Position numbers and translations under genes: made by a program. The notes under the pieces are model-generated. The model was not told the DNA's origin. It did not search any database and saw only the letters and a program-made list of their open reading frames with translations. A stretch of 64,000 bases of DNA from NCBI GenBank assembly GCA_028753945.1, contig JAPNXP010000008.1:2604001-2668000 (forward strand), in the 5' to 3' direction. Origin of the DNA: Hexactinellida sp. DTS-2022. Taxonomy: Eukaryota > Porifera > Hexactinellida. Shown here in pieces: positions 1-64,000 of this stretch; positions within the stretch are counted from its first letter, which is position 1; each line of letters starts with the position of its first letter.

Positions 1-3000
1 CACATAATCTGTCGTTGTTATGAAATATATAATCTTTTTTTTCAATTGGAAAATAGAAGCCTACTCGATCTCACAAGTTGAAATCAATATAATTATTACA
101 AGTTGGAACAATGGAATTAGATTCAATATAATTATTACAAGTTGAAACAATGGAAATTGATTTAACAGTTTTACTGAATCTGAAGTGTGAGGAAATACAG
201 GAGATTGGTACCCCAATTAAGGCACAAATCTAGGCCAAATTGAACATTTTTGATTTGCTAAAAGGTGTAGAATTTAATTCTCTATCCGTACATGTAAAAT
301 TTATCAAGCTCACTATGAATTAGTTAATGCTATGAGCCATAATTAGTTGAAATAGGTGTTAAAATTATTTGATCAAAAATCGTAACCCCAGGTGCAAATT
401 AGACGGTCACTTCGATACTACATGCCAAATTTCAGCCCATAATGTAAACAGGTGTGGCCAGGGTACCGTCTACGGAGAAATAATAATAATAATAATAATA
501 ATAAAATCCAAAATTGCAGCCTGTGCCGACGCATGTTCATTTGGTGGCACTATATTTTGGTGGTGGTCTATTGATAGTGCCTCCAATGGAACATGCTGTC
601 GGCACAGGCTGCAATTTTGGATTTTTTTTTCACCAAGTCATCATCACTATAAAGGTGTTAAATTATTTCAGAAAGGTGTTTCAGAAGGCTACGACCCTTA
701 GAGTGGTGGAAGTTTCCATTTTGCTCACTTCGTTTCAAAGATATTCAAGTTTCAGTAGAATATAATAAGTGATGAATCAGCATTTTTTATGTGAGTGTTG
801 GGTCATCACCCAACTCCAACTAACCCATTTTAATAATATAATTCACAAAATTGTAAAAATACATTTTTTTGACGATGTCATCATCACCTCAAGGTGTCAA
901 GATCCACTTGTATAGGTGGTACGTGCCATAAGGACCAATTGATTCATTTAAAGTTTGTTTCTATCTTCTATCATTTCTGAGATTAATGAAATTTAGATAA
1001 TTAGTATAAATATTTAATTAATCTAAGATAATTTAACACCAATATTATTTACATCAAAATAAATTAAGTTCAATTATTTGCTATAATAATTAATTTAAAT
1101 TTAATTTCACTATCATATTTGAATTCAGCGCACTCGATACCCTAATAATCTAATTGGAACCGTTTCTCTAAGTTAAACACAGAGCGAATTAATTAGAATT
1201 AAATATCTCATGTATCCATTGTTCAAGAATATTCTGAGCAGAAATAAATATAATCACATAATCTGTTGTTGTTATGGAATGTAAAATCTTAGTTTTCAAT
1301 TAGAAAATAGAAGCCTACTCGATCTCACAAGTTGAATCAATGTAATTATCACAAGTTGAAACAATAGAATTCGATTTAACACTTCAATTGAACTGAAGTG
1401 TTAGTATACAAAGGAAACTTGCAACTCAATTGTGGCACAAACGAAACTCAATTTAAAAATTCGTGCACTGTGAAAAGGTGTAGAATTTAATTCTCTATCG
1501 AATGCATATAAATTAAATATTTGTGCACTATTTATTGTTCTTTTTCTAATATTAAACAGGTGCAAAAATGTGTCCAAAAAAATGTAGTAAAAAATCGTGA
1601 CCCCAGGTGCACATCTGTAACCCATGAGACACCTGTCCTGAAATTTTGGGTTCTTAGTTAATTAAACTCTGTTCAGTGGACGATCTACGGACCAAAAATA
1701 ATAAAAATCCAAAATTGCAGCCTGTGCCGACGCATGTTCCTTCGGTGGCACTATATTTTGATGGTGGTTGATTGATAGTGCCTCCAAAGGAACATGCTGT
1801 CGGCACAGCCTGCAATTTTGGATTTTTTTTTGCCATGTCATCATCACTATGAAGGTGTTAAAGGATTTCAAAAAGGTGTTTCAGAAGGCTACGACCCTTA
1901 GAGTGGTGGAAGTTTCCATTTAGCTCACTTCATTTGAGAGATATTCAAGTTTCAGTAGAATATAATAGCTGATGACTCAGCATTTTTTATGTGAGTGTTG
2001 GGTCATCACCCAACATCAACTAACCCATTATAAATATCGAATTAACAAAATTGTAAAAACACATTTTTTTAACGATGTCATCATCACCTCAAGGTGTCAA
2101 TACCCACTTGTATAGGTGGCACGTACCATAAGGACCAATTGATAAATTGGAAGTTTGTTTCTATCTTGTATCATTTCTGAGATTAATGAAATTTAGATAA
2201 TTAGTATAAATATTTAATTAATCTAAGATAATTTAACACCAATATTATTTACATCAAAATAAATTAAGTTCAATTATTTGCTATAATAATTAATTTAAAT
2301 TTAATTTCACTATCATATTTGAATTCAGCGCACTCGATACCCTAATAATCTAATTGGAACCGTTTCTCTAAGTTAAACACAGAGCGAATTAATTAGAATT
2401 AAATATCTCATGTATCCATTGTTCAAGAATATTCTGAGCAGAAATAAATATAATCACATAATCTGTTGTTGTTATGGAATGTAAAATCTTAGTTTTCAAT
2501 TAGAAAATAGAAGCCTACTCGATCTCACAAGTTGAATCAATGTAATTATCACAAGTTGAAACAATAGAATTCGATTTAACACTTCAATTGAACTGAAGTG
2601 TTAGTATACAAAGGAAACTTGCAACCCAATTGTGGCACAAACGAAACTCAATTTAAAAATTAGTGCACTGTGAAAAGGTGTAGAATTTAATTCTCTATCG
2701 AATGCATATAAATTAAATATTTGTGCACTATTTATTGTTCTTTTTCTAATATTAAACAGGTGCAAAAATGTGTCCAAAAAAATGTAGTAAAAAATCGTGA
2801 CCCCAGGTGCACATCTGTAACCCATGAGACACCTGTCCTGAAATTTTGGGTTCTTAGTTAATTAAACTCTGTTCAGTGGACGATCTACGGACCAAAAATA
2901 ATAATAACTAACCAAAGCACTAAGATTAGAACTGGGCCACTATACTATAGTATAGTCGGCACAGTAAAAATCCAAAATTGCAGCCTGTGCCGACGCATGT

Positions 3001-6000
3001 TCCTTTGGTGGCACTATATTTTGTTGGTTGTTTATTGATAGTGCCTCCAAAGGAACATGCTGTCGGCGCAGGCTGCAATTTTGGATTTTTTTTCGCCAAG
3101 TCATCAACGCCCAAGGTGTGAAGAAGCATTTGTTAATTGGTCCGAGTCACAAGGAACGGTAGATAAATTTGAAGTTTGTTTCTATCTTAAACCATCTTGT
3201 GTTTGATGCCATTCATTCATTATGTATTGATAATAAATTATATTATTAGTTATTTATATTAGCATTGTTATCCACGGTTGAGTTGAATTAAGTCAACAAA
3301 TTCCTTATATTATATTATTTAATTTAATCCATTGTATGGTAAATTAAATAGAAGCCAGCTGCAATTTATAAGTTAAATCAATTTAATTATCGCAAGTTGA
3401 ATCAATAGAGTAAGATTTAACAAGTTAAATCAATATAATTATTACAAGTTGAAACAATAGAATTAGATTTAACACTTTACTGAAATTGAAGCGTGAGTAA
3501 ACAAAGAAATTTCAACCCCCATTTATGGCAGAAATTGACCCCTTTATTGGAAAATTTCTTCTCCAATCAGGCGCAGAATTTTATGGCGAATCCAAATGTG
3601 AAATAAAATTTGGGGGTTTAGTAAAACAATTTTTGAGTTATGGACCAGACAAAATTTGAAAGGTGTTAAAGATGTCTCAAAAATTTCTTAATCAAAAATC
3701 GTAACCCCAGGTGCAAATTAGACGGTACCATCGCACCTACATGCCAAGTTTAAGCCCATCAACTATAAAGCTCTGGCCAGGGCACCGTCTACGGAGAAAA
3801 AATAAAAATTAAAAAATCCAAAATTGCAGCCTGTGCCGACGCATGTTCCTTTGGTGGCACTATATTTTGTTGGTTGTTTATTGATAGTGCCTCCAAAGAA
3901 CATGCTGTCGCCACAGGCTGCAATTTTGGATTTTTTCGCCATGTCATCATCACTATGAAGGTGTTAAATTATTTCAGAAAGGTGTTTCAGAAGGCAGCGA
4001 CCCTTAGAGTGGTGGAAGTTTCCATTTTGCTCACTTCGTTTCAAAGATATTCAAGTTTCAGTACAAAATAATAAGTGATGAGTCAGCATTTTTTATGTGC
4101 TTGTTGGGTGATCACCCAAAACCAACCGACCCATTTGAATTTTATAATTCACAAAATTGTGAAAACACATTTATTTTACGATGTCATAAACACCTCAAGG
4201 TGTCAAGACCCATTTGTAGAGGTGGTCCATCTTGTTTAATCTCTGAGATTTATCAAATTTGGCCAATTTGTCTAAATATTTAATTTATTTATTAATAATT
4301 TAACACCAATATTATGTACATCAAAATTAATTAAGTTCAATTATTTGCAATAATTATTAATCTAAATTGAATTTCACTATCATATTTGAATTCAGAGCAC
4401 TCGATAACCCCAATAATCTATTTGGAACCATCTCTATACGTTAAACACAGAGCGAATTAATTAGAATTAAATATGTCATGTATCCATTGTTCAAGAATAT
4501 TCTAAGCAGAAATAAATATAATCAAATAATCTGTCTTTGTTATGGATTGTAGAATCTTAGTTTTCAATTGGAAAATAGAAGCCTACTCGATCTCACAAGT
4601 TGAATCAATATAATAATCACAAGTTGAAACAATAGAATTAGATTTAACACTTTCAATTGATCTGAAGTGTTAGTAAACAAAGAAATTTCAACCCCCATTT
4701 ATGGCATGAATTACTAATTCTAAAAATTTGCATTTTTTTCCATCAGACGCAGAATTTTATCGTGAATCCAATAGTGAAAAAAATTGTGGCTTTAATATAA
4801 CATTTTTTGAGTTAAGAACCAGACAAATTTTGAAAGGTGTTAAAAATTTGTAAAAAATTTGTTAATAAAAAATCTTAACCCCAGGTGCACATCTGTAACC
4901 CATGAGACACCCATCCTAAAAATTTGGGCTTCTAGTTAACTAAACTCTGTTGTGTGTAGAGGATACGGACTAATAATAATAATAAAAATCCAAAATTGCA
5001 GCCTGTGCCGACGCATGTTCCTTTGGTGGCACTATATTTTGTTGGTGGTTTATTGATAGTGCCTCCAATGGAACATGCTGTCGGCACAGCTGCAATTTTG
5101 GATTTTTTTTTTTCGCCATGTCATCATCACTATGAAGGTGTTAAATTATTTCAGAAAGGTGTTTCAGAAGGCAACGACCCTTTAGAGTGGTGGAAGTTTC
5201 CATTCAGCTCACTTCATTAAAGAGATATTCAAGTTTCAGTAGAATATAATCTGTAATGACTCAGCATTTTTTAAGTGGGTGTTGGGGCATCAACCAACAT
5301 TAACTAACCCATTTTAAATATCGAATTAACAAAATTGTAAAAACACATTTTTTTAACGATGTCATCATCACCTCAAGGTGTCAAGACCCACTTGTATAGG
5401 TGGCACGTGTCATAAGGACCAATTGATTTATTGAAAGTTTGTTTCTATCTTCTATGATCTCTGAGATTTATGATATTTAATTAATTAGTATAAATAATTA
5501 TTAATATTATTTATAATATGACACCAATTTCAATGTCAACATACAATTATTAAGTTCAATTATTTTGTCATAAATAATTAATTAATTAATTTATCTATCA
5601 AATTTCAATTCCGCACACTCGATAACCTCTAATATACAAATTGGAAGCTTCTATATAAGTTAAATACAAACTGAATTATTTATAATTAATTACGTCAGTA
5701 TATTAACAGTGCAATTATATTCTCGCAGAAGTAAATATAATCACATAATATGTCGTTGTTATGAAATATATAATCTTAATTTTCAATTGCAAAATAGATG
5801 CCAGCTTGAATTCACAAGTTAAATCAATATAATTATAGCAAGTTGAATCACTAGAGTAGGATTTAACAAGTTAAATCAATATAATTATTACAAGTTGAAA
5901 CAATGGAATTAGATTTAACACTTTACTGAAATTGAAGTGTGAGTAAACAAAGAAATTTCAACCCCCATTTATGGCAGAATTTGACCCCTTTATTGGAAAA

Positions 6001-7590
6001 TTTATTCTCCCATCAGACGCAGAATTTTATGGCGAATCCAAATATGAAATAAATTTGGGGGGTTAGTAAAACATATTTTGAGTTATGGACCAGACAAATT
6101 TTGAAAGGTGTTAAAGATGTGTCCAAAATTTGTTAATCAAAAATCGTAACCCCAGGTGCAAATTAGACGGTCCCATCGCACCTACATGCAAAGTTTAAGC
6201 CCATCAACTATAAAGCTCTGGCCAGGGCACCGTCTACGGAGAAAAAATAATAATAAAGGCAGTGATTCTAATACTGGGCCACTATACTATAGTATAGTCG
6301 GCACAGTAAAAAAATCCAAAATTGCAGCCTGTGCCGACGCATGATCCTTTGGTGGCACTATATTTTGTTGTTGGTTTATTGATAGTGCCTCCAAAGGAAC
6401 ATGCTGTCGGCACAGGCTGCAATTTTGGATTTTTTTTTCGCCATGTCATCATCACTATGAAGGTGTTAAATTATTTCAGAAAGTTGTTTCAGAAGGCAAC
6501 GACCCTTTAGAGTGGTGGAAGTTTCCATTCAGCTCACTTCATTAAAGAGATATTCAAGTTTCAGTAGAATATAATCTGTAATGACTCAGCATTTTTTAAG
6601 TGGGTGTTGGGTCATCAACCAACATTAACTAACCCATTTTAAATATCGAATTAACAAAATTGTAAAAACACATTTTTTTAACGATGTCATCATCACCTCA
6701 AGGTGTCAAGACCCACTTGTATAGGTGGCACGTGTCATAAGGACCAATTGATATATTGAAAGTTTGTTTCTATCTTCTATGATCTCTGAGATTTATGATA
6801 TTTAATTAATTAGTATAAATAATTATTAATATTATTTATAATATGACACCAATTTCAATGTCAACATACAATTATTAAGTTCAATTATTTTGTCATAAAT
6901 AATTAATTAATTTATTTATCTATCAAATTTCAATTCCGCACACTCGATAACCTCTAATATACAAATTGGAAGCTTCTATATAAGTTAAATACAAACTGAA
7001 TTATTTATAATTAATTACGTCAGTATATTAACAGTGCAATTATATTCTCGCAGAAGTAAATATAATCACATAATATGTCGTTGTTATGAAATATATAATC
7101 TTAATTTTCAATTGCAAAATAGAAGCCAGCTTGAATTCACAAGTTAAATCAATATAATTATAGCAAGTTGAATCACTAGAGTAGGATTTAACAAGTTAAA
7201 TCAATATAATTATTACAAGTTGAAACAATGGAATTAGATTTAACACTTTATTGAAATTGAAGTGTGAGTAAACAAAGAAATTTCAACCCCCATTTATGGC
7301 AGAAATTGACCCCTTTATTGAAATATTTTTTCTCCCATCAGACACAGAATTTTATGGCGAATCCAAATGTGAAATAAAATTTGGGGGTTTAGTAAAACAA
7401 TTTTCAAGTTATAGACCAGACAAATTTTGAAAGGTGTTAAAAATGTGTCCAAAATTTGTTAATCAAAAATCGTAACCCCAGGTGCAAATTAGACGGTCCC
7501 ATCGCACCTACATGCCAAGTTTAAGCCCATCAACAATTAAGCTCTGGCCAGGGCACCGTCTACGGAGAAAAAATAATAAAAATAATAATA
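1..7590. repeat. Tandem array of units of about 1.2-1.3 kb with internal palindromes
   Basis: The same block recurs six to seven times. Landmark 'ataatctgtcgttgttatg' or a close variant is near 5, 1258, 2458, 4527, 5747 and 7070. Bases 1021-1440 and 2221-2640 look identical at a 1200-base offset, so some duplication is recent. Each unit carries a near-perfect palindrome (about 508-626, 1707-1830, 2969-3090, 3819-3936, 4986-5104, 6315-6432) with arms reading CAAAATTGCAGCCTGTGCCG and its complement around GGTGGCACTAT. A second short inverted repeat (GACGGT..ACCGTC) precedes it. One unit (about 2.45-3.34 kb) is shortened. Open frames here follow the palindromes and are not genes. I infer a satellite derived from a foldback-type transposon. 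Confidence 0.85.
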
Positions 7591-7593
7591 ATA

Positions 7594-8231
7594 TTAAAGG
7601 CAGTAAGATTAGAACTGGGCCACTATACTATAGTATAGTCGGCACAGTAATAATAAAGGCAGTGATTCCAATACTGGGCCACTATACTATAGTATAGTCG
7701 GCACAGTAATAAATGCAGTGATTCCAATACTGGGCCACTATACTATAGTATAGTCGGCACAGTAAAAATAAAAATAAAGGCAGTGATTCCAATACTGGGC
7801 CACTATACTATAGTATAGTCGGCACAGTAAAAATAATAAAAATAATAAAGGCAGTGATTCCAATACTGGGCCACTATACTATAGTATAGTCGGCACAGTA
7901 ATAATAAAAATAATAAAGGCAGTGATTCCAATACTGGGCCACTATACTATAGTATAGTCGGCACAGTAATAATAATAACCAAGGCACTAAGACCAATACT
8001 GGGCCACTATACTATAGTATAGTCGGCACAATAATAATAATAATAAAGGCATTGATTCCAATACTGGGCCACTATACTATAGTATAGTCGGCACAGTAAT
8101 AAAGGCAGTGATTCCAATACAGGGCCACTATACTATAGTATAGTCGGCACAGTAATAATAATAAAAATATTAAAGGCAATAAGATTAGAACTGGGCCACT
8201 ATACATACTATAGTATAGTCGGTACAGTAAT
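7594..8231. repeat. Palindromic tandem array, about ten units of about 65 bases
   Basis: About ten units of the form 'aaaggcagtgattccaatac' followed by a GGGCCAC - CTATACTATAGTATAG - TCGGCACAGT core, separated by (AAT)n spacers of varying length. The core is a perfect 16-base palindrome; the last unit (about 8200) carries a 4-base expansion. Single copies sit inside the larger units at about 2925-2967 and 6255-6306, just before the long palindrome. The short array therefore looks like amplification of a fragment of the large unit. Confidence 0.85.
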
Positions 8232-8637
8232 ATATATTTCCTATTTCGAGGATAGGAGTGAGGAAAACCTAACTATCTTCCTTAGCTTGTATTCTATTTA
8301 CCCTCTTTATTATCTATCAATTAAAACAAAGTTTAACTCTCTAGCTCATATACATTCCAACTTCCAAGTTACAGTCAGGTATGTGAATATGGAACTAAAT
8401 GAAGTGTCATTATATTTAACATTAATTGAGATTTTATTATAAACAAGTTATAACAGAAATTTGGGTAGTTATCAATGCGATGTTAATGCTATTATTATTA
8501 GTACTAACTAGTAGCACGGGGGCGACAGAGAGCTTCTATTTATTACGTGATTGCTTTCAACATTGCAGGAATGACTAATCGGAATTTTTGAGATATTTAT
8601 AAGAACCTAATATTTAAAAAACTTGCTATGTTGAAAG
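8232..8637. other. No recognisable feature
   Basis: AT-rich sequence after the palindromic array. I see no coding stretch, repeat or terminal inverted repeat. Confidence 0.5.
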
Positions 8638-8709
8638 TTAGGCCGACCCGAATCGTGGTGTAACTCAAAAAATAATATTGGTGCAAATTTTACACCAAGA
8701 TCGGCCTTA
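8638..8709. repeat. Short hairpin repeat
   Basis: TTAGGCCGACC..GTGGTGTAA is followed within about 70 bases by TTACACCAAGATCGGCCTTAA, its imperfect inverse. It could be a minimal MITE; no target duplication was found. Confidence 0.4.
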
Positions 8710-9147
8710 AAAAATCCCTAGATTTACGTTACAGTATATATACATATTTCCAATAATTTACAGGGATACGCGGATAGGCTAAATGTTTCGAATGGGTACG
8801 CGCGGTTGGGAAACCTTGATATACCGTATTTCCCCGAATAAGCGCCGGGTCATTAAAAATGAAATTGGTATTATAAAATTTATACACATTAGTGACCACT
8901 GTAATATAATCCCATAGATTTTGACAACTTCGGTAGGTATGTTGCAGTGTATATGCACTTTTGGTGTACATGCATGTACACTAGTGCACATGCATGTACA
9001 CTGATAAGTTGGTGTACATGCATGTACACCGGTGTATTTGCACTTTATGAACTATATTGGCTACAAGTGTATATACACCAGTGTATACGCACTTTTATCC
9101 ATTTTTAATGTCAATGGGTGCTTAGGAATTTAAACTAATACGTATAT

Positions 9148-9284
9148 GTTGCAGTTTATGGACGTGCCTGGTGTACACGCGTGCACACTTGTGTTCCGCG
9201 TGCACACCAGAAGAAAGTCCTGGCGTGCACGCGGGTACACCAGTGTGCACGGGGATACACCAGGCACGTCCATAAACTGTAACA
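9148..9284. repeat. Palindromic insert, copy 1
   Basis: TGTTGCAGTTTATGGACGTG runs to CACGTCCATAAACTGTAACA. The interior is alternating purine-pyrimidine (GTGTACACGCGTGCACAC-type). It is nearly identical to 10386-10524. Open frames across it are products of the repeat, not genes. Confidence 0.75.
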
Positions 9285-9624
9285 TATATTGTGAATTCCT
9301 GTGTATCTAAGTTATGATATAACATTGATTCTGAAATTGTACATATATTCCCTCGATGTAATATAGCTAGTATTATACATACGTATGTCATGATTATGAC
9401 ATACGGCGCGGGTAAATTACTTTGATAAAATTGCAATCGATTTATTAGATTTTCACACATGCAATTGTAGGATGCATTGCTGGGAATATAATTAGAAATA
9501 ACTTCAAAGAATTTGTGTTTATTGAAATGCTTTGTATGATAATAATTGTATCTTATCAATTAGAATCAAATGTTATAAAGTCGAAACCGGTTTTTTCAAA
9601 ACAATTTATTTCATGCAAATAAAG

Positions 9625-10037
9625 CAGGGTTGATAAAAATCATGATTTTTTTAAAAAAATCAAAAAAATCCGATTTTTTTGATTTAAATCAGATTTTTTG
9701 ATTTAAATCAGAATTTTGATTTTAATTGTTTTTTTTTGCAATCTATATCACACTGGCGTATATTATTTGGCTAATAGATTAATTACATTGTTAATGACTC
9801 ATTATCAATGTAATTTGACTCATTATCAATGTATTTTCTTTTCTTTTCGCAAAAAACAATAGACATAAATAATCTGATTTAAATCAAAAAAGTCCGACTT
9901 TTTTGATTTAAATCAGACTTCTTTGATTAAAATCAGATTTTTGATTAAAATCATGATTTTTATTAATAAAAATCATTGATTTAAATCATGATTTAAATCA
10001 ATGATTTAAATCACTTGATTTAAATCAAACAACCCTG
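9625..10037. mobile_element. hAT-type MITE (CAGGGTTG ends), ATTTAAAT-rich
   Basis: Ends are CAGGGTTG and CAACCCTG, flanked by the exact 8-base duplication AAATAAAG (9617-9624 and 10038-10045). The interior is repeated palindromic 'tgatttaaatca' motifs. The 8-base duplication and CAGGG end indicate hAT mobilisation. Confidence 0.88.
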
Positions 10038-10385
10038 AAATAAAGTAAAAAAATCCGATAGTTAGAATAAACCGTTTGAAGATGAAACAAAATTGGAATT
10101 TCCTACACATTTAGAATAATTTGAAAACGATTAGTTACAAAAAACTGGGATTAGAAAAACCTGTTTCGACTGAATCATAACTAGATAGATACACAGGAAT
10201 TCACAATACTTAATTAAATTTAATAAGCACCCATTTACATAAAAAATGGATTAAAGTGCGTATACACTTGTAGCCAATATAGTCCATAAAGTGCATATAC
10301 ACCGGTGTACATGCATGCACACCAACTTATCAGTGTACATGCATTTGCACTGGTGTACATGCATGTACACCAAAAGTGCATATCA

Positions 10386-10524
10386 TGTTGCAGTTTATGG
10401 ACGTGCCTGGTGTACACGCGTGCACACTGGTGTATCCGCGTGCACACCAGAATAAAGTCCTGGCGTGCACGCGGGTACACCAGTGTGCACGGGGATACAC
10501 CAGGGACGTCCATAAACTGTAACA
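10386..10524. repeat. Palindromic insert, copy 2
   Basis: Same element as 9148-9284 in the same orientation, sitting in the opposite arm of the surrounding inverted repeat. It differs at only a few positions, so one copy may have arisen from the other by duplication or conversion. Confidence 0.75.
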
Positions 10525-11034
10525 TACACTGCAAAAGGTAAACTGTTGGTGGAATCCATTAGAACCGACCTAAATATTATATTCTCGATTTTTCACAAAT
10601 ATTTCAACTATAATTTTGGCACGCGAAAACAATAAGCGCCGGGGCCCTTATTCGGGGAAATACGGTATGTCATACCTAACTGTCGTTTGCGTTGTTTCAC
10701 TAATTCGAATATGACTTTACTATCACTGTGGTGAATTAATTACACGCTTCTAACTTATTACAGTTCAGCCGTGTCCGTGTATCATATTTCTTAACGTGAA
10801 TATGGATCATATATCAAATTATCGTTCATAAACTAATTTCCATAGCTTCTTTTATACAAATTGGCAATAATATCCATATGTAGTAACGATTCACAAATGC
10901 ACAATAAATACATAGCGTAAAGATTAAATCATTTTAAACCAGTCACAATTTTTTGTCAATATAGTTCTAAAAGCTATTGTGCCAAATCGTGAGCACTGGA
11001 CAGACAATATTACAATGTTAGGAATAAAACATAC

Positions 11035-11414
11035 TTGTTCACCAAGTGTTGGATCTTCTAACAAAGTAAATAGGCACTTCAAACCAGAAATAGAAAATTC
11101 CTTTCTGAGCTCTTCAAGAACTTCTCCGAAGTCAATATTAGTATGCACTTTGGTGGCATTTTTCACGGGATTCATATAAGACTTGAGAATTACCCTAGAT
11201 TTTGTATTTTGTTTACTTGGATTGCTGTAGTTTTCAAAAGAAGTAATTTTACTATTATTACTAGACAGCTTATTGTTAGTTTGACCAATAGATCGTTTGG
11301 CAATATAATCAGGGTTTAAATTTGTCTGTACAGATAACTGGTCACTTGTTACTTCAACATTTCCAAATCCTCGAAAATGCTTATGATGGCGATGGCGATG
11401 GCTCATTAATATAT
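11035..11414 (-). CDS. Candidate host-gene exon (internal), unidentified protein
   Basis: Minus-strand exon of 380 bases. On the coding strand it is preceded by a good acceptor (TTTATTTACCTAG) and followed by a strong donor (CAA|GTATGT). It is read in the frame of MSHRHRHHKHFRGFGNVEV.., is histidine-rich near the start and serine/asparagine-rich in the middle, and ends in an acidic, helix-like stretch with GEVLEELRKEFSISGLKC. The phase fits the exon at 11,475-11,588 across an intron of 60 bases. The codon after the donor would open a run of low-quality sequence, which supports splicing. I do not recognise the family. It does not resemble any transposase, and no terminal repeats surround it, so a host gene is the best guess. 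Confidence 0.5.
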
Positions 11415-11474
11415 CTAGGTAAATAAATAAAAACTCAAAAAGTATAAGTTAATCGAATATTATAGTACTCTCAC

Positions 11475-11588
11475 CAATGCGAACATCGAATCGGCCAGAA
11501 ATAGGCATAAAATCCTTCATTGGCTTTCTATCATCCCAAACTTTCCTAAGGCTAAATGTCCCCGGGTAGTAGAATAAATCGATTGGTT
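11475..11588 (-). CDS. Candidate host-gene exon (upstream), unidentified protein
   Basis: Minus-strand stretch upstream of the exon above. It codes for PIDLFYYPGTFSLRKVWDD.., then KPMKDFMPISGRFDVRI, and ends in a consensus donor (ATTG|GTGAGAG). Joining to the next exon gives a continuous frame (..DVRI-D-ILMSHRH). The 5' border is uncertain: CGTAG at 11,589-11,593 is a usable acceptor, while an earlier pyrimidine-rich TTTTTTTTCAG would include an in-frame stop. No exon further 5' was found before about 12.1 kb. The motif FYYPGTFSLRK looks conserved in character, but I cannot assign it. Confidence 0.45.
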
Positions 11589-11599
11589 CTACGGCCCCA

Positions 11600-12148
11600 T
11601 GTATGTTTAGCTTAATGTATTAGCTATCTACTGAAAAAAAAGAAATCGATTCTAGCCCCAATACTTTTCTCAATGTAGCACAGTTTGTGAAATTGGAAAT
11701 AATATATAATTGTAACGCGATTAATCTATAACAGTGAATTAAACAATTTAAATCAAGTTCCAGTCATATGGCTTGTTAGCAAGTTAGTTCAACTATGTAG
11801 AATACATATATATATACATAGATCTAGGGACCGAATTTTTCAGAATGTTGATATCAACTTTCAATTCAATGAAAAGGGAATGACTTGGCAAAATTTTGGA
11901 GAAAATGATGATTTTCAAAAAAATCTGCTAAGTCACGCATAAAATTTCATTTTATGCGTGCACTAAATCCTATTTAATTTAAAAATAGAAATATACAGTA
12001 CAATCTCATTAGTACGAACACGAATAATGCGAATTTCCGGTTATATTAACACATGTTGACCAATTTGTTATCATGAAGTGTAAATAGACAAGGGCAAAAT
12101 AGCTGGAATAGAAGACACGAAAAGTGATTATTTGATTTATACAGTAAA
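11600..12148. other. Noncoding, mostly featureless
   Basis: AT-rich intergenic sequence. A possible single mariner-type end (ACAGTACAATCTCATTAGTA, about 11,997) has no partner that I can find. Confidence 0.4.
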
Positions 12149-12220
12149 TGTTGCAGTGTAAACGCGTACCCGGTGTGAACGCGTACCTATTGATTTATAT
12201 AACTTGTGGGTTAATTATAT
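12149..12220. repeat. Inverted repeat arm A (left), short form
   Basis: TGTTGCAGTGTAAACGCGTA..CTTGTGGGTTAATTATAT is the inverse of 16,123-16,352. There the central GGTGTGAACGCG motif is expanded into a minisatellite; here it is contracted to two units. The pair brackets the integrase-bearing region but may be two independent MITE insertions. Confidence 0.65.
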
Positions 12221-12264
12221 TTGGTGTAATTCTTTCGTCATTAACAATTAGTTGAAACGAATTA

Positions 12265-12407
12265 CAGCTGCGTCGTACGACTCGGAAAGTCTCTGGCCAA
12301 ACAGATAAAGTGGTCCGAACAAAACTGAACCTTTCTATATATTTAGTTACACCAATGTAAACTGTCTGTCAATGGGCCGACCAGTCGGACCGCGTGCTAC
12401 GCCTATG
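12265..12407. repeat. hAT-like MITE, copy 1 (inverse of 15,376-15,517)
   Basis: Ends CAGCTGCGTCGTACGACTC and GGACCGCGTGCTACGCCTATG are imperfect inverted repeats of the CATAGGCGTAGCACG type. A related, inverted copy lies at 15,376-15,517. I found no clear 8-base duplication. Confidence 0.55.
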
Positions 12408-12649
12408 AATTGAAACTTTAATCAATACTTGTAATTAAAAAATCTAGATAAATGGATATTGTCATCTTAAATTTATTTCATCTTTTTTGCACTGTATATG
12501 TTGTTGACAGTTATGTTAAAGTCACGTAGCTTTCATCTGGTGTATTAACAATAAAAAGTGCATAAATAGCCTTAATAGTTATAAAGGAATAATTATTGCC
12601 AGCGTAGATTAGGACCTGCCTTCTAAGTTAACTGACATGTCCAGAGTTG

Positions 12650-14607
12650 ATTTCCATATTGCATTGGACTCTCTGACGAAGGATCCGTCCTCTGAATTTT
12701 CAGTCCAGCTGATATCAGCAACAAAATTGCCTGCCTACTTGCCCCAAGGACTCTCGGCCCAAAGAGAGAGATTGTTCGGTGGCAACGCGTACAGGAGAGG
12801 TTCAAGATAAACACTTATCATGGGGCTGAGATTCTGTACTTGTGTGGCAGTGGAGACAAACCAGCGAGACGAGTTCTGTCCACAGACGAGCTGTTTGATA
12901 CACTCGAACGGCTACATAAGGTTGAAGCTGACCACACAGGCAGGCCTAGACTCTATAAGAGAGCATCTCAAGAGTTTTACGGCGTGACTGAAAGATATGT
13001 GGCTTATTCGTGAAAATTTGTTTAGTCTGCTACCTTAAAAAGTCCAAGAAATCGCTCAAGTCCATTGTTGTAAAGCCGATTGTCTCTACTAGTTATCACT
13101 GTCGTGGTCAAGTTGATTTGATAGACATGAGTGATATGAAATTGCAAGCAAATCTCTCCCCTGATGGCGTGACGCCGTACAAATACATCTTAGTGTATCT
13201 GGACCACTTTACTAAGAAGGTCAATTTATCTCCACTTAAGCGCAAATGTGCCGAAGAAGTTGCCGATGTTTTACTAGATATCTTTTGTGATGCTGGTCCT
13301 CCTCATATTCTCCATTCGGATAATGGAAGAGAATTCAAGAATGAACTATTGTTCTCTGCACTAACTCAGAAATGGCCGACACAAAAGATCATCTATGGAA
13401 AGCTCCGTCACCCTGAGTCACAAGGAGCAGTGGAAAGAGCGAATCGTGACATCAAGGACGCTCTATTTACAACTATGCACGATAATTCCAATGATGAGTG
13501 TTGGGTCAAACACCTCAGGTGGGTTCAGTTGCACAAGAACATCAGCTATCATACTAGCATCAGGATGACTCCTTATGAGGCAGTGTATAATAAGAAACCA
13601 TCGTTCGGCCTCGCACACTTTGGAATTCCTCATGAACATTGGGACCAACTATACTCTGAACTAGACCTCAATAGCTACCAAAATGAGACTCGGGACATAC
13701 TGGTAGAAGATGCAGAGGAATTAATTTTATCCGACATTTCCCATTCTGATAATGATCTACCTCCGTCTCCACCATCTAAGTTTCCACCTCTCGTCGATCA
13801 GTACCATGACGATATTTCCCTACCACCACCATTTGGAACTATAATTTCAGAGTATGTTCCTCAATCATCTTATGACTATCCATTAGAGAATATGATTAAT
13901 CTTGATCCCAGTGATTACAACAAATTATCTTCTGAACCTTCGAGTGAGATGAGAAGTGTTGCCTCCGTTACAACTATGAACTGTGTTGCTTGTGGTCTAC
14001 TTACTTCAGGAGCTCATTCGTGTCCGCGATGTCATCATTATATCCACTCTATTTGTGGAAGACTGGAAGGTGAAGAAGGTTATGGCAGCTCTGTTGTTTG
14101 TCCAGCATGTGACCTAGCTGAAAGAGAATACCTTTCGATTCCATGCGTGCTGGTATCAAACGGAATCAAGAAAGGTTACACGAAAGGATGCTAAACACCA
14201 GCTTTAAGAAGTTGAAGCCAGCAGAAGTTGGCGATACTGTTGTAATTCCCATCGCACATCCTGACAAAGTCAATTCTCTCGGCCCAAGGAATGTGTTAGG
14301 TTGCATTGCCGAAAAGGGAGAGACAACATATAGGGTAGGTACCTCGCAAGGTACACTTTCTGTTGGTTATACCAGAAACCAATTTGAATTGTGCCCCACC
14401 AATCTCTTAAGCTGTAATTCTGTTCCAGATGTTACTATTATACAAACTCAGGCAATGCAAAGTGCTTCTTTGGGCATATCTACTGGGTCAGCATGCAGGT
14501 GTGGACATTGTAGAACTCTTAGATGTCCTTGCAAGAAGGCCTCTAGAAACTGTAACTCCAAGTGCCATAAGGGTCGCACTTGTTTCAATAAGTTTAGTTT
14601 TACTTAG
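12650..14607 (+). pseudogene. KRBA2-like integrase/transposase with zinc finger and CXC domain, broken
   Basis: Coding remains in three frames. 12,740-13,009 gives KREIVRWQRVQERFKINTYH and an HHCC-like region (DELFDTLERLHKVEADHTG). From 13,010 the frame shifts and continues with CLVCYLKK and a DDE integrase core: VDLIDMSDM, then HSDNGREFKNELL, then RHPESQGAVERANRDIKDAL with the catalytic glutamate. A cysteine/histidine finger follows (NCVACGLLTSGAHSCPRCHH). A second shift near 14,143-14,194 leads to the C-terminal part with a CXC-like cluster (CRCGHCRTLRCPCKKASRNC). This order matches proteins annotated as KRAB-A domain-containing 2-like or SCAND3-like, which derive from integrase-type DNA transposons. 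At least two frameshifts make it a pseudogene. I found no clear terminal repeats of its own. Confidence 0.8.
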
Positions 14608-14640
14608 CCTTCCTCAGTGGTAGTAATATATCTACAACAT

Positions 14641-15587
14641 CACTGGCGCCCAACTTGCCATTCTGGGATGGGGCCCCCATCTCGAGATTTTTCCTGGGAT
14701 GGGAATGTATGGATTCCCATCCCGAGAATCTGTCGAATGGAGGAAATCTGCGATTACTTACAAACACAATTAAGGAGATGGAATGTCGATTTCAGGAAAT
14801 CAACTATGGCAACATTTAATCTATTACTATTTCTAAATATACTGTAAGATGCTATCTATCCAAATCCGAAAGAAAAATTTAATTCTGACATTTCTTTAAC
14901 CTTTTGACGCCACTAGAGGTCAAAATCGCAGACATTTTGTAAAAAATAATCCGCAAAATTTCCTGGGAGTGACCTTTGAATACCATAGCATATCTCAAAA
15001 TGCATAAGTCGTGGAGCGAAATCTTTCCCTAAAAAATGATCCTTATTAGTTGTTCTTGTGATTATGCCGTGTCGATTTTCAACTTTAATACAAAGTTATA
15101 GAGTTAATAATTATATAATGCCAAAATTCTCATAAAATCGAGTTATTATTTGAAAATCTATAGAATAAAGAATTTAATCTATATCGTAAATTCTGTGCGG
15201 CATAATTACTTCTAATGATATAGTAGAGTTAAACTTGCACTTATAATAGAACTTCCGCCAAATAGAGTAAATAGCTAGAATTTATATTGACTAGTATGGA
15301 TTCATTATTAGGCTTTTTTAAACTATTGATATCTAATTTAAATTTAGAGAATTGTGGTTATGCTGTTATATATAACATAGGCGTAGCACGCGGTCCGGCT
15401 GGTCCGGCGCCGGACCAGTTTTAATTTATTCTACTATATTATATAGGAGGGTCCGGTTATGGCCGGACCACTTTAACTGTTTGGCCGGAGAGTTTTCAGA
15501 GCCGTGCGACGCCCGTGTTTTCCTATTAAATATTAGCACAAATCAAGTGAGCCCCATCCCGACATTTTGGAAACTTGGGCGCCACTG
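14641..15587. mobile_element. Nonautonomous DNA transposon, CACTGGCGCCC ends
   Basis: The left end CACTGGCGCCCAACTTGCC and the inverse of the right end CAGTGGCGCCCAAGTTTCC match, and both carry a GGGATGGGGC motif just inside. AACAT flanks both sides (14,636-14,640 and 15,588-15,592). A 5-base duplication does not fit hAT; the superfamily is left open. A palindromic GGGATGGGAATG..CATTCCCATCCC-like stretch lies near the left end, and a hAT-like MITE is nested at 15,376. Confidence 0.65.
15376..15517. repeat. hAT-like MITE, copy 2
   Basis: CATAGGCGTAGCACGCGGTC runs to GAGCCGTGCGACGCCCGTG. It is the inverted relative of 12,265-12,407, nested in the CACTGGCGCCC element. No target duplication is visible. 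Confidence 0.55.
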
Positions 15588-15592
15588 AACAT

Positions 15593-16122
15593 GTGTTAAT
15601 TTATCGGTGTATACGTGTAATTTCAAGAAATTAGCTCCCACATGTTAACTAATAGCTATCCCCTTGGGGACTTGTCTATTTTCAGAAATTATGTAGTCTA
15701 TTTTATCCATTTAAGTGCGAATAAAACAACCCTTCCGATTTCGGTCACTTCGCGATGTAGCACGCAAACGCCATCCGGTCTAGCCTTATTTAATTAGCAC
15801 AATCACTACAACTTTTGTCAACAAAATTATGAAGAAGATTCTTATTATAGACTTGTAAATACGAAATTTGTAGTCAAGCATATTTGTTTTCAACATTATA
15901 ACCTGGGTCCGGTTATACAATTCATAACCATAACTCAGTTATCACCATGTGACACCAATCACACCATAGTTAGTTAGTTCGGGTTATAAATAGGGAAAGT
16001 ATGTCAGTATATAACCGGGAACCGGCCCATTATATCCCAACTGTAAATACAATTTCAATTTCCTTATTATAATACAATCCAGCAAACAAAGATGAAATAA
16101 ATAAATAGATAGATAAAACTTT
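15593..16122. other. Noncoding, no feature recognised
   Basis: AT-rich sequence between the CACTGGCGCCC element and the minisatellite arm. No coding or terminal-repeat signal seen. Confidence 0.4.
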
Positions 16123-16352
16123 ATATAATTAACCCACAAGTTATATAAATCAATAGGTACGCGTTTACACCGGTGTGAACGCGTTCACACCAAAATGAGC
16201 AGTGTGAACGCGTTCACACCAATGAAACCGGTGTGAACGCGTATACACCGGTGTGAACGCGTATACACCGGTGTGAACGCGTATACACCGGTGTGAACGC
16301 GTATACACCGGTGTGAACGCGTTCACACCGGGTACGCGTTTACACTGCAACA
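16123..16352. repeat. Inverted repeat arm A (right) with 20-base minisatellite
   Basis: The outer parts are the inverse of 12,149-12,220. The middle (about 16,226-16,330) holds about five tandem 20-base units CACCGGTGTGAACGCGTATA. Each contains the palindrome CACCGGTG and the alternating purine-pyrimidine stretch ACGCGT. A minus-strand open frame here only reflects the repeat. Confidence 0.8.
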
Positions 16353-17036
16353 TAAATACTATATTGAGATACATATAAATTTACTAAATTATTAAAAAAT
16401 TAGCAACTACTAACCCAGTCACGTACTAACCGAGTTATACTAAGTAGTATGTACATATATGTATACAAAACGCAATTAAATCTGTCAATTGAAGTTTAAT
16501 CAATGTTTAATGCTGATATTCGAAATTAGCATAATATTTCCAGCCATTATAGGGGTCACATGACCATGTTTGGGAGGAGGGCATTCCTATACAACGCTGG
16601 AATGTGACACATTCCATTCTCAAATAATGTTTCTACCCTATCGAATGACCCCTCTTTCTTCACCGCACAGTAATTTGAGAATAACTATGCGTATATAAAC
16701 ACTACACGAGGTCATTTAACAAGTATTCGCGAGAGCGGGCTTTTGTCCGACTCTTTCCGACTATTTTTGGCCGCGGTCTTGAAAATATTAAAATCTCGTG
16801 ATGCCTCCATATCCATATCTTTTTATAACATATTTATTTATGTCTGTGCCAAATTTCATGATTGCATCAAAAATTGAATAATTAATAAGTTATCGCCAAT
16901 ATGGCTGTTATGCTGCCCCACTACTTCTCCTATCTTCCTTTAACAAGCAAATCTATAAATGAGATTAGATTAAATAGAACGAATAGTAACCATTTGTTTA
17001 TTTGGTTTTGCATGTTTCCTCAGTCAAAAGGTAATA
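16353..17036. other. Noncoding with a fragment of a dispersed palindromic repeat
   Basis: 16,555-16,690 (CACATGACCATGTTTGGGAGG.. CGCTGGAATGTGACACATTC) resembles the arms of the large palindrome at 33.86-34.03 kb. The rest is unremarkable. Confidence 0.45.
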
Positions 17037-17578
17037 CAGTGTACTCAGCTTAATTGGGACACCGCTTAATTGGGACAACTGCTTAATTGGGACAACTTTC
17101 CAAGAACCGAATACTTACCATAGAAGCTAATTCTAAAAATTTCGGTTAATCGGGACAAACTCAACAATTGGGTTCAAAATTGGTGCTCGCTCAATGCAAA
17201 ATTCACAATGATATACACAAAGTCTAATTACTTCAGCAATTTTGACAAAGCTATAACAAAATTTCTAAATAGAGTTTATTTTTATAGATTTCTGTAAAAT
17301 CGAAAGTTACCAGAGATTATGACTTATGAGCATGTGGTTGAGCGATATTTCGAAACGGTTCACAAAATATTAAGGCTCATACCATGGAAGTGATTAGAAT
17401 TAAGGGCATGCAAGCATTGCATTGTAGGAATTGTTGTAACAGGTTTAAAACATAAATTGTTGTAAATCGCTAGAAGATAACTACTTTACATAATTTGTTC
17501 GGTTATTAAATTGGGAATTCCGCTTAATTTGGACAAGAGGCCTGGAACAAACGTGTCCCAATTAAGCGGAGTATACTG
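17037..17578. mobile_element. Tigger/pogo-like MITE
   Basis: The left end CAGTGTACTCAGCTTAATTG and the inverse of the right end CAGTATACTCCGCTTAATTG match, and TA flanks both sides. 'GCTTAATTGGGACA' repeats several times inside the left end. No coding sequence; presumably mobilised by a pogo/Tigger transposase elsewhere. Confidence 0.85.
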
Positions 17579-18933
17579 TATAATCACCACAACTTCCATA
17601 CAGTAAATATGGGTGCATAAAAAATAGTCGCATTTTGTACTGAATTTATTTGCTAATAGAGAATTAACATTAAGGGGTGAGTCCGGTAGGGGTCACTTCT
17701 ACCAAAACTAGTGAACATTAAGACTTGAATTTTCTCTGTGTATTCGCACTGCCATAGGCGGAGAATTTTGCATAAAATACTTAAAATCAGGGGTGGCGAG
17801 TACGATATAAGTTTCGAGTTAAATTGAGAATTGATCAGAATAGGAATACATTTACAGTAATAATAATTATCCATTCATCCTTAAATCAGGAAAAACTGTT
17901 TTGAATGTCAAAAACCTACTAGAAAAGCGAAAATCATATGCTACCTGCAATGCACGATTAGTTAGGCCCAAACATATTCATTCTTTGAGAAGTCCTTTCC
18001 AAAATTCATCTATTATTCCATCAAGTTCCATTTCACAAGTGACGTCCCTGTGAGCTAACAATATTGCACAGTGGTTAAGACGCTGCTGTGTTTGGCTGTT
18101 TCGCAAGTATGTGTGGATTCTCCTTAGCATGCTGAATGAACGCTCAGCTTCGCATGTGCTCACGGGAAGGCAAACGTACGTCACGCACAGAGTATGCATG
18201 TTTGGAATCATCCACTTTAATGCGGTCTCATCGACAAGTCTCCTTCTCAAGGTGGTGATTGTTGCAGGCTCATCGCCTTGTCGGCACCTTTCAAACCACA
18301 TGTTTCTCTCATAGCGCAAGTTATCCAGGGTGACGTCTCCTTAGTAGAAGTGTGCCAATGTGGTGAGATGATGATCGGCCATATCCTCGACCTCATGTGC
18401 ACTACGGAGCAATTCAACCATCCCAAGGTCTTGTTTGGAATAACGCTTAGTAATTGACCTCGCAGCGGTGGTCATAACAGCGAGATAGATATTGAGATAG
18501 AATTCCCGAATCTGTTCCTCGGTCAGTATAGCGCGCGCTCCTCTTGATGCTCTATTCGGTCTTGGCAGGGCCGGGAGATCGAGCTGGAGAGTATCTAAGG
18601 CACTAAATTTGACACAGTCGTATAAACTCATGGCATTAGCTAAATTGCGTCTTCTGCAGACAATGACACAGCTAAAGAGTTAACCCAGCCTTTCACATCT
18701 CCAGTTGTTGCTTGTCGACTCTGACAAATCTTGTGGATCGGATTGACTACCTGAAGAAGCTTCTGTATTACTCGGAGACAATAATATGTTTGAAATTTCT
18801 AAAGGTTTTGCAGGAAGCTGTCGGCAGTCATTCTGTTGTCGGCTGGTTCAGAATCATAATCTTTTAGAGCATCCAAGAACTCAAGAATAGATCGATAAGC
18901 ATGAGGAACGCTTCCACGGCTGGTAGGTGCATT

Positions 18934-19147
18934 CAGGGTGTTATCCAGGCGTATTGAGCGCTCCTAAAGGAGCGTAATTTGGATGCATTTTAATCTAGGC
19001 GTACAAAAATCGTGTCTAGGCGTACAATATCGAGAGATGCTCCCATTGACTTAATACAAAATGTGCAAACTAGGCGTACAAAATGAAAAATGAACGAACT
19101 CAAACTAAATCTAGGCGCGCAGAAATTTTCGTCTGGATGAAAGCCTG
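18934..19147. mobile_element. hAT-type MITE inside the hAT transposase
   Basis: The inverted ends CAGGGTGTTATCCAGGCGTA and CAGGCTTTCATCCAGACGAA are flanked by the exact 8-base duplication GGTGCATT (18,926-18,933 and 19,148-19,155). The interior repeats 'taggcgtacaaaat'. It inserted after the transposase was in place. Confidence 0.9.
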
Positions 19148-19644
19148 GGTGCATTACCCACCGTGTGGGTCATAGGGGCCGTAGGTTGTGGTTGTCTCCC
19201 TGTCCACTCTGAGCCAAAATTGCATTGAATCGGGCCCACTTTTTTGGTGAATTTTGATGAACTTTAAAACACCATTCATTCGTTCAATGCTAGAGAAGCC
19301 TCGGTGATGCCATTCAAAGATTCCTGCACAACTAAATTGAGCTGGTGACCGAAACAGTATAGGTAGATTGCCTTACGATTTTCTTTGAGAATCTTAGCTT
19401 GCAAACCATTTTCTCGACCTGCCATGTTGGCAGCTCCATCGTATCCTTGGCCTCTGATCCCGGCGATTCGCAAATCAAAACTCATCAAAGATCTCTTTAC
19501 AAGGCTAAGAAGCTTTCCTGAGTCAGTTACGAGCGGTGCTGTGAAAACCCAAAAATACTTCTTCGCCTTCCATATGAACATTGCAAAAACGCAAACAGAA
19601 AGAGACTTGCTCTGTTCGATTGATGTCCGTTGTTTCATCAATTA

Positions 19645-19976
19645 CTAGCGCGCTTCGCTTGCTAGGTCGCTTCGCGGCAGAAGACAACCACACATCTAAC
19701 ATTGATTATAATGCGTAAATAGGCCTAAATAGTGAGGGCGGTAATTATGTGCGATTAAGTGACTTTTCAGGGTACTCGAAATGTGACAATGACGTCATAA
19801 CTTGTCGAGGTGTGAGAAATTTTGGGTGGAAACCTCAACTTGTTGGCGGGTGCCAAAAGTTACCCACATATGCCAAAAATCACATTTGGAAACAGTCCAC
19901 TTTCTTCAATCAACTCGGAACATACAAACAAATATATATATATATATATATATACCCACCCAGGCTTGTGTTTTAA
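19645..19976 (-). mobile_element. Helitron-like nonautonomous element with 10-base flanking duplication
   Basis: On the minus strand it runs from TTAAAACACAAGCCTGG to a GC-rich end GCGAAGCGCGCTAG followed by T. It is related along its length to 30,380-31,259, which keeps the canonical TC start. Removing it restores the hAT codons for SIIIDETTDI. TCATCAATTA is present on both sides (19,635-19,644 and 19,977-19,986), which Helitrons do not normally produce. A (TA)n run lies near the 5' end. Confidence 0.7.
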
Positions 19977-22025
19977 TCATCAATTATGATCGAAAACAAG
20001 GGAACTTTTGCCTTCCCAATGGATTCATTTCTGATTCTTTCGATCAGATCTCTGAGTAGAGAGTGAGATATACATTTCAGTATTTCGTTCTGTATATCCT
20101 TGGAGCAGAATTTGAACTTCGCGGACGAAGAAAGATATTTATAGACCATGGAGTCGAACTTACCAATGAGATTCATCAAACAATTAAAGTTTGCAGTATG
20201 CTCCTCGTCACGATGCCCTGTAAGAGCAAATCCTTACTGGCCGCATAGTCTTACGCTTTCGAATATAGCTCTTAATGCCGTTCTGTTGACTAAAAATTCT
20301 TCTTTGATCGTGTTGTCAACCGTAACTCTGTGCTCAGCCAATTTCCATGCACTTCTAAGGGCGGATTCTGCATCTCGGTGAATTCGACTCTCGTTGTGTT
20401 TCTTGATGCTTTCTTTACCTTTTTTGAATGTATGGAAACCTTTGTCCTTATTTATCCAGGATAGTTTCGTATTCTTGAGGATGCTCATGTCGCTTACATT
20501 CAGGCGTCGGTTTTTGTATGCCCAATTACAGCTACCGCAGTTGATCGATGTCTTGTTTTCAGCCAGTTGTAGCCATAGGAAATCCTCAAACCATTGCTTC
20601 TGGATAGAGTGACCAGTTTCTGATTTAGCAAATTGATCGGGGAAGGTGCAGAGGGCAGGCTTTACAGGAAAAGGAACTTCGATCTCCAGCATATTTGTAG
20701 AATGTGAAGATGCGAACGCGTCGGAGCTTGTTGCATCTTCAACGACCTTTGGTTTCTTTGCGAAGTGAGCCAAAATGGAAGGCTGACTATCATGAGTAGG
20801 AATGTCCAAAGAGCGTTTGGAAAAAGACATAATATAAAGGGTAATCTAAGCGAAAGTAAAACAAAAATTTATTACAAAATAGTTTCAGTAGGCAATTAAG
20901 TGAATAATGATTAGATCCCATATTTATATGATATTCTCAATTATATATAGGTTCAACACAGACAATACATGTTATATCACATGACAGAAATGGTTTACTT
21001 GACAGTTGTGGTGTTCTTAACATTTAACAGGTCAGATGGCTTGAATGCATTGGGTCAAAATTAGATGTATACAATAATTCAAAAATAATCGCATCGTATA
21101 TATATTAAGACTAATATGTAGATATTGTCAACAAATGTAGTAGCAAAGCCAGAAATATTAATAAAATCTGGGGTGGCGCGATTATAGTCCGCCACCCTGG
21201 TTCAAAATCTGGGGTGGCGCGACACCCCAGCCACCCCTAACTCTCCGCCTATGCGCACTGCAGAGAAACAGCCAAAAGTGCAATAAAATATAATAAACTA
21301 CTCAGTGAAAATTTTCAACTTTTCAAAGTGTAGTACACTATGACAATGTAACGAATAATAATATTTTATCTTTAATAGTGTTTGGTGTTTAAATGGCTCA
21401 TTTGACAGTCAAATGAGTGATTAAGTGTAACATCAAATTGATATCTGTAAAATTAAAAATTTCTCAGGTTCCTGAACCTATGATAGAAATAAATTCTAAA
21501 TTTAAGATTTAAGGAACATTAGTAAGTACGTTTTATCCATAGACTCCTTTAAATAAGGACTGTAGGCGCTCATTCTCGGGTCCTGGAACTTGGGTCCATT
21601 AGGTATTTCGTAATCGGTTAAGTTAGACACATAAAATGTATTTGTCGTATAGGAAGTCATAGTTAAGGAGTCCAACGGTCATATTGGATTATCGAAAATA
21701 TTTGTGCAATGTGAGTTATGCCGTTTTCACACCTTCCATATATGGTAATATTAATAAAACCACGACAATAGTTAAAATTAGGCATATTTAAATATATTAT
21801 TTTCGTATAGGTAGTATAATATGGTGAGCTATTTGTCGTGATAATTATTTGCTATACCTCTAATGTTTAAGTTACAAGTTTGGATTTGATTAGTTGATTG
21901 TTAGCATGGAGAAAGTATTATCAACTAAATGTTGATGGTAAAGAATAATAGTGCTTAGTTTTTACATTTTATTTCGTATTTTACAAAATTTAGCATATAA
22001 TCTCACAAGCAACACAGTAATCATG

Positions 22026-22257
22026 CAAAATGTTGTGCAGCATTCAACTATCGTGACAAATATGATGGGGAACCATATAGTCAAGTTGTCAGTTGTCCCA
22101 CAGATAGGGTTGAAAGGACAAGATGAATTGAGGCCATGCCTAATGAACCTGGGAGTCTTAAAGATCGAAAAGAGATATTTGTCTGTTCATCACACTTTGA
22201 ATGCAAATGGGTAACTGTACGGGGAGGAAAGCGACCATTTGGACCTTCTAACATATT
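22026..22257 (+). pseudogene. THAP zinc-finger exon of the P-type transposase, broken
   Basis: In one frame, CCAAFNYRDKYDGEPYSQVV is followed after an in-frame stop by KEIFVCSSHFECKWV and GGKRPFGPSNIF. The C-x-C and C-x2-H pattern (CSSHF), with W and a GPSNIF-like end, is the THAP C2CH DNA-binding finger used by P transposase to bind its ends. A TGA codon within the finger (after VERTR) and a TAA after GPSNIF mark decay. Confidence 0.75.
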
Positions 22258-22343
22258 TTAAAGGTGTGCCCAAGTCTTGTCAGAAGCAGTCTATTACACA
22301 TCCAAGGCCAACAAGATAGATTACTTCTGCTGTAAGGGATAAA

Positions 22344-22790
22344 TTGCAGAGAAGGTATATTGATAAGTGTGATAAGATCTTGGATTTCACCACTTTTGCA
22401 GATGAATTTGAAAGACGATTCACATCATTCAGCGTTAGAAATCACGGAGAAAAATTGACAGTTTTCATGGTGAATAAATTAGGGAGTAAAGTGGTTCAGT
22501 ATTTCTGCTTTAAGAAAGTAGAGTCTTGCTTTGGGTTTCTTCATTTGTCTAAAGTAGAAAAGAATGGTTATGAAATCCAAAAGATAATTTTCAATCTACA
22601 GAAGAATAACCTCATTCATAGATGGTCTCAGATGGAAGAAATCCTCTCGATTCCTAATAATTATGAAACTTCTAACAATCATCATTTGTTAAAGGCCATG
22701 GAAGAGTTGAAACAAATGACAATAGATGTACAAGAATCAACAGCATTCTTGTACATCTATTACAATCGAAAAACTTATCCCAAAACTTAG
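22344..22790 (+). CDS. P-type transposase, region after THAP (partial)
   Basis: 149-codon frame. It contains KLTVFMVNKLGSKVVQYFCF and KVEKNGYEIQKIIFNLQKNN..HRWSQMEEIL. The latter is clearly homologous to the second P-type copy at 60,632-61,051 (AEKNGSE.. FDLQKNNFPHKWSQL). This is the stretch between the THAP finger and the catalytic domain. The frame ends soon after and the RNase H-like domain that should follow is absent, so the copy cannot encode an active enzyme. Confidence 0.7.
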   Translation: MQRRYIDKCDKILDFTTFADEFERRFTSFSVRNHGEKLTVFMVNKLGSKVVQYFCFKKVESCFGFLHLSKVEKNGYEIQKIIFNLQKNNLIHRWSQMEEILSIPNNYETSNNHHLLKAMEELKQMTIDVQESTAFLYIYYNRKTYPKT

Positions 22791-23275
22791 TCTTGCAAAA
22801 ACTTAATTAAACTTAAACTTAGTTTCCCTTAAACTTAACTTAAATTAATATTTCCTCGCAATCTACGAACATATTTACTTGATCAATCTATTACCTCCTT
22901 AAATGCAAATTATTATCCAATGGAATATCAAAACACGATTACAACACCCAAAAATTAGGATATAGTACAGTACTGTTTGTATACTACAAGATTGTGAGGT
23001 ATAATAAAGAATAATAAACTAATTGTCAAATACATTAAAATGAATTAAAATGAAAATATTTTATTTTCATTCTAAAAATATTTTATTTTCATTCTATCAC
23101 ATAATTAAACAAATTTAATTAATGCTTGGGAGACAACTTTGATCATAAATCAACGGATCCCGGGATTATAAAAAGAGTCCGGGATTAAAAAGCCTAACTA
23201 TAGAAGATCTTGAGTTATAGTTTGAGGGCGGTGGAATGATTTAGAAACATTTGTATTTAAACAGATCCCAATGAT

Positions 23276-23616
23276 TTAACTGTTGCATGCAAGAAAAATT
23301 GTGCTGTGTATGCCAAGACTTATTTGAAATGTTGCATGCAACTTGTATGCGAAAGAGCTCCAATCAGTGATTGTATGCTCTCCCCAACCAAGATTCTTGT
23401 GTAAAAATGCCGTTGTTTGCAGATTATCTGCCCAGAAATAGAGAAATTCTATCAATTCGGGTAATGGTACATTGGAACCTTCGAAAAATGAACCAATCCT
23501 TAGTGAAGCGAACTTTTTGCAGTTTTTTTCCGGACATTTCCACCCCTTTCCTTCTGATATACCCGCAAATGCACCAGGACGCATCATGCTACCGCATTTA
23601 CATAGCATCCCTCTAG
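23276..23616 (-). pseudogene. Merlin (IS1595/ISXO2-like) transposase N-terminal fragment
   Basis: Minus-strand frame with CKCGSMMRPGAF, GKGWKCPEKNCKKFASLRIG, SFFEGSNVPLPELIEFLYFW and WGEHTITDWSSFAYKL. The zinc ribbon (CxC..CxxxxxC) followed by GSFFE..L..LIEFLYFWA is the N-terminus of Merlin transposases, related to bacterial IS1595. The catalytic DDE part is not present downstream. It sits inside the P-type element, which suggests a truncated insertion there; Merlin terminal repeats were not found. Confidence 0.75.
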
Positions 23617-24329
23617 CTAAAAGCCCATTTGTCTACAAACACGTGATACAGGTATCTTCATCTATAGTGACAGCACGAAAAAGTTGCTTTAATGTCATTT
23701 CGGAAGATAGTAGGAACCATCAAAGGTTGGAATGAAGGAGCAATTGCCATTAATAATCAATGAAATAATAATTAAGTGTGATATGTAAATGTGCAATTTT
23801 AGAATTGTCTTCTCTGAAACTCTTTTATATCATATAAGTGGTGATTTGTATGCCATTTTGGAATTTAAGTTATCTAAGGGCTTTACCACTTGTGGTTTGT
23901 ATGACACTTTTATGAAACCAACAATTGTTTAACAATAATCATTCCAATTGTAATTTGTAAAACTTACAATTGACTAATTTTGAGTGCTTCCAATTGGATA
24001 GAGGGTTTCTGATTGAATTGTATTATAATGTTTCATTACTGCATAAAAACCATTGAAATGATTGCAAATATATGTATAATTCTGTTTGGTAATAACAGAA
24101 AACAGAACAATATTATCATAGGATCTACGTACTTCGAATTTCAGGAGGAAGCTAGTTTGTATTTGGGAAGCAGGAGCCGGCGCGGCACTCAAATTATGAA
24201 CGTTTTTATTATTATTAATTATTACAAATCATTCAGGAAAAATCACTCATGCCAATCTTAATTTAATTCAAAAAGAAGACTCCATCCAAATTAATGATTC
24301 ATGATTAAAAAGAATCTCTTTTTAAACGG

Positions 24330-24567
24330 ACACCTTGGGACCGAAACCGTTGTCCGTTATATAGAGGTTGTCCGCTATTTAGAGGTTGCTTTTCTATTAG
24401 ACATATGCTAAATAAATAAATCCGTGCCACGAGGGTTGTCCGTTATTTAGAGGTTGTCCGCTATTTGGAGTGTCCGTTATTTAGAGGTTGTCCGCTATTT
24501 GGAGTGTCCGTTATTTAGAGGTTGTCCGCTATTTGGAGTGTCCGTTATGGGAGGCTCCACTGTATAC
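24330..24567. mobile_element. Tigger/pogo-like MITE with about 34-base tandem units
   Basis: The right end reads ATGGGAGGCTCCACTG followed by TA. Inside, 'ggttgtccgctatttggag' plus 'tgtccgttattta' repeats about three times. The motif is related to the TA-flanked MITE at 49,388-49,579. The left end is degenerate. Confidence 0.6.
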
Positions 24568-24687
24568 ATTCAATCTTGTTTCTATAAGTCTGTAAATCTG
24601 TTGCCACTAAGAGAACTCTCTTAAATAGATCAGTGTCTGAAAATTAGTTGATAATGAGAAAAGTTGCTAATAAGCAATGTTGAAACC

Positions 24688-24855
24688 AAGGACGGATCCA
24701 GGCTAGAATTAGTGGGGGGGTGCAAATTTAAAACATTGAGTAATTATCACTCTAATTTAGCTATCTGTGAAATGTGACAGTCTCTGAGTCCAATCTCATG
24801 AAGAGTTTGGGGGGTGCGCACCCCCCCCCACACCCCCCCGGTGGATCCGTGCCTG
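24688..24855. mobile_element. hAT-type MITE (CAAGGACGGATCC ends)
   Basis: CAAGGACGGATCCAGG pairs with GGATCCGTGCCTG. The flanks GTTGAAAC and GTTGAAAT agree at 7 of 8 bases. The interior has G- and C-runs. Confidence 0.8.
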
Positions 24856-25095
24856 GTTGAAATCTATTAGTTCAATATTCGGGTTGATGCAGAATATCAG
24901 TATTTGGTATTTGGTATTTGGTTGGCAACCAGATATATTCGGTTGACCAGATAGTACTTTTCAGTTGATCAGGTACATAATGAGGGGCAGAGGAAGCAAT
25001 TTAAACTTGGTATGCCTAAATTAAACGCATCGTCGTAGCTAGCTACAGCATGGCGGTACGCGTCTCAAGTTATCGGTTTTCAATTTTATACAGAC

Positions 25096-25537
25096 CAGTG
25101 GTTCTAAAACTGTGGTACGCGTACCACTGATGGTACGCGAGCTCAATTTAGTGGTACGAGGAGGTATCTCATTTTACTTAATATATCAAAATTTAAATGT
25201 TATTAGACACAATGCAATTGTACTTTATAGCACGTTATGCCGTACGTCGTTTTCAGGGGAGTATATAAATCAGGGTTGAGTTCTATTATAATTGTAATTA
25301 ATTCAATTACAATTAATTACGTTTTTGAAATAATTGTAATTGTAATTGAAAAACACAAATCCCTATAATTGTAATTGTAATTGTAGTTGAAATTCTAAGG
25401 ATAGCGTAATTGTAATTGTGATTTAAAATTATAATTGAACCCAACCCTGATATATATATATCGGTCATTATGGTGGTACGCGGAGACACTAATATTTGCT
25501 GAAGTGGTCCGCGCTGTAAAAAGTTTGAGAACCACTA
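25096..25537. mobile_element. hAT-type MITE (CAGTGGTTCT ends) with nested MITE
   Basis: CAGTGGTTCTAAAACTGTGG pairs with GTTTGAGAACCACTA, flanked by exact ATACAGAC (25,088-25,095 and 25,538-25,545). Another MITE lies inside at 25,271-25,449. Confidence 0.9.
25271..25449. mobile_element. hAT-type MITE (CAGGGTTG ends), AATTGTAATT-rich
   Basis: CAGGGTTGAGTTC and GAACCCAACCCTG are inverted ends, with flanks ATATAAAT and ATATATAT (7 of 8). The interior repeats 'taattgtaattg'. It shares ends with 9,625-10,037 but has a different filler. Confidence 0.8.
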
Positions 25538-25900
25538 ATACAGACGAATAATTAAATAAGAATCTATATCAGTTGAAATAATGAATCATGTCGCTTAGCA
25601 TTTGGTAGAATAATTTGAAACTGGAGATTTGAAATTTAGAATAGTAAGCTGATAAAATGAATCTAACACCTTAAAAACGAATTGAAGTGTTAGACATGTA
25701 AATTGGCTTGTATGCACATAACTATGCTACTACAATACTATTTTATAGTATATTTGGCTTCAGTGATGATTTCAATTTTTCCCATAGAGTTTGGCTTATG
25801 AGCTAGAAAAAATTTAACTTTTTGTTTCTTGACCGATTTTAGTGATCTTTAGCTCAATTTTCATGTCTCGACGTGTTCTATCACGTGGCATACACTGATT

Positions 25901-26569
25901 TTGGCCATCATTAAAAAAGTAGGGGGGTGTAAGATAGTGCAATTGTACCTGATATTGTTTGATGTACTCTCAGCAGCCAAAGCACAGCGATTACATCAGT
26001 TGCTGAAATACAATATAATTCCTCAAGGAATTCCAGAGTTTACCTTCCCAGAATGTACAACGCCAGTCAGTTTGGGAGATATAGAGCTAATGCAAGAGAT
26101 CAGTATTGAGGACACGCAACTCCTCCTTGATTCAGGCAATACTTTAAAGCACAAAGTATTGTTCATTGCTGGATATATAATATTTAAGCATGGTGAAATG
26201 GAAGGGGACCTAGTATCTACTGAATTTCTACAAGAACTCGACAGGGGAGGGCTGAGAGTGCCAACATTGACTACGACTTGTTTTGTTCAAACTGCTGTTA
26301 AGCTTCTTGAGTTACTTCCGAGTGCCAAAAATAGTTGTCGAACATATGTAATTAAAGTCCTTTCATTTTTTGATCATCCTCTTGCTGAAGACAATGTAGC
26401 TCTATACTCATTAGTTAATACTCTCTTAAAAGCTCAAGTTAACCACTTCAGTGATCGTGAGACACAGCAAGGATGTCTTCGACGGAGGGAAAGTTACAAG
26501 AAGAAAATTATTTATTGTGAACACTTTTTAGATACAGTCAATGTAATGATAATACTTTCTCCAAGCTAA
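25901..26569 (+). CDS. P-type transposase C-terminal region (partial)
   Basis: About 222 codons. Recognisable block: HKVLFIAGYIIFKHGEMEGD, then STEFLQELDRGGLRVPTLTT and CFVQTAVKLLELLP. The AGYI..STEYL..LDRGGL..P pattern is the conserved C-terminal part of THAP9/P transposases. The earlier part of this reading frame is probably intron or unrelated sequence, so the true exon start is downstream of the first codon listed. It lies just before the right inverted end. The catalytic domain between this and 22,790 is missing. Confidence 0.75.
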   Translation: MAIIKKVGGCKIVQLYLILFDVLSAAKAQRLHQLLKYNIIPQGIPEFTFPECTTPVSLGDIELMQEISIEDTQLLLDSGNTLKHKVLFIAGYIIFKHGEMEGDLVSTEFLQELDRGGLRVPTLTTTCFVQTAVKLLELLPSAKNSCRTYVIKVLSFFDHPLAEDNVALYSLVNTLLKAQVNHFSDRETQQGCLRRRESYKKKIIYCEHFLDTVNVMIILSPS

Positions 26570-27264
26570 TAATCAACTAATCAAATCCAAACTTGTAACT
26601 TAAACATTAGAGGTATAGCAAATAATTATCACGACAAATAGCTCACCATATTATACTACCTATACGAAAATAATATATATAAATATGCCTAATTTTAACT
26701 GTTGTCGTGGTTTTATTAATATTACCATATATGGAAAGGTGAGAAAACGGCATAACTCACATTCCACAAATATTTTCGGTAATCCAATATGTCCGTTGGA
26801 CTCCCAAAATATGACTACCTATACGAGAATAATACATTTCATATGTCTAAAGCTAACTGATCTCGAGATTTTAACAATATTACCATATATGGAAAGGTGT
26901 GAAAACCGCATAACTCACATTCCACAAATATTTTCGGTAATCCAATATGTCCGTTGGACTCCCAAAATATGACTACCTATACGAAAATAATACAATTCAT
27001 ATGTCTAAAGCTAACTGATCTCGAGATTTTAACAATATTACCATATATGGAAAGGTGTGAAAACCGCATAACTCACAGTCCACAAATATTTTCGATAATC
27101 CAATATGACCGTTGGACTCCTTAACTATGACTTCCTATACGACAATAATACATTTATGTGTCTAACTTTAACCGATTACGAAATACCTAATGGACCCAAG
27201 TTCCAGGACCCGAGAATGAGCGCCTACAGTCCTTATTTAAAGGAGTCTATGGTTTTATCTAACA

Positions 27265-27434
27265 GCGTAAAACTGCTCCACTTAATAGCGAGTTCCTTTA
27301 GAGATCCAAAGAAAACCGGCGAGTTTTTGAAAATCGGACTAGTGGATCAAATTCTGTCGTCGTCAAGTGGCAAAAAATTTGATCCGGAGATATGGGAAGA
27401 AATAGGGGGTATGCCGAGCGGCGACACTTCCTAA
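27265..27434 (+). CDS. Possible host exon, unidentified
   Basis: Just outside the P-type element the frame gives SVKLLHLIASSFRDPKKTGE.. and FDPEIWEEIGGMPSGD, then stops at 27,432. TTTTATCTAACAG at 27,252-27,264 could act as an acceptor. The residue composition is protein-like, but I do not recognise it and there is no second exon to confirm splicing. If real, the P-type element landed at an intron-exon border. It could also be chance. Confidence 0.25.
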
Positions 27435-27836
27435 AAAGTCACTTGATAGGCGAATGTACCACATATAGATATAACTAAGTATTATAATTAGGAGATATAG
27501 CATCATACATAGCATATGGATACAAATTAAGGTTTGCAGACCGTGTGAGGTCAAAAATATTTCCCAAGACCATCAGGATATGGGGGAAAGGTAATTTTTT
27601 TTTGGGGGGGGGCTTTTTAATTTACAAAAAAATATTAATTGAGACAGTTTAATTTTTAAATAAGAATCAAGTATGATATATAAGGCATACATATACCAAA
27701 TAGAATGGAATTGATGTTTTTTAGCAATAGTCCAGGACATTCAACATTAAGCTACCGGACTCACCCCTTAAATGCTAGCCTGAGTATCCAAGAGGATCTA
27801 ACTGACAGAAAAATATATTTTTGTGCTTTGTGAATA

Positions 27837-27990
27837 CAGTGGCGGATTTACCATAGGGCTGCTCGGGCTAAAGCCCTAGGCCCATTTAATACTTAGGCCC
27901 AGTTTAAGTCAAGAAAACCTAGGGCCTAGGCCCAGTTTAGGCCCAGATAATGACTTAGCCCTAGGCCCACAACACCTAAATCCAGCACTG
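27837..27990. mobile_element. hAT-type MITE (CAGTGGCGGATTTA ends), 'GGCCCA' repeats
   Basis: CAGTGGCGGATTTA pairs with TAAATCCAGCACTG. The flanking duplication TGTGAATA is exact (27,829-27,836 and 27,991-27,998). The interior repeats CTAGGCCCA. Confidence 0.9.
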
Positions 27991-27999
27991 TGTGAATAT

Positions 28000-29040
28000 A
28001 ATCCCTTTCTGTTTACATTTGATTACAATCTCACTCAAGTTAATAATATTATTCTAATTCAATGATTGATTGATTGATGGTGCTGGCAAACCGGTTATTT
28101 CTGATTGGAATAATTCTTCTGTTTTATTTTCAATCACAAAGGGAGATTTTTATACAGATTAACAGAACCATGAAGATAGCGAGCTTATTTCTTAGAAAAT
28201 GATTAAACTTATAACATGTATGCTCTAGTAATTAATATAAATCATACTAAGTCACCATAAAGCCAACATAATGTCATTCACCTCTATAAGTAACAGGATT
28301 TATTTGGTAATCGTAATGCTATTGCTCTGTTAAGTCGTGTTCTTTTCAATTGAACTATGCACTAAGTTGTAATAGATATAATTCCTTTAATCTATATCCT
28401 AGCTCAATAAATTGGCCTTTAGTATGAACCCCGATAAACCCGATTTAATTAAGGTTAATTATTGATGTAGAAAAATAGACCTTGTCTATGCCTACATCAG
28501 AATGGTGTTGGCCCATATACAAGTTTTTCCTATCCGAATTAGTATTAACAGGAGAAAATAATTTAGCAATGAATGGCTATGGATAGTACAGGGGTTTATC
28601 TATGTTTTTCTTGGCCGGAAAAACATTTTACGGCACCCTAAAGGTGTAAGCCATAATATATGATTGGTATAATTGAATGATACAGCGAAATTTGAAGGAG
28701 GTGAAATTTGTACGGTACACAAACAGCGATTTATCCAGGAATTTCTGGGCTAGAAAATCGGGCAGACAACTGGGTTCATTTTAGGTGTCAACCCAGCACC
28801 TAAATGGATAACGTTGCAAGCACTTGCACATCAACCGATGCCTAGCTGAACCGTAAAGTGCCTGTCACGCACCTAGATAAACACTTGGCATAGTACGTAT
28901 TATCTCACAATATTTCTGCACCTACTGTTGTTGCACTTGATTCAAAAGAGAGAACTGTTGTAGTGGGTTTTATAAACAGAGTTCTCATTTCCAATATCTT
29001 AATACACTCTTGAACAAAGCGCTAATTACTGTTATTACTA
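28000..29040. other. No recognisable feature
   Basis: AT-rich sequence. I see no coding stretch, no inverted ends and no tandem repeat beyond a short (GATT)n near 28,065. Confidence 0.4.
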
Positions 29041-29051
29041 AATAATAAACG

Positions 29052-29122
29052 TAACATCCGGCGACGGAACATCCAAGCGACGAAACATCCGGCGAAGAAA
29101 CTTCCGGCGACTAAACATCCGT
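29052..29122. repeat. Minisatellite ACATCCGGCGACGAA
   Basis: About five imperfect units of 15 bases. A related motif (GGACATTTCGTCG) is tandem at 62,848-62,943. Confidence 0.7.
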
Positions 29123-29269
29123 TTACCAAAAAATTCAATATCAAAATCACATTTTATAAATGAACTAATTTCCTTTACAGTGGTTTTCGCCTAATAACAA
29201 AAACTATTGCTCTATTACTAGCAACTTATTTTCAGTTCCTTAAGAATACGTAATAAATTAATGAGTAAG

Positions 29270-29730
29270 ATTTGGAGAATATTTGTACTCGATTCCCCTT
29301 CCAATCACACACATAAATATTTTCATTAACTCCATCAATAGCAATACCGAATGGACTGAAATTATCCGTCGCGGATTCCTTTCTGGCCTATTTGATTCCT
29401 AAAGTTTCATTCAAATTATACACAAATAGACAGTGTTGTTCATACTGACCCACAAATACTTTCTCTTTAGAAATAGCAATAGAGAAAGGACAGTCTTTCC
29501 AACAACCTGGACTCCTTAGTAAAGCTGATCTACAACATAAATATTATCAGTCGTGTAGTCTACCGCTACACCCCATGGGCGAATAAATTGTCAAGCATTT
29601 TACCTATTCTTCCTACACTCTCTACTGTAATAACTTTATCTGTATAACCTAACAAAGGTATACTGGTGTCCTTATTATCAGTAATCTCATCAATACAATT
29701 ATTCTTGTCCAAGGCTTTTCACGAATCATT
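29270..29730 (-). pseudogene. NHL-repeat protein fragment, broken
   Basis: On the minus strand, frames give LGYTDKVITVESVGRIGKML, VDYTTDNIYVVDQL, SIAISKEKVFVGQYEQHC and FGIAIDGVNENIYVCDWKGN. These are successive NHL beta-propeller blades (G[IV]A[IV]D..N.IYV.D...NR[VI]Q), as at the C-terminus of TRIM-NHL proteins. The blades lie in different frames with several stops, so this is a decayed copy. NHL repeats mediate protein or RNA binding in ubiquitin ligases such as TRIM71. I see no RING or B-box nearby. Confidence 0.7.
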
Positions 29731-29739
29731 TGAATGATT

Positions 29740-30379
29740 CGAAGACTCACAATTCACCAGAGTAACTTAATTTATCATGACTCTGGACCAGTAGGGGATT
29801 AATCTCGGGGTTACTGGAGCAAGTGCCCCAAGCTCCAAGCTCTTGAAGAGATCCACTCAAGTCTTGTAACGCAAAATTATTTGAAAATACAGTATAGCTA
29901 TTTTAAGTTTGAGAAATATATATATTATGAATAATATATCTGAATTTCACGTGAAACGATTATCATCACATTTGGCATAATGACATCAACTTTATGAATT
30001 TTCATCGTATAAACTACGATGCGAACATCAACGATTGATGTGAAATCCATTTTCCTAGTCACTTTCAATTGACATGAGTGAAAGGCAATTCAATGTATTC
30101 TGCCCCATGGTCGAACGTACTTCATACTTAATTATTTTTAGAAATCAGAATGAAGGCCCTCCACTGCAATTGCAGAAAATTAAGCATAGATAGAGACGTA
30201 GGGCGACCTAGCAGAGGTAGGTTATTAGAGTATCCTTTTAATATAGCTGATACTGCATCTGAATGTGCAGACTACCTCGTGTCACTTAGTCTCTTCACGA
30301 CCAACAGATTTTAAGGTTTCACTCTACATTCCGGAAAAAGACCACCGATTGTTTGGAAGCTGAGATAAATACCTACATA
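29740..30379. other. No recognisable feature
   Basis: Noncoding sequence between the NHL remnant and the Helitron-like element; no clear repeats or coding potential. Confidence 0.4.
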
Positions 30380-31259
30380 TCTATACTGTTAAAACACAAG
30401 GCTGTATGTGTGTATATATTTGTTTGTATGTTCCGGTTGATTGAAGAAAGTGGACAGTTTACAAATGTTATTTTTGGCACATAAGGGTAACTTTTGGCAC
30501 CCGCTAACAAGATGAGGTTTCCACTCAAAATTTCTCACTCCTCGACAAGTTATGACTCATTGTCAAATTTCGAAAATCCTCAAAATTCACTTAATCGCAC
30601 ATAATTCCCGCCCTCTAAGAGTTATAAAAATCTGGAAATTTAACAGAATATGTTATTAATGATGCGGACACGTTGGTTGCACCGGAGTGACTAAAATTTC
30701 ACATGTTAAAATATACTATTTAGGCCTATTTACGCTTTATAATAAATGTTAGAAGTATATAAACCACACACCAACCGCTTTGCGGTTGGTGTGTGGTCAT
30801 AGACGCCAAATGTTGGTTTTCTGGGTGGACTCTGGACCACCCCAGGTCGGAAGTCTGGGGGAGTATAACTGGGGGGGTATTTTCAATTTGAATACTAAGA
30901 TTGTATATAAGATTATATACTACCATACGCGGAATGTACCTATCATGGTGGGCTCTGGGGAGTCAGGATCCCCCAGGTCGTTGATGTGCTAGCATCCTAT
31001 TGAGTGAAGGATTACCCAAGCCATAAAGTTGTAAATTTAATGTGTTATATTTGTTTAAACCATTAGTAGCATCATCATTGGCCTCCGAATGCTCAAGTCG
31101 CTCGATCTTGGAACGAATTGACCTTCTAATCAACATTCGACCTTGGGAAGCCAAGGTCGAAAAAATTGGTCCCAAAATTTGTCCCCCCCAGGAAATACCT
31201 CACTCCTACAAAGATCGGCGCCTATGTGTGTGGTTGTGTTCTGCCGCGAAGCGCGCTAG
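30380..31259 (+). mobile_element. Helitron-like nonautonomous element
   Basis: Starts TCTATACTGTTAAAACAC after an A and ends CCGCGAAGCGCGCTAG before a T. This is the Helitron pattern of 5' TC, a short 3' hairpin (CGCG-AAG-CGCG), CTAG and insertion between A and T. No target duplication. Most of it aligns with 19,645-19,976 on the other strand. A hAT MITE is nested at 30,798-31,226. No RepHel gene is present. Confidence 0.75.
30798..31226. mobile_element. hAT-type MITE inside the Helitron-like element
   Basis: The inverted ends CATAGACGCCAAAT and CATAGGCGCCGATC are flanked by exact TGTGTGGT (30,790-30,797 and 31,227-31,234). Confidence 0.88.
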
Positions 31260-31653
31260 TATGGGACAAATTAAAAGAATGCAACTGCTCTTTGACAAAT
31301 GTCAGCAGCGTATTGAGCTATTAGCTAAGAGAATGCCCGTCAACAAGGAAAGTACATAGCCATTGGAATTACTTCTAATATATTTGCTTGCATTTTGTTA
31401 TATTTCCGCTCATGTTGCTTTCGTTATCTGTCAAACGATTGACCTCTACAATTTGCGATATCAATTCCTTTATCCTTAAGTTAGTCGAGATGATTATTAG
31501 CCAACTCTTTTCCCGATTGATTGGACATATTGATAAAACTTAGGAAGCGAACAATTGATCCTGGAAGAACATACCGCACAAAAACAAGTCAACTGATCAA
31601 CATGGGAAATATCTGGTGAAGAATTAACTGATACAAATAATTATTTGGCAGAA
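31260..31653. other. No recognisable feature
   Basis: Noncoding sequence between the Helitron-like 3' end and the C-terminus of the minus-strand retroelement gene. Confidence 0.35.
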
Positions 31654-33571
31654 TTAAGTTCGCTTACAATACACTTGAGGACGTCTTGACCCATTATCAT
31701 GATGAACTCTTCGCTTATAGTAGAGGAATAATAGGAAATTTACCTCTTCATCGAGCCCTTTGACGTTCCATGTGCTGAGCAAGAAATGGATCGAATTTAG
31801 AGATAAATTCAAGAGCCCTAAATAATTCCCGTTGGCGAGTCTTTTGTCGAATGTTGTAGCGACTCTCCCCATTTCTCGTGTTGTTAACATGACTAGGGGG
31901 CTGAATGTTGTGTTCTCGACCTCTCTTATAAGTTGTTCATATTGCCTCTTCTTTTCTTGTTCGTGGCGTCTGTATGGGAAGGTAAGGCGGCTTGCATATT
32001 TGATTGGGCGCCTGGGTTAAACACCCTAACGTCAAAAATTACCCTCAAATCTACCCTCCCAAATCCATATGCAACAATATCCAGGTGTGCTTAATCTTCT
32101 GTGATTGTTGATCGATTAGATATGGTCTCACTTGACAAAGACCGCAAGTGAGGGAGGTTACAACCCAGACTTCGAACATGAGCGAGGCCGTGATGTCTTG
32201 GACTTCGTAATGTCTGATTGATGGGAACCCTCCCGTCGGGCATGACAAAACATGCTCGACACTAAAAGTATTTCCGCAGCAACTGTGTGATGGTGAGTTA
32301 GCAAAAGACCATTCATATCGAAGGGAGAGAGCATCCCTAAAGGAGGATTTGTGTAGAGAAAATCTATATTTGTCAATAGGTAGTGCTGTCAGTCATGCTG
32401 AAGTTCCTTTTCTTGTGACAGTTCCATACAGCGTTGAAGGTATGGTGGTAACTGTCTTTGCAAGTTTTCTCAGCGTATTTTTGCATAGTGCGTCTCCAGC
32501 TCGAAGTATGTCCCTAATATTTTTCTGAATAGAATGGAATTCTACAAGTTGATGGTCTTGCTGTAGAATCCGACCAACCTGAGGAGCACTAATTCGATCG
32601 AACTCTCATGCTGTTCTGTTGCAATTCCCTGATGATTGATCCTGCTTAGACCTCTGAGAGATGTTGGAAGTGCCATCAATACACGCACCAGGTCGCTAGG
32701 TGGAGAGTGCCCAGTTAAAGCAGGAATTAACTGGGTCCTGATTGATGTTTCAATTGTTTGAAGAAGATCTGTATCTGAGATTGTTTCCCAATCAGTTATA
32801 CGTAAGAGATAATACCATTTTGATGAAAGTCCATGTGTAAAAGCTGCATATGCTGTATGAGGTTGTGATGTGGCGAAACCACTGAGTTTTTTTATTTCTT
32901 CTGCCCATTCGTAGACCTTTACTCTAATGGCTTATTGTTGGAAGGGTGGGACCCTATCGATCCGCCGAGATACCTTCTCTCTTCCTTTTGAGATATCTAT
33001 TCCTGTTTTTGGAAGGCTTTACTAGCCGAATCCTTGTGTTGTGGTTTTTTAAAGATATGGGTCTTCGTACTATTTGGGAAATAGTCATATAGTGGGCCTA
33101 TTTGATTCAATAATTCCAACCATTTCCTGAGATTTTCAATAGTTGACCTTGCTGATGAATCATCTACATACCACAACTTGCTTGGCGATACCACCAACCT
33201 ACGTATTAGCGGTTGCGTACCAATTGCATACAGGGGCGTAGCTAGAGTATTTGAACTGGGGGCGCACAACCGGCGCACAACATTAACTGATGGCGCATTT
33301 CTTATATTGTTTAACATATATTACATCCTGGGGCTCGATCTTTTAGGCTCTGATGGATATATCACTTCATATTATTTCACAGTGTAATAATGGTTATTCT
33401 TTGAATGTAAACATTGTTCCACATATCACAAAATTTATTAGAGCTTCACGCCAGTAGGCAATAGAGACAATAATTATGAAATTATATCACTTAATATTTA
33501 ATACCTTAAATGAAACTTGCAAAGTTTCCAATATATTTATGGTTACAAGTTCAAATTGTAAATGTGTCATA

Positions 33572-34895
33572 CAGTCAACTCCCGTTATAGTCCAGCGTCA
33601 TAGCCATAAATTTCACAAGATTGTTCATTTTTTGATAAAAGCACCAAAATTTGTACACATGTACTTTGATGTAGTGCGAACATTTTTGGATATTGAGGCA
33701 ATTGAAAGAATGTCTATATCGGCCATGACAGCTCGCCAAAGTAACCACGTCCGATTGTGTTCGCCGGAAGTGTTTCCCATAAAAACTTGTTCAAATTAGG
33801 TTACATCGTCTTTCTATTGTTGAATTCGGTTTCGAAGTAAAATTTCCGAAAATTTGATATATCACATGACCATATTTGGAAGAATTTTTCCATGGCATCG
33901 CTGGAATGTATCAGGAATGTGTCAAAAATTCCTTTCTCCAATTGTGTCCTTACCCAATCGAGTGACCCCTCTTTCGACTCCGCTCAACTACCCGAGTATA
34001 CTTATGCACATACCGACCCTGTAAAACGTGATTTGATAAAATTATTCGATATTTATGGTAAATCACGATGAATATCGAATAATTTTATCAAATCACGTTT
34101 TACAGGGTCGGTATGTGCATAAGTATACTCGGGTAGTTGAGCGGAGTCGAAAGAGAGGTCACTCGATTGGGTGAGGACACAATTGGAGAAAGGAATTTTT
34201 GACACATTCCTGATACTTTCCAGCGTTGCTATGGAAAAAATTCTTCCAAATATGGTCATGTGATATATCAAATTTTCGGAAATTTCACTTCGAAACCGAA
34301 TTCAACAATAGAAAGACGATATAACCTAATTTGAACAAGTTTTTATGGGAAACACGTCCGGCGAACACTATCGGACGTGGTTACTTTGGCGAGCTGTCAT
34401 GGCCGATATAGACATTCTTTCAATTGCCTCAATATCCAAAAATGTTCGCACTACATCAAAGTTCATGTGTACAAATTTTGGTGCTTTTATCAAAAAAATG
34501 AACAATTATATGGTTGTGCCGCTGCACTATTATAACGAAGTGCTCTGGACCTTACTTTCATTTCGTTATAACCGGAGTTCGGTAAATAAGGAGTTTGATC
34601 TAAAAGAGTTTATTACAAGTTTAATTTCTTTGTAACCGGAGTTTATTATAAAAGGATTTCGTTATAACCGGAGTTCGTTATAAGCAGAATTCGTTATAAC
34701 CAGAGTAAATTCAATAGTTTAGAGGCTATATGGGATTTAAATAACTTGGTTATAAGCGGAATTTCGTTATATCCATTTCGTTGTAACCGAAGTTTTATTA
34801 ATGTAATAAGATAGAAGGATTTCCGGACCATTGAAGGACTTCGTTATAAGCAGGTACTTCGTTATATCCGACTTGGTTATAACGGGAGTTGACTG
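33572..34895. mobile_element. Tigger/pogo-like element containing a very long palindrome
   Basis: CAGTCAACTCCCGTTATA starts it and TATAACGGGAGTTGACTG ends it, with TA on both sides. Bases 33,600-34,053 and 34,071-34,525 are near-perfect inverted copies about a short loop (centre about 34,062). The right third (34,529-34,895) repeats 'cgttataaccggagtt'. A relative lies inverted at 37,633-38,044. Frames in the arms are mirror products, not genes. Confidence 0.85.
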
Positions 34896-34907
34896 TATAT
34901 ACTATAT

Positions 34908-35480
34908 CTATATTATTAAATCTCGATTGTTGTGTGTGTGTGTGTTTGTTTGTCCGGATTGTATTAAAGTGACGGGGGGATATAAACCGCATTAATATAT
35001 GAGATATAAACTAACTGTAAAATGTTATAATTGGTAACAAATGTTATAATAGGTAAACAAGTATGCTGTTCACGAATTTCGCGTTTATAAATTTCTAATA
35101 TGAATATTTGTTGTTGTTGTTCACACAAATAGGCAAACAATTAATGAAATTCAAAATCAACCTATAAGTTAGCTTTCAAAGGGTATTATAGGTAAACAAC
35201 TATGCTGAACACGAATTTTGCATTTCTAAAGTTCTAATTTGAAACTTTATTGGTGTTGTTTACACAAATCTGTAAACAAATTAATGAAAATTCAAATCAA
35301 CCTAGAAGTTAGCTTTCAGGGTATTAAAAGTAAACGGGTATTATAAGTACGTATATAACTATGACAAATATTACTAACTATGTAATCATTTGTTTAGTGA
35401 GGATAAGGCCGGTACGCGGCCATTAACTTGAGGTGCGTAGCACCGATATGTTGCAAAGCGACCGAAACCGAAGGACTCGT
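34908..35480 (+). mobile_element. Helitron-like repeat, family 2
   Basis: Starts TCTATATTATTAAATCTCG with a (GT)n run. It continues with two degenerate copies of a block (..GGTAAACAA.TATGCTG.ACACGAATTT..), then GGCCGGTACGCGGCC..GAGGTGCGTAGCACCGAT and ends near AAAGCGACCGAAACCGAAGG. The inverse of this family occupies 58,128-58,534. The 3' border is approximate. Confidence 0.55.
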
Positions 35481-36699
35481 ATATAAATGTACATTACAAA
35501 CATATATATTGAATCTATTGATCTATCCCAATTCCAAGTGGGGGCGCCTCAAGGGGCGCATGGGAATAAAGTGGGGGCGCACTGGCGCCCCCCTGGCTAC
35601 GCCCTTGATTGCATACATAGCCATTGCAAGAGGGTCGGTCTCCTTGAGTGGTTCATTCTATCGACAATAAAGTTTGGCCATCAAGAAACAGGGAAGAAAC
35701 GGATCGGTGGGTGTTAATAAATTTATGAGCATAGAGGGGCATATTGCTTGACAATTTTGTAGGGCTGCCTACCTGTTGAGCCTATTGAATGCATTAGTGG
35801 CATCTACGAGAATAACTGCTTCTATGGAGTCATCAGAGAAAATTCATGTCATTGCATGAACAGCAGCCTCACACCCTGCATTTTGTCCTGTGTATAGCTG
35901 GAGAAACCCGACAGCTCTCTTTTTACATGTTCTCTTGACTGCTTTTCCCAATTATTCTACGGACAACCTCACCAACACCAATTGGACGTGCCCTGGGAAT
36001 TTGTCTAGTGCGACAAGGCGGCAGGCTGTGTATGCAGACAAGTTCGATGGGTCAACATTGATAGTACAGATTTGTTTTTCAGAGTTACTTAAGGAAGGTA
36101 TAAGTCATTTGATTCGGACCAAATACTGTACAAAACCATCTCCAAATCATCGCGTCTACTCCTCCCGATGGGCCCGCGGAGCCCTCCGTATGAATAACGG
36201 AAGCTCTAATTGCTTCTGCATTTATATTTTCAAACCGTATTGGGTGGTGGTCAATTCCATAAATTGAATTCCGAGTCAAAATTGTATTGATTTCTGCGGC
36301 CTGGCTTCAGGATGCAGGTCACGTCTCGCATCTTTTACAGTTTTCCTTCGACCATATGCGCCTTCGTTGATGGTTTGATCCAGTTTAGGGGGCCTTTCTG
36401 TGTCTACTGGTCAGAAGTATTAAGGAATCCCTTAAATTTCCTTGCATCATTAATTTTGGCAACCTTCGTGCAGTCCCATCCTCCTCTTTCCTATAGTTTT
36501 TCCTAGATGATGATGTTAGTCGCCTTGAATCACTTTACCGTCTTTGAGATGTTCAGCTATGTCTCCTTAAATCCAAAGTTCAAGTCTTCTCGCAAGGCAG
36601 TTAATGTGTTCTCGAGTTTTAGATTTGGCATGTGGTTTCTGCAGTACAAATGGAGGCATACTCATGGTTGCTTTCATCAGAAAGGCCTCGAGTGTGGAC

Positions 36700-37027
36700 C
36701 AGAGATGGAACCGGTCGGGATTTTCATGACCCGACCCGACCGGCCGGTCGACTGGTCAATCATAGCTAGCAATAATTTATAAATAATAGGATAAGAATAT
36801 ACTGTAGTGTCATGCCATATAATTTAGGAATATATATTGTGGACATAGACCATTTAAGGAAGCCTCCTTTAAGACTACTAAGCTCTCAAGAGCTATTGGA
36901 GCCAGATTCAATCAAAACAAATTATGATATTATGATATCTAATAGATCATATAGAGATCTCGACCGGTACCCGACCCGACCCGACCGGTCGACCGGTGCC
37001 GGTCAGACCCGACCAGTTCCGTCTCTG
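36700..37027. mobile_element. hAT-type MITE (CAGAGATGGAACCGGTCGGG ends)
   Basis: CAGAGATGGAACCGGTCGGG pairs with CCCGACCAGTTCCGTCTCTG, flanked by exact GTGTGGAC (36,692-36,699 and 37,028-37,035). The ends carry CCGACCCGACCGG repeats. It splits the 5' part of the RT gene. Confidence 0.9.
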
Positions 37028-37632
37028 GTGTGGACTCGTTGGCATACTCGGTGAAGAGGCGAGCCAATTCAGCCACAAACACCTTTCCAAAGGCACCAGA
37101 TGGGACTTTTAAATAGGTTGTGTTTCCAATGAACAATTTGTGTGTAGACGGTTTCGATTGCTATAGAGAATTCGTCTCCTGTCAGATTGTACCATGAACA
37201 ATTCCCAGTGTCCATCGACCTGTATGTTGGCAATGTGGGCAGCATACACGGTGCTACTTGTATGTCTTATGTGGTTTCTTTAACCTGGTTACTTCAACTC
37301 CCAGTGCACCAAATTAGACAATATATACATTTTCTACCAGAACATCTCCATCTGCATCCGCATCCGTTGCAATCCCCTTTACTTGTGCAGCGAGAGCAGG
37401 TTGGCATATAATAAAATAATAGCTAACTGTTTAGTTTTTATGAAGAGTTGTGCAAAGTTAGTAAGCTGCTACGCACCTCAAGTTATCGGCCGCTATTCCG
37501 CCTTACTTCTCACCCTTTCTACCATTTCCATACAATAACTTGCATACCTATAATACCCGTTTATAGCCAGCTTATAGTTTGATAATAAATTTTCATTAAA
37601 CTGTCTATCTATTGTATAAACAATTAATATTA

Positions 37633-38044
37633 CAGTTAACTCTCGTTACAACCAAGTCGGATATAACGAAGTGCCTGCTTATGACGAAGTCATTCCATGG
37701 TCCGGAAATCCTTCTATCTTATTGCATTATTAAAACTTCAGTTAAAACGAAATGGATATAAAGAAATTCCGCTTATAACGAAGTCATTTAAATCCCTTAT
37801 AGCCTCTAAGCTATTAATCTTACTCCGGTTATAACGAATTGTGCTTAAAAGGAACTCTGGTTATAACGAAATCAGTTCATAATGAACTCAGGTTACAACG
37901 AAATTCAACTTGTAATGAACTCTTTTTATCTTGAACTCCGGATATAACGAACTCCGGTCATAACGAACTCCGGTTATAACAAACTCCGCTTATAATGAAA
38001 TGAATCTACGGTACAGAGGACTTCGTTATAACGGGAGAAGACTG
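37633..38044. mobile_element. Tigger/pogo-like MITE
   Basis: CAGTTAACTCTCGTTACAACC pairs with TATAACGGGAGAAGACTG, TA-flanked. Its interior is the inverse of 34,640-34,895 (same 'cggttataacgaa' repeats), so it is a shorter member of the same family without the long palindrome. Confidence 0.85.
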
Positions 38045-38253
38045 TATATGGGTTTTAAAAGGTAAAAACCTAATTATGTTTCATGAATTATCCGGATTGG
38101 ATGAGGCCAAGATAAGGGGGGCTTTGTCTACGGCTATGTGTTAGGTTACGTCCTTAGCTGAATATAGGGGAAAGGAATATAGCAGGATAATAATAATCAA
38201 ACAAATGCACTTCAGTTAAGGAAAGTGAATAATTTAGGCCTGAAAAGAATATA

Positions 38254-38516
38254 CCGTATATACTCTAATAGTCATAGAGCCCCTATTCGAATAATTGCCT
38301 ACTTCCAATAATAGCCCCCCCAAATTAGCAAATTCAAATTTACCACCGGTACCTTGAGTAAATTTATTTATCTAATATTAGTCGCAATACGATTATCAAC
38401 CCACTATACTAAATAAATTTTATCAACATGGATATTATCGAAAAGTCACAAAAATTATTGGTCAGAAAATGGCCTGAAAACAATAATCGCCTAGGCTACT
38501 ATTCGAATAAATACGG
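38254..38516. mobile_element. TA-flanked MITE (CCGTATATACTC / CCGTATTTATTCG ends)
   Basis: CCGTATATACTCTAATAG pairs with the inverse of CTATTCGAATAAATACGG, and TA is on both sides. The ends resemble those of 8,824-10,665. Confidence 0.75.
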
Positions 38517-39094
38517 TACCCAATATTCGAATATTCGTTTGAAATGAATGAACGAATATTCCTTTCGAAATGAATATTTTTGAGGGCAATTTAGATAAAA
38601 ATGGATATTCATCTACTACTTTTGGACCACAATAATCTCTTGTTTTAGATTGGACGGATCGTAAAAATATATTCCTACCTAACTAGATGTGTTATAACTA
38701 ACTTATGTTTGGTACACTTTGTAATCATGATTAAACTATTGTAAAATAAACAAAAAAGTATTTCCCACTGTATTTGAGTTTTGAATTTCTACTTCCGGAA
38801 ATTCTGTATTTTCTATCAAAATTAAAATTCGATATTAGTCAAGCGAGTGAGTACGGCCAGAACAGAACTATTTTAGAACTGTGGATCTTATAGTATAACT
38901 TATAATAGAGTAGTTACAGACATGGCCTACTTAATATACGGCTATATATGTCGCCGAGAAGGCCATAAAACAAAGAGGCCAGTTTCTAATTTTCAAAATG
39001 GAGAATTGATCTTTATTCGAATAATATAATTAGCAATGATAGAGCTGAAAAGTGTATTATAATTATATAGGAATATGGTATCCAGGTATACATA

Positions 39095-39738
39095 GCACCC
39101 TCCAGAATTGTGATATGTCATCATCTGATGACGTTATGGTTATTTTGGTTGCGAATTATCTTGTTTTTCTAGCATACTTTTAACATAGTTAAACGCGTTA
39201 TAAATGTTCAAAATTGGAACATGGTTATACCCAGAAGTAGTAGAATAAAATATATCGAAATTATAAATGGAATGTTGACACATTCCTCGGTTGCCATCAT
39301 TGATAATACATTTTATATGCCTAACTTCAATAATTTTTTAGATAGTGAGTCATTACCTAATAATGAATTAAGTGTTAATTATCTCATTATCTCAAAAATT
39401 ATTGAAGTAGGGCATATAAAATGTATTATCGATGAATAGGAAGTTACCTATTCCGGACAGATCAGTACCAGTCTAGTTTACATAACATTCATAGTTTTTG
39501 AGATATGGCACATTTTAGGAAATATACATTTTCCATGGCAACCGAGGAATGTGTAACATTCCATTTATAATTTCGATATATTTTATTCTACTACTTCTGG
39601 GTATAACCATGTTCCAATTTTTGAACATTTATAACGCGTTTAACTATGTTAAAAGTATGCTAGAGAAACAAGATAATTCGCAACCAAAATAACCATAAAG
39701 TCATCAGATGATGACATATCACAATTCTGGAGGGTGCT
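39095..39738. mobile_element. Foldback repeat with P-element-like centre
   Basis: GCACCCTCCAGAATTGTGAT is mirrored by ATCACAATTCTGGAGGGTGC; the arms extend about 200 bases. A second inner inverted repeat contains 'aaaatgtattatcgatgaat' and AGGAAGTTACC, resembling the ends of the P-type elements at 21,538 and 59,437. It interrupts the left arm of the OTU element: the right arm lacks it. Confidence 0.7.
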
Positions 39739-40263
39739 GTTTCATGCTACTTTTACACATATGCTATTTTTACACAAATCATGGATGTTTAGTATCCATG
39801 CTAGTTTTACACATTCTTGACGAAATGAGTTGACTTGGTGTTAATAAATGAAGTAATTGTCAACTACACACTTAAGTCTTCTTTTACAAATGCTGACTAG
39901 TTTTCATGCTACTTTTACACATATGCTATTTTTACACAAACCATGGATGTTTAGTATCCATGCCAGTTTTACACATATTTCACGTCGTGTTAATAAATCA
40001 AGTAATTGTCAACTACACACTTAAGTCTTCTGCAGTCAACACACAAATAATTCATCTTTTAAGCATAATTTGTTTTCTACGAACAACAACAATGAAACGA
40101 ACAAATTCAAATTTGCTTTCCTATTTTGTAAAGTCCATTAATATTTAAGTTTCTGAGGAAATATAATGTGTATAATATTCAAAAACGTATACACAATAAT
40201 TAATAATTTCACTATTACTAACTAAGAAATTATAACCTAAACAAAATAATTGAACTGCTATTA

Positions 40264-40880
40264 CTAATCTAATGTAATTACATTTTGGTCTTCTTCGGCA
40301 TAAGTAGGATAAATACTGAGTATGAATTTTATCACCGGTTCATAATGACTATTGAAATTCGCCATATAAATTGCACATGTATGATCGTCATTGGAACTTG
40401 CACTATAACGACACCAATGAATGACTCGGTTTGACATTTGGAAGGGAGATGAATCATCGATAATATCACATTCTGTTGCACTTGCAACATATATATCTGT
40501 TTCAGGAATAGCCGAAGCTGCTAAAATTTCCATTTCAGTCCCCCAGATATTGTTTCCATCCATCTGCTTGCGCAACAGATACTTCAATGGTGTTTCATTG
40601 GTAGTATGAAAACACCACCCCAACTTCTCTTTTGCAGTTGTGGCGATGTATCTACATATTTATCCACGAACCTTTGGATATGCTTCCTGTGAACCAGTAA
40701 TTTACTTTTGCTAAACATCGAAATAAGCAATTACCATCCTTTTAACCATATAACTCTTGGACATAGACTTGAAGTTCTTGATTGCAAAACGACAATTCTT
40801 TTCAATAACATTCAATGGAATTGTTTTATCGGACAAGTATATAAATAAATCATCGTACACACTATTTTCCATCAGCAATG
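40264..40880 (-). pseudogene. OTU-family cysteine protease, broken
   Basis: On the minus strand the catalytic loop is readable at 40,738-40,682 as DGNCLFRCLAKVNYWFTGS. The downstream half reads from 40,623 to 40,264: NIWGTEMEILAASAIPETDI, then CAIYMANFNSHYEPVI with the conserved histidine. OTU domains are deubiquitinase-like cysteine proteases; here D-x-N-C and the HYEP histidine are both present. But the two halves are in different frames and stops lie between them (after GSISKGSW), so it is decayed. It is homologous to, but clearly different from, the OTU domain of the MULE at 48.2-48.65 kb. Confidence 0.8.
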
Positions 40881-41299
40881 AAGTTCAAAAACACATGAGA
40901 ATATAAAAGCGATAAGTATTCAAGTGTATCATATATACAGAAAAATGACTAATTTATACTATTAGAGATTCAGTTTACGTAAAGTATTGGTATAGTCAGC
41001 ATTTGTAAAAGAAGACTTAAGTATGTAGTCGACAATTACTTGATTTATTAACACGACGTGAAATATGTGTAAAACTGGCATGGATACTAAACATCCATGG
41101 TTTGTGTAAAAATAGCATATGTGTAAAAGTAGCATGAAACAGTGCTATGTATACCTGGATACCATATTCCTATATAGTTATAATACACTTTTCAGCTCTA
41201 TCATTGCTAATTATTAGAATAAAGATCAATTCTCAATTTTGAAAATTAGAAACTGACCTCTTTGTTTTATGGCCTCCTCGGCGACATATATAGCCGTAT

Positions 41300-41484
41300 A
41301 GAGATATCTTATATGTAGACCGTCTAGAAATAGACCAGGTTTTATTCCCTATGCATTAGTATTACCCATAAAAAGCAGAGCAAGTGGTCTACAGAATTTA
41401 TAGACGGTCTACAAATTTTTGGCTTATTTGTATGGGCTTTTATAGACCGTCTATTTCTAGACGGTCTACATATAAGGATGCTCT
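41300..41484. mobile_element. hAT-type MITE (AGAGCATCCTTATATG ends)
   Basis: AGAGATATCTTATATGTAGA pairs with the inverse AGAGCATCCTTATATGTAGA, flanked by exact AGCCGTAT (41,292-41,299 and 41,485-41,492). The internal inverted motif is TAGACCGTCTA. It splits the right end of the OTU element. Confidence 0.9.
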
Positions 41485-41514
41485 AGCCGTATATTAAGTA
41501 GGCCATGTTACAGA

Positions 41515-42400
41515 TTATCATAAAAGCGCTAAAACAACTAAATCCTAAAACATAGCATTCTATACAAAAGGCAATGGCAGTCACTCAAATTTCTGGACCA
41601 GAAATTGTTTAGTTTTGTCAACTAAATATAAGCAATTCAATTGTTCTTCGAAATAATTAATCCAAGGTGCTTTTACTTATGTAATTGTTTTTTATAAAGG
41701 TGGTGATGTACAAGAAGCATAATTTTGAGGTACCACTTGTTCAAAATGAAGTCACCAAAAATCGAATAGGCAAAATATGCCAAATTTTGAAGGCATGTAA
41801 AATGTTCAATTTCGCTTTTCAAAACAAATTGCGGTGACTTACCCATCTAGGAGTCATTTTACATAAAATATATTCGAATCAAATATGGAATGTTACCACA
41901 TTCATCTGTTGCCTTTCAATGTTTGAGGTCATATCTCGAGAAAGAATAGTTACAGCTTTATTCAATGGATCCAAATGACGACCCGCACTCAACTTCCTAT
42001 TCAATGATAATACACTTCGATGCTCTATCTCCAACCATAGCATACTCTATATAAGGCCTATCAGTAGATATACCATGGATGCGGTAATAGATGGACTTTA
42101 GGATTATAATAATCTTATGGGAAGAGAACAAAAAAGAACTTAAGTGCATCTCCAGTCAAATCTCTCTCCCTCTCTCTCTCTCTCAAATTCACATCACTTG
42201 ACAATTAGTATACTTGATAGCGCGAAATCTAAGATACAGATACAAAGAAATCAAGTACTAACAACAATAAATATTATGTAATGGTAAACAATAATTCATG
42301 AGAATTTTTTCAATTACATTTATCGATACCTATTTTAAGCACAGAGGAGTTGGAGTTTTTAATTTTATTGTCAAGAAAACAATTAGCAAGCAGTAAAGAT
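41515..42400. other. Noncoding; (TC)n near 42,165
   Basis: No coding signal. 41,888-41,935 (TGGAATGTTACCACATTC..GTTGCC) resembles the arms of the 39.1-39.7 kb foldback. A TC microsatellite lies at about 42,165-42,184. Confidence 0.4.
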
Positions 42401-42407
42401 TAACTTG

Positions 42408-43592
42408 TCAAAATACTCCATCTGTACACATCGCAATAAATACAAAATCAAATGTAAGGAAGAGAAGTCTATTTTCATCAAAAGGGTGGGGTACTCTAGT
42501 TTCCATCTTTCCACTAAGAGAAAACAATTTAAACAAGTTTACATTCAATGGGTGGTAATCGGTAGAAATTATTTGGACTTTTAAACCATAATGCTCAAAA
42601 TATCGAATATAAACGAATTGATAGTGGGAATTTTTTTTTAGCTGAGATAGATGCACATGGTAACAAACGGGTAATACAAGACCATTTCCTATGCAAACTA
42701 GACACCATAATCGCGAACACAGTTCTCGTAGGATCCTCAGAGTTCAAATTTGGAGAAATATTTTTCCCCCTTTATAAGCAATATCAGATTTAAAATGGAT
42801 TTCGTCCATTATAATGATAACATTTTTTCCCTCGGAACTAAGCAAGATGTAGCCTGGGTGAGATAAGTGCAAAAATCATTTTCAAGACCGAAGGAAGAAT
42901 AAAACTTATCTAATGTATGGACATGTGGTAAAGTAATACATTCTAAACCCTGAAGATAAATATAACAAGCTGGAGAAATGAGATGAGTCTTAATGGACAT
43001 AATTTGTGTAATTATATTGTATCTTCGCCTGTTTTTAGGAATAAATGTATCATCTAATTGACAGAGGATAAATTGAAGCTTAGCAAAATCTGAAGAATTG
43101 TATGTACATTGTAGGTCCGTTGATACGCGCTAAATCATCAACAACTTTCTTTATATGTTTTTTGGCAAGAGGAATATGGTATGAATGTGAGTTACAACTA
43201 GAATCAGAGACAGATTTTAAGGAGATTTCATGCAGTATAGATTCAATTTGTCGAATATCATTAATTTAATTTACCGAAAGGGGAATACTTTGTCCATGGA
43301 ACCAGGCGGATACAGATAAATAATTATTTACTTCCAGATATAAATCGACAGAAACAGTCCTATCAATCATGTTTGGTTGAATGAACCTAGTATTATGGTT
43401 ATCAGGTAATGCAATCAAGATTAACTTAGCTTTTAGAAGCTGTAACTTTCTGATGATGTACTTATGTCTCTCCTCACTCTCAGATATCATAGTAAACTAA
43501 GCTGTAGTGTCTGATCCATCAATTCTTCTTCTTTAGCGTCATACGGCAAGCGAGTCCGAGTGGTTGTTGTGGTTGAAGAATAGTAGGATGTA
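42408..43592 (-). pseudogene. THAP-transposase remnant, downstream part
   Basis: On the minus strand, starting at the 9-base duplication beside the MULE: SYYSSTTTTTRTRLPYDAKE, then ESEERHKYIIRKLQLLKAKL, INDIRQIESILHEISLKSV, LPHVHTLDKFYSSFGLENDF, the DDE-region start MDEIHFKSDIAYKGGKIF and ISTDYHPLNVNLFKLF, ending near LLFLTFDFV. MDEIH..YKGG..DYHP.N is the RNase H-like part of THAP9-type transposases. Several frameshifts and stops. The 5' portion (THAP finger) lies beyond the MULE at 50,705-50,983, and the C-terminus is missing. Confidence 0.8.
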
Positions 43593-43601
43593 CTCCCAGG
43601 A

Positions 43602-44311
43602 ATGACTGTGAAGTTGGCTTAGTATTCGACCAGGCTCACTTCAGTCAGATATTTGACTCACTTCTAGTTATTAGATTTAAATAAATTTAGTGTCGTTCGA
43701 AAGAGGAGATACGGAGGTTTCCCGTGATATTATTTATTTTTAAATTTTTTAACTTTCAGTTGGTTATTTTTATCATACAAAGCCGCACTGGTATCTCATC
43801 AAAAATCACATTCTCAAAATTTGTTTATAATTCTGAAAATTTGTTATCATACTTTGGAGAGTTGGAGGTTTATGTGATTTAATTTTTATTTGAAATTTCC
43901 CAAAAATTTTGGAGTTATAAACATTCAAACTTGAAGTTGGGAAAAAGAGTGGAAGTAGAATTTTGAAAAGTCCATTGAGTATGCTTAGTTCAAAGTGTCA
44001 ATTCCTATCCAATATCAACCTGTATCTAATTTATTTTGATATCATTCGTTAGAGGAGACACGGAGGTTTACCTCAATGCCATTAGATTCTCGAATATTCC
44101 CTTTATAACAGATAAATAAGTCCTTTAAAAATGGCGTAAATCTCTGTTTTTATTGTTTTATCTATTCAAACTTTGAGCTCAATTTTCCGAGATAAAATTG
44201 AACCAGAATCGATTCAAACTTTACAGGTACTTTCTCTGATATATTATTATTCTATCCCCAGGAAAAAAATCAGGGGTCGCTAGTCATTTCTTTCAGAATT
44301 TTTTAATTTCT
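43602..44311. repeat. MULE left terminal inverted repeat (710 bases)
   Basis: Exact-length partner of 49,986-50,695. The match stops at the same base on both sides (after TTTTTTAATTTCT). Long ends like this usually carry both transposase binding sites and the promoter. Confidence 0.92.
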
Positions 44312-44618
44312 TGGACAGCAATAGCTAATTGTTTAAATTTTCAATATTCATACTTTAGTTTATAATAGCTCAGTATACAAGTATGCACCTATAGCCCTAA
44401 ATGGTATTTCCCACAAGTCTAATTTGCGTCACACAATCGTTAGTTCCACTTACAAATTTAGCTGTTGCGCATTTAGCCTATTCATAGAATATTTAAGCCT
44501 CGACTAGGAGGAGATTTCGAACTTTACATTCATTGCTTTTTTTCATCACTCTTTCAAACTCTTCCTTGATTCTTCTACAATTATTTCTTGAACTTTAGTT
44601 CTTTTCTACAATTATTTA

Positions 44619-47600
44619 TTGATTCATTATTCTCTCTCAATGATTTCTATTGAATTGTGGCGTGCTCACATCGGATTGCATTGCAGCCGTAGATGCAATA
44701 GTACCCATCATCGTCATCAATCAACAGACCAAACTGATTCATCTGTTTCGATTATCTCGGCTTTTATTGCATGTATAGTAGCCATTCTACTCGTCATTGG
44801 TGGCATCGAGATCAATCCTGGGCCTATCACCCCAACTCAAGATACTCATCACGAACGAGGTAATTTTGACTTATATATGTTATGGATAAGAATAACCTTT
44901 ATTGTTATTTTTTTTAGAACTACCAGCTGAGATCAAATCTTTTGTCGACGCACTCCTCTCCACAACACTATCATTCGAACAATTGATCCAGTCCCTGTCT
45001 GCAAGCTACAGTTCGCCCAGTTCCATTTGGGGTTCCATTTGTAAGAAAGTCTACTTGCGAAACAAGCCTGATAAGAGACATAGCTTGTACTTGAAGTGGA
45101 AAAATAATTCTTATGACATAAGAACCCTGGTGAGGGATGCTTTTCCCCCTAGTTCGGAGGAGCAATTTCACGTGAGTTATAGTCTTAGTAACTTAACTAT
45201 TCAGAGCAGAGCGTCATTGGTAACTTCCACAATTCTTAAGGAAGTAAGTTTAAGTGTAGCTGCTTGTTTCGATTTATTTTCGTCATTCGATAACTTAGAT
45301 TTAAGAAAACTTGAATTGAATGTAGTTGACGATAAACTTCTTATTGTGTGGGCATCTTCTGCATCCGACCAAGCTGTGTATGACCGGTTGAAGAGAGATT
45401 CTCAGAATACAAATCTTAGTTCTCTGAATAGTGAAGGTCACGACGCGTATTACATGTTCAATACAACTGAATGCCAGTTATGGGTAGACGGTGCTATGTT
45501 TTATGGATTAATTAATCCACAAAATGTTTCTGGTTTTTTACAATTCGAGGAAATGTGCTATTTTGAGGAGTGTTTTGATTTTATTACCACGATTGTAAAT
45601 ACTTATTGTAAAAGCTTTGTGGAATGTACTCCTTTATTGTTTTTGTGGTTGTCTGAAGTACAGCTTGAATGTAGTTTCTTGTATCAAATGTTTGGTAAGA
45701 AATATGTGTTTTTAAGTGGAAATGACTTGAGTCTTTTTATAACTTGGGTAAAGGTGTTGAGAGATGAGTACAATGCTAATGGTGTTAAGTGCTTAAAAAG
45801 TAAGTGTACTGATTTTAGTGTTAGAGTTGAAAGTGAATTTAGTGAACCACTTCCTCGTTCTCACGATGTGCCTGATATTAAAACTGACAACTTTGAAACA
45901 CAAATGGTGATAGAAAGTTCTGAGATTGAAGTTCTAAGTAGTACAAGTAGTAGTGACTGTGGGGAGTTTTACCTCGAACTGAGTGAGTGGGATAATATTT
46001 GTATTACCAATTCTACTGGTAAAACTTCATTGGTTAGTAATTGGACTAATATTTTTGCTGAAAAATTTAAAGATTTAGCCCCAATGTGTGTTTTGAAGTT
46101 TGTAAATTATTGGTTGAAGAAACCTGATAGTCGCAAGGGTAATAGTCCTTTCTTCAGAGCTAGAGCGTATTGTAAGTTTGAAAATTGTCGATCTTATATC
46201 TTCTATATTGATGATGCACTAAATTTGGTAGATAATGACATACTTGTCAAGATTTACTCAGAAGGATATTTGTCACTTCAACACACAGATGGACAGAGTG
46301 CACATAGTCGCCATCTATCTTGCAGTGAGCGTAGTAAAATGGGAGAATTATTAGTAAATAATTCGGTTATAAAAATTTATAATAAACAGTTTAATAATTC
46401 AAGTAATCCTGGTCTCTGTTATGGTAATTTTACTTCTCTTAAATCACAAGATTGTTTGCGGAAAGTTAAAGCTGAATTGAAATCTAAGGAGCGATTTTCT
46501 AATTTATATATGGAAGATATAACAGCAACCCAGCAGTATTTCCGTTATCTACTTCCTGAATCCCCCCTACCAGGCTATGTTCAGTATTTCGTACAGGATC
46601 CTTTCATTATTCATATGTATTCTTATAAGCAGCTGGAAATTCGAAAACTAATGAATAGTAAAGATATTGTCTTGAATTTAGATGCGACTGGTTCTCTTAT
46701 TTCTAAACCCCCTTCCTGTTCTAAGAAAATATATTACTATGCCCTTACAATACAACACCCGGAGTTTTCCACCAGTCCCATCCCATTTGCTGAAATGATA
46801 AGTAGCGATCATAGCACAGCTGAGATCTCACACTTCCTGAATAAATGGTGTTTGAGTGTAAAATTATTTAACACAATGGAGTTAAAAATTAAGAAAGTTG
46901 AGATAGATTTTAGTTGGGCTATGATGCACAGTACATGTTTAGCGTTTAACAAATTTACTATTTTTCATTATCTCCAATATTGTTGGGAATTTATAGCTAA
47001 TAGTGAGAACTTAGGTGTTATAACAGTCCTCCATCTCTGCTCGGCTCATATCATGCACAGAATTAGTTATAATTTAAATAAGAAATTTAAATTAGAAAAG
47101 GCTTTAAAAAGATTAATATTGCATGTATTTGGTCGTATGGTTAATTGTAAACAAATGGATGAAATTAATCAACTTTTCGGGTTAATTTGTTATATTTTGT
47201 GTAGTAAGAAGCAAACTAGTGTTTATTGCACTAAATTAAACACACTAGAAGAATGTATTAAGGCGGAGATTAATGTTAGTTATGATGTTCCCAATGAATT
47301 CGAGGATGAGACTGAAGTTAAGAGTAATGCTGTAACTTACAGAGATAAATCCCCTTTTGGCCGACATTTTGAAATGATTTATCGTAGTACCTTAGTCTCA
47401 ATAAGCGAATTCGACAATAATTCGCAACTTGATCCTAGTGTATCTTATAACCCCCAGATAGTGGAATTTCTTCTCACGTATTATATGCCATTGTTACCGT
47501 TGTGGAGTGGGATAATTATATGTACAGTTAATTCGTCAGAGAATGCAACAGACAGTAATGCGATTGTTGAGAATTGGTTCAGAATTGTTAAACACAGCAT

Positions 47601-48651
47601 ATTTAATTCAGAGACCGGGATACGAGCTGCTGATTTCATCAGAACAGTTTATAATAACATAGACGATAGGATCGCGGCGTTTAAATTTGCTTTCACTCCA
47701 CTGGCTCATAAAGTGTTTAAAGTTAAGAAGAGATTACGCGTGGAGAATGAGGAGGAGTGCAAAGAGGAGTGGTCTAGAAGTAAGAAGAGTAAATTTAGTT
47801 ATACTAAACCAACTGTTGATAAAGTTAGTACGATATTTAAAAATTTCAAGTCTAAAAGTTTAAGTAGTAAAAATAAAAGTTTTAATGTAGAAAGTATAAG
47901 TAAACGTTCAACAGACAGAGAGGAAGCTACTATTTGTGAAGAAAATCCAGTAGATGTTACTACAGTTATTAATGATATAGTGCGTGCAAGTGTAGTTGAA
48001 ATAATTGGTGATTTAGATTTAGTAGAAATGGCTACCATGGAATATAAGTTACCGGCATTCCAACCACTTACATATCGGGGACAGAAGAAGTTGTGTGAAG
48101 ATTTACATTTACAGTTGTCGGATTCTACAAATTCCATAAGAGATAATATCCCAGGCAATTCTAATTTAAAAGAATATGTTCCTTCGAAGTGTTTGCGAAT
48201 TCCTGGAGATGGAAATTGTTTATTCGCATCATTGTCGTACTGGTTGACAGGAAATATTGATGGTTTTAATTTAATACGGTTGAAAGTTGTAGAGAATATG
48301 GTTGGTAAGCTGAAGGATGCATGCAATAAGTTTATTGCCAATAAATTTCCTAGGAGTGTAATTAACTATCGTAACGTGGCGGACTATGTAGTGAAATCTA
48401 ATATGAAGAGGAATTCTACGTGGGGTACTGATGTGGAGTTATTTGCAACAGCCTTATTATTGCATACGGATATTTGGGTATTTAGTTCAGACATGGGTAA
48501 CAAGTGGATGGTATTCTCAGGTAGAGGGGCTAAACTAATTGATACTTTGGAGTCTCCTCCAGGAAATAATGCAGGCTCTATCTATATTAATCATAATGGA
48601 GTACACTATGAACCAATATTACGGGTGGATTTAATATCTACGGGCAATTAA
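44619..48651 (+). CDS. MULE transposase with C-terminal OTU protease and N-terminal 2A-like motif
   Basis: Two exons: 44,619-44,859 and 44,918-48,651, together 1,324 codons plus stop, with no interruption. The 58-base intron has GTAATT..TTTTTTTTAG and joins in phase (HHER-ELPAEIKS). Residues 43-60 are hydrophobic and are followed by GGIEINPGP (NPGP at 66-69), a 2A-like motif. A zinc-finger-like region has C499-x4-C504 and H543-x2-H546. DDE core: D669 (LNLDATGSL), D744 (EIDFSWAM), C788-x2-H791 (HLCSAHIMH, the MULE CxxH insertion motif) and E965 (NAIVENWF). OTU domain: D1178-G-N-C1181-L-F and H1310 (GVHYEPI). The transposase should cut and rejoin the inverted ends. The OTU domain may deubiquitinate host factors or process the protein itself; that is inference. 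ATG at 44,640 is an alternative start. Confidence 0.9.
44799..44825 (+). other. 2A-like ribosome-skipping motif (GGIEINPGP)
   Basis: Codes for GGIEINPGP, preceded by a hydrophobic run (FIACIVAILLVI). The 2A consensus is D-[VI]-E-x-N-P-G-P; here I, E and NPGP match but the first D is G. If functional, translation would release an N-terminal leader of about 68 residues and restart at P69, leaving the transposase-OTU body separate. Confidence 0.5.
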
Positions 48652-49104
48652 TGAATTCACTGATTACCTCGTAGTCGTAGATATTAATTAATTAAAACTA
48701 TATACTACGTAATTAGAAAACCAAAGGATTCCCTTTATTAGTTAATGATTAATTGTCTTATGCGGAATGTTATCCAGGTTTAGAAGTGATCCTATTAATT
48801 ACATCAATAGAAGCAAAGAAGAATAAAATTATTTCGGGCTCTTCTTATAGAGCAAAAATTGCGATTCTCATGTCTACAGCCACCTTCTCTACTAAAATAG
48901 TAAAGATTTTCAACAACTTTTATGTTGGACAGTGTGACATAGCGGTGTGTGATCCACGAGAGCTTATGGTCAGTCACTCCCAGGAGGACTAGGTGCTGCT
49001 GGAGCTGTGTAGACAGCGAGAGAGAGCAGGCCTAGGTGTGTCGCGACGATGGAAGAAGTACCATCTGGACGAGGTCGGACACTGCGGTCTTAGTGAGCGT
49101 ATCG

Positions 49105-49158
49105 AGGGTAGAGGACTGGACCGTCCTCCTGATGAGGCCTATGGAGGGCCGAAACCCT
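49105..49158 (+). ncRNA. Hammerhead ribozyme, type III (sequence match)
   Basis: All core parts are present in order. Stem III 3' strand AGGG with cleavage triplet GUA (cut after A49110). Stem I hairpin GAGGAC-UGGACC-GUCCUC, fully paired. Core CUGAUGA (49,129-49,135). Stem II GGCC-UAUGGAG-GGCC, fully paired. Core GAAA (49,151-49,154). Stem III 5' strand CCCU. Stems I and II are closed by loops and III is open, which is type III. Stem III has only four pairs, so a single copy may cleave slowly. Hammerheads occur in retrozymes, Penelope-like elements and satellites, where they process tandem RNA. It lies in the 3' noncoding part of the MULE, downstream of its gene and on the same strand. Confidence 0.85.
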
Positions 49159-49387
49159 AGAGTGGTGGCGACACCACTTGGACCACTTGAGCTGTCAATG
49201 GTGGCAGCTTGATACAGAAAGGTCTCAAAGCTTCTCATGACAACAGTTATAAAGTGGTAAGTTATATTCTTAAATGTACATGTGGATGATTTATAAATAT
49301 CTGTGTAAAGATTTATCCTATAGTTCTTTATAAGAAGGCAAATACAAAAAGGAATTGATCTATCCCAAAGCAGTCGGAATTGATATA

Positions 49388-49579
49388 CAGTAGTCTCCCA
49401 AAACGGACACTCCGAGGAGCGGACAACACATTTAAAACGGACAAACCTCCTGGAACGGAATGAATTTACCATGCATGTAATTAATACTTCAGCCGTCTCC
49501 GAGAAGTGGACATCTCCAGAGTCCAAAGAACAAACAAAGGCCATGTCCCCAACGTGTCCGTTATTCGGAGACTCCACGG
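49388..49579. mobile_element. Tigger/pogo-like MITE inside the MULE
   Basis: CAGTAGTCTCCCAAAACGGAC pairs with the inverse CCGTGGAGTCTCCGAATAACG, with TA on both sides. Related to 24,330-24,567. Confidence 0.82.
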
Positions 49580-49985
49580 TAAACACACATTATTTTAATG
49601 AGATACCTGGATGCCATTCTCTCTTCTTGGAATTGGATAAGTAAGATCAATCCAAAAAGTAGTGGAAATTGATACAAGCACACATTGTGGATGCCATTCT
49701 TCTTGCATTTGTTAATAATTATATAATTATCACTACCATTATTACAACCAGAATAATTCATTGTTTACTGATTCTGTTTGCATTCCAATCATCTGATTAG
49801 TTATATAGTTGCAATTACAATTTGCTATTATTAGTTGAAACTCAATACTACAATGGGAACTAAGAGAAGCGAATGAATTGTGTTACATTACGTAGATAGT
49901 ATAAATGATATCACTAATATTGATGTTATGATGAAATAAAGATAGGCTTAGCTAAAATAATGAGATCGAAATTGAAACATTTTGG

Positions 49986-50695
49986 AGAAATTAAAAAATT
50001 CTGAAAGAAATGACTAGCGACCCCTGATTTTTTTCCTGGGGATAGAATAATAATATATCAGAGAAAGTACCTGTAAAGTTTGAATCGATTCTGGTTCAAT
50101 TTTATCTCGGAAAATTGAGCTCAAAGTTTGAATAGATAAAACAATAAAAACAGAGATTTACGCCATTTTTAAAGGACTTATTTATCTGTTATAAAGGGAA
50201 TATTCGAGAATCTAATGGCATTGAGGTAAACCTCCGTGTCTCCTCTAACGAATGATATCAAAATAAATTAGATACAGGTTGATATTGGATAGGAATTGAC
50301 ACTTTGAACTAAGCATACTCAATGGACTTTTCAAAATTCTACTTCCACTCTTTTTCCCAACTTCAAGTTTGAATGTTTATAACTCCAAAATTTTTGGGAA
50401 ATTTCAAATAAAAATTAAATCACATAAACCTCCAACTCTCCAAAGTATGATAACAAATTTTCAGAATTATAAACAAATTTTGAGAATGTGATTTTTGATG
50501 AGATACCAGTGCGGCTTTGTATGATAAAAATAACCAACTGAAAGTTAAAAAATTTAAAAATAAATAATATCACGGGAAACCTCCGTATCTCCTCTTTCGA
50601 ACGACACTAAATTTATTTAAATCTAATAACTAGAAGTGAGTCAAATATCTGACTGAAGTGAGCCTGGTCGAATACTAAGCCAACTTCACAGTCAT
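49986..50695. repeat. MULE right terminal inverted repeat (710 bases)
   Basis: Inverse of 43,602-44,311, ending ..CAACTTCACAGTCAT, followed by the duplication CTCCCAGGA. Confidence 0.92.
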
Positions 50696-50704
50696 CTCCC
50701 AGGA

Positions 50705-50983
50705 AGCAAGCAGGGAACTGTGCCGTCTCTCAACTTGGCTTTGCACGAGGTATTTCAGTTAAAGTTCCGTCTCCATTGGAACCTTGTGAGAAACTTCGAC
50801 ATCTTCTCGAAAATGCTTCACGCATGCGTTAACTACCTTCAGGTTATCAATATTATCTCGGTGAAGAGCCCGTATCCAAGCTTGTCTGAGTTCTGGTGGA
50901 TGTTCAGGCATCCTGAATATAGGAACTCTATCATCTGGGCTGCAGTTAATTCTGCATCCGGGGGCTGAGCAACTGCTGGACAT
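50705..50983 (-). pseudogene. THAP finger, 5' part of the split THAP-transposase
   Basis: From 50,983 downward: CSAPGC (C-x4-C), VPIFRMPEHPPELRQAWIRA, then NACVKHF (C-x2-H-F), which is the full THAP C2CH signature with the central tryptophan. The frame then slips. Adjacent frames give TEIPRAKPS and RDGTVPCLL up to the 9-base repeat, beyond which the 42,408-43,592 part continues with SYYSSTTTTT. THAP fingers bind the transposon's ends. The gene was probably already decaying when the MULE inserted, since frameshifts are present on both sides. Confidence 0.85.
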
Positions 50984-51002
50984 AATGTAAACGAATCTAA
51001 TT

Positions 51003-51418
51003 CAGTACATATTGGATATAGTGATAATGGTGGGGACATCTGATTTGTGGCCAAATTATCACTATATCCAATATATAACTATACCCATTATATCACTATA
51101 TCCACTGTATCACGGCATCTAATATATGACTGTATACATTGTCAATACTTATATTCTGAAAAGAATAATCAAATTCCTTATCAAATTCAAGTGTTAACGA
51201 TATTTATACTGTAAATATGAATTATGGGGTCCAAGGAAGGTCAAAAATCCAATATTCTTGTGTAATCTGTACACAAATTATCACTATATCCAATAATGAT
51301 ATCACTATAACCAATAAAATTTGTAAGGGATTTGCTCGGGGACGCACCTAAAGCTGCAAAATTATCACTATATCCAATATATCACTATATCCATTATCAC
51401 TATATCTATTATGTACTG
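51003..51418. mobile_element. MITE with CAGTACATATTGG ends, 'ATCACTATATCC' repeats
   Basis: CAGTACATATTGGATATAGTG pairs with CACTATATCTATTATGTACTG. TATCACTATATCCA motifs recur inside. TA is present on the right only. It lies just upstream of the THAP finger. Confidence 0.65.
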
Positions 51419-52174
51419 TAGTTGGAATAGGAAGTGAATGTAAGTGGACAAGAAAATGATAAAATAAATAAAATGGAGGCAAATAACTAATAAAAATTTT
51501 TTAAACTTGGTATTTAGTAGGATAATTGTAACAAAAAAATGTGGTTCATTATAAATAGAAATATGGGTTAAAAAACGCTTCATGTCCCTGAGATTTAGGC
51601 CACAGGACCCCTAAAAAAAGAATTCTGTTTAATATTGATAACTAATTACAACTTAAAAATTCTGACTAATGCATGCTCCTCATACGAACCAATATAAGGA
51701 TATTAGTTTCAACTTTCAACCCTAGAATAATTGAAATTATCTTTTACTTTAAGTTTAGGATTCAGTAATTTTAGCGCTTTTACTATTCTGTAACTACTCT
51801 ATTATTAGTTATACTATAAGATGCACAGTTCTAAAATAGTTCTGATATAGATTATAAAATTAGACAGAAGATGCAGAATTTCCTGAAGATGTGCACCTCG
51901 AAGCCCGATTTCTTAATTTCGTCTTTATTCGTCAGTTATATCGAATTTGTGTTCTGGTCCAGTGACGCTTTGATAATTCGAATAACCAATTGAAAACATA
52001 GAGGTTGTATTCTCCTAAAGATGTCTTTTATCCATTTATGATTCTTATTAAAATATTAAGTAATTATGTTAATTCAAATGAAATAGAATTCGAAATCAAA
52101 AATTGGGTGCGGCTTGTGTAACCAGAAGAAGCACACTCCCATTGCGTCTGTGAGGGTTTTTTGCGAATCAGAAG
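51419..52174. other. No recognisable feature
   Basis: AT-rich noncoding sequence before the Gypsy element; no coding or repeat signal that I can support. Confidence 0.4.
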
Positions 52175-52371
52175 TGTTATGTCCCAATTAGGATAACCAG
52201 TAGAGAATATACAAGTAGAGGATAATGAGATATCAACTTTAAGAGTGAACAATAGGTGAATAAATAAAGACTAAACTAAAAGAGTATATGGTTAATCTTA
52301 CTTAGTATAGTTCTAATGATAGTGCCTATTCGGTAGTAATCGACTAGGGAGGTAATAATCACTTCACAACA
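52175..52371 (-). repeat. 3' LTR (197 bases)
   Basis: Differs from the other LTR at about one position. Target repeat GAAG at 52,171-52,174. Confidence 0.9.
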
Positions 52372-52487
52372 TCACCCCCTCCTCTACAAACTCTCGTCGT
52401 CAAAACTGTCATCAGAGAGGTCATCTAGCCATTCTGATTCGATCAGTTTCCTGGATGGCTTCCTTATCCTGTTTGATGTGCGAGGTC

Positions 52488-54419
52488 CTACGTCTGATAC
52501 GATTTCTTCGAACTCTGGGTTCTGTTCGGGACGGTTGTGTACTCTTCCTCGCTAAGATCGTCTTCTGAACCGTATCCTTCCGGTAGGTCAATGTCTGCAG
52601 GTTTGGTCCTGTAGCAATTAGGGAAGTAGAGTTTTGGAAGGTAAGGTTTGCATCTATTTAGATGTATCCACTTTTCTAGGGACCTTTCCTTCCCTATTCT
52701 TTGTTTGATCAAAACATTAGGTCCTTTTCTATGTATTACTGCATACGGCCCGTCAAACTTTTGGTCGAGACTACTCTTTCTATTCTGGTTCTTCAGTAGT
52801 ACTAAATCTCCAATACCTATCTTGGAATCGACTTTTCCCTTATCGAAGTAATTTTTCATAGTGGCCCTAGATTGGGTAAGATTTTCTCCCACTTCGTCGT
52901 TGATCATATCTTCCATGAGTTCCAATTCCGTTACCCAATCGAGTATAGAATCATATCCCTCTCGAGTACTAGTTTCCAAAAAGGCGGTCGACAAAGGTTT
53001 GGGATCGATTCCATACATAACCCTGTAGGGTGTAAAACCTGTACTCTTATTAGGTATAGAGTTCAGTATGTAACTCACTTCGGGGAGGACGGTCGGCCAA
53101 CTATCTTTCGCCACCTGTCTCTCCTCAAGCATACACCGCATGATCTGTTTTATTGCCTGAATACCACGTTCGCTATGGCCGTCCCCTTCTGGATGGTAAG
53201 GCGAACTTCTTTTCTTCTTAATTCCGTGCATTGCTAAGGCGGTCCTTATTTCGCTCCCGTCCACGTTAGGCCCCGAATCACTAAGTATGAAGTTTGGAGG
53301 ACCATGCCTATAAACCCAACCATCGAGTATTCCTCTCACGATAGTGGACGACTCTTGGTCTGCCATGGGATACAATTCTACGAATTTGGAAAACAGGTCC
53401 ACCATGAGTAAAAAATAACGGTGGTTGGATGATGCCCACGGTAAAGTGGCCACGTCGAAGGCAATCATCTCTCGAGGCCTCTTGGAAACATTAATTGGGA
53501 TAAGCTTTTCTTTCGGGTTGCTGTTGGGTTTATTCTTGTGACATATGAGACACCCCCTGCAATATTCATCAATATCAGAATCCATTCGCTTCCAGAAGAA
53601 TCGGGTTCTGACAAGGCGTGTCGTCTTGTCGACACCTGGGTGACCCATACTGTGCACTATCGAGATTGCTTCTTGTCTCATAGCCCTTGGTATAACGACT
53701 TTACTTCCTCTGCACAGTAATCCTTCCCTTAAGGTCATTCCAACTTGGTTCTTGAATTGGCCCTGAGTGACTTGGTTCGTTTCCCGGAGTTGACTAATCG
53801 CCGAAGATACAAGAGCATCTTCCTCTTGACATCTCTTCATTTTGTTGTGCCAATTAGGATCATAGCTAATCTGGTAAATGTGTCTTTCGAAATGTTCTTC
53901 CTCGTCGTTCACTTCCCAATCGATATCAGTACTAATCCTGGAAAGGAAATCAGCCGGCCCATTCTCGACACCCTTTACGTATTTGATCTCGTAAGCGAGG
54001 ATCTCCAGTTCCTGTATCCATCTCGCGAACTTCCCCCGTGGGTCCTTTTGTCGTCGTAGCCACACGAGAGGGTTATGGTCAGAAAGGAACTGAATGCTAG
54101 GAGCTGCTTGTAAATACTTTCTGAATTTTCTACTGGCTGCAATTACCGCCCAGCACTCCAATTCTCCTGCTGAGTACTTCTTTTGAGCTGGGGTTAGCCC
54201 TGATGAAAAGTATGCGATTGGTTTCAATCGCCCGTCTGTCCCCTCTTGGGATAATACGCCTCCAACGGCTATTGCAGAAGCGTCTACTTGTAATGTAAAC
54301 TCAGAGTTCCAATCTGGGAACGCTAGCATTACCGGTGGCTTAATTAGCTTGTTTTTGAGGATGTTGAAAGCGGTCTCAGCGGTTTCGTTCCAGATCCATT
54401 CTGCTGAATCACGTGTCAA
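52488..54419 (-). pseudogene. Gypsy pol, 3' part: RNase H and integrase
   Basis: 643 codons. RNase H begins FTLQVDASAIAVGGVLSQEG, with FLSDHNPLVWL. Integrase zinc region: HSMGHPGVDKTTRL and CRGCLICHKNKP (HHCC). Integrase catalytic residues: IAFDVATLPW, ILSDSGPNVDG, and YHPEGDGHSERGIQAIKQI with the glutamate. C-terminal GPY-like region: KFDGPYAVIHRKGPNVLI. The frame opens with MTRDSAEWIW, which is internal RT/RNase H linker rather than a true start: the upstream codons (FADIAEPLYIL) belong to the same protein but are reached only after a one-base shift near 54,451-54,460. All catalytic motifs are intact. Confidence 0.9.
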
Positions 54420-56269
54420 TATATATAATGGTTCTGCGATATCGGCGAATCCTGGACATGCTCTCGGTAATAATTAACTAATCCCAGGAACCTTAATAAC
54501 TCTTTCTTTGACCTTGGTCTCTCGGCTGTCTTGATCTTCTCTACGAGCCTTGGGGTGGGGTGGTGACCATCTGCTGTGATCATATGGCCGACGAATTCCC
54601 CTTCGGGATACCCGAAAGAGCATTTATCCCGCCTGAGTTGGACGTTCGCCTTACTCAATGCCTCCAAAGTGGATTTAAGGTCTGCAATGTGAGTGTCAAA
54701 TTCTGATGAATGCACGCAAATATCGTCAACGTATGGGTCTGCGTGGATTACGGGTCTCAAAGTCTCGTCCATTAATCGCTGGTAGGTTGAACCACTATTT
54801 ACTAACCCGAAAGGCATCCTATTAAATTCGTAAAGGCCCTTTGGGGTCGTAAACGCTGTCTTGAATTTATCTTCCTCCGATATTTCTATTGCCCAATATG
54901 CCGAAGCTCCGTCCAAAAATGAAAAGTTTGTATCACCAAACATCCGATCTAGAATATCTTTCGGATGGGGCATGGGATAAGAGTCGGTGCGCGTAACCTT
55001 GTTTAGTTCACGAAAGTCAACGCAAAACCTTCTGTTATCATCACGCTTGGACACCAATAAGACTCTGCTCGCCCAAGGTGAGTTTGAAGGTCGACAAATC
55101 CCGTTAGATATCATATCCGTAACCTGAGTCATAATTTCTTTTTCGACCGCCGGCGCCACTGGGTAAATTCTCTGCTTAATAGGTTGTGCATCCCCTGTGT
55201 CAATCTTGTGTTTTACTCCCTTGGCGATACTCGGGCATTTTGGGTTGTCAGCAAATACGCCGGATAACTCTCTAAGCATAGTTGTCAATTTGTACTTTTG
55301 TTGGTTAGATAGCCTTGGGTTAATGTTAAAGCCTGGTCCGGTACAATTATTTTCTCCTGCAACTGTACTGCTCGAGCTATTACAATCTTGGTAAGTTGGG
55401 AGAAACGATTCTGCCAAATAAGCTTTCACTAGTGGTTCAGCCCCTTCTATCGTAATGTGTGAATTCTTCCAAACGTCGCCTACGCGTACTTGATGGTTTA
55501 TCCAGTCAAATTCCAAAGCCCCGAACTTAGAGAGTAAGTCTCTCCCTAAAATGCAAGTGTTTTGGACTCCGTTCAATACTTCGAAAGAGTGTTGCACGGT
55601 TTGATCGTTTCCGAGGTCTAATAGAACCTCTAATCTCCCGACAACGTTTATCGGTTCTTGAGCTAAACCGAATATCTTGCTTGTAATGTTGCGCATGCGT
55701 GTTTCAAGTCCCAAATTCCGAACGGTTTGTAAATCTACGACTGAAGGACCGGCGCCGCTATCGAGTAACGCTGATACAGGTTCGCCATCTAACTTCATGG
55801 GTAAGACCACAGCCAGGTAGTCGAGTGACTGGGATTGACCAACACAAAATACTTTTCGATTGGCTCCTGAAGGTTTCTTCGTAGAAAAGTCCTTCAAAAT
55901 GTGACCTTTCTGCCCACAGGAGGGGCACCTCTTTTCAGGACAGAATCTCCACGCGTGTCTATCCCCACAAATATAGCATCCGCTGCCGCTTGCACGCCTC
56001 GATCTGCCTGTCTGTTTGGATCTCCAATTATTGGGCTGTCCCTTCAAGTAAGCGACTTGGTTTGCCGGTTCTAGACTATCGTCATTCCCTGCATCGTTTT
56101 GCTCTATAACTGCTACTTTCGTGATTGATTCAAAGTTGCGGTTTCCTTTATTCAGAGCATAGCCTTTCTCTATTAGTTCAGCTTTAACTGACCGGATGAG
56201 TTTATGAGCGTCTGCGTGTTCTAGACTGTCGTTTATTCCGACTACCTGCTTTAATTCTCGTTTGGACAT
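54416..56269 (-). pseudogene. Gypsy nucleocapsid, protease and reverse transcriptase part
   Basis: 617 codons from 56,269 down. Two zinc knuckles: CYICGDRHAWRFC and CPSCGQKGHILKDF; the last cysteine of the second is F. Protease ALLDSGAGPSVVD. RT motifs: VSKRDDNRRFCVDFRELNKV, SFLDGASAYWAIEI, MPFGLVNSGSTYQRLMD and YVDDICVHS, with a complete active site. It ends FLGLVNYYREH then runs out of frame to a stop at 54,416, where one base is lost or gained. It overlaps the gag frame by 68 bases at 56,202-56,269, so either a programmed shift or a mutation joins gag to pol. Confidence 0.9.
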
Positions 56270-56667
56270 CTCTTGGTACTTGCGCGGCCAATAAGGAAGC
56301 GACGTGTTTCAACCCTAATTTGGCGTAGGTAGCCTTTCGTTTCAGGAGGAAGAAATATTCCCCTATGTCTTGGCCAGGTTGCCAATGTAATCGACTGACT
56401 TCCTGCATGGCTATGAAGGTGTCCATCGGGGGGTCTAGTACCCCTGCTAGGTTGCTGAGTGCCTCATCCAGACTGTTCGCAGACTTCACGATATCTCTCA
56501 CTGCTTCGCGGTCAGCAATGTCTCTATTCTGGTAACAAATGAATTGCTCTTTTCTCCCCATCCTCTGCCGCAATCATATGTTGAGTGCTTGCCTCGAAAA
56601 GGTGCCGCCAATCCTCGATTCGGTCGCCTTTCTGTAGAAGGGGTACTGTGATCGGAGCGGTAGCCAT
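56202..56667 (-). pseudogene. Gypsy gag (capsid), with a frame break
   Basis: Starts at 56,667 (MATAPITVPLLQKGDRIEDW) and meets a stop after AIHLLPE. The next frame resumes DRD-like sequence (RDIADREAVRDIVKSANSLD) and runs MDTFIAMQEVSRLHWQPGQD, GEYFFLLKRKATYAKLGLKH, ending at 56,202 before the zinc knuckles. One base is missing or extra near 56,540. Gag forms the particle that packages the RNA. Confidence 0.8.
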
Positions 56668-56678
56668 TCACATATTTG

Positions 56679-56875
56679 TGTTATGTCCCAATTAGGATAA
56701 CCAGTAGAGAATATACAAGTAGAGGATAATGAAATATCAACTTTAAGAGTGAACAATAGGTGAATAAATAAAGACTAAACTAAAAGAGTATATGGTTAAT
56801 CTTACTTAGTATAGTTCTAATGATAGTGCCTATTCGGTAGTAATCGACTAGGGAGGTAATAATCACTTCACAACA
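56679..56875 (-). repeat. 5' LTR (197 bases)
   Basis: Partner of 52,175-52,371. GAAG follows at 56,876-56,879. It should contain the promoter for the minus-strand transcript. Confidence 0.9.
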
Positions 56876-56879
56876 GAAG

Positions 56880-57216
56880 TTACAAATTTGAGTCCCCTAG
56901 CAAGAAATGAAAACAAATATACGCCTTTAGATGAAACAGTGTAATGCATATTCATTCTGAATGTAATCTCAATATTAGGTTTTTGTATGAACGATCCCTT
57001 CGGCCTTGGTCGCTTCGCGACGGATTAGTTGATAACTAGAGTGTAGTTTAATTAAGATCGCAACCAACATCATTAGAGATCTTAATGCGAAATAATCATA
57101 CATTTGGATTTCATTAAAATTGTAATAATACAAGTTATTTCCATTATAAGGGCCATTGATGTTTAGCTCAAATTATAAATATGGGAGCGGTTAGGGGCCC
57201 ATTTTATAGTCTAGCG
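56880..57216. other. Noncoding; possible Helitron-like 3' end
   Basis: 57,000-57,030 (CCTTCGGCCTTGGTCGCTTC..GCGAC) resembles the GC-rich ends of the Helitron-like repeats. Nothing else recognised. Confidence 0.35.
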
Positions 57217-57352
57217 CCAGGGTTCTTAAACTTTTTCACCCCATGCCCCCCTTGGTTGATGAGTTTACTTTTTCAAAGGGTATTACGCCCCTCCTACAAT
57301 GCCTTTACGCCCCCCTAGGGGGGCGCGCCCCCCAGTTTAAGAACCCCTGGTC
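57217..57352. mobile_element. hAT-type MITE (CAGGGTTCTTAAAC ends)
   Basis: CCAGGGTTCTTAAACTTTTTC pairs with GTTTAAGAACCCCTG. Flanks GTCTAGCG and GTCTAGCA (7 of 8). The interior is CCCC/GGGG-rich. Confidence 0.75.
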
Positions 57353-57535
57353 TAGCAATTGTGTCCCTCGAATCTAAACGAATAATATTTCTATCTAGCT
57401 CCTAATGTTTTAAACTCAGGCCAGGTCAGTTCAGTTCAATTCATTAACTTCCTGCAGGTATTTATCAGGTAACTTTCAGGGCCTTTTCAGGTCATTTTAG
57501 GTCATTCAGAAATAATTTAGGTTTGTGCCGGTCAT

Positions 57536-58110
57536 TAGCAAGAAAATCTAAAATTACACCTGTGCCGACAGCAAGTACATTTGAAGGCACTATAAATTGG
57601 TGGTTTCTGGATTGATAGTGCCTCCAAACAAAGTCGACACAGGTGTGATTTTAGATGTTTTTGACACGTTATCATCACTAAGGTGTCAAACCATTTCAGG
57701 AAGGTGATTTGGAAGGCAACGACCCTTAGTGAGTTGGAAGTTTCGTTTTAGCTCACTTCATTTCAGAGAAATTCAAGTTTCAGAATAATGTAATAGGTGA
57801 TGTGTAAGCATTTTTATGTGCGTGTTGGGTGTTCACCCGACTCCAATCAATCGATTCGAAACACATAATTCACAAAATTGTAAAACGCATTTTTTGACAA
57901 TGTCATCAACACCTCAATGTGTAAAGACCCATTAATAGAGGTGTTAAGTGGCATAAGGCACAATTGATCAATTGGAAGTTTGTTTCTATCTTTGTATCAT
58001 CCTGAGATTTATGATATTTAGCTAATTAGTACAAATAATTATTAATATATTAATAATTTAACACCAATTTCATGGTCAACTCACATTAATTAAGTTTTTA
58101 TCTGTTATAA
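57536..58110. repeat. Diverged single copy of the 1.2-kb satellite unit
   Basis: The palindrome CTAAAATTACACCTGTGCCG..GTCGACACAGGTGTGATTTTAG stands at the same place as in the array. It is followed by the same landmarks: 'tcatcactaaggtgtcaaac', GGCAACGACCCTTAG, GTTGGGTGTTCACCC, 'ttgaagtttgtttctatct'-like and AATTTAACACCAAT. Clearly more diverged than copies within the array. Confidence 0.85.
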
Positions 58111-58127
58111 ATAGTAAGTTAAAATAA

Positions 58128-58534
58128 ACGAGCCCTGCGGTCTCGGTCGCTTTGCAACAGATCGGTGCTACGCACCTCAAGTTAACGGCCGCTACGCGGC
58201 CTAACTCCTCACTAAACAATTGATGACATAGTTAGTCATACATATATGTCATAGTTATATACTTATAATACCCGTTGAAAGCAAACTTCTAAGTTGATTT
58301 TGAATTTCATTAATTTGTTTACTAATTGTGTCAACAACAATAATAAATATTCATATTATAAATTTATAAACGCGAAATTCGTGTCAGCATACATATTTAC
58401 CTATAATATCCGTTGAAAGCAAACTTATAGGTTGATTTTGAATTTTTCATTAATTTGTTTACCTATTTGTGTAAACAACAACAACAAATATTCATATTAT
58501 AAATTTATAAATGCGAAATTCTAAATCAGCATAC
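58128..58534 (-). mobile_element. Helitron-like repeat, family 2 (inverse of 34.9-35.5 kb)
   Basis: TGCGGTCTCGGTCGCTTTGC, GATCGGTGCTACGCACCTC and GGCCGCTACGCGGCC, then 'acccgttgaaagcaaacttc' blocks, mirror 34,908-35,480. It continues after the nested hAT element to about 59,436. Confidence 0.6.
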
Positions 58535-58767
58535 CAGTGGCGGCGCTACGGGGGGGAAAGGGGGGGCTCGAGCCCCCCGGCCCCCCCCCCCCCCCACTTT
58601 TCCGTTGAGCATCCCCTCTGAGCCCCCCCATGAGCTGCAATGGAATATCATCCTCATAAGGATATTACAACCTCTGTACGAGGTTGTATTATATAAATTA
58701 CATTTATGTTGTCCTTGTACCTTTGAATTAGAATGAATATTTGAAAAATGAAAGCATATACATAGTA

Positions 58768-58947
58768 CAGTTGAAAACCGGATATTTTTAACACCGGATA
58801 TTTTTAACAATCGGATATATTTAACAAATTTTCTTGTAAATAATTAATTATTGTTGTTGTTGTAAAATCGGGTATTTTAACTTAACAATCGGATATTTTT
58901 AACTAATTTCGTTAAAAGAATGTGTTAAAAATATCCGGTTTCAACTG
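58768..58947. mobile_element. Mariner-like MITE (CAGTTGAAAACCGGATA ends)
   Basis: CAGTTGAAAACCGGATATTT pairs with AAATATCCGGTTTCAACTG, with TA on both sides. The interior repeats 'aaccggatatttttaac'. Confidence 0.85.
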
Positions 58948-59001
58948 TAGTTGGAATTCATTTGTTTTCATTTCGTAATCACTAATTCATTATCTAAGAC
59001 T

Positions 59002-59139
59002 TCAGTGGTTCCCAACCTGGGGTCCACCGAAGGCTGTAGGGGGTCCACAGGATGTATTACGGACAATGGGAGGGGGTCCACAGAAGGTCTAATATTTACT
59101 ATAGGGGGTCCACGGTTGAAAAAGGTTGGGAATCTCTGA
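59002..59139. mobile_element. hAT-type MITE (CAGTGGTTCCCAACCT ends)
   Basis: CAGTGGTTCCCAACCTGGGG pairs with AAAAAGGTTGGGAATCTCTG, with GGGGGTCCAC repeats inside. The flanking duplication is not clear. Confidence 0.65.
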
Positions 59140-59436
59140 GATTCTAAGTTATATAGTTCATTAAAAAATGGCAAATAATTTTTATTTATTCTAATTATTA
59201 AATTTTCAAGTATTCCAAAATGCCTTCACCGCTGTACCAATCGACAATTCCCTTTTCTACCGTAGCTCGTTTATTACTATAATTTAATGGATTTCTTAAA
59301 CTTTATACTATAGTCTTGTAATGGAGCATTAAAAATATTTATTAATTGTGCCCCCCCTGAAATCCCCCTGCCCCCCCCCCCCCCACCTGATTAAAAATCC
59401 TGGCGCCGCCACTGCAGCATACTTGTTTATCTATTA

Positions 59437-61760
59437 CATAGACTAATTAATACTATGGACTGTCGACTTTCAATCTCGGGTCTTCAAACTCGGGTCCATT
59501 GTTATCTCTAGAACTATTAAGTGTATTGATATTAAATGTATTATTGTTGAATAGGAAGTCGTATATGGTGATGCCATTGGTTGAAATGGCATATCTCAAA
59601 TATCTCTGGTTTTTTTAGTTTTGCGGTTTTCACACCTTTCCATATATGGTAAATGTTGAATGGGCGAATGGGAAATCAAATTTTTCTTTTGGATTTGGAT
59701 AGATACCATGTCAAAGTATAGCTAGGAGTGGTTAAACTAAAATTTATCGTTTTGCATGAATTTACAATTATTTACCCCTCTATGGCCATATTATTCTATA
59801 AGAAGATGATTTTGACCTTTGGTGACGTCAAAAAGGTAAAATAGTTACAAATTTCGGAAAAAAAAATTCAGAATCGGAAGCCTAGCATGTCAAAGTATAT
59901 TTGGAAATGCTAATATAGGAAATATGGTATTTAGTCAAATTTGTATAAATCGTCCATTGTATCTCCTTAGCTAGCTTTCCATCAAATGAAAACGAAAGAA
60001 AAACTTGGATTGGTGCAATGCCCAATAATCCCCAAATTTTAATTGGAAGAAAGGAAATTTGGATATGCGCTTCACACTTTGACTGCGAATGGGTAAAACA
60101 AGAGGAGGGAAACGTCCTACTAAGCCACCTACTAGATTTCCTGGTGTTCCCAAATCATGCATGGAACAAAGTAAACCATCCCAAGACCTACTAAATTTGC
60201 AACATCTTATGCAAGAAAGAAAATGGGAGAAGATTTGGAAGAAAACTCGATAAAATCAACAATTATCAGAACTTTTGTGATATAGCGTAGTAGTAACTAG
60301 CTTAGCAATAGGTGTATCGTGTTAGTCTACGTGGGAGGTATACTTACCAACCAATAGGTTATCTATCTCTAGTTATTATTTATACCAATAGGCATTTCTT
60401 ATTTATGTATTTCACGTTATTTATTGTAATTGTGTACTAGCTAACTATACTATTAATATTCTCTTCTACGTCACACTTTGTTAATTATATTGCATCACAT
60501 GTTACTAATTTTCGTTTTATTAAAAACGGAAAGGATTTAACCATGTTTATGACTGACACACTTGGTAAAAAGTAGTCCAATTTTTACATTTCCGAGAAGT
60601 CGAATCCACATTTGGATATTTACAACTCATATTGGCAGAAAAAAATGGATCTGAAGTGCCCAACAACAAATTTGATTTACAAAAGAATAACTTTCCACAT
60701 AAATGGTCACAGTTGAGCAATATAATATCTGTAATGAATTGTTATCATCCATTAAATAAGGACTATTTATCAAAAGCTATGAAAGAGCTTAACAAAATTG
60801 AAGAATTACAAGATTCGCCGAACTTACAATTCATTCTGGGACAATTGGACCTCTTTTTGCCACAAGTTAAAGGACGCCGTTATACTAAGCATATCGTTAT
60901 CCTTGCAGCCGAGTTACTTTGCATACCACCAGCTGCATACAGGTTGTTAAGAAATTCTAAAACCATTACACTACCAAGAGAAAAATTAATTCGAGAGTTA
61001 ATGTCAAATCAATATCAAGACAACAATTTGGCAATTTTTTTGAAACATTGAAGCCACAACAACGTTTGGTAAACATATTATTTGATGAGGTCAAACTTAA
61101 AAAAGCAATGCGTTTTACTGGGGGGCATGTAGTTGGTCATGCAACTAACAAACCAGAAGAACTTGCAACTTCAGCATTAGTAATTGAATTAATATGCCAT
61201 TATGGTGGACCAAGGTACATCATAAGAATTATTCCTGTTACATGACTAAAATCTTATCAATTAAAAGAAATGCTATTGGAAGCTGCTTTTGTCGTAAGAA
61301 AAAAGGGGAGTTACATTATTTAATTTATCTGTGACAATTGCCCTTTAAACCAGCAAACTTATATTCAACTTGGTGGCCCCGATAAGTTTATTTACAACCA
61401 TATGGACTACAAGTATTTCTTGTTTATGACTTTATCCATATTTTTAAGAATATAAGAAATAATTGGATTATCGAAAAACTTAAAGAATTATCATTTACAG
61501 TAAACAACAAAGAGTATGTAACTTAGTCTATGTTGCATGTTGGGATGATGTTATCAAACTTTATCATGAAGTTGAAAAAATCCAAATCGACTTACCAAAT
61601 TATCTAACTGTTCTGTTCATCCAGAACCACTACAGCGTCAAAGTGTACCATTAGTTTGCCAAGTTTTTAATGATAAAACCCACGCTGCTTTTAAAGCACT
61701 CCAGTGCAATTTCAATTTTCAAGAAGGGACACTTGTTTTCATCAATCTTACTAGCCAAGT
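59437..61760 (+). mobile_element. Second P-type element, 3' end not found
   Basis: The left end CATAGACTAATTAATACTAT followed by ..CTCGGGTC.., ..CTCGGGTCCATT.., AGGAAGTCGTA and CACACCTTTCCATATATGG parallels the P-type element at 21,538. Coding remains follow to about 61,750. No matching right end or 8-base duplication was found before 62.2 kb, so the 3' part seems lost. Confidence 0.7.
59995..61750 (+). pseudogene. P-type transposase, second copy, broken but with catalytic region
   Basis: THAP end: KEIWICASHFDCEWVKQE, then after a shift KRPTKPPTRFPGVPKSCMEQ. Then VESTFGYLQLILAEKNG and FDLQKNNFPHKWSQL (60,610-60,720), homologous to 22,540-22,650, continuing to 61,051. The RNase H-like start is NILFDEVKLKKAMRFTGGHV, with VVGHATNKPEELATSALVIE and GGPRYIIRIIPV. 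Degraded continuation: VVRKKGSYII, CDNCPLNQQTYIQLGGPDKF, then PEPLQRQSVPLVCQVFNDKT, HAAFKALQCNF and GTLVFINLT near 61,745. This fills exactly the part missing from the first copy. Multiple stops and shifts. Confidence 0.8.
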
Positions 61761-61879
61761 GACCCGCCGCCTTGCGACGAATTAGTCGGCATAAACAGTT
61801 GGGATGTGACCCCCAATTATAGACTCTTACAATGCTACGGGTTGCAACTTAGCTGTTAAATACTTCCCGATATACAATA

Positions 61880-62098
61880 TTAGTCATATAGAGCCATTCC
61901 CGAGCTTTCTAACCAAACTGTATGGCACTCTTCCCTGCACATCCCTTCCTCCATGCTTCTGCCATCAGCGGTAGTTTTTATGCCTCCTGGTTTATGACGA
62001 AAAGGATGCCTTGGGTCACCAACGCGGGATCCAACCACGTTGATGTAAGCCCTTCGAGGGACAACCATGCATTTTGGAATCTGCATTCGTTTTGCCTT
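61880..62098 (-). CDS. Unidentified frame, possibly an exon
   Basis: Minus-strand frame reading KAKRMQIPKCMVVPRRAYIN, then GSRVGDPRHPFRHKPGGIKT and ADGRSMEEGMCREECHTVWL, ending at 61,880. The composition is protein-like (P, G, R, basic) and differs from surrounding AT-rich junk. I do not recognise it. It may be a fragment of another transposable-element protein, or chance. Confidence 0.25.
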   Translation of the reverse strand, partial: KAKRMQIPKCMVVPRRAYINVVGSRVGDPRHPFRHKPGGIKTTADGRSMEEGMCREECHTVWLESSGMALYD

Positions 62099-62252
62099 GC
62101 TGACTTATTACATTGCAGGATTCAGGGTTGTTATCAATCCGGCCGGCAACGGTGTAGGTGAACTGTCTGACTGGATTACGTTGCATGATGTAGTAAATTA
62201 TTTAGTAAATTAACAAATTGATTGATTTTAGGCACCGCAATTGGTAGAGCCA

Positions 62253-62416
62253 ATAGGATTAGTATCCCAGTTAGCAGTACACAATAGGATTAATATCCCA
62301 GTTAGCAGTAACCAAAGGATTAATATCCCAGTTAGCAGTAACCAAAGGATTAATATCCCAGTTAGCAGTAACCAATAGGATTAATATCCCAGTAAGCAGT
62401 AACCAATAGGATTAGA
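62253..62416. repeat. Tandem repeat, 31-33-base unit, five copies
   Basis: Units of 'ataggattaatatcccag' plus TTAGCAGTAACCA. The copies are nearly identical. Confidence 0.85.
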
Positions 62417-62847
62417 CCTTTAACAATAGGCTTATATATGCACATTAGTACGTAAACACAAAATGCCGTGTAATTCTGGAACTAACACCTTTTAGTGGAA
62501 CCCAGTATATTTCCCGAGGTCTCCCTTGGAATAGCTTTCGATTGATATTTATTTCGTCAGGATCGGGTAATGTAGCAAGAGTTACAGGGGCGGACGGACA
62601 GACGAACGGATGCTTTCTGAATAATATAGATAACGCAGTGGTTTAAAATGATGAATGTTAAAGATAAATTCTCCTGCTTTCGACTTAAAGATGAATCTCG
62701 TGCTCCTTGGTCTGATAATTGCGGAAGTTTTGATGCTTTGCAAAAAATCTGTGAAGTAATTTCAAGTTGTAAATGGACTGGTGGGCGGGAACGGAAAAAG
62801 AAGTTGACTAAATTCACTGCTGAGGCATTTGTGATTAATATAATGGC
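62417..62847. other. No recognisable feature
   Basis: A plus-strand frame from 62,648 runs into the tandem repeat and has no family resemblance that I can support. Confidence 0.35.
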
Positions 62848-62943
62848 GGACACTTCGTCGACGGACATTTCGTCGACTGACATTTCGTCGAGGACATTTC
62901 GTCGAACGGACATTTCGTCGAACGGACATTTCGTCGAACGGAC
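62848..62943. repeat. Minisatellite GGACATTTCGTCGAAC
   Basis: About six imperfect units of 13-17 bases. Frames through it give repeated DISSTDISS and are not informative. Related to the 29,052-29,122 minisatellite. Confidence 0.75.
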
Positions 62944-63188
62944 TTTGGATATAAAGGAAATTTTTGTCAGTTATATATTAGCACCTTTAATTGTTTTGGT
63001 TTATTCAATTGTGTGTTTTACTTTCACAAGTAATCGGACACTTCATTGATTGACTTCACAGCTTAACATACAATGACACTCATAATTGGTATGGTTTATG
63101 TTATCAATTGCGTGTTATATTTTTATGGTTGCATAAAACGAAGATCTGTATAAATGTACATTTGCTTATGAATATGAAAATTACGAAT

Positions 63189-64000
63189 GGCCGAATCACT
63201 TAGCATAGAAATTGTCAAAACTACGAAAGCGAAAAATAAGGCGTACCTACAAGGTTTTTATACACTCTTAATAGAGTTAGCGCAGCAGGTACCCAATACT
63301 GGGTATGTGAAAAGCGTGGACTATGTAATGCTCGAATTAATACAACCCAAGGGGGTATAGTTATTAAACCAACTGAAGTTAGTGAAATAGTTTCCAGTCA
63401 TTCACATGGACCTGATCCAGGACGTTCCCAAATGTTGAAAGCTTATCAGTCAATGAAAGAGTGTGCATCAAACTCGGGAGAGAAACCTCGATTGATTTTA
63501 ACAAAAGGCATTACCAATCTCGATGAAACTAGTATAATAGCGCTACCTAGACTCGATTCAGTAAACGAACGCTACGCAGACATAAGTGTTTAGATGAAGA
63601 CACTAGTATTAACCAAGCATCAGCTGCAGAGATGATTATACCTGACAAATACAGGATTACTCTAAAGGGTGAATTATTCTTAGTGTATGATTCTGGAATT
63701 GGAGATTCAAACCGTATGCTAATTTTCAATGCACCTAAAATGCTTTCATTATTGCAAGAATCTCAAAGTTGGTATGCAGATGGCACCTTCAAAGTTGTAC
63801 CTGAGCAATTCTTCCAACTTTACACTATTCATGCCGAATATGGTAGTACTATAATTCCATGCATATATGTACTACTGCCTTACAAAACTCAAGCTACCTA
63901 TAAGAAACTATTCACAAAAATTCTTGAAATAAATCCTGAATTAAACCCTTTTCTAATTATGGTGGATTTTGAGAAGGCCTCCATTAATGCATTTGAAGAG
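63189..64000 (+). pseudogene. FLYWCH-MULE (Phantom-like) transposase, 5' part, running off the window
   Basis: Starts MAESLSIEIVKTTKAKNKAY. After a one-base shift near 63,255 a FLYWCH finger appears (GTQYWVCEKRGLCNARINTT, then SSHSHGPDPG: W-x-C..C..H-x-H). A second shift near 63,565-63,590 leads to the MULE domain: SWYADGTFKVVPEQFFQLYT, with the first catalytic D in ADGTF, then IPCIYVLLPYKTQATYKKLF and IMVDFEKASINAFE with the second D. FLYWCH plus MULE is the Phantom subclass of animal Mutator elements. Two frameshifts suggest decay. The window ends before the CxxH and E motifs, and the element's ends are not visible. It is a different lineage from the OTU-MULE at 43.6 kb. Confidence 0.82.

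Follow-up and report, generated by a model that had tools for sequence, protein, structure and literature searches.

A type III hammerhead ribozyme in the LTRs of small, probably non-autonomous retroelements of an animal genome, and its solo LTR inside a Mutator-like DNA transposon

A type III hammerhead ribozyme lies, in sense orientation, 0.28 kb downstream of the end of the long open frame of a DNA transposon in the stretch of 64,000 nucleotides analysed here (contig JAPNXP010000008.1 of Hexactinellida sp. DTS-2022; "the window"). To what kind of element does this ribozyme belong, and does it serve the transposon in which it is found? A previous sequence-only reading of the window had left two answers side by side, namely processing of the transposase mRNA or a retrozyme-like insertion. 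With a probability of about 0.9, the hammerhead is part of an LTR retrozyme, a small and non-autonomous LTR retrotransposon, and resides in the LTR of that element. The features of the window are compiled in Table 1.

Table 1. Features of the hammerhead locus and its surroundings (positions are those of the window).
Feature	Position	Strand	Basis
Host transposon, left terminal inverted repeat, 710 bp	43602..44311	+	100% complementary to 49986-50695
Host transposon, open frame of 1251 aa (stop to stop) with C-terminal OTU domain	44896..48651	+	ORF and Pfam
Left target-site duplication, ACAG	48929..48932	+	Reading, empty sites
Solo LTR of LTR retrozyme, family A, TG...CA, 310 bp, 55% GC	48933..49242	+	Boundaries from standalone copies, empty site
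Type III hammerhead ribozyme	49105..49158	+	Direct reading, Rfam Hammerhead_3 at 49103-49160, covariation
Right target-site duplication, ACAG	49243..49246	+	Reading, empty sites
Host transposon, right terminal inverted repeat, 710 bp	49986..50695	-	Identical inverted pair with 43602..44311
Gypsy-type LTR retrotransposon	52174-56875	-	LTRs 52174-52371 and 56678-56875, 99.5% identical, about 200 bp

The hammerhead, its insertion and its carrier

Direct reading confirmed that the hammerhead is complete and that its core is intact. The window copy possesses the conserved type III core CUGAUGA...GAAA...UH, three helices and an open helix III, which is formed by 49105-49109 (AGGGT) and 49154-49158 (ACCCT); the pairing described earlier for this helix holds, its length being 5 bp instead of 4. 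The cleavage triplet is GUA, and the scissile bond is predicted between 49110 and 49111. Helix I is paired at 6 of 6 positions (49111-49116 with 49123-49128) and closed by a 6-nt loop. The CTGATGA core at 49129-49135 is followed by helix II, paired at 4 of 4 positions (49136-49139 with 49147-49150), and by the GAAA core at 49151-49154. Both of these pairing counts had been given correctly, and helix II gains a U-G pair (49140 with 49146).

The minimum-energy fold of 49105-49158 as computed with ViennaRNA is the hammerhead; its energy does not stand out from that of sequences of like composition (z -1.08; as low or lower in 26 of 200 shuffles). A structural scan found one hammerhead motif in the window, compared to none in 40 dinucleotide-preserving shuffles. 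Rfam, applied to the whole window at the gathering threshold, returned zero matches; when a 1-kb segment was searched with an E-value threshold, Hammerhead_3 matched over its full model length at 49103-49160 with 36.2 bits (E 6.2e-6), which is below the curated gathering score of 48.5 bits of RF00008. Lack of an above-threshold covariance match had been named beforehand as a finding that would speak against the ribozyme, and formally this is the outcome for the window copy, although other LTR families of the same genome score 49.9-58.1 bits. Weak Rfam matches to mir-216, PyrG and sR4 adjoin the motif; each was under its own threshold, and all three were dismissed.

The segment with the hammerhead is present in 15 full or partial copies of the host transposon (the window and L032-L045), and also stands alone outside this transposon, in more diverged copies. 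The standalone copies have TG...CA boundaries in common, by which the ends of the window copy were placed. Insert-free copies of the host transposon align uninterrupted through the junction in all eight cases fetched, with a single ACAG in seven and ACTG in the eighth; these are the insert-free matches beginning at the junction, other partial matches starting at least 130 bases away or representing second pieces of fetched copies. Given these empty sites and the ACAG on either side, the segment is an insertion with a 4-bp target duplication, and we identify it as the solo LTR of a small retroelement. The proposal of a retrozyme-like insertion is thus borne out: its ends are exact, the target site is duplicated and empty sites exist. 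The GC-rich segment 48,975-49,215 to which it referred is real, and the insertion extends beyond it.

Mutator-like elements are characterized by long terminal inverted repeats and target duplications of 8-11 bp. The carrier, which spans 43602-50695, likewise ends in long inverted repeats and is bordered by a 9-bp direct repeat, CTCCCAGGA, at 43593-43601 and 50696-50704. The 9-bp duplication is exact in the window, L037, L038, L041 and L045, comprises 8 bp in L043 and is not exact in L036; the remaining eight of the 14 other host copies were unscored, an end being missing or changed. In a Pfam search at E up to 1, the 1251-aa frame matched OTU only, with no MULE or transposase domain. The previous assignment is therefore borne out by the structure and not by a transposase domain, and "Mutator-like" is a fair name for the structure of the carrier. 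With Mutator-like transposons it has the long inverted repeats and the 9-bp duplication in common; here it is the carrier only, and a Pfam transposase domain was not found in its frame.

Upstream of the transposase-like frame, a small frame at 44592-44930 (+) contains the sequence GGIEINPGP, which we take to resemble a 2A-type translational break motif. Another frame of the window (12992-14194, +), comprising an integrase core and a SCAND3-like zinc finger, is probably a further transposon-derived gene. Tandem arrays with palindromes within their units are located at 7581-8232 and 16227-16345.

Complete elements and families in the genome

The genome assembly comprises 112.4 Mb in 18 contigs. 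Genes of TGF-beta/BMP ligands occur at four places on contigs C2, C7 and C10 (best 4.8e-27), and the best match of the TGF-beta family in the PDB is BMP6 (4.3e-34). BMP ligands are an animal-only trait; as judged from these metazoan-specific signalling ligands, the host genome is that of an animal. A search for Wnt genes gave no match and was uninformative, its control being silent as well. Since retrozyme copies are located on the same contigs as the TGF-beta genes (C10, C2, C7), contamination is an unlikely explanation.

A 281-bp query comprising the hammerhead segment gave at least 43 matches in the genome, 15 of them within copies of the host transposon and the others outside. We refer to the LTRs related to the window copy as family A. 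A second family, B, has an LTR of 238 bp (family range, 222-238 bp) whose sequence is unlike that of family A; the family B query yielded at least 47 matches, 40 of 259 candidates having been scored.

Elements with two LTRs were found in both families. The family A element L027 consists of two direct 302-bp LTRs, the second being 99% identical to the first, and an interior of 73 nt, with the target-site duplication CTAT on both sides. The sequence TGGTGCATTGGCCGCGAA follows the first LTR after two bases, AGGGAAGAGTGA directly precedes the second, and the hammerhead of the 5' LTR has one mismatch in stem III. L024 also contains two family A LTRs, with flanks (CTTA/CTTC) that are not an exact duplication. 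About 850 bases of downstream flank and about 45 bases of upstream flank are common to L024 and the one-LTR locus L025, so that the two look like one insertion before and after losing one LTR. In a subfamily of B, L062 and L064 have LTRs of 222/223 bp and a 149-nt interior ending with AGGTGAGAGGAG, flanked by the duplications ACATG and GTTAC, respectively; L063 of the same subfamily is a direct two-LTR element as well, with the duplication ACATG. As judged by the length of the interiors (73 nt in L027, 149 nt in L062 and L064), coding capacity is absent.

The primer-binding site provided an independent way into these elements. The genome contains a tRNA-Gly(GCC) gene (L089), and TGGTGCATTGGCCGGGAA is the reverse complement of the 3' end of this tRNA plus CCA, at 18 of 18 bases. 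The site of L027 differs from it by one base and that of L024 by two. Searching the genome with this 18-mer and allowing up to two mismatches gave 13 places, seven of them exact, compared to zero places for the reversed pattern. All seven exact places were read: one is a family A element (L028), and the other six, in L050-L053, belong to family B and are all preceded by ...TACTACAT. Among the six inexact places, the two that were read are the family A elements L024 and L027. An intact forward hammerhead lies upstream of four of the exact sites (L028, L050, and the plus-strand sites of L052 and L053); it is truncated in L051, the 3' LTR of which has an intact one, damaged at the minus-strand site of L052 and inverted at that of L053. 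As family B was reached via the primer site and not via the ribozyme, it is an independent confirmation. The main site matches tRNA-Gly and not tRNA-Met, and the interiors of L062 and L064 begin with the primer-site-like sequence TGGCGACGAAGGTGGGAT, a putative site of another tRNA. A polypurine tract directly precedes the TG of the 3' LTR, namely AGGAAGAAGGAG in B (all purine), AGGTGAGAGGAG in B2, the subfamily of L062 and L064 (one T), and AGGGAAGAGTGA in A (one T).

Single-LTR copies are flanked by an exact 4-bp duplication in 7 of 11 cases in family A, and by an exact 5-bp duplication in 8 of 15 cases in family B; by simple arithmetic, about 1/256 and 1/1024, respectively, would be expected per copy by chance. 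For family A, 16 of the 31 loci (window, L009-L031, L046, L082-L087) were unscored, having no full-length end or not being projectable, and L024, L027, L028 and L086 were read apart from the count; the 15 family B copies exclude the two-LTR or rearranged loci L050-L053 and L062-L066. In L012 and L014 (A) and L076 (B), a duplication appears only if the LTR end is shifted by a few bases, and these loci were left out of the counts. Copies without a clean duplication are L046 and L084 of family A, and L068, L079, L080 and L081 of family B.

Besides direct pairs, two-LTR copies with inverted or rearranged arrangement occur at L028:1489-2218, L050:424-1104, L053, L066:120-662 and L086:153-647. In L028 (CAGG), L066 (GATTA) and L086 (CTCT), a target duplication still encloses the whole inverted or rearranged unit. 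Such copies are not predicted by a simple LTR-retrozyme model.

LTR retrotransposons in general possess a primer-binding site, a polypurine tract and ends of integrase type, and the LTRs might belong to an autonomous LTR retrotransposon with hammerheads in its LTRs, the short copies being deletion derivatives. A rare long form could have been missed, because about 40 candidates were scored per DNA search. However, interiors are short in all five direct two-LTR copies that were read (L024, L027, L062, L063, L064), with an LTR-to-LTR spacing of 371-397 bp, and both families are short in spite of their unlike LTR sequences and duplication lengths. We consider a small, non-autonomous element far better supported, and give the autonomous parent a slim chance.

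Among the loci, a motif scan that skipped L001-L008 and L047-L049, which are duplicates of other loci, detected 60 hammerhead motifs, 33 of them distinct. When 12 loci were analyzed with Rfam, family B and other LTR types were those with scores above the cut-off, and four family A copies scored 35.0-39.8 bits, below it; the family A copies in L014, L046 and L087 gave no Hammerhead_3 match at E up to 0.01. In the genome-wide search with Hammerhead_3, 64 of the 68 scored candidates exceed the cut-off (68 of 12319 loose candidates were scored); compared by eye, none of the 68 falls within the loci read here. Some of these best-scoring matches form direct pairs 313-653 bp apart, and some form inverted pairs. 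Hammerheads above the cut-off were also seen in LTR-like repeats unlike A and B, at L010:489-542 (+) and 762-821 (-), L014:1994-2047 (-) and L087:391-444 (-), the two hammerheads of L010 facing each other.

Constraint on the ribozyme and its relation to the carrier

Two alignments were used to look for compensating changes. In alignment A1, which comprises 21 distinct ribozymes (families A and B and the LTR-like repeats of L010, L014 and L087) picked by the motif scan, 99.7% of the cells pair, and changes on both sides occur in 6 of 16 pairs, distributed over all three helices, compared to at most two with slid partners. Further pair types in A1 were no more numerous than expected from shuffling, 467 of 500 shuffles reaching the same number or more. 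Alignment A2 has 57 distinct rows that were fitted by a model to the structure, which favours the structure; here, 96.8% of the cells are paired. Double-change cells number 60, whereas shuffles give 19.0 and slid controls no more than 7. Double changes affect 6 pairs versus 3.7 in shuffles (14 of 500 shuffles as high), and further pair types, 19 versus 18.2, showed no excess (160 of 500 shuffles).

When standalone copies of family A were compared to the window LTR, differences fell on 123 of 1740 ribozyme positions (7.1%) and on 1368 of 5964 LTR positions outside the ribozyme (22.9%). In 28 of the 30 alignments, the ribozyme has diverged less than the remainder of the LTR, the exceptions being L013 and L085; six of originally 36 alignments did not span the ribozyme and were left out. 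The ribozyme matters to the retroelement, and we see no clear sign of its mattering to the carrier.

The latter point bears on the idea that the Mutator-like transposon has taken over the hammerhead, which would then cut the 3' untranslated region of the transposase mRNA. The sense orientation and the short distance from the open frame would suit such a role, the scan-passing motif has been kept in 10 of the 14 other host copies, and mismatches to the window, added up across these 14 copies, rise from 2.1% in the ribozyme to 3.6% elsewhere in the LTR and 6.5% in the flanks, figures in which shared ancestry is counted repeatedly. When variable sites are counted instead, with the standalone L046 left out, they comprise 10 of 58 in the ribozyme, 39 of 252 in the rest of the LTR and 67 of 490 in the flanks (14 host copies; Fisher p 0.69 and 0.43). 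Moreover, the core C is changed in L034 and the U of the cleavage triplet in L044, and eight host copies lack the hammerhead altogether. As the ribozyme shows no extra conservation within the DNA transposon, a role in transposase mRNA processing, as envisaged by the sequence-only reading, is unsupported, and we regard it as quite improbable.

It is still less probable that the copies represent a metazoan-type non-LTR retrozyme or a satellite with a hammerhead that is of type III by happenstance. The host is an animal, and a unit of about 375 nt (see below) is within the 170-400 nt given for animal retrozymes in passages of Cervera and de la Pena 2020 (PMC7229834), so that host, hammerhead and unit length range agree. 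The elements described there are, however, of type I, are organized as tandem repeats of low GC content, and are without LTRs, primer-binding site and polypurine tract, whereas the elements analyzed here possess a type III hammerhead, LTRs, primer-binding site, polypurine tract and 4-5-bp duplications; arrays of more than two direct LTR copies were not seen in the loci read. A genome search with Hammerhead_1 gave no match at E up to 0.001, which is a weak argument (73 of 14702 candidates scored, control silent). The complete LTR elements already contradict this interpretation. A chance motif without function, for which the score below the Rfam gathering threshold and the ordinary fold energy could be cited, is the least credible explanation, considering the outcome of the shuffles, the covariation between families and the lower divergence of the ribozyme in nearly all standalone alignments.

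Proposed life cycle and comparison with known retrozymes

For the LTR retrozyme, we infer a cycle of transcription, cleavage, circularization and mobilization by a helper in trans. A transcript running from LTR to LTR would carry two hammerheads, and if both cut, a unit of about 371-380 nt would be released, with primer-binding site, polypurine tract and the equivalent of one LTR. The predicted unit has 375 nt in L027, and the hammerheads are spaced by 372, 380 and 371 in L062, L063 and L064, respectively. By analogy with plant LTR retrozymes as portrayed in parts of PMC4918200 and PMC7761336, the unit is presumably closed to a circle. Priming might be by tRNA-Gly or, in one subfamily, by a different tRNA; a helper LTR retrotransposon would provide the reverse transcriptase that copies the circle and the integrase that inserts the product with a duplication of 4 bp (A) or 5 bp (B). 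The two duplication lengths suggest two helpers. The window copy came to lie downstream of the Mutator-like open frame by insertion, either being already a solo LTR or becoming one later, and subsequently multiplied along with the transposon as its passenger.

The Gypsy-type retrotransposon of the window (Table 1) has a 4-bp duplication, CTTC, as read by eye, and two overlapping frames with protease, reverse transcriptase, RNase H and integrase domains. The junctions GTGA/TGT (tract/LTR start) and CATAACA (LTR end) as well as the 4-bp duplication are common to this element and some family A copies. Of an LTR retrozyme one would expect a Ty3-gypsy helper whose ends and primer site are similar. 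A tRNA-Gly primer site was sought in the Gypsy element of the window and not found. Considering its similar junctions and the lack of this site, it is at best a candidate relative of the helper.

Non-coding two-LTR elements that are mobilized in trans likewise have two LTRs, a primer-binding site and a polypurine tract and lack coding capacity; the elements analyzed here differ from them by the hammerhead in the LTR.

Plant LTR retrozymes, according to passages of Cervera, Urbina and de la Pena 2016 (PMC4918200), resemble the present elements in having LTRs of a few hundred bp with a type III hammerhead inside, a primer-binding site, a polypurine tract, 4-bp duplications (as family A here), a non-coding interior, two-LTR copies besides solo LTRs, and a GC content above 50%. 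By the same passages, differences concern the host, which is an animal here; the primer, which is tRNA-Gly (a putative other tRNA in one subfamily) instead of the tRNA-Met of plants; the interior, of 73-149 nt compared to about 300-700; and the unit, which at about 375 nt has about half the size of their roughly 700 nt. Family B differs from them additionally by its 5-bp duplications and its shorter LTRs. tRNA-Met is named as the primer of plant LTR retrozymes in passages of PMC7761336 as well as PMC4918200. By the features tested, the elements are LTR retrozymes: they have a hammerhead in TG...CA LTRs, a primer-binding site, a polypurine tract and target duplications, with priming by a tRNA other than tRNA-Met and a circular RNA that is predicted.

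The statement of the sequence-only reading that animal retrozyme hammerheads are mostly of type I agrees with the descriptions given in passages of PMC7229834, PMC7761336, PMC4918200 and PMC11722881; the last of these restated, in 2024, the division into plant LTR and metazoan non-LTR retrozymes. According to parts of PMC4918200, primer site and polypurine tract were undetected in metazoan hammerhead repeats, except for a full tRNA in schistosome repeats. Because metazoan retrozymes are described as type I and non-LTR, a type III LTR case is unusual. Type III topology as such is found in animals, in animal-associated agents and in dipteran genomes, as outlined in passages of PMC7936874; the toad and termite agents differ by much longer helices and by their location within delta-like circular RNAs, and for the similar dipteran motifs an LTR element is not described in these passages. 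The open-licence literature, mostly at the level of titles and abstracts, yielded no report of an LTR retrozyme in any animal, which is not proof of absence. What appears to be new is a compact LTR retrozyme with tRNA-Gly priming, occurring in several families, in an animal.

A more far-reaching interpretation, which we consider rather doubtful although less so than the alternatives discussed above, would be that animals have a plant-type LTR-retrozyme system of their own, made up of several element families with unrelated LTRs. These families would be connected by a common hammerhead design and, in two families, by the tRNA-Gly primer site, would employ at least two integrases, as indicated by duplications of 4 and 5 bp, and would spread as circular RNAs which, at about 375 nt, have the size of viroids. 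Copies in inverted or rearranged order that have duplications (L028, L066, L086) might then be products of copying both RNA polarities, i.e., of rolling-circle RNA replication in an animal.

An animal that harbors several families of the "plant" kind breaks the division between plant and animal retrozymes. The LTR-retrozyme design would be older and more widespread than thought, or it has moved between kingdoms, or it arose more than once. The case also shows a hammerhead hitch-hiking and multiplying within a DNA transposon. With its predicted circles of viroid size, this animal system makes the link between retrotransposons and circular RNA agents directly testable.
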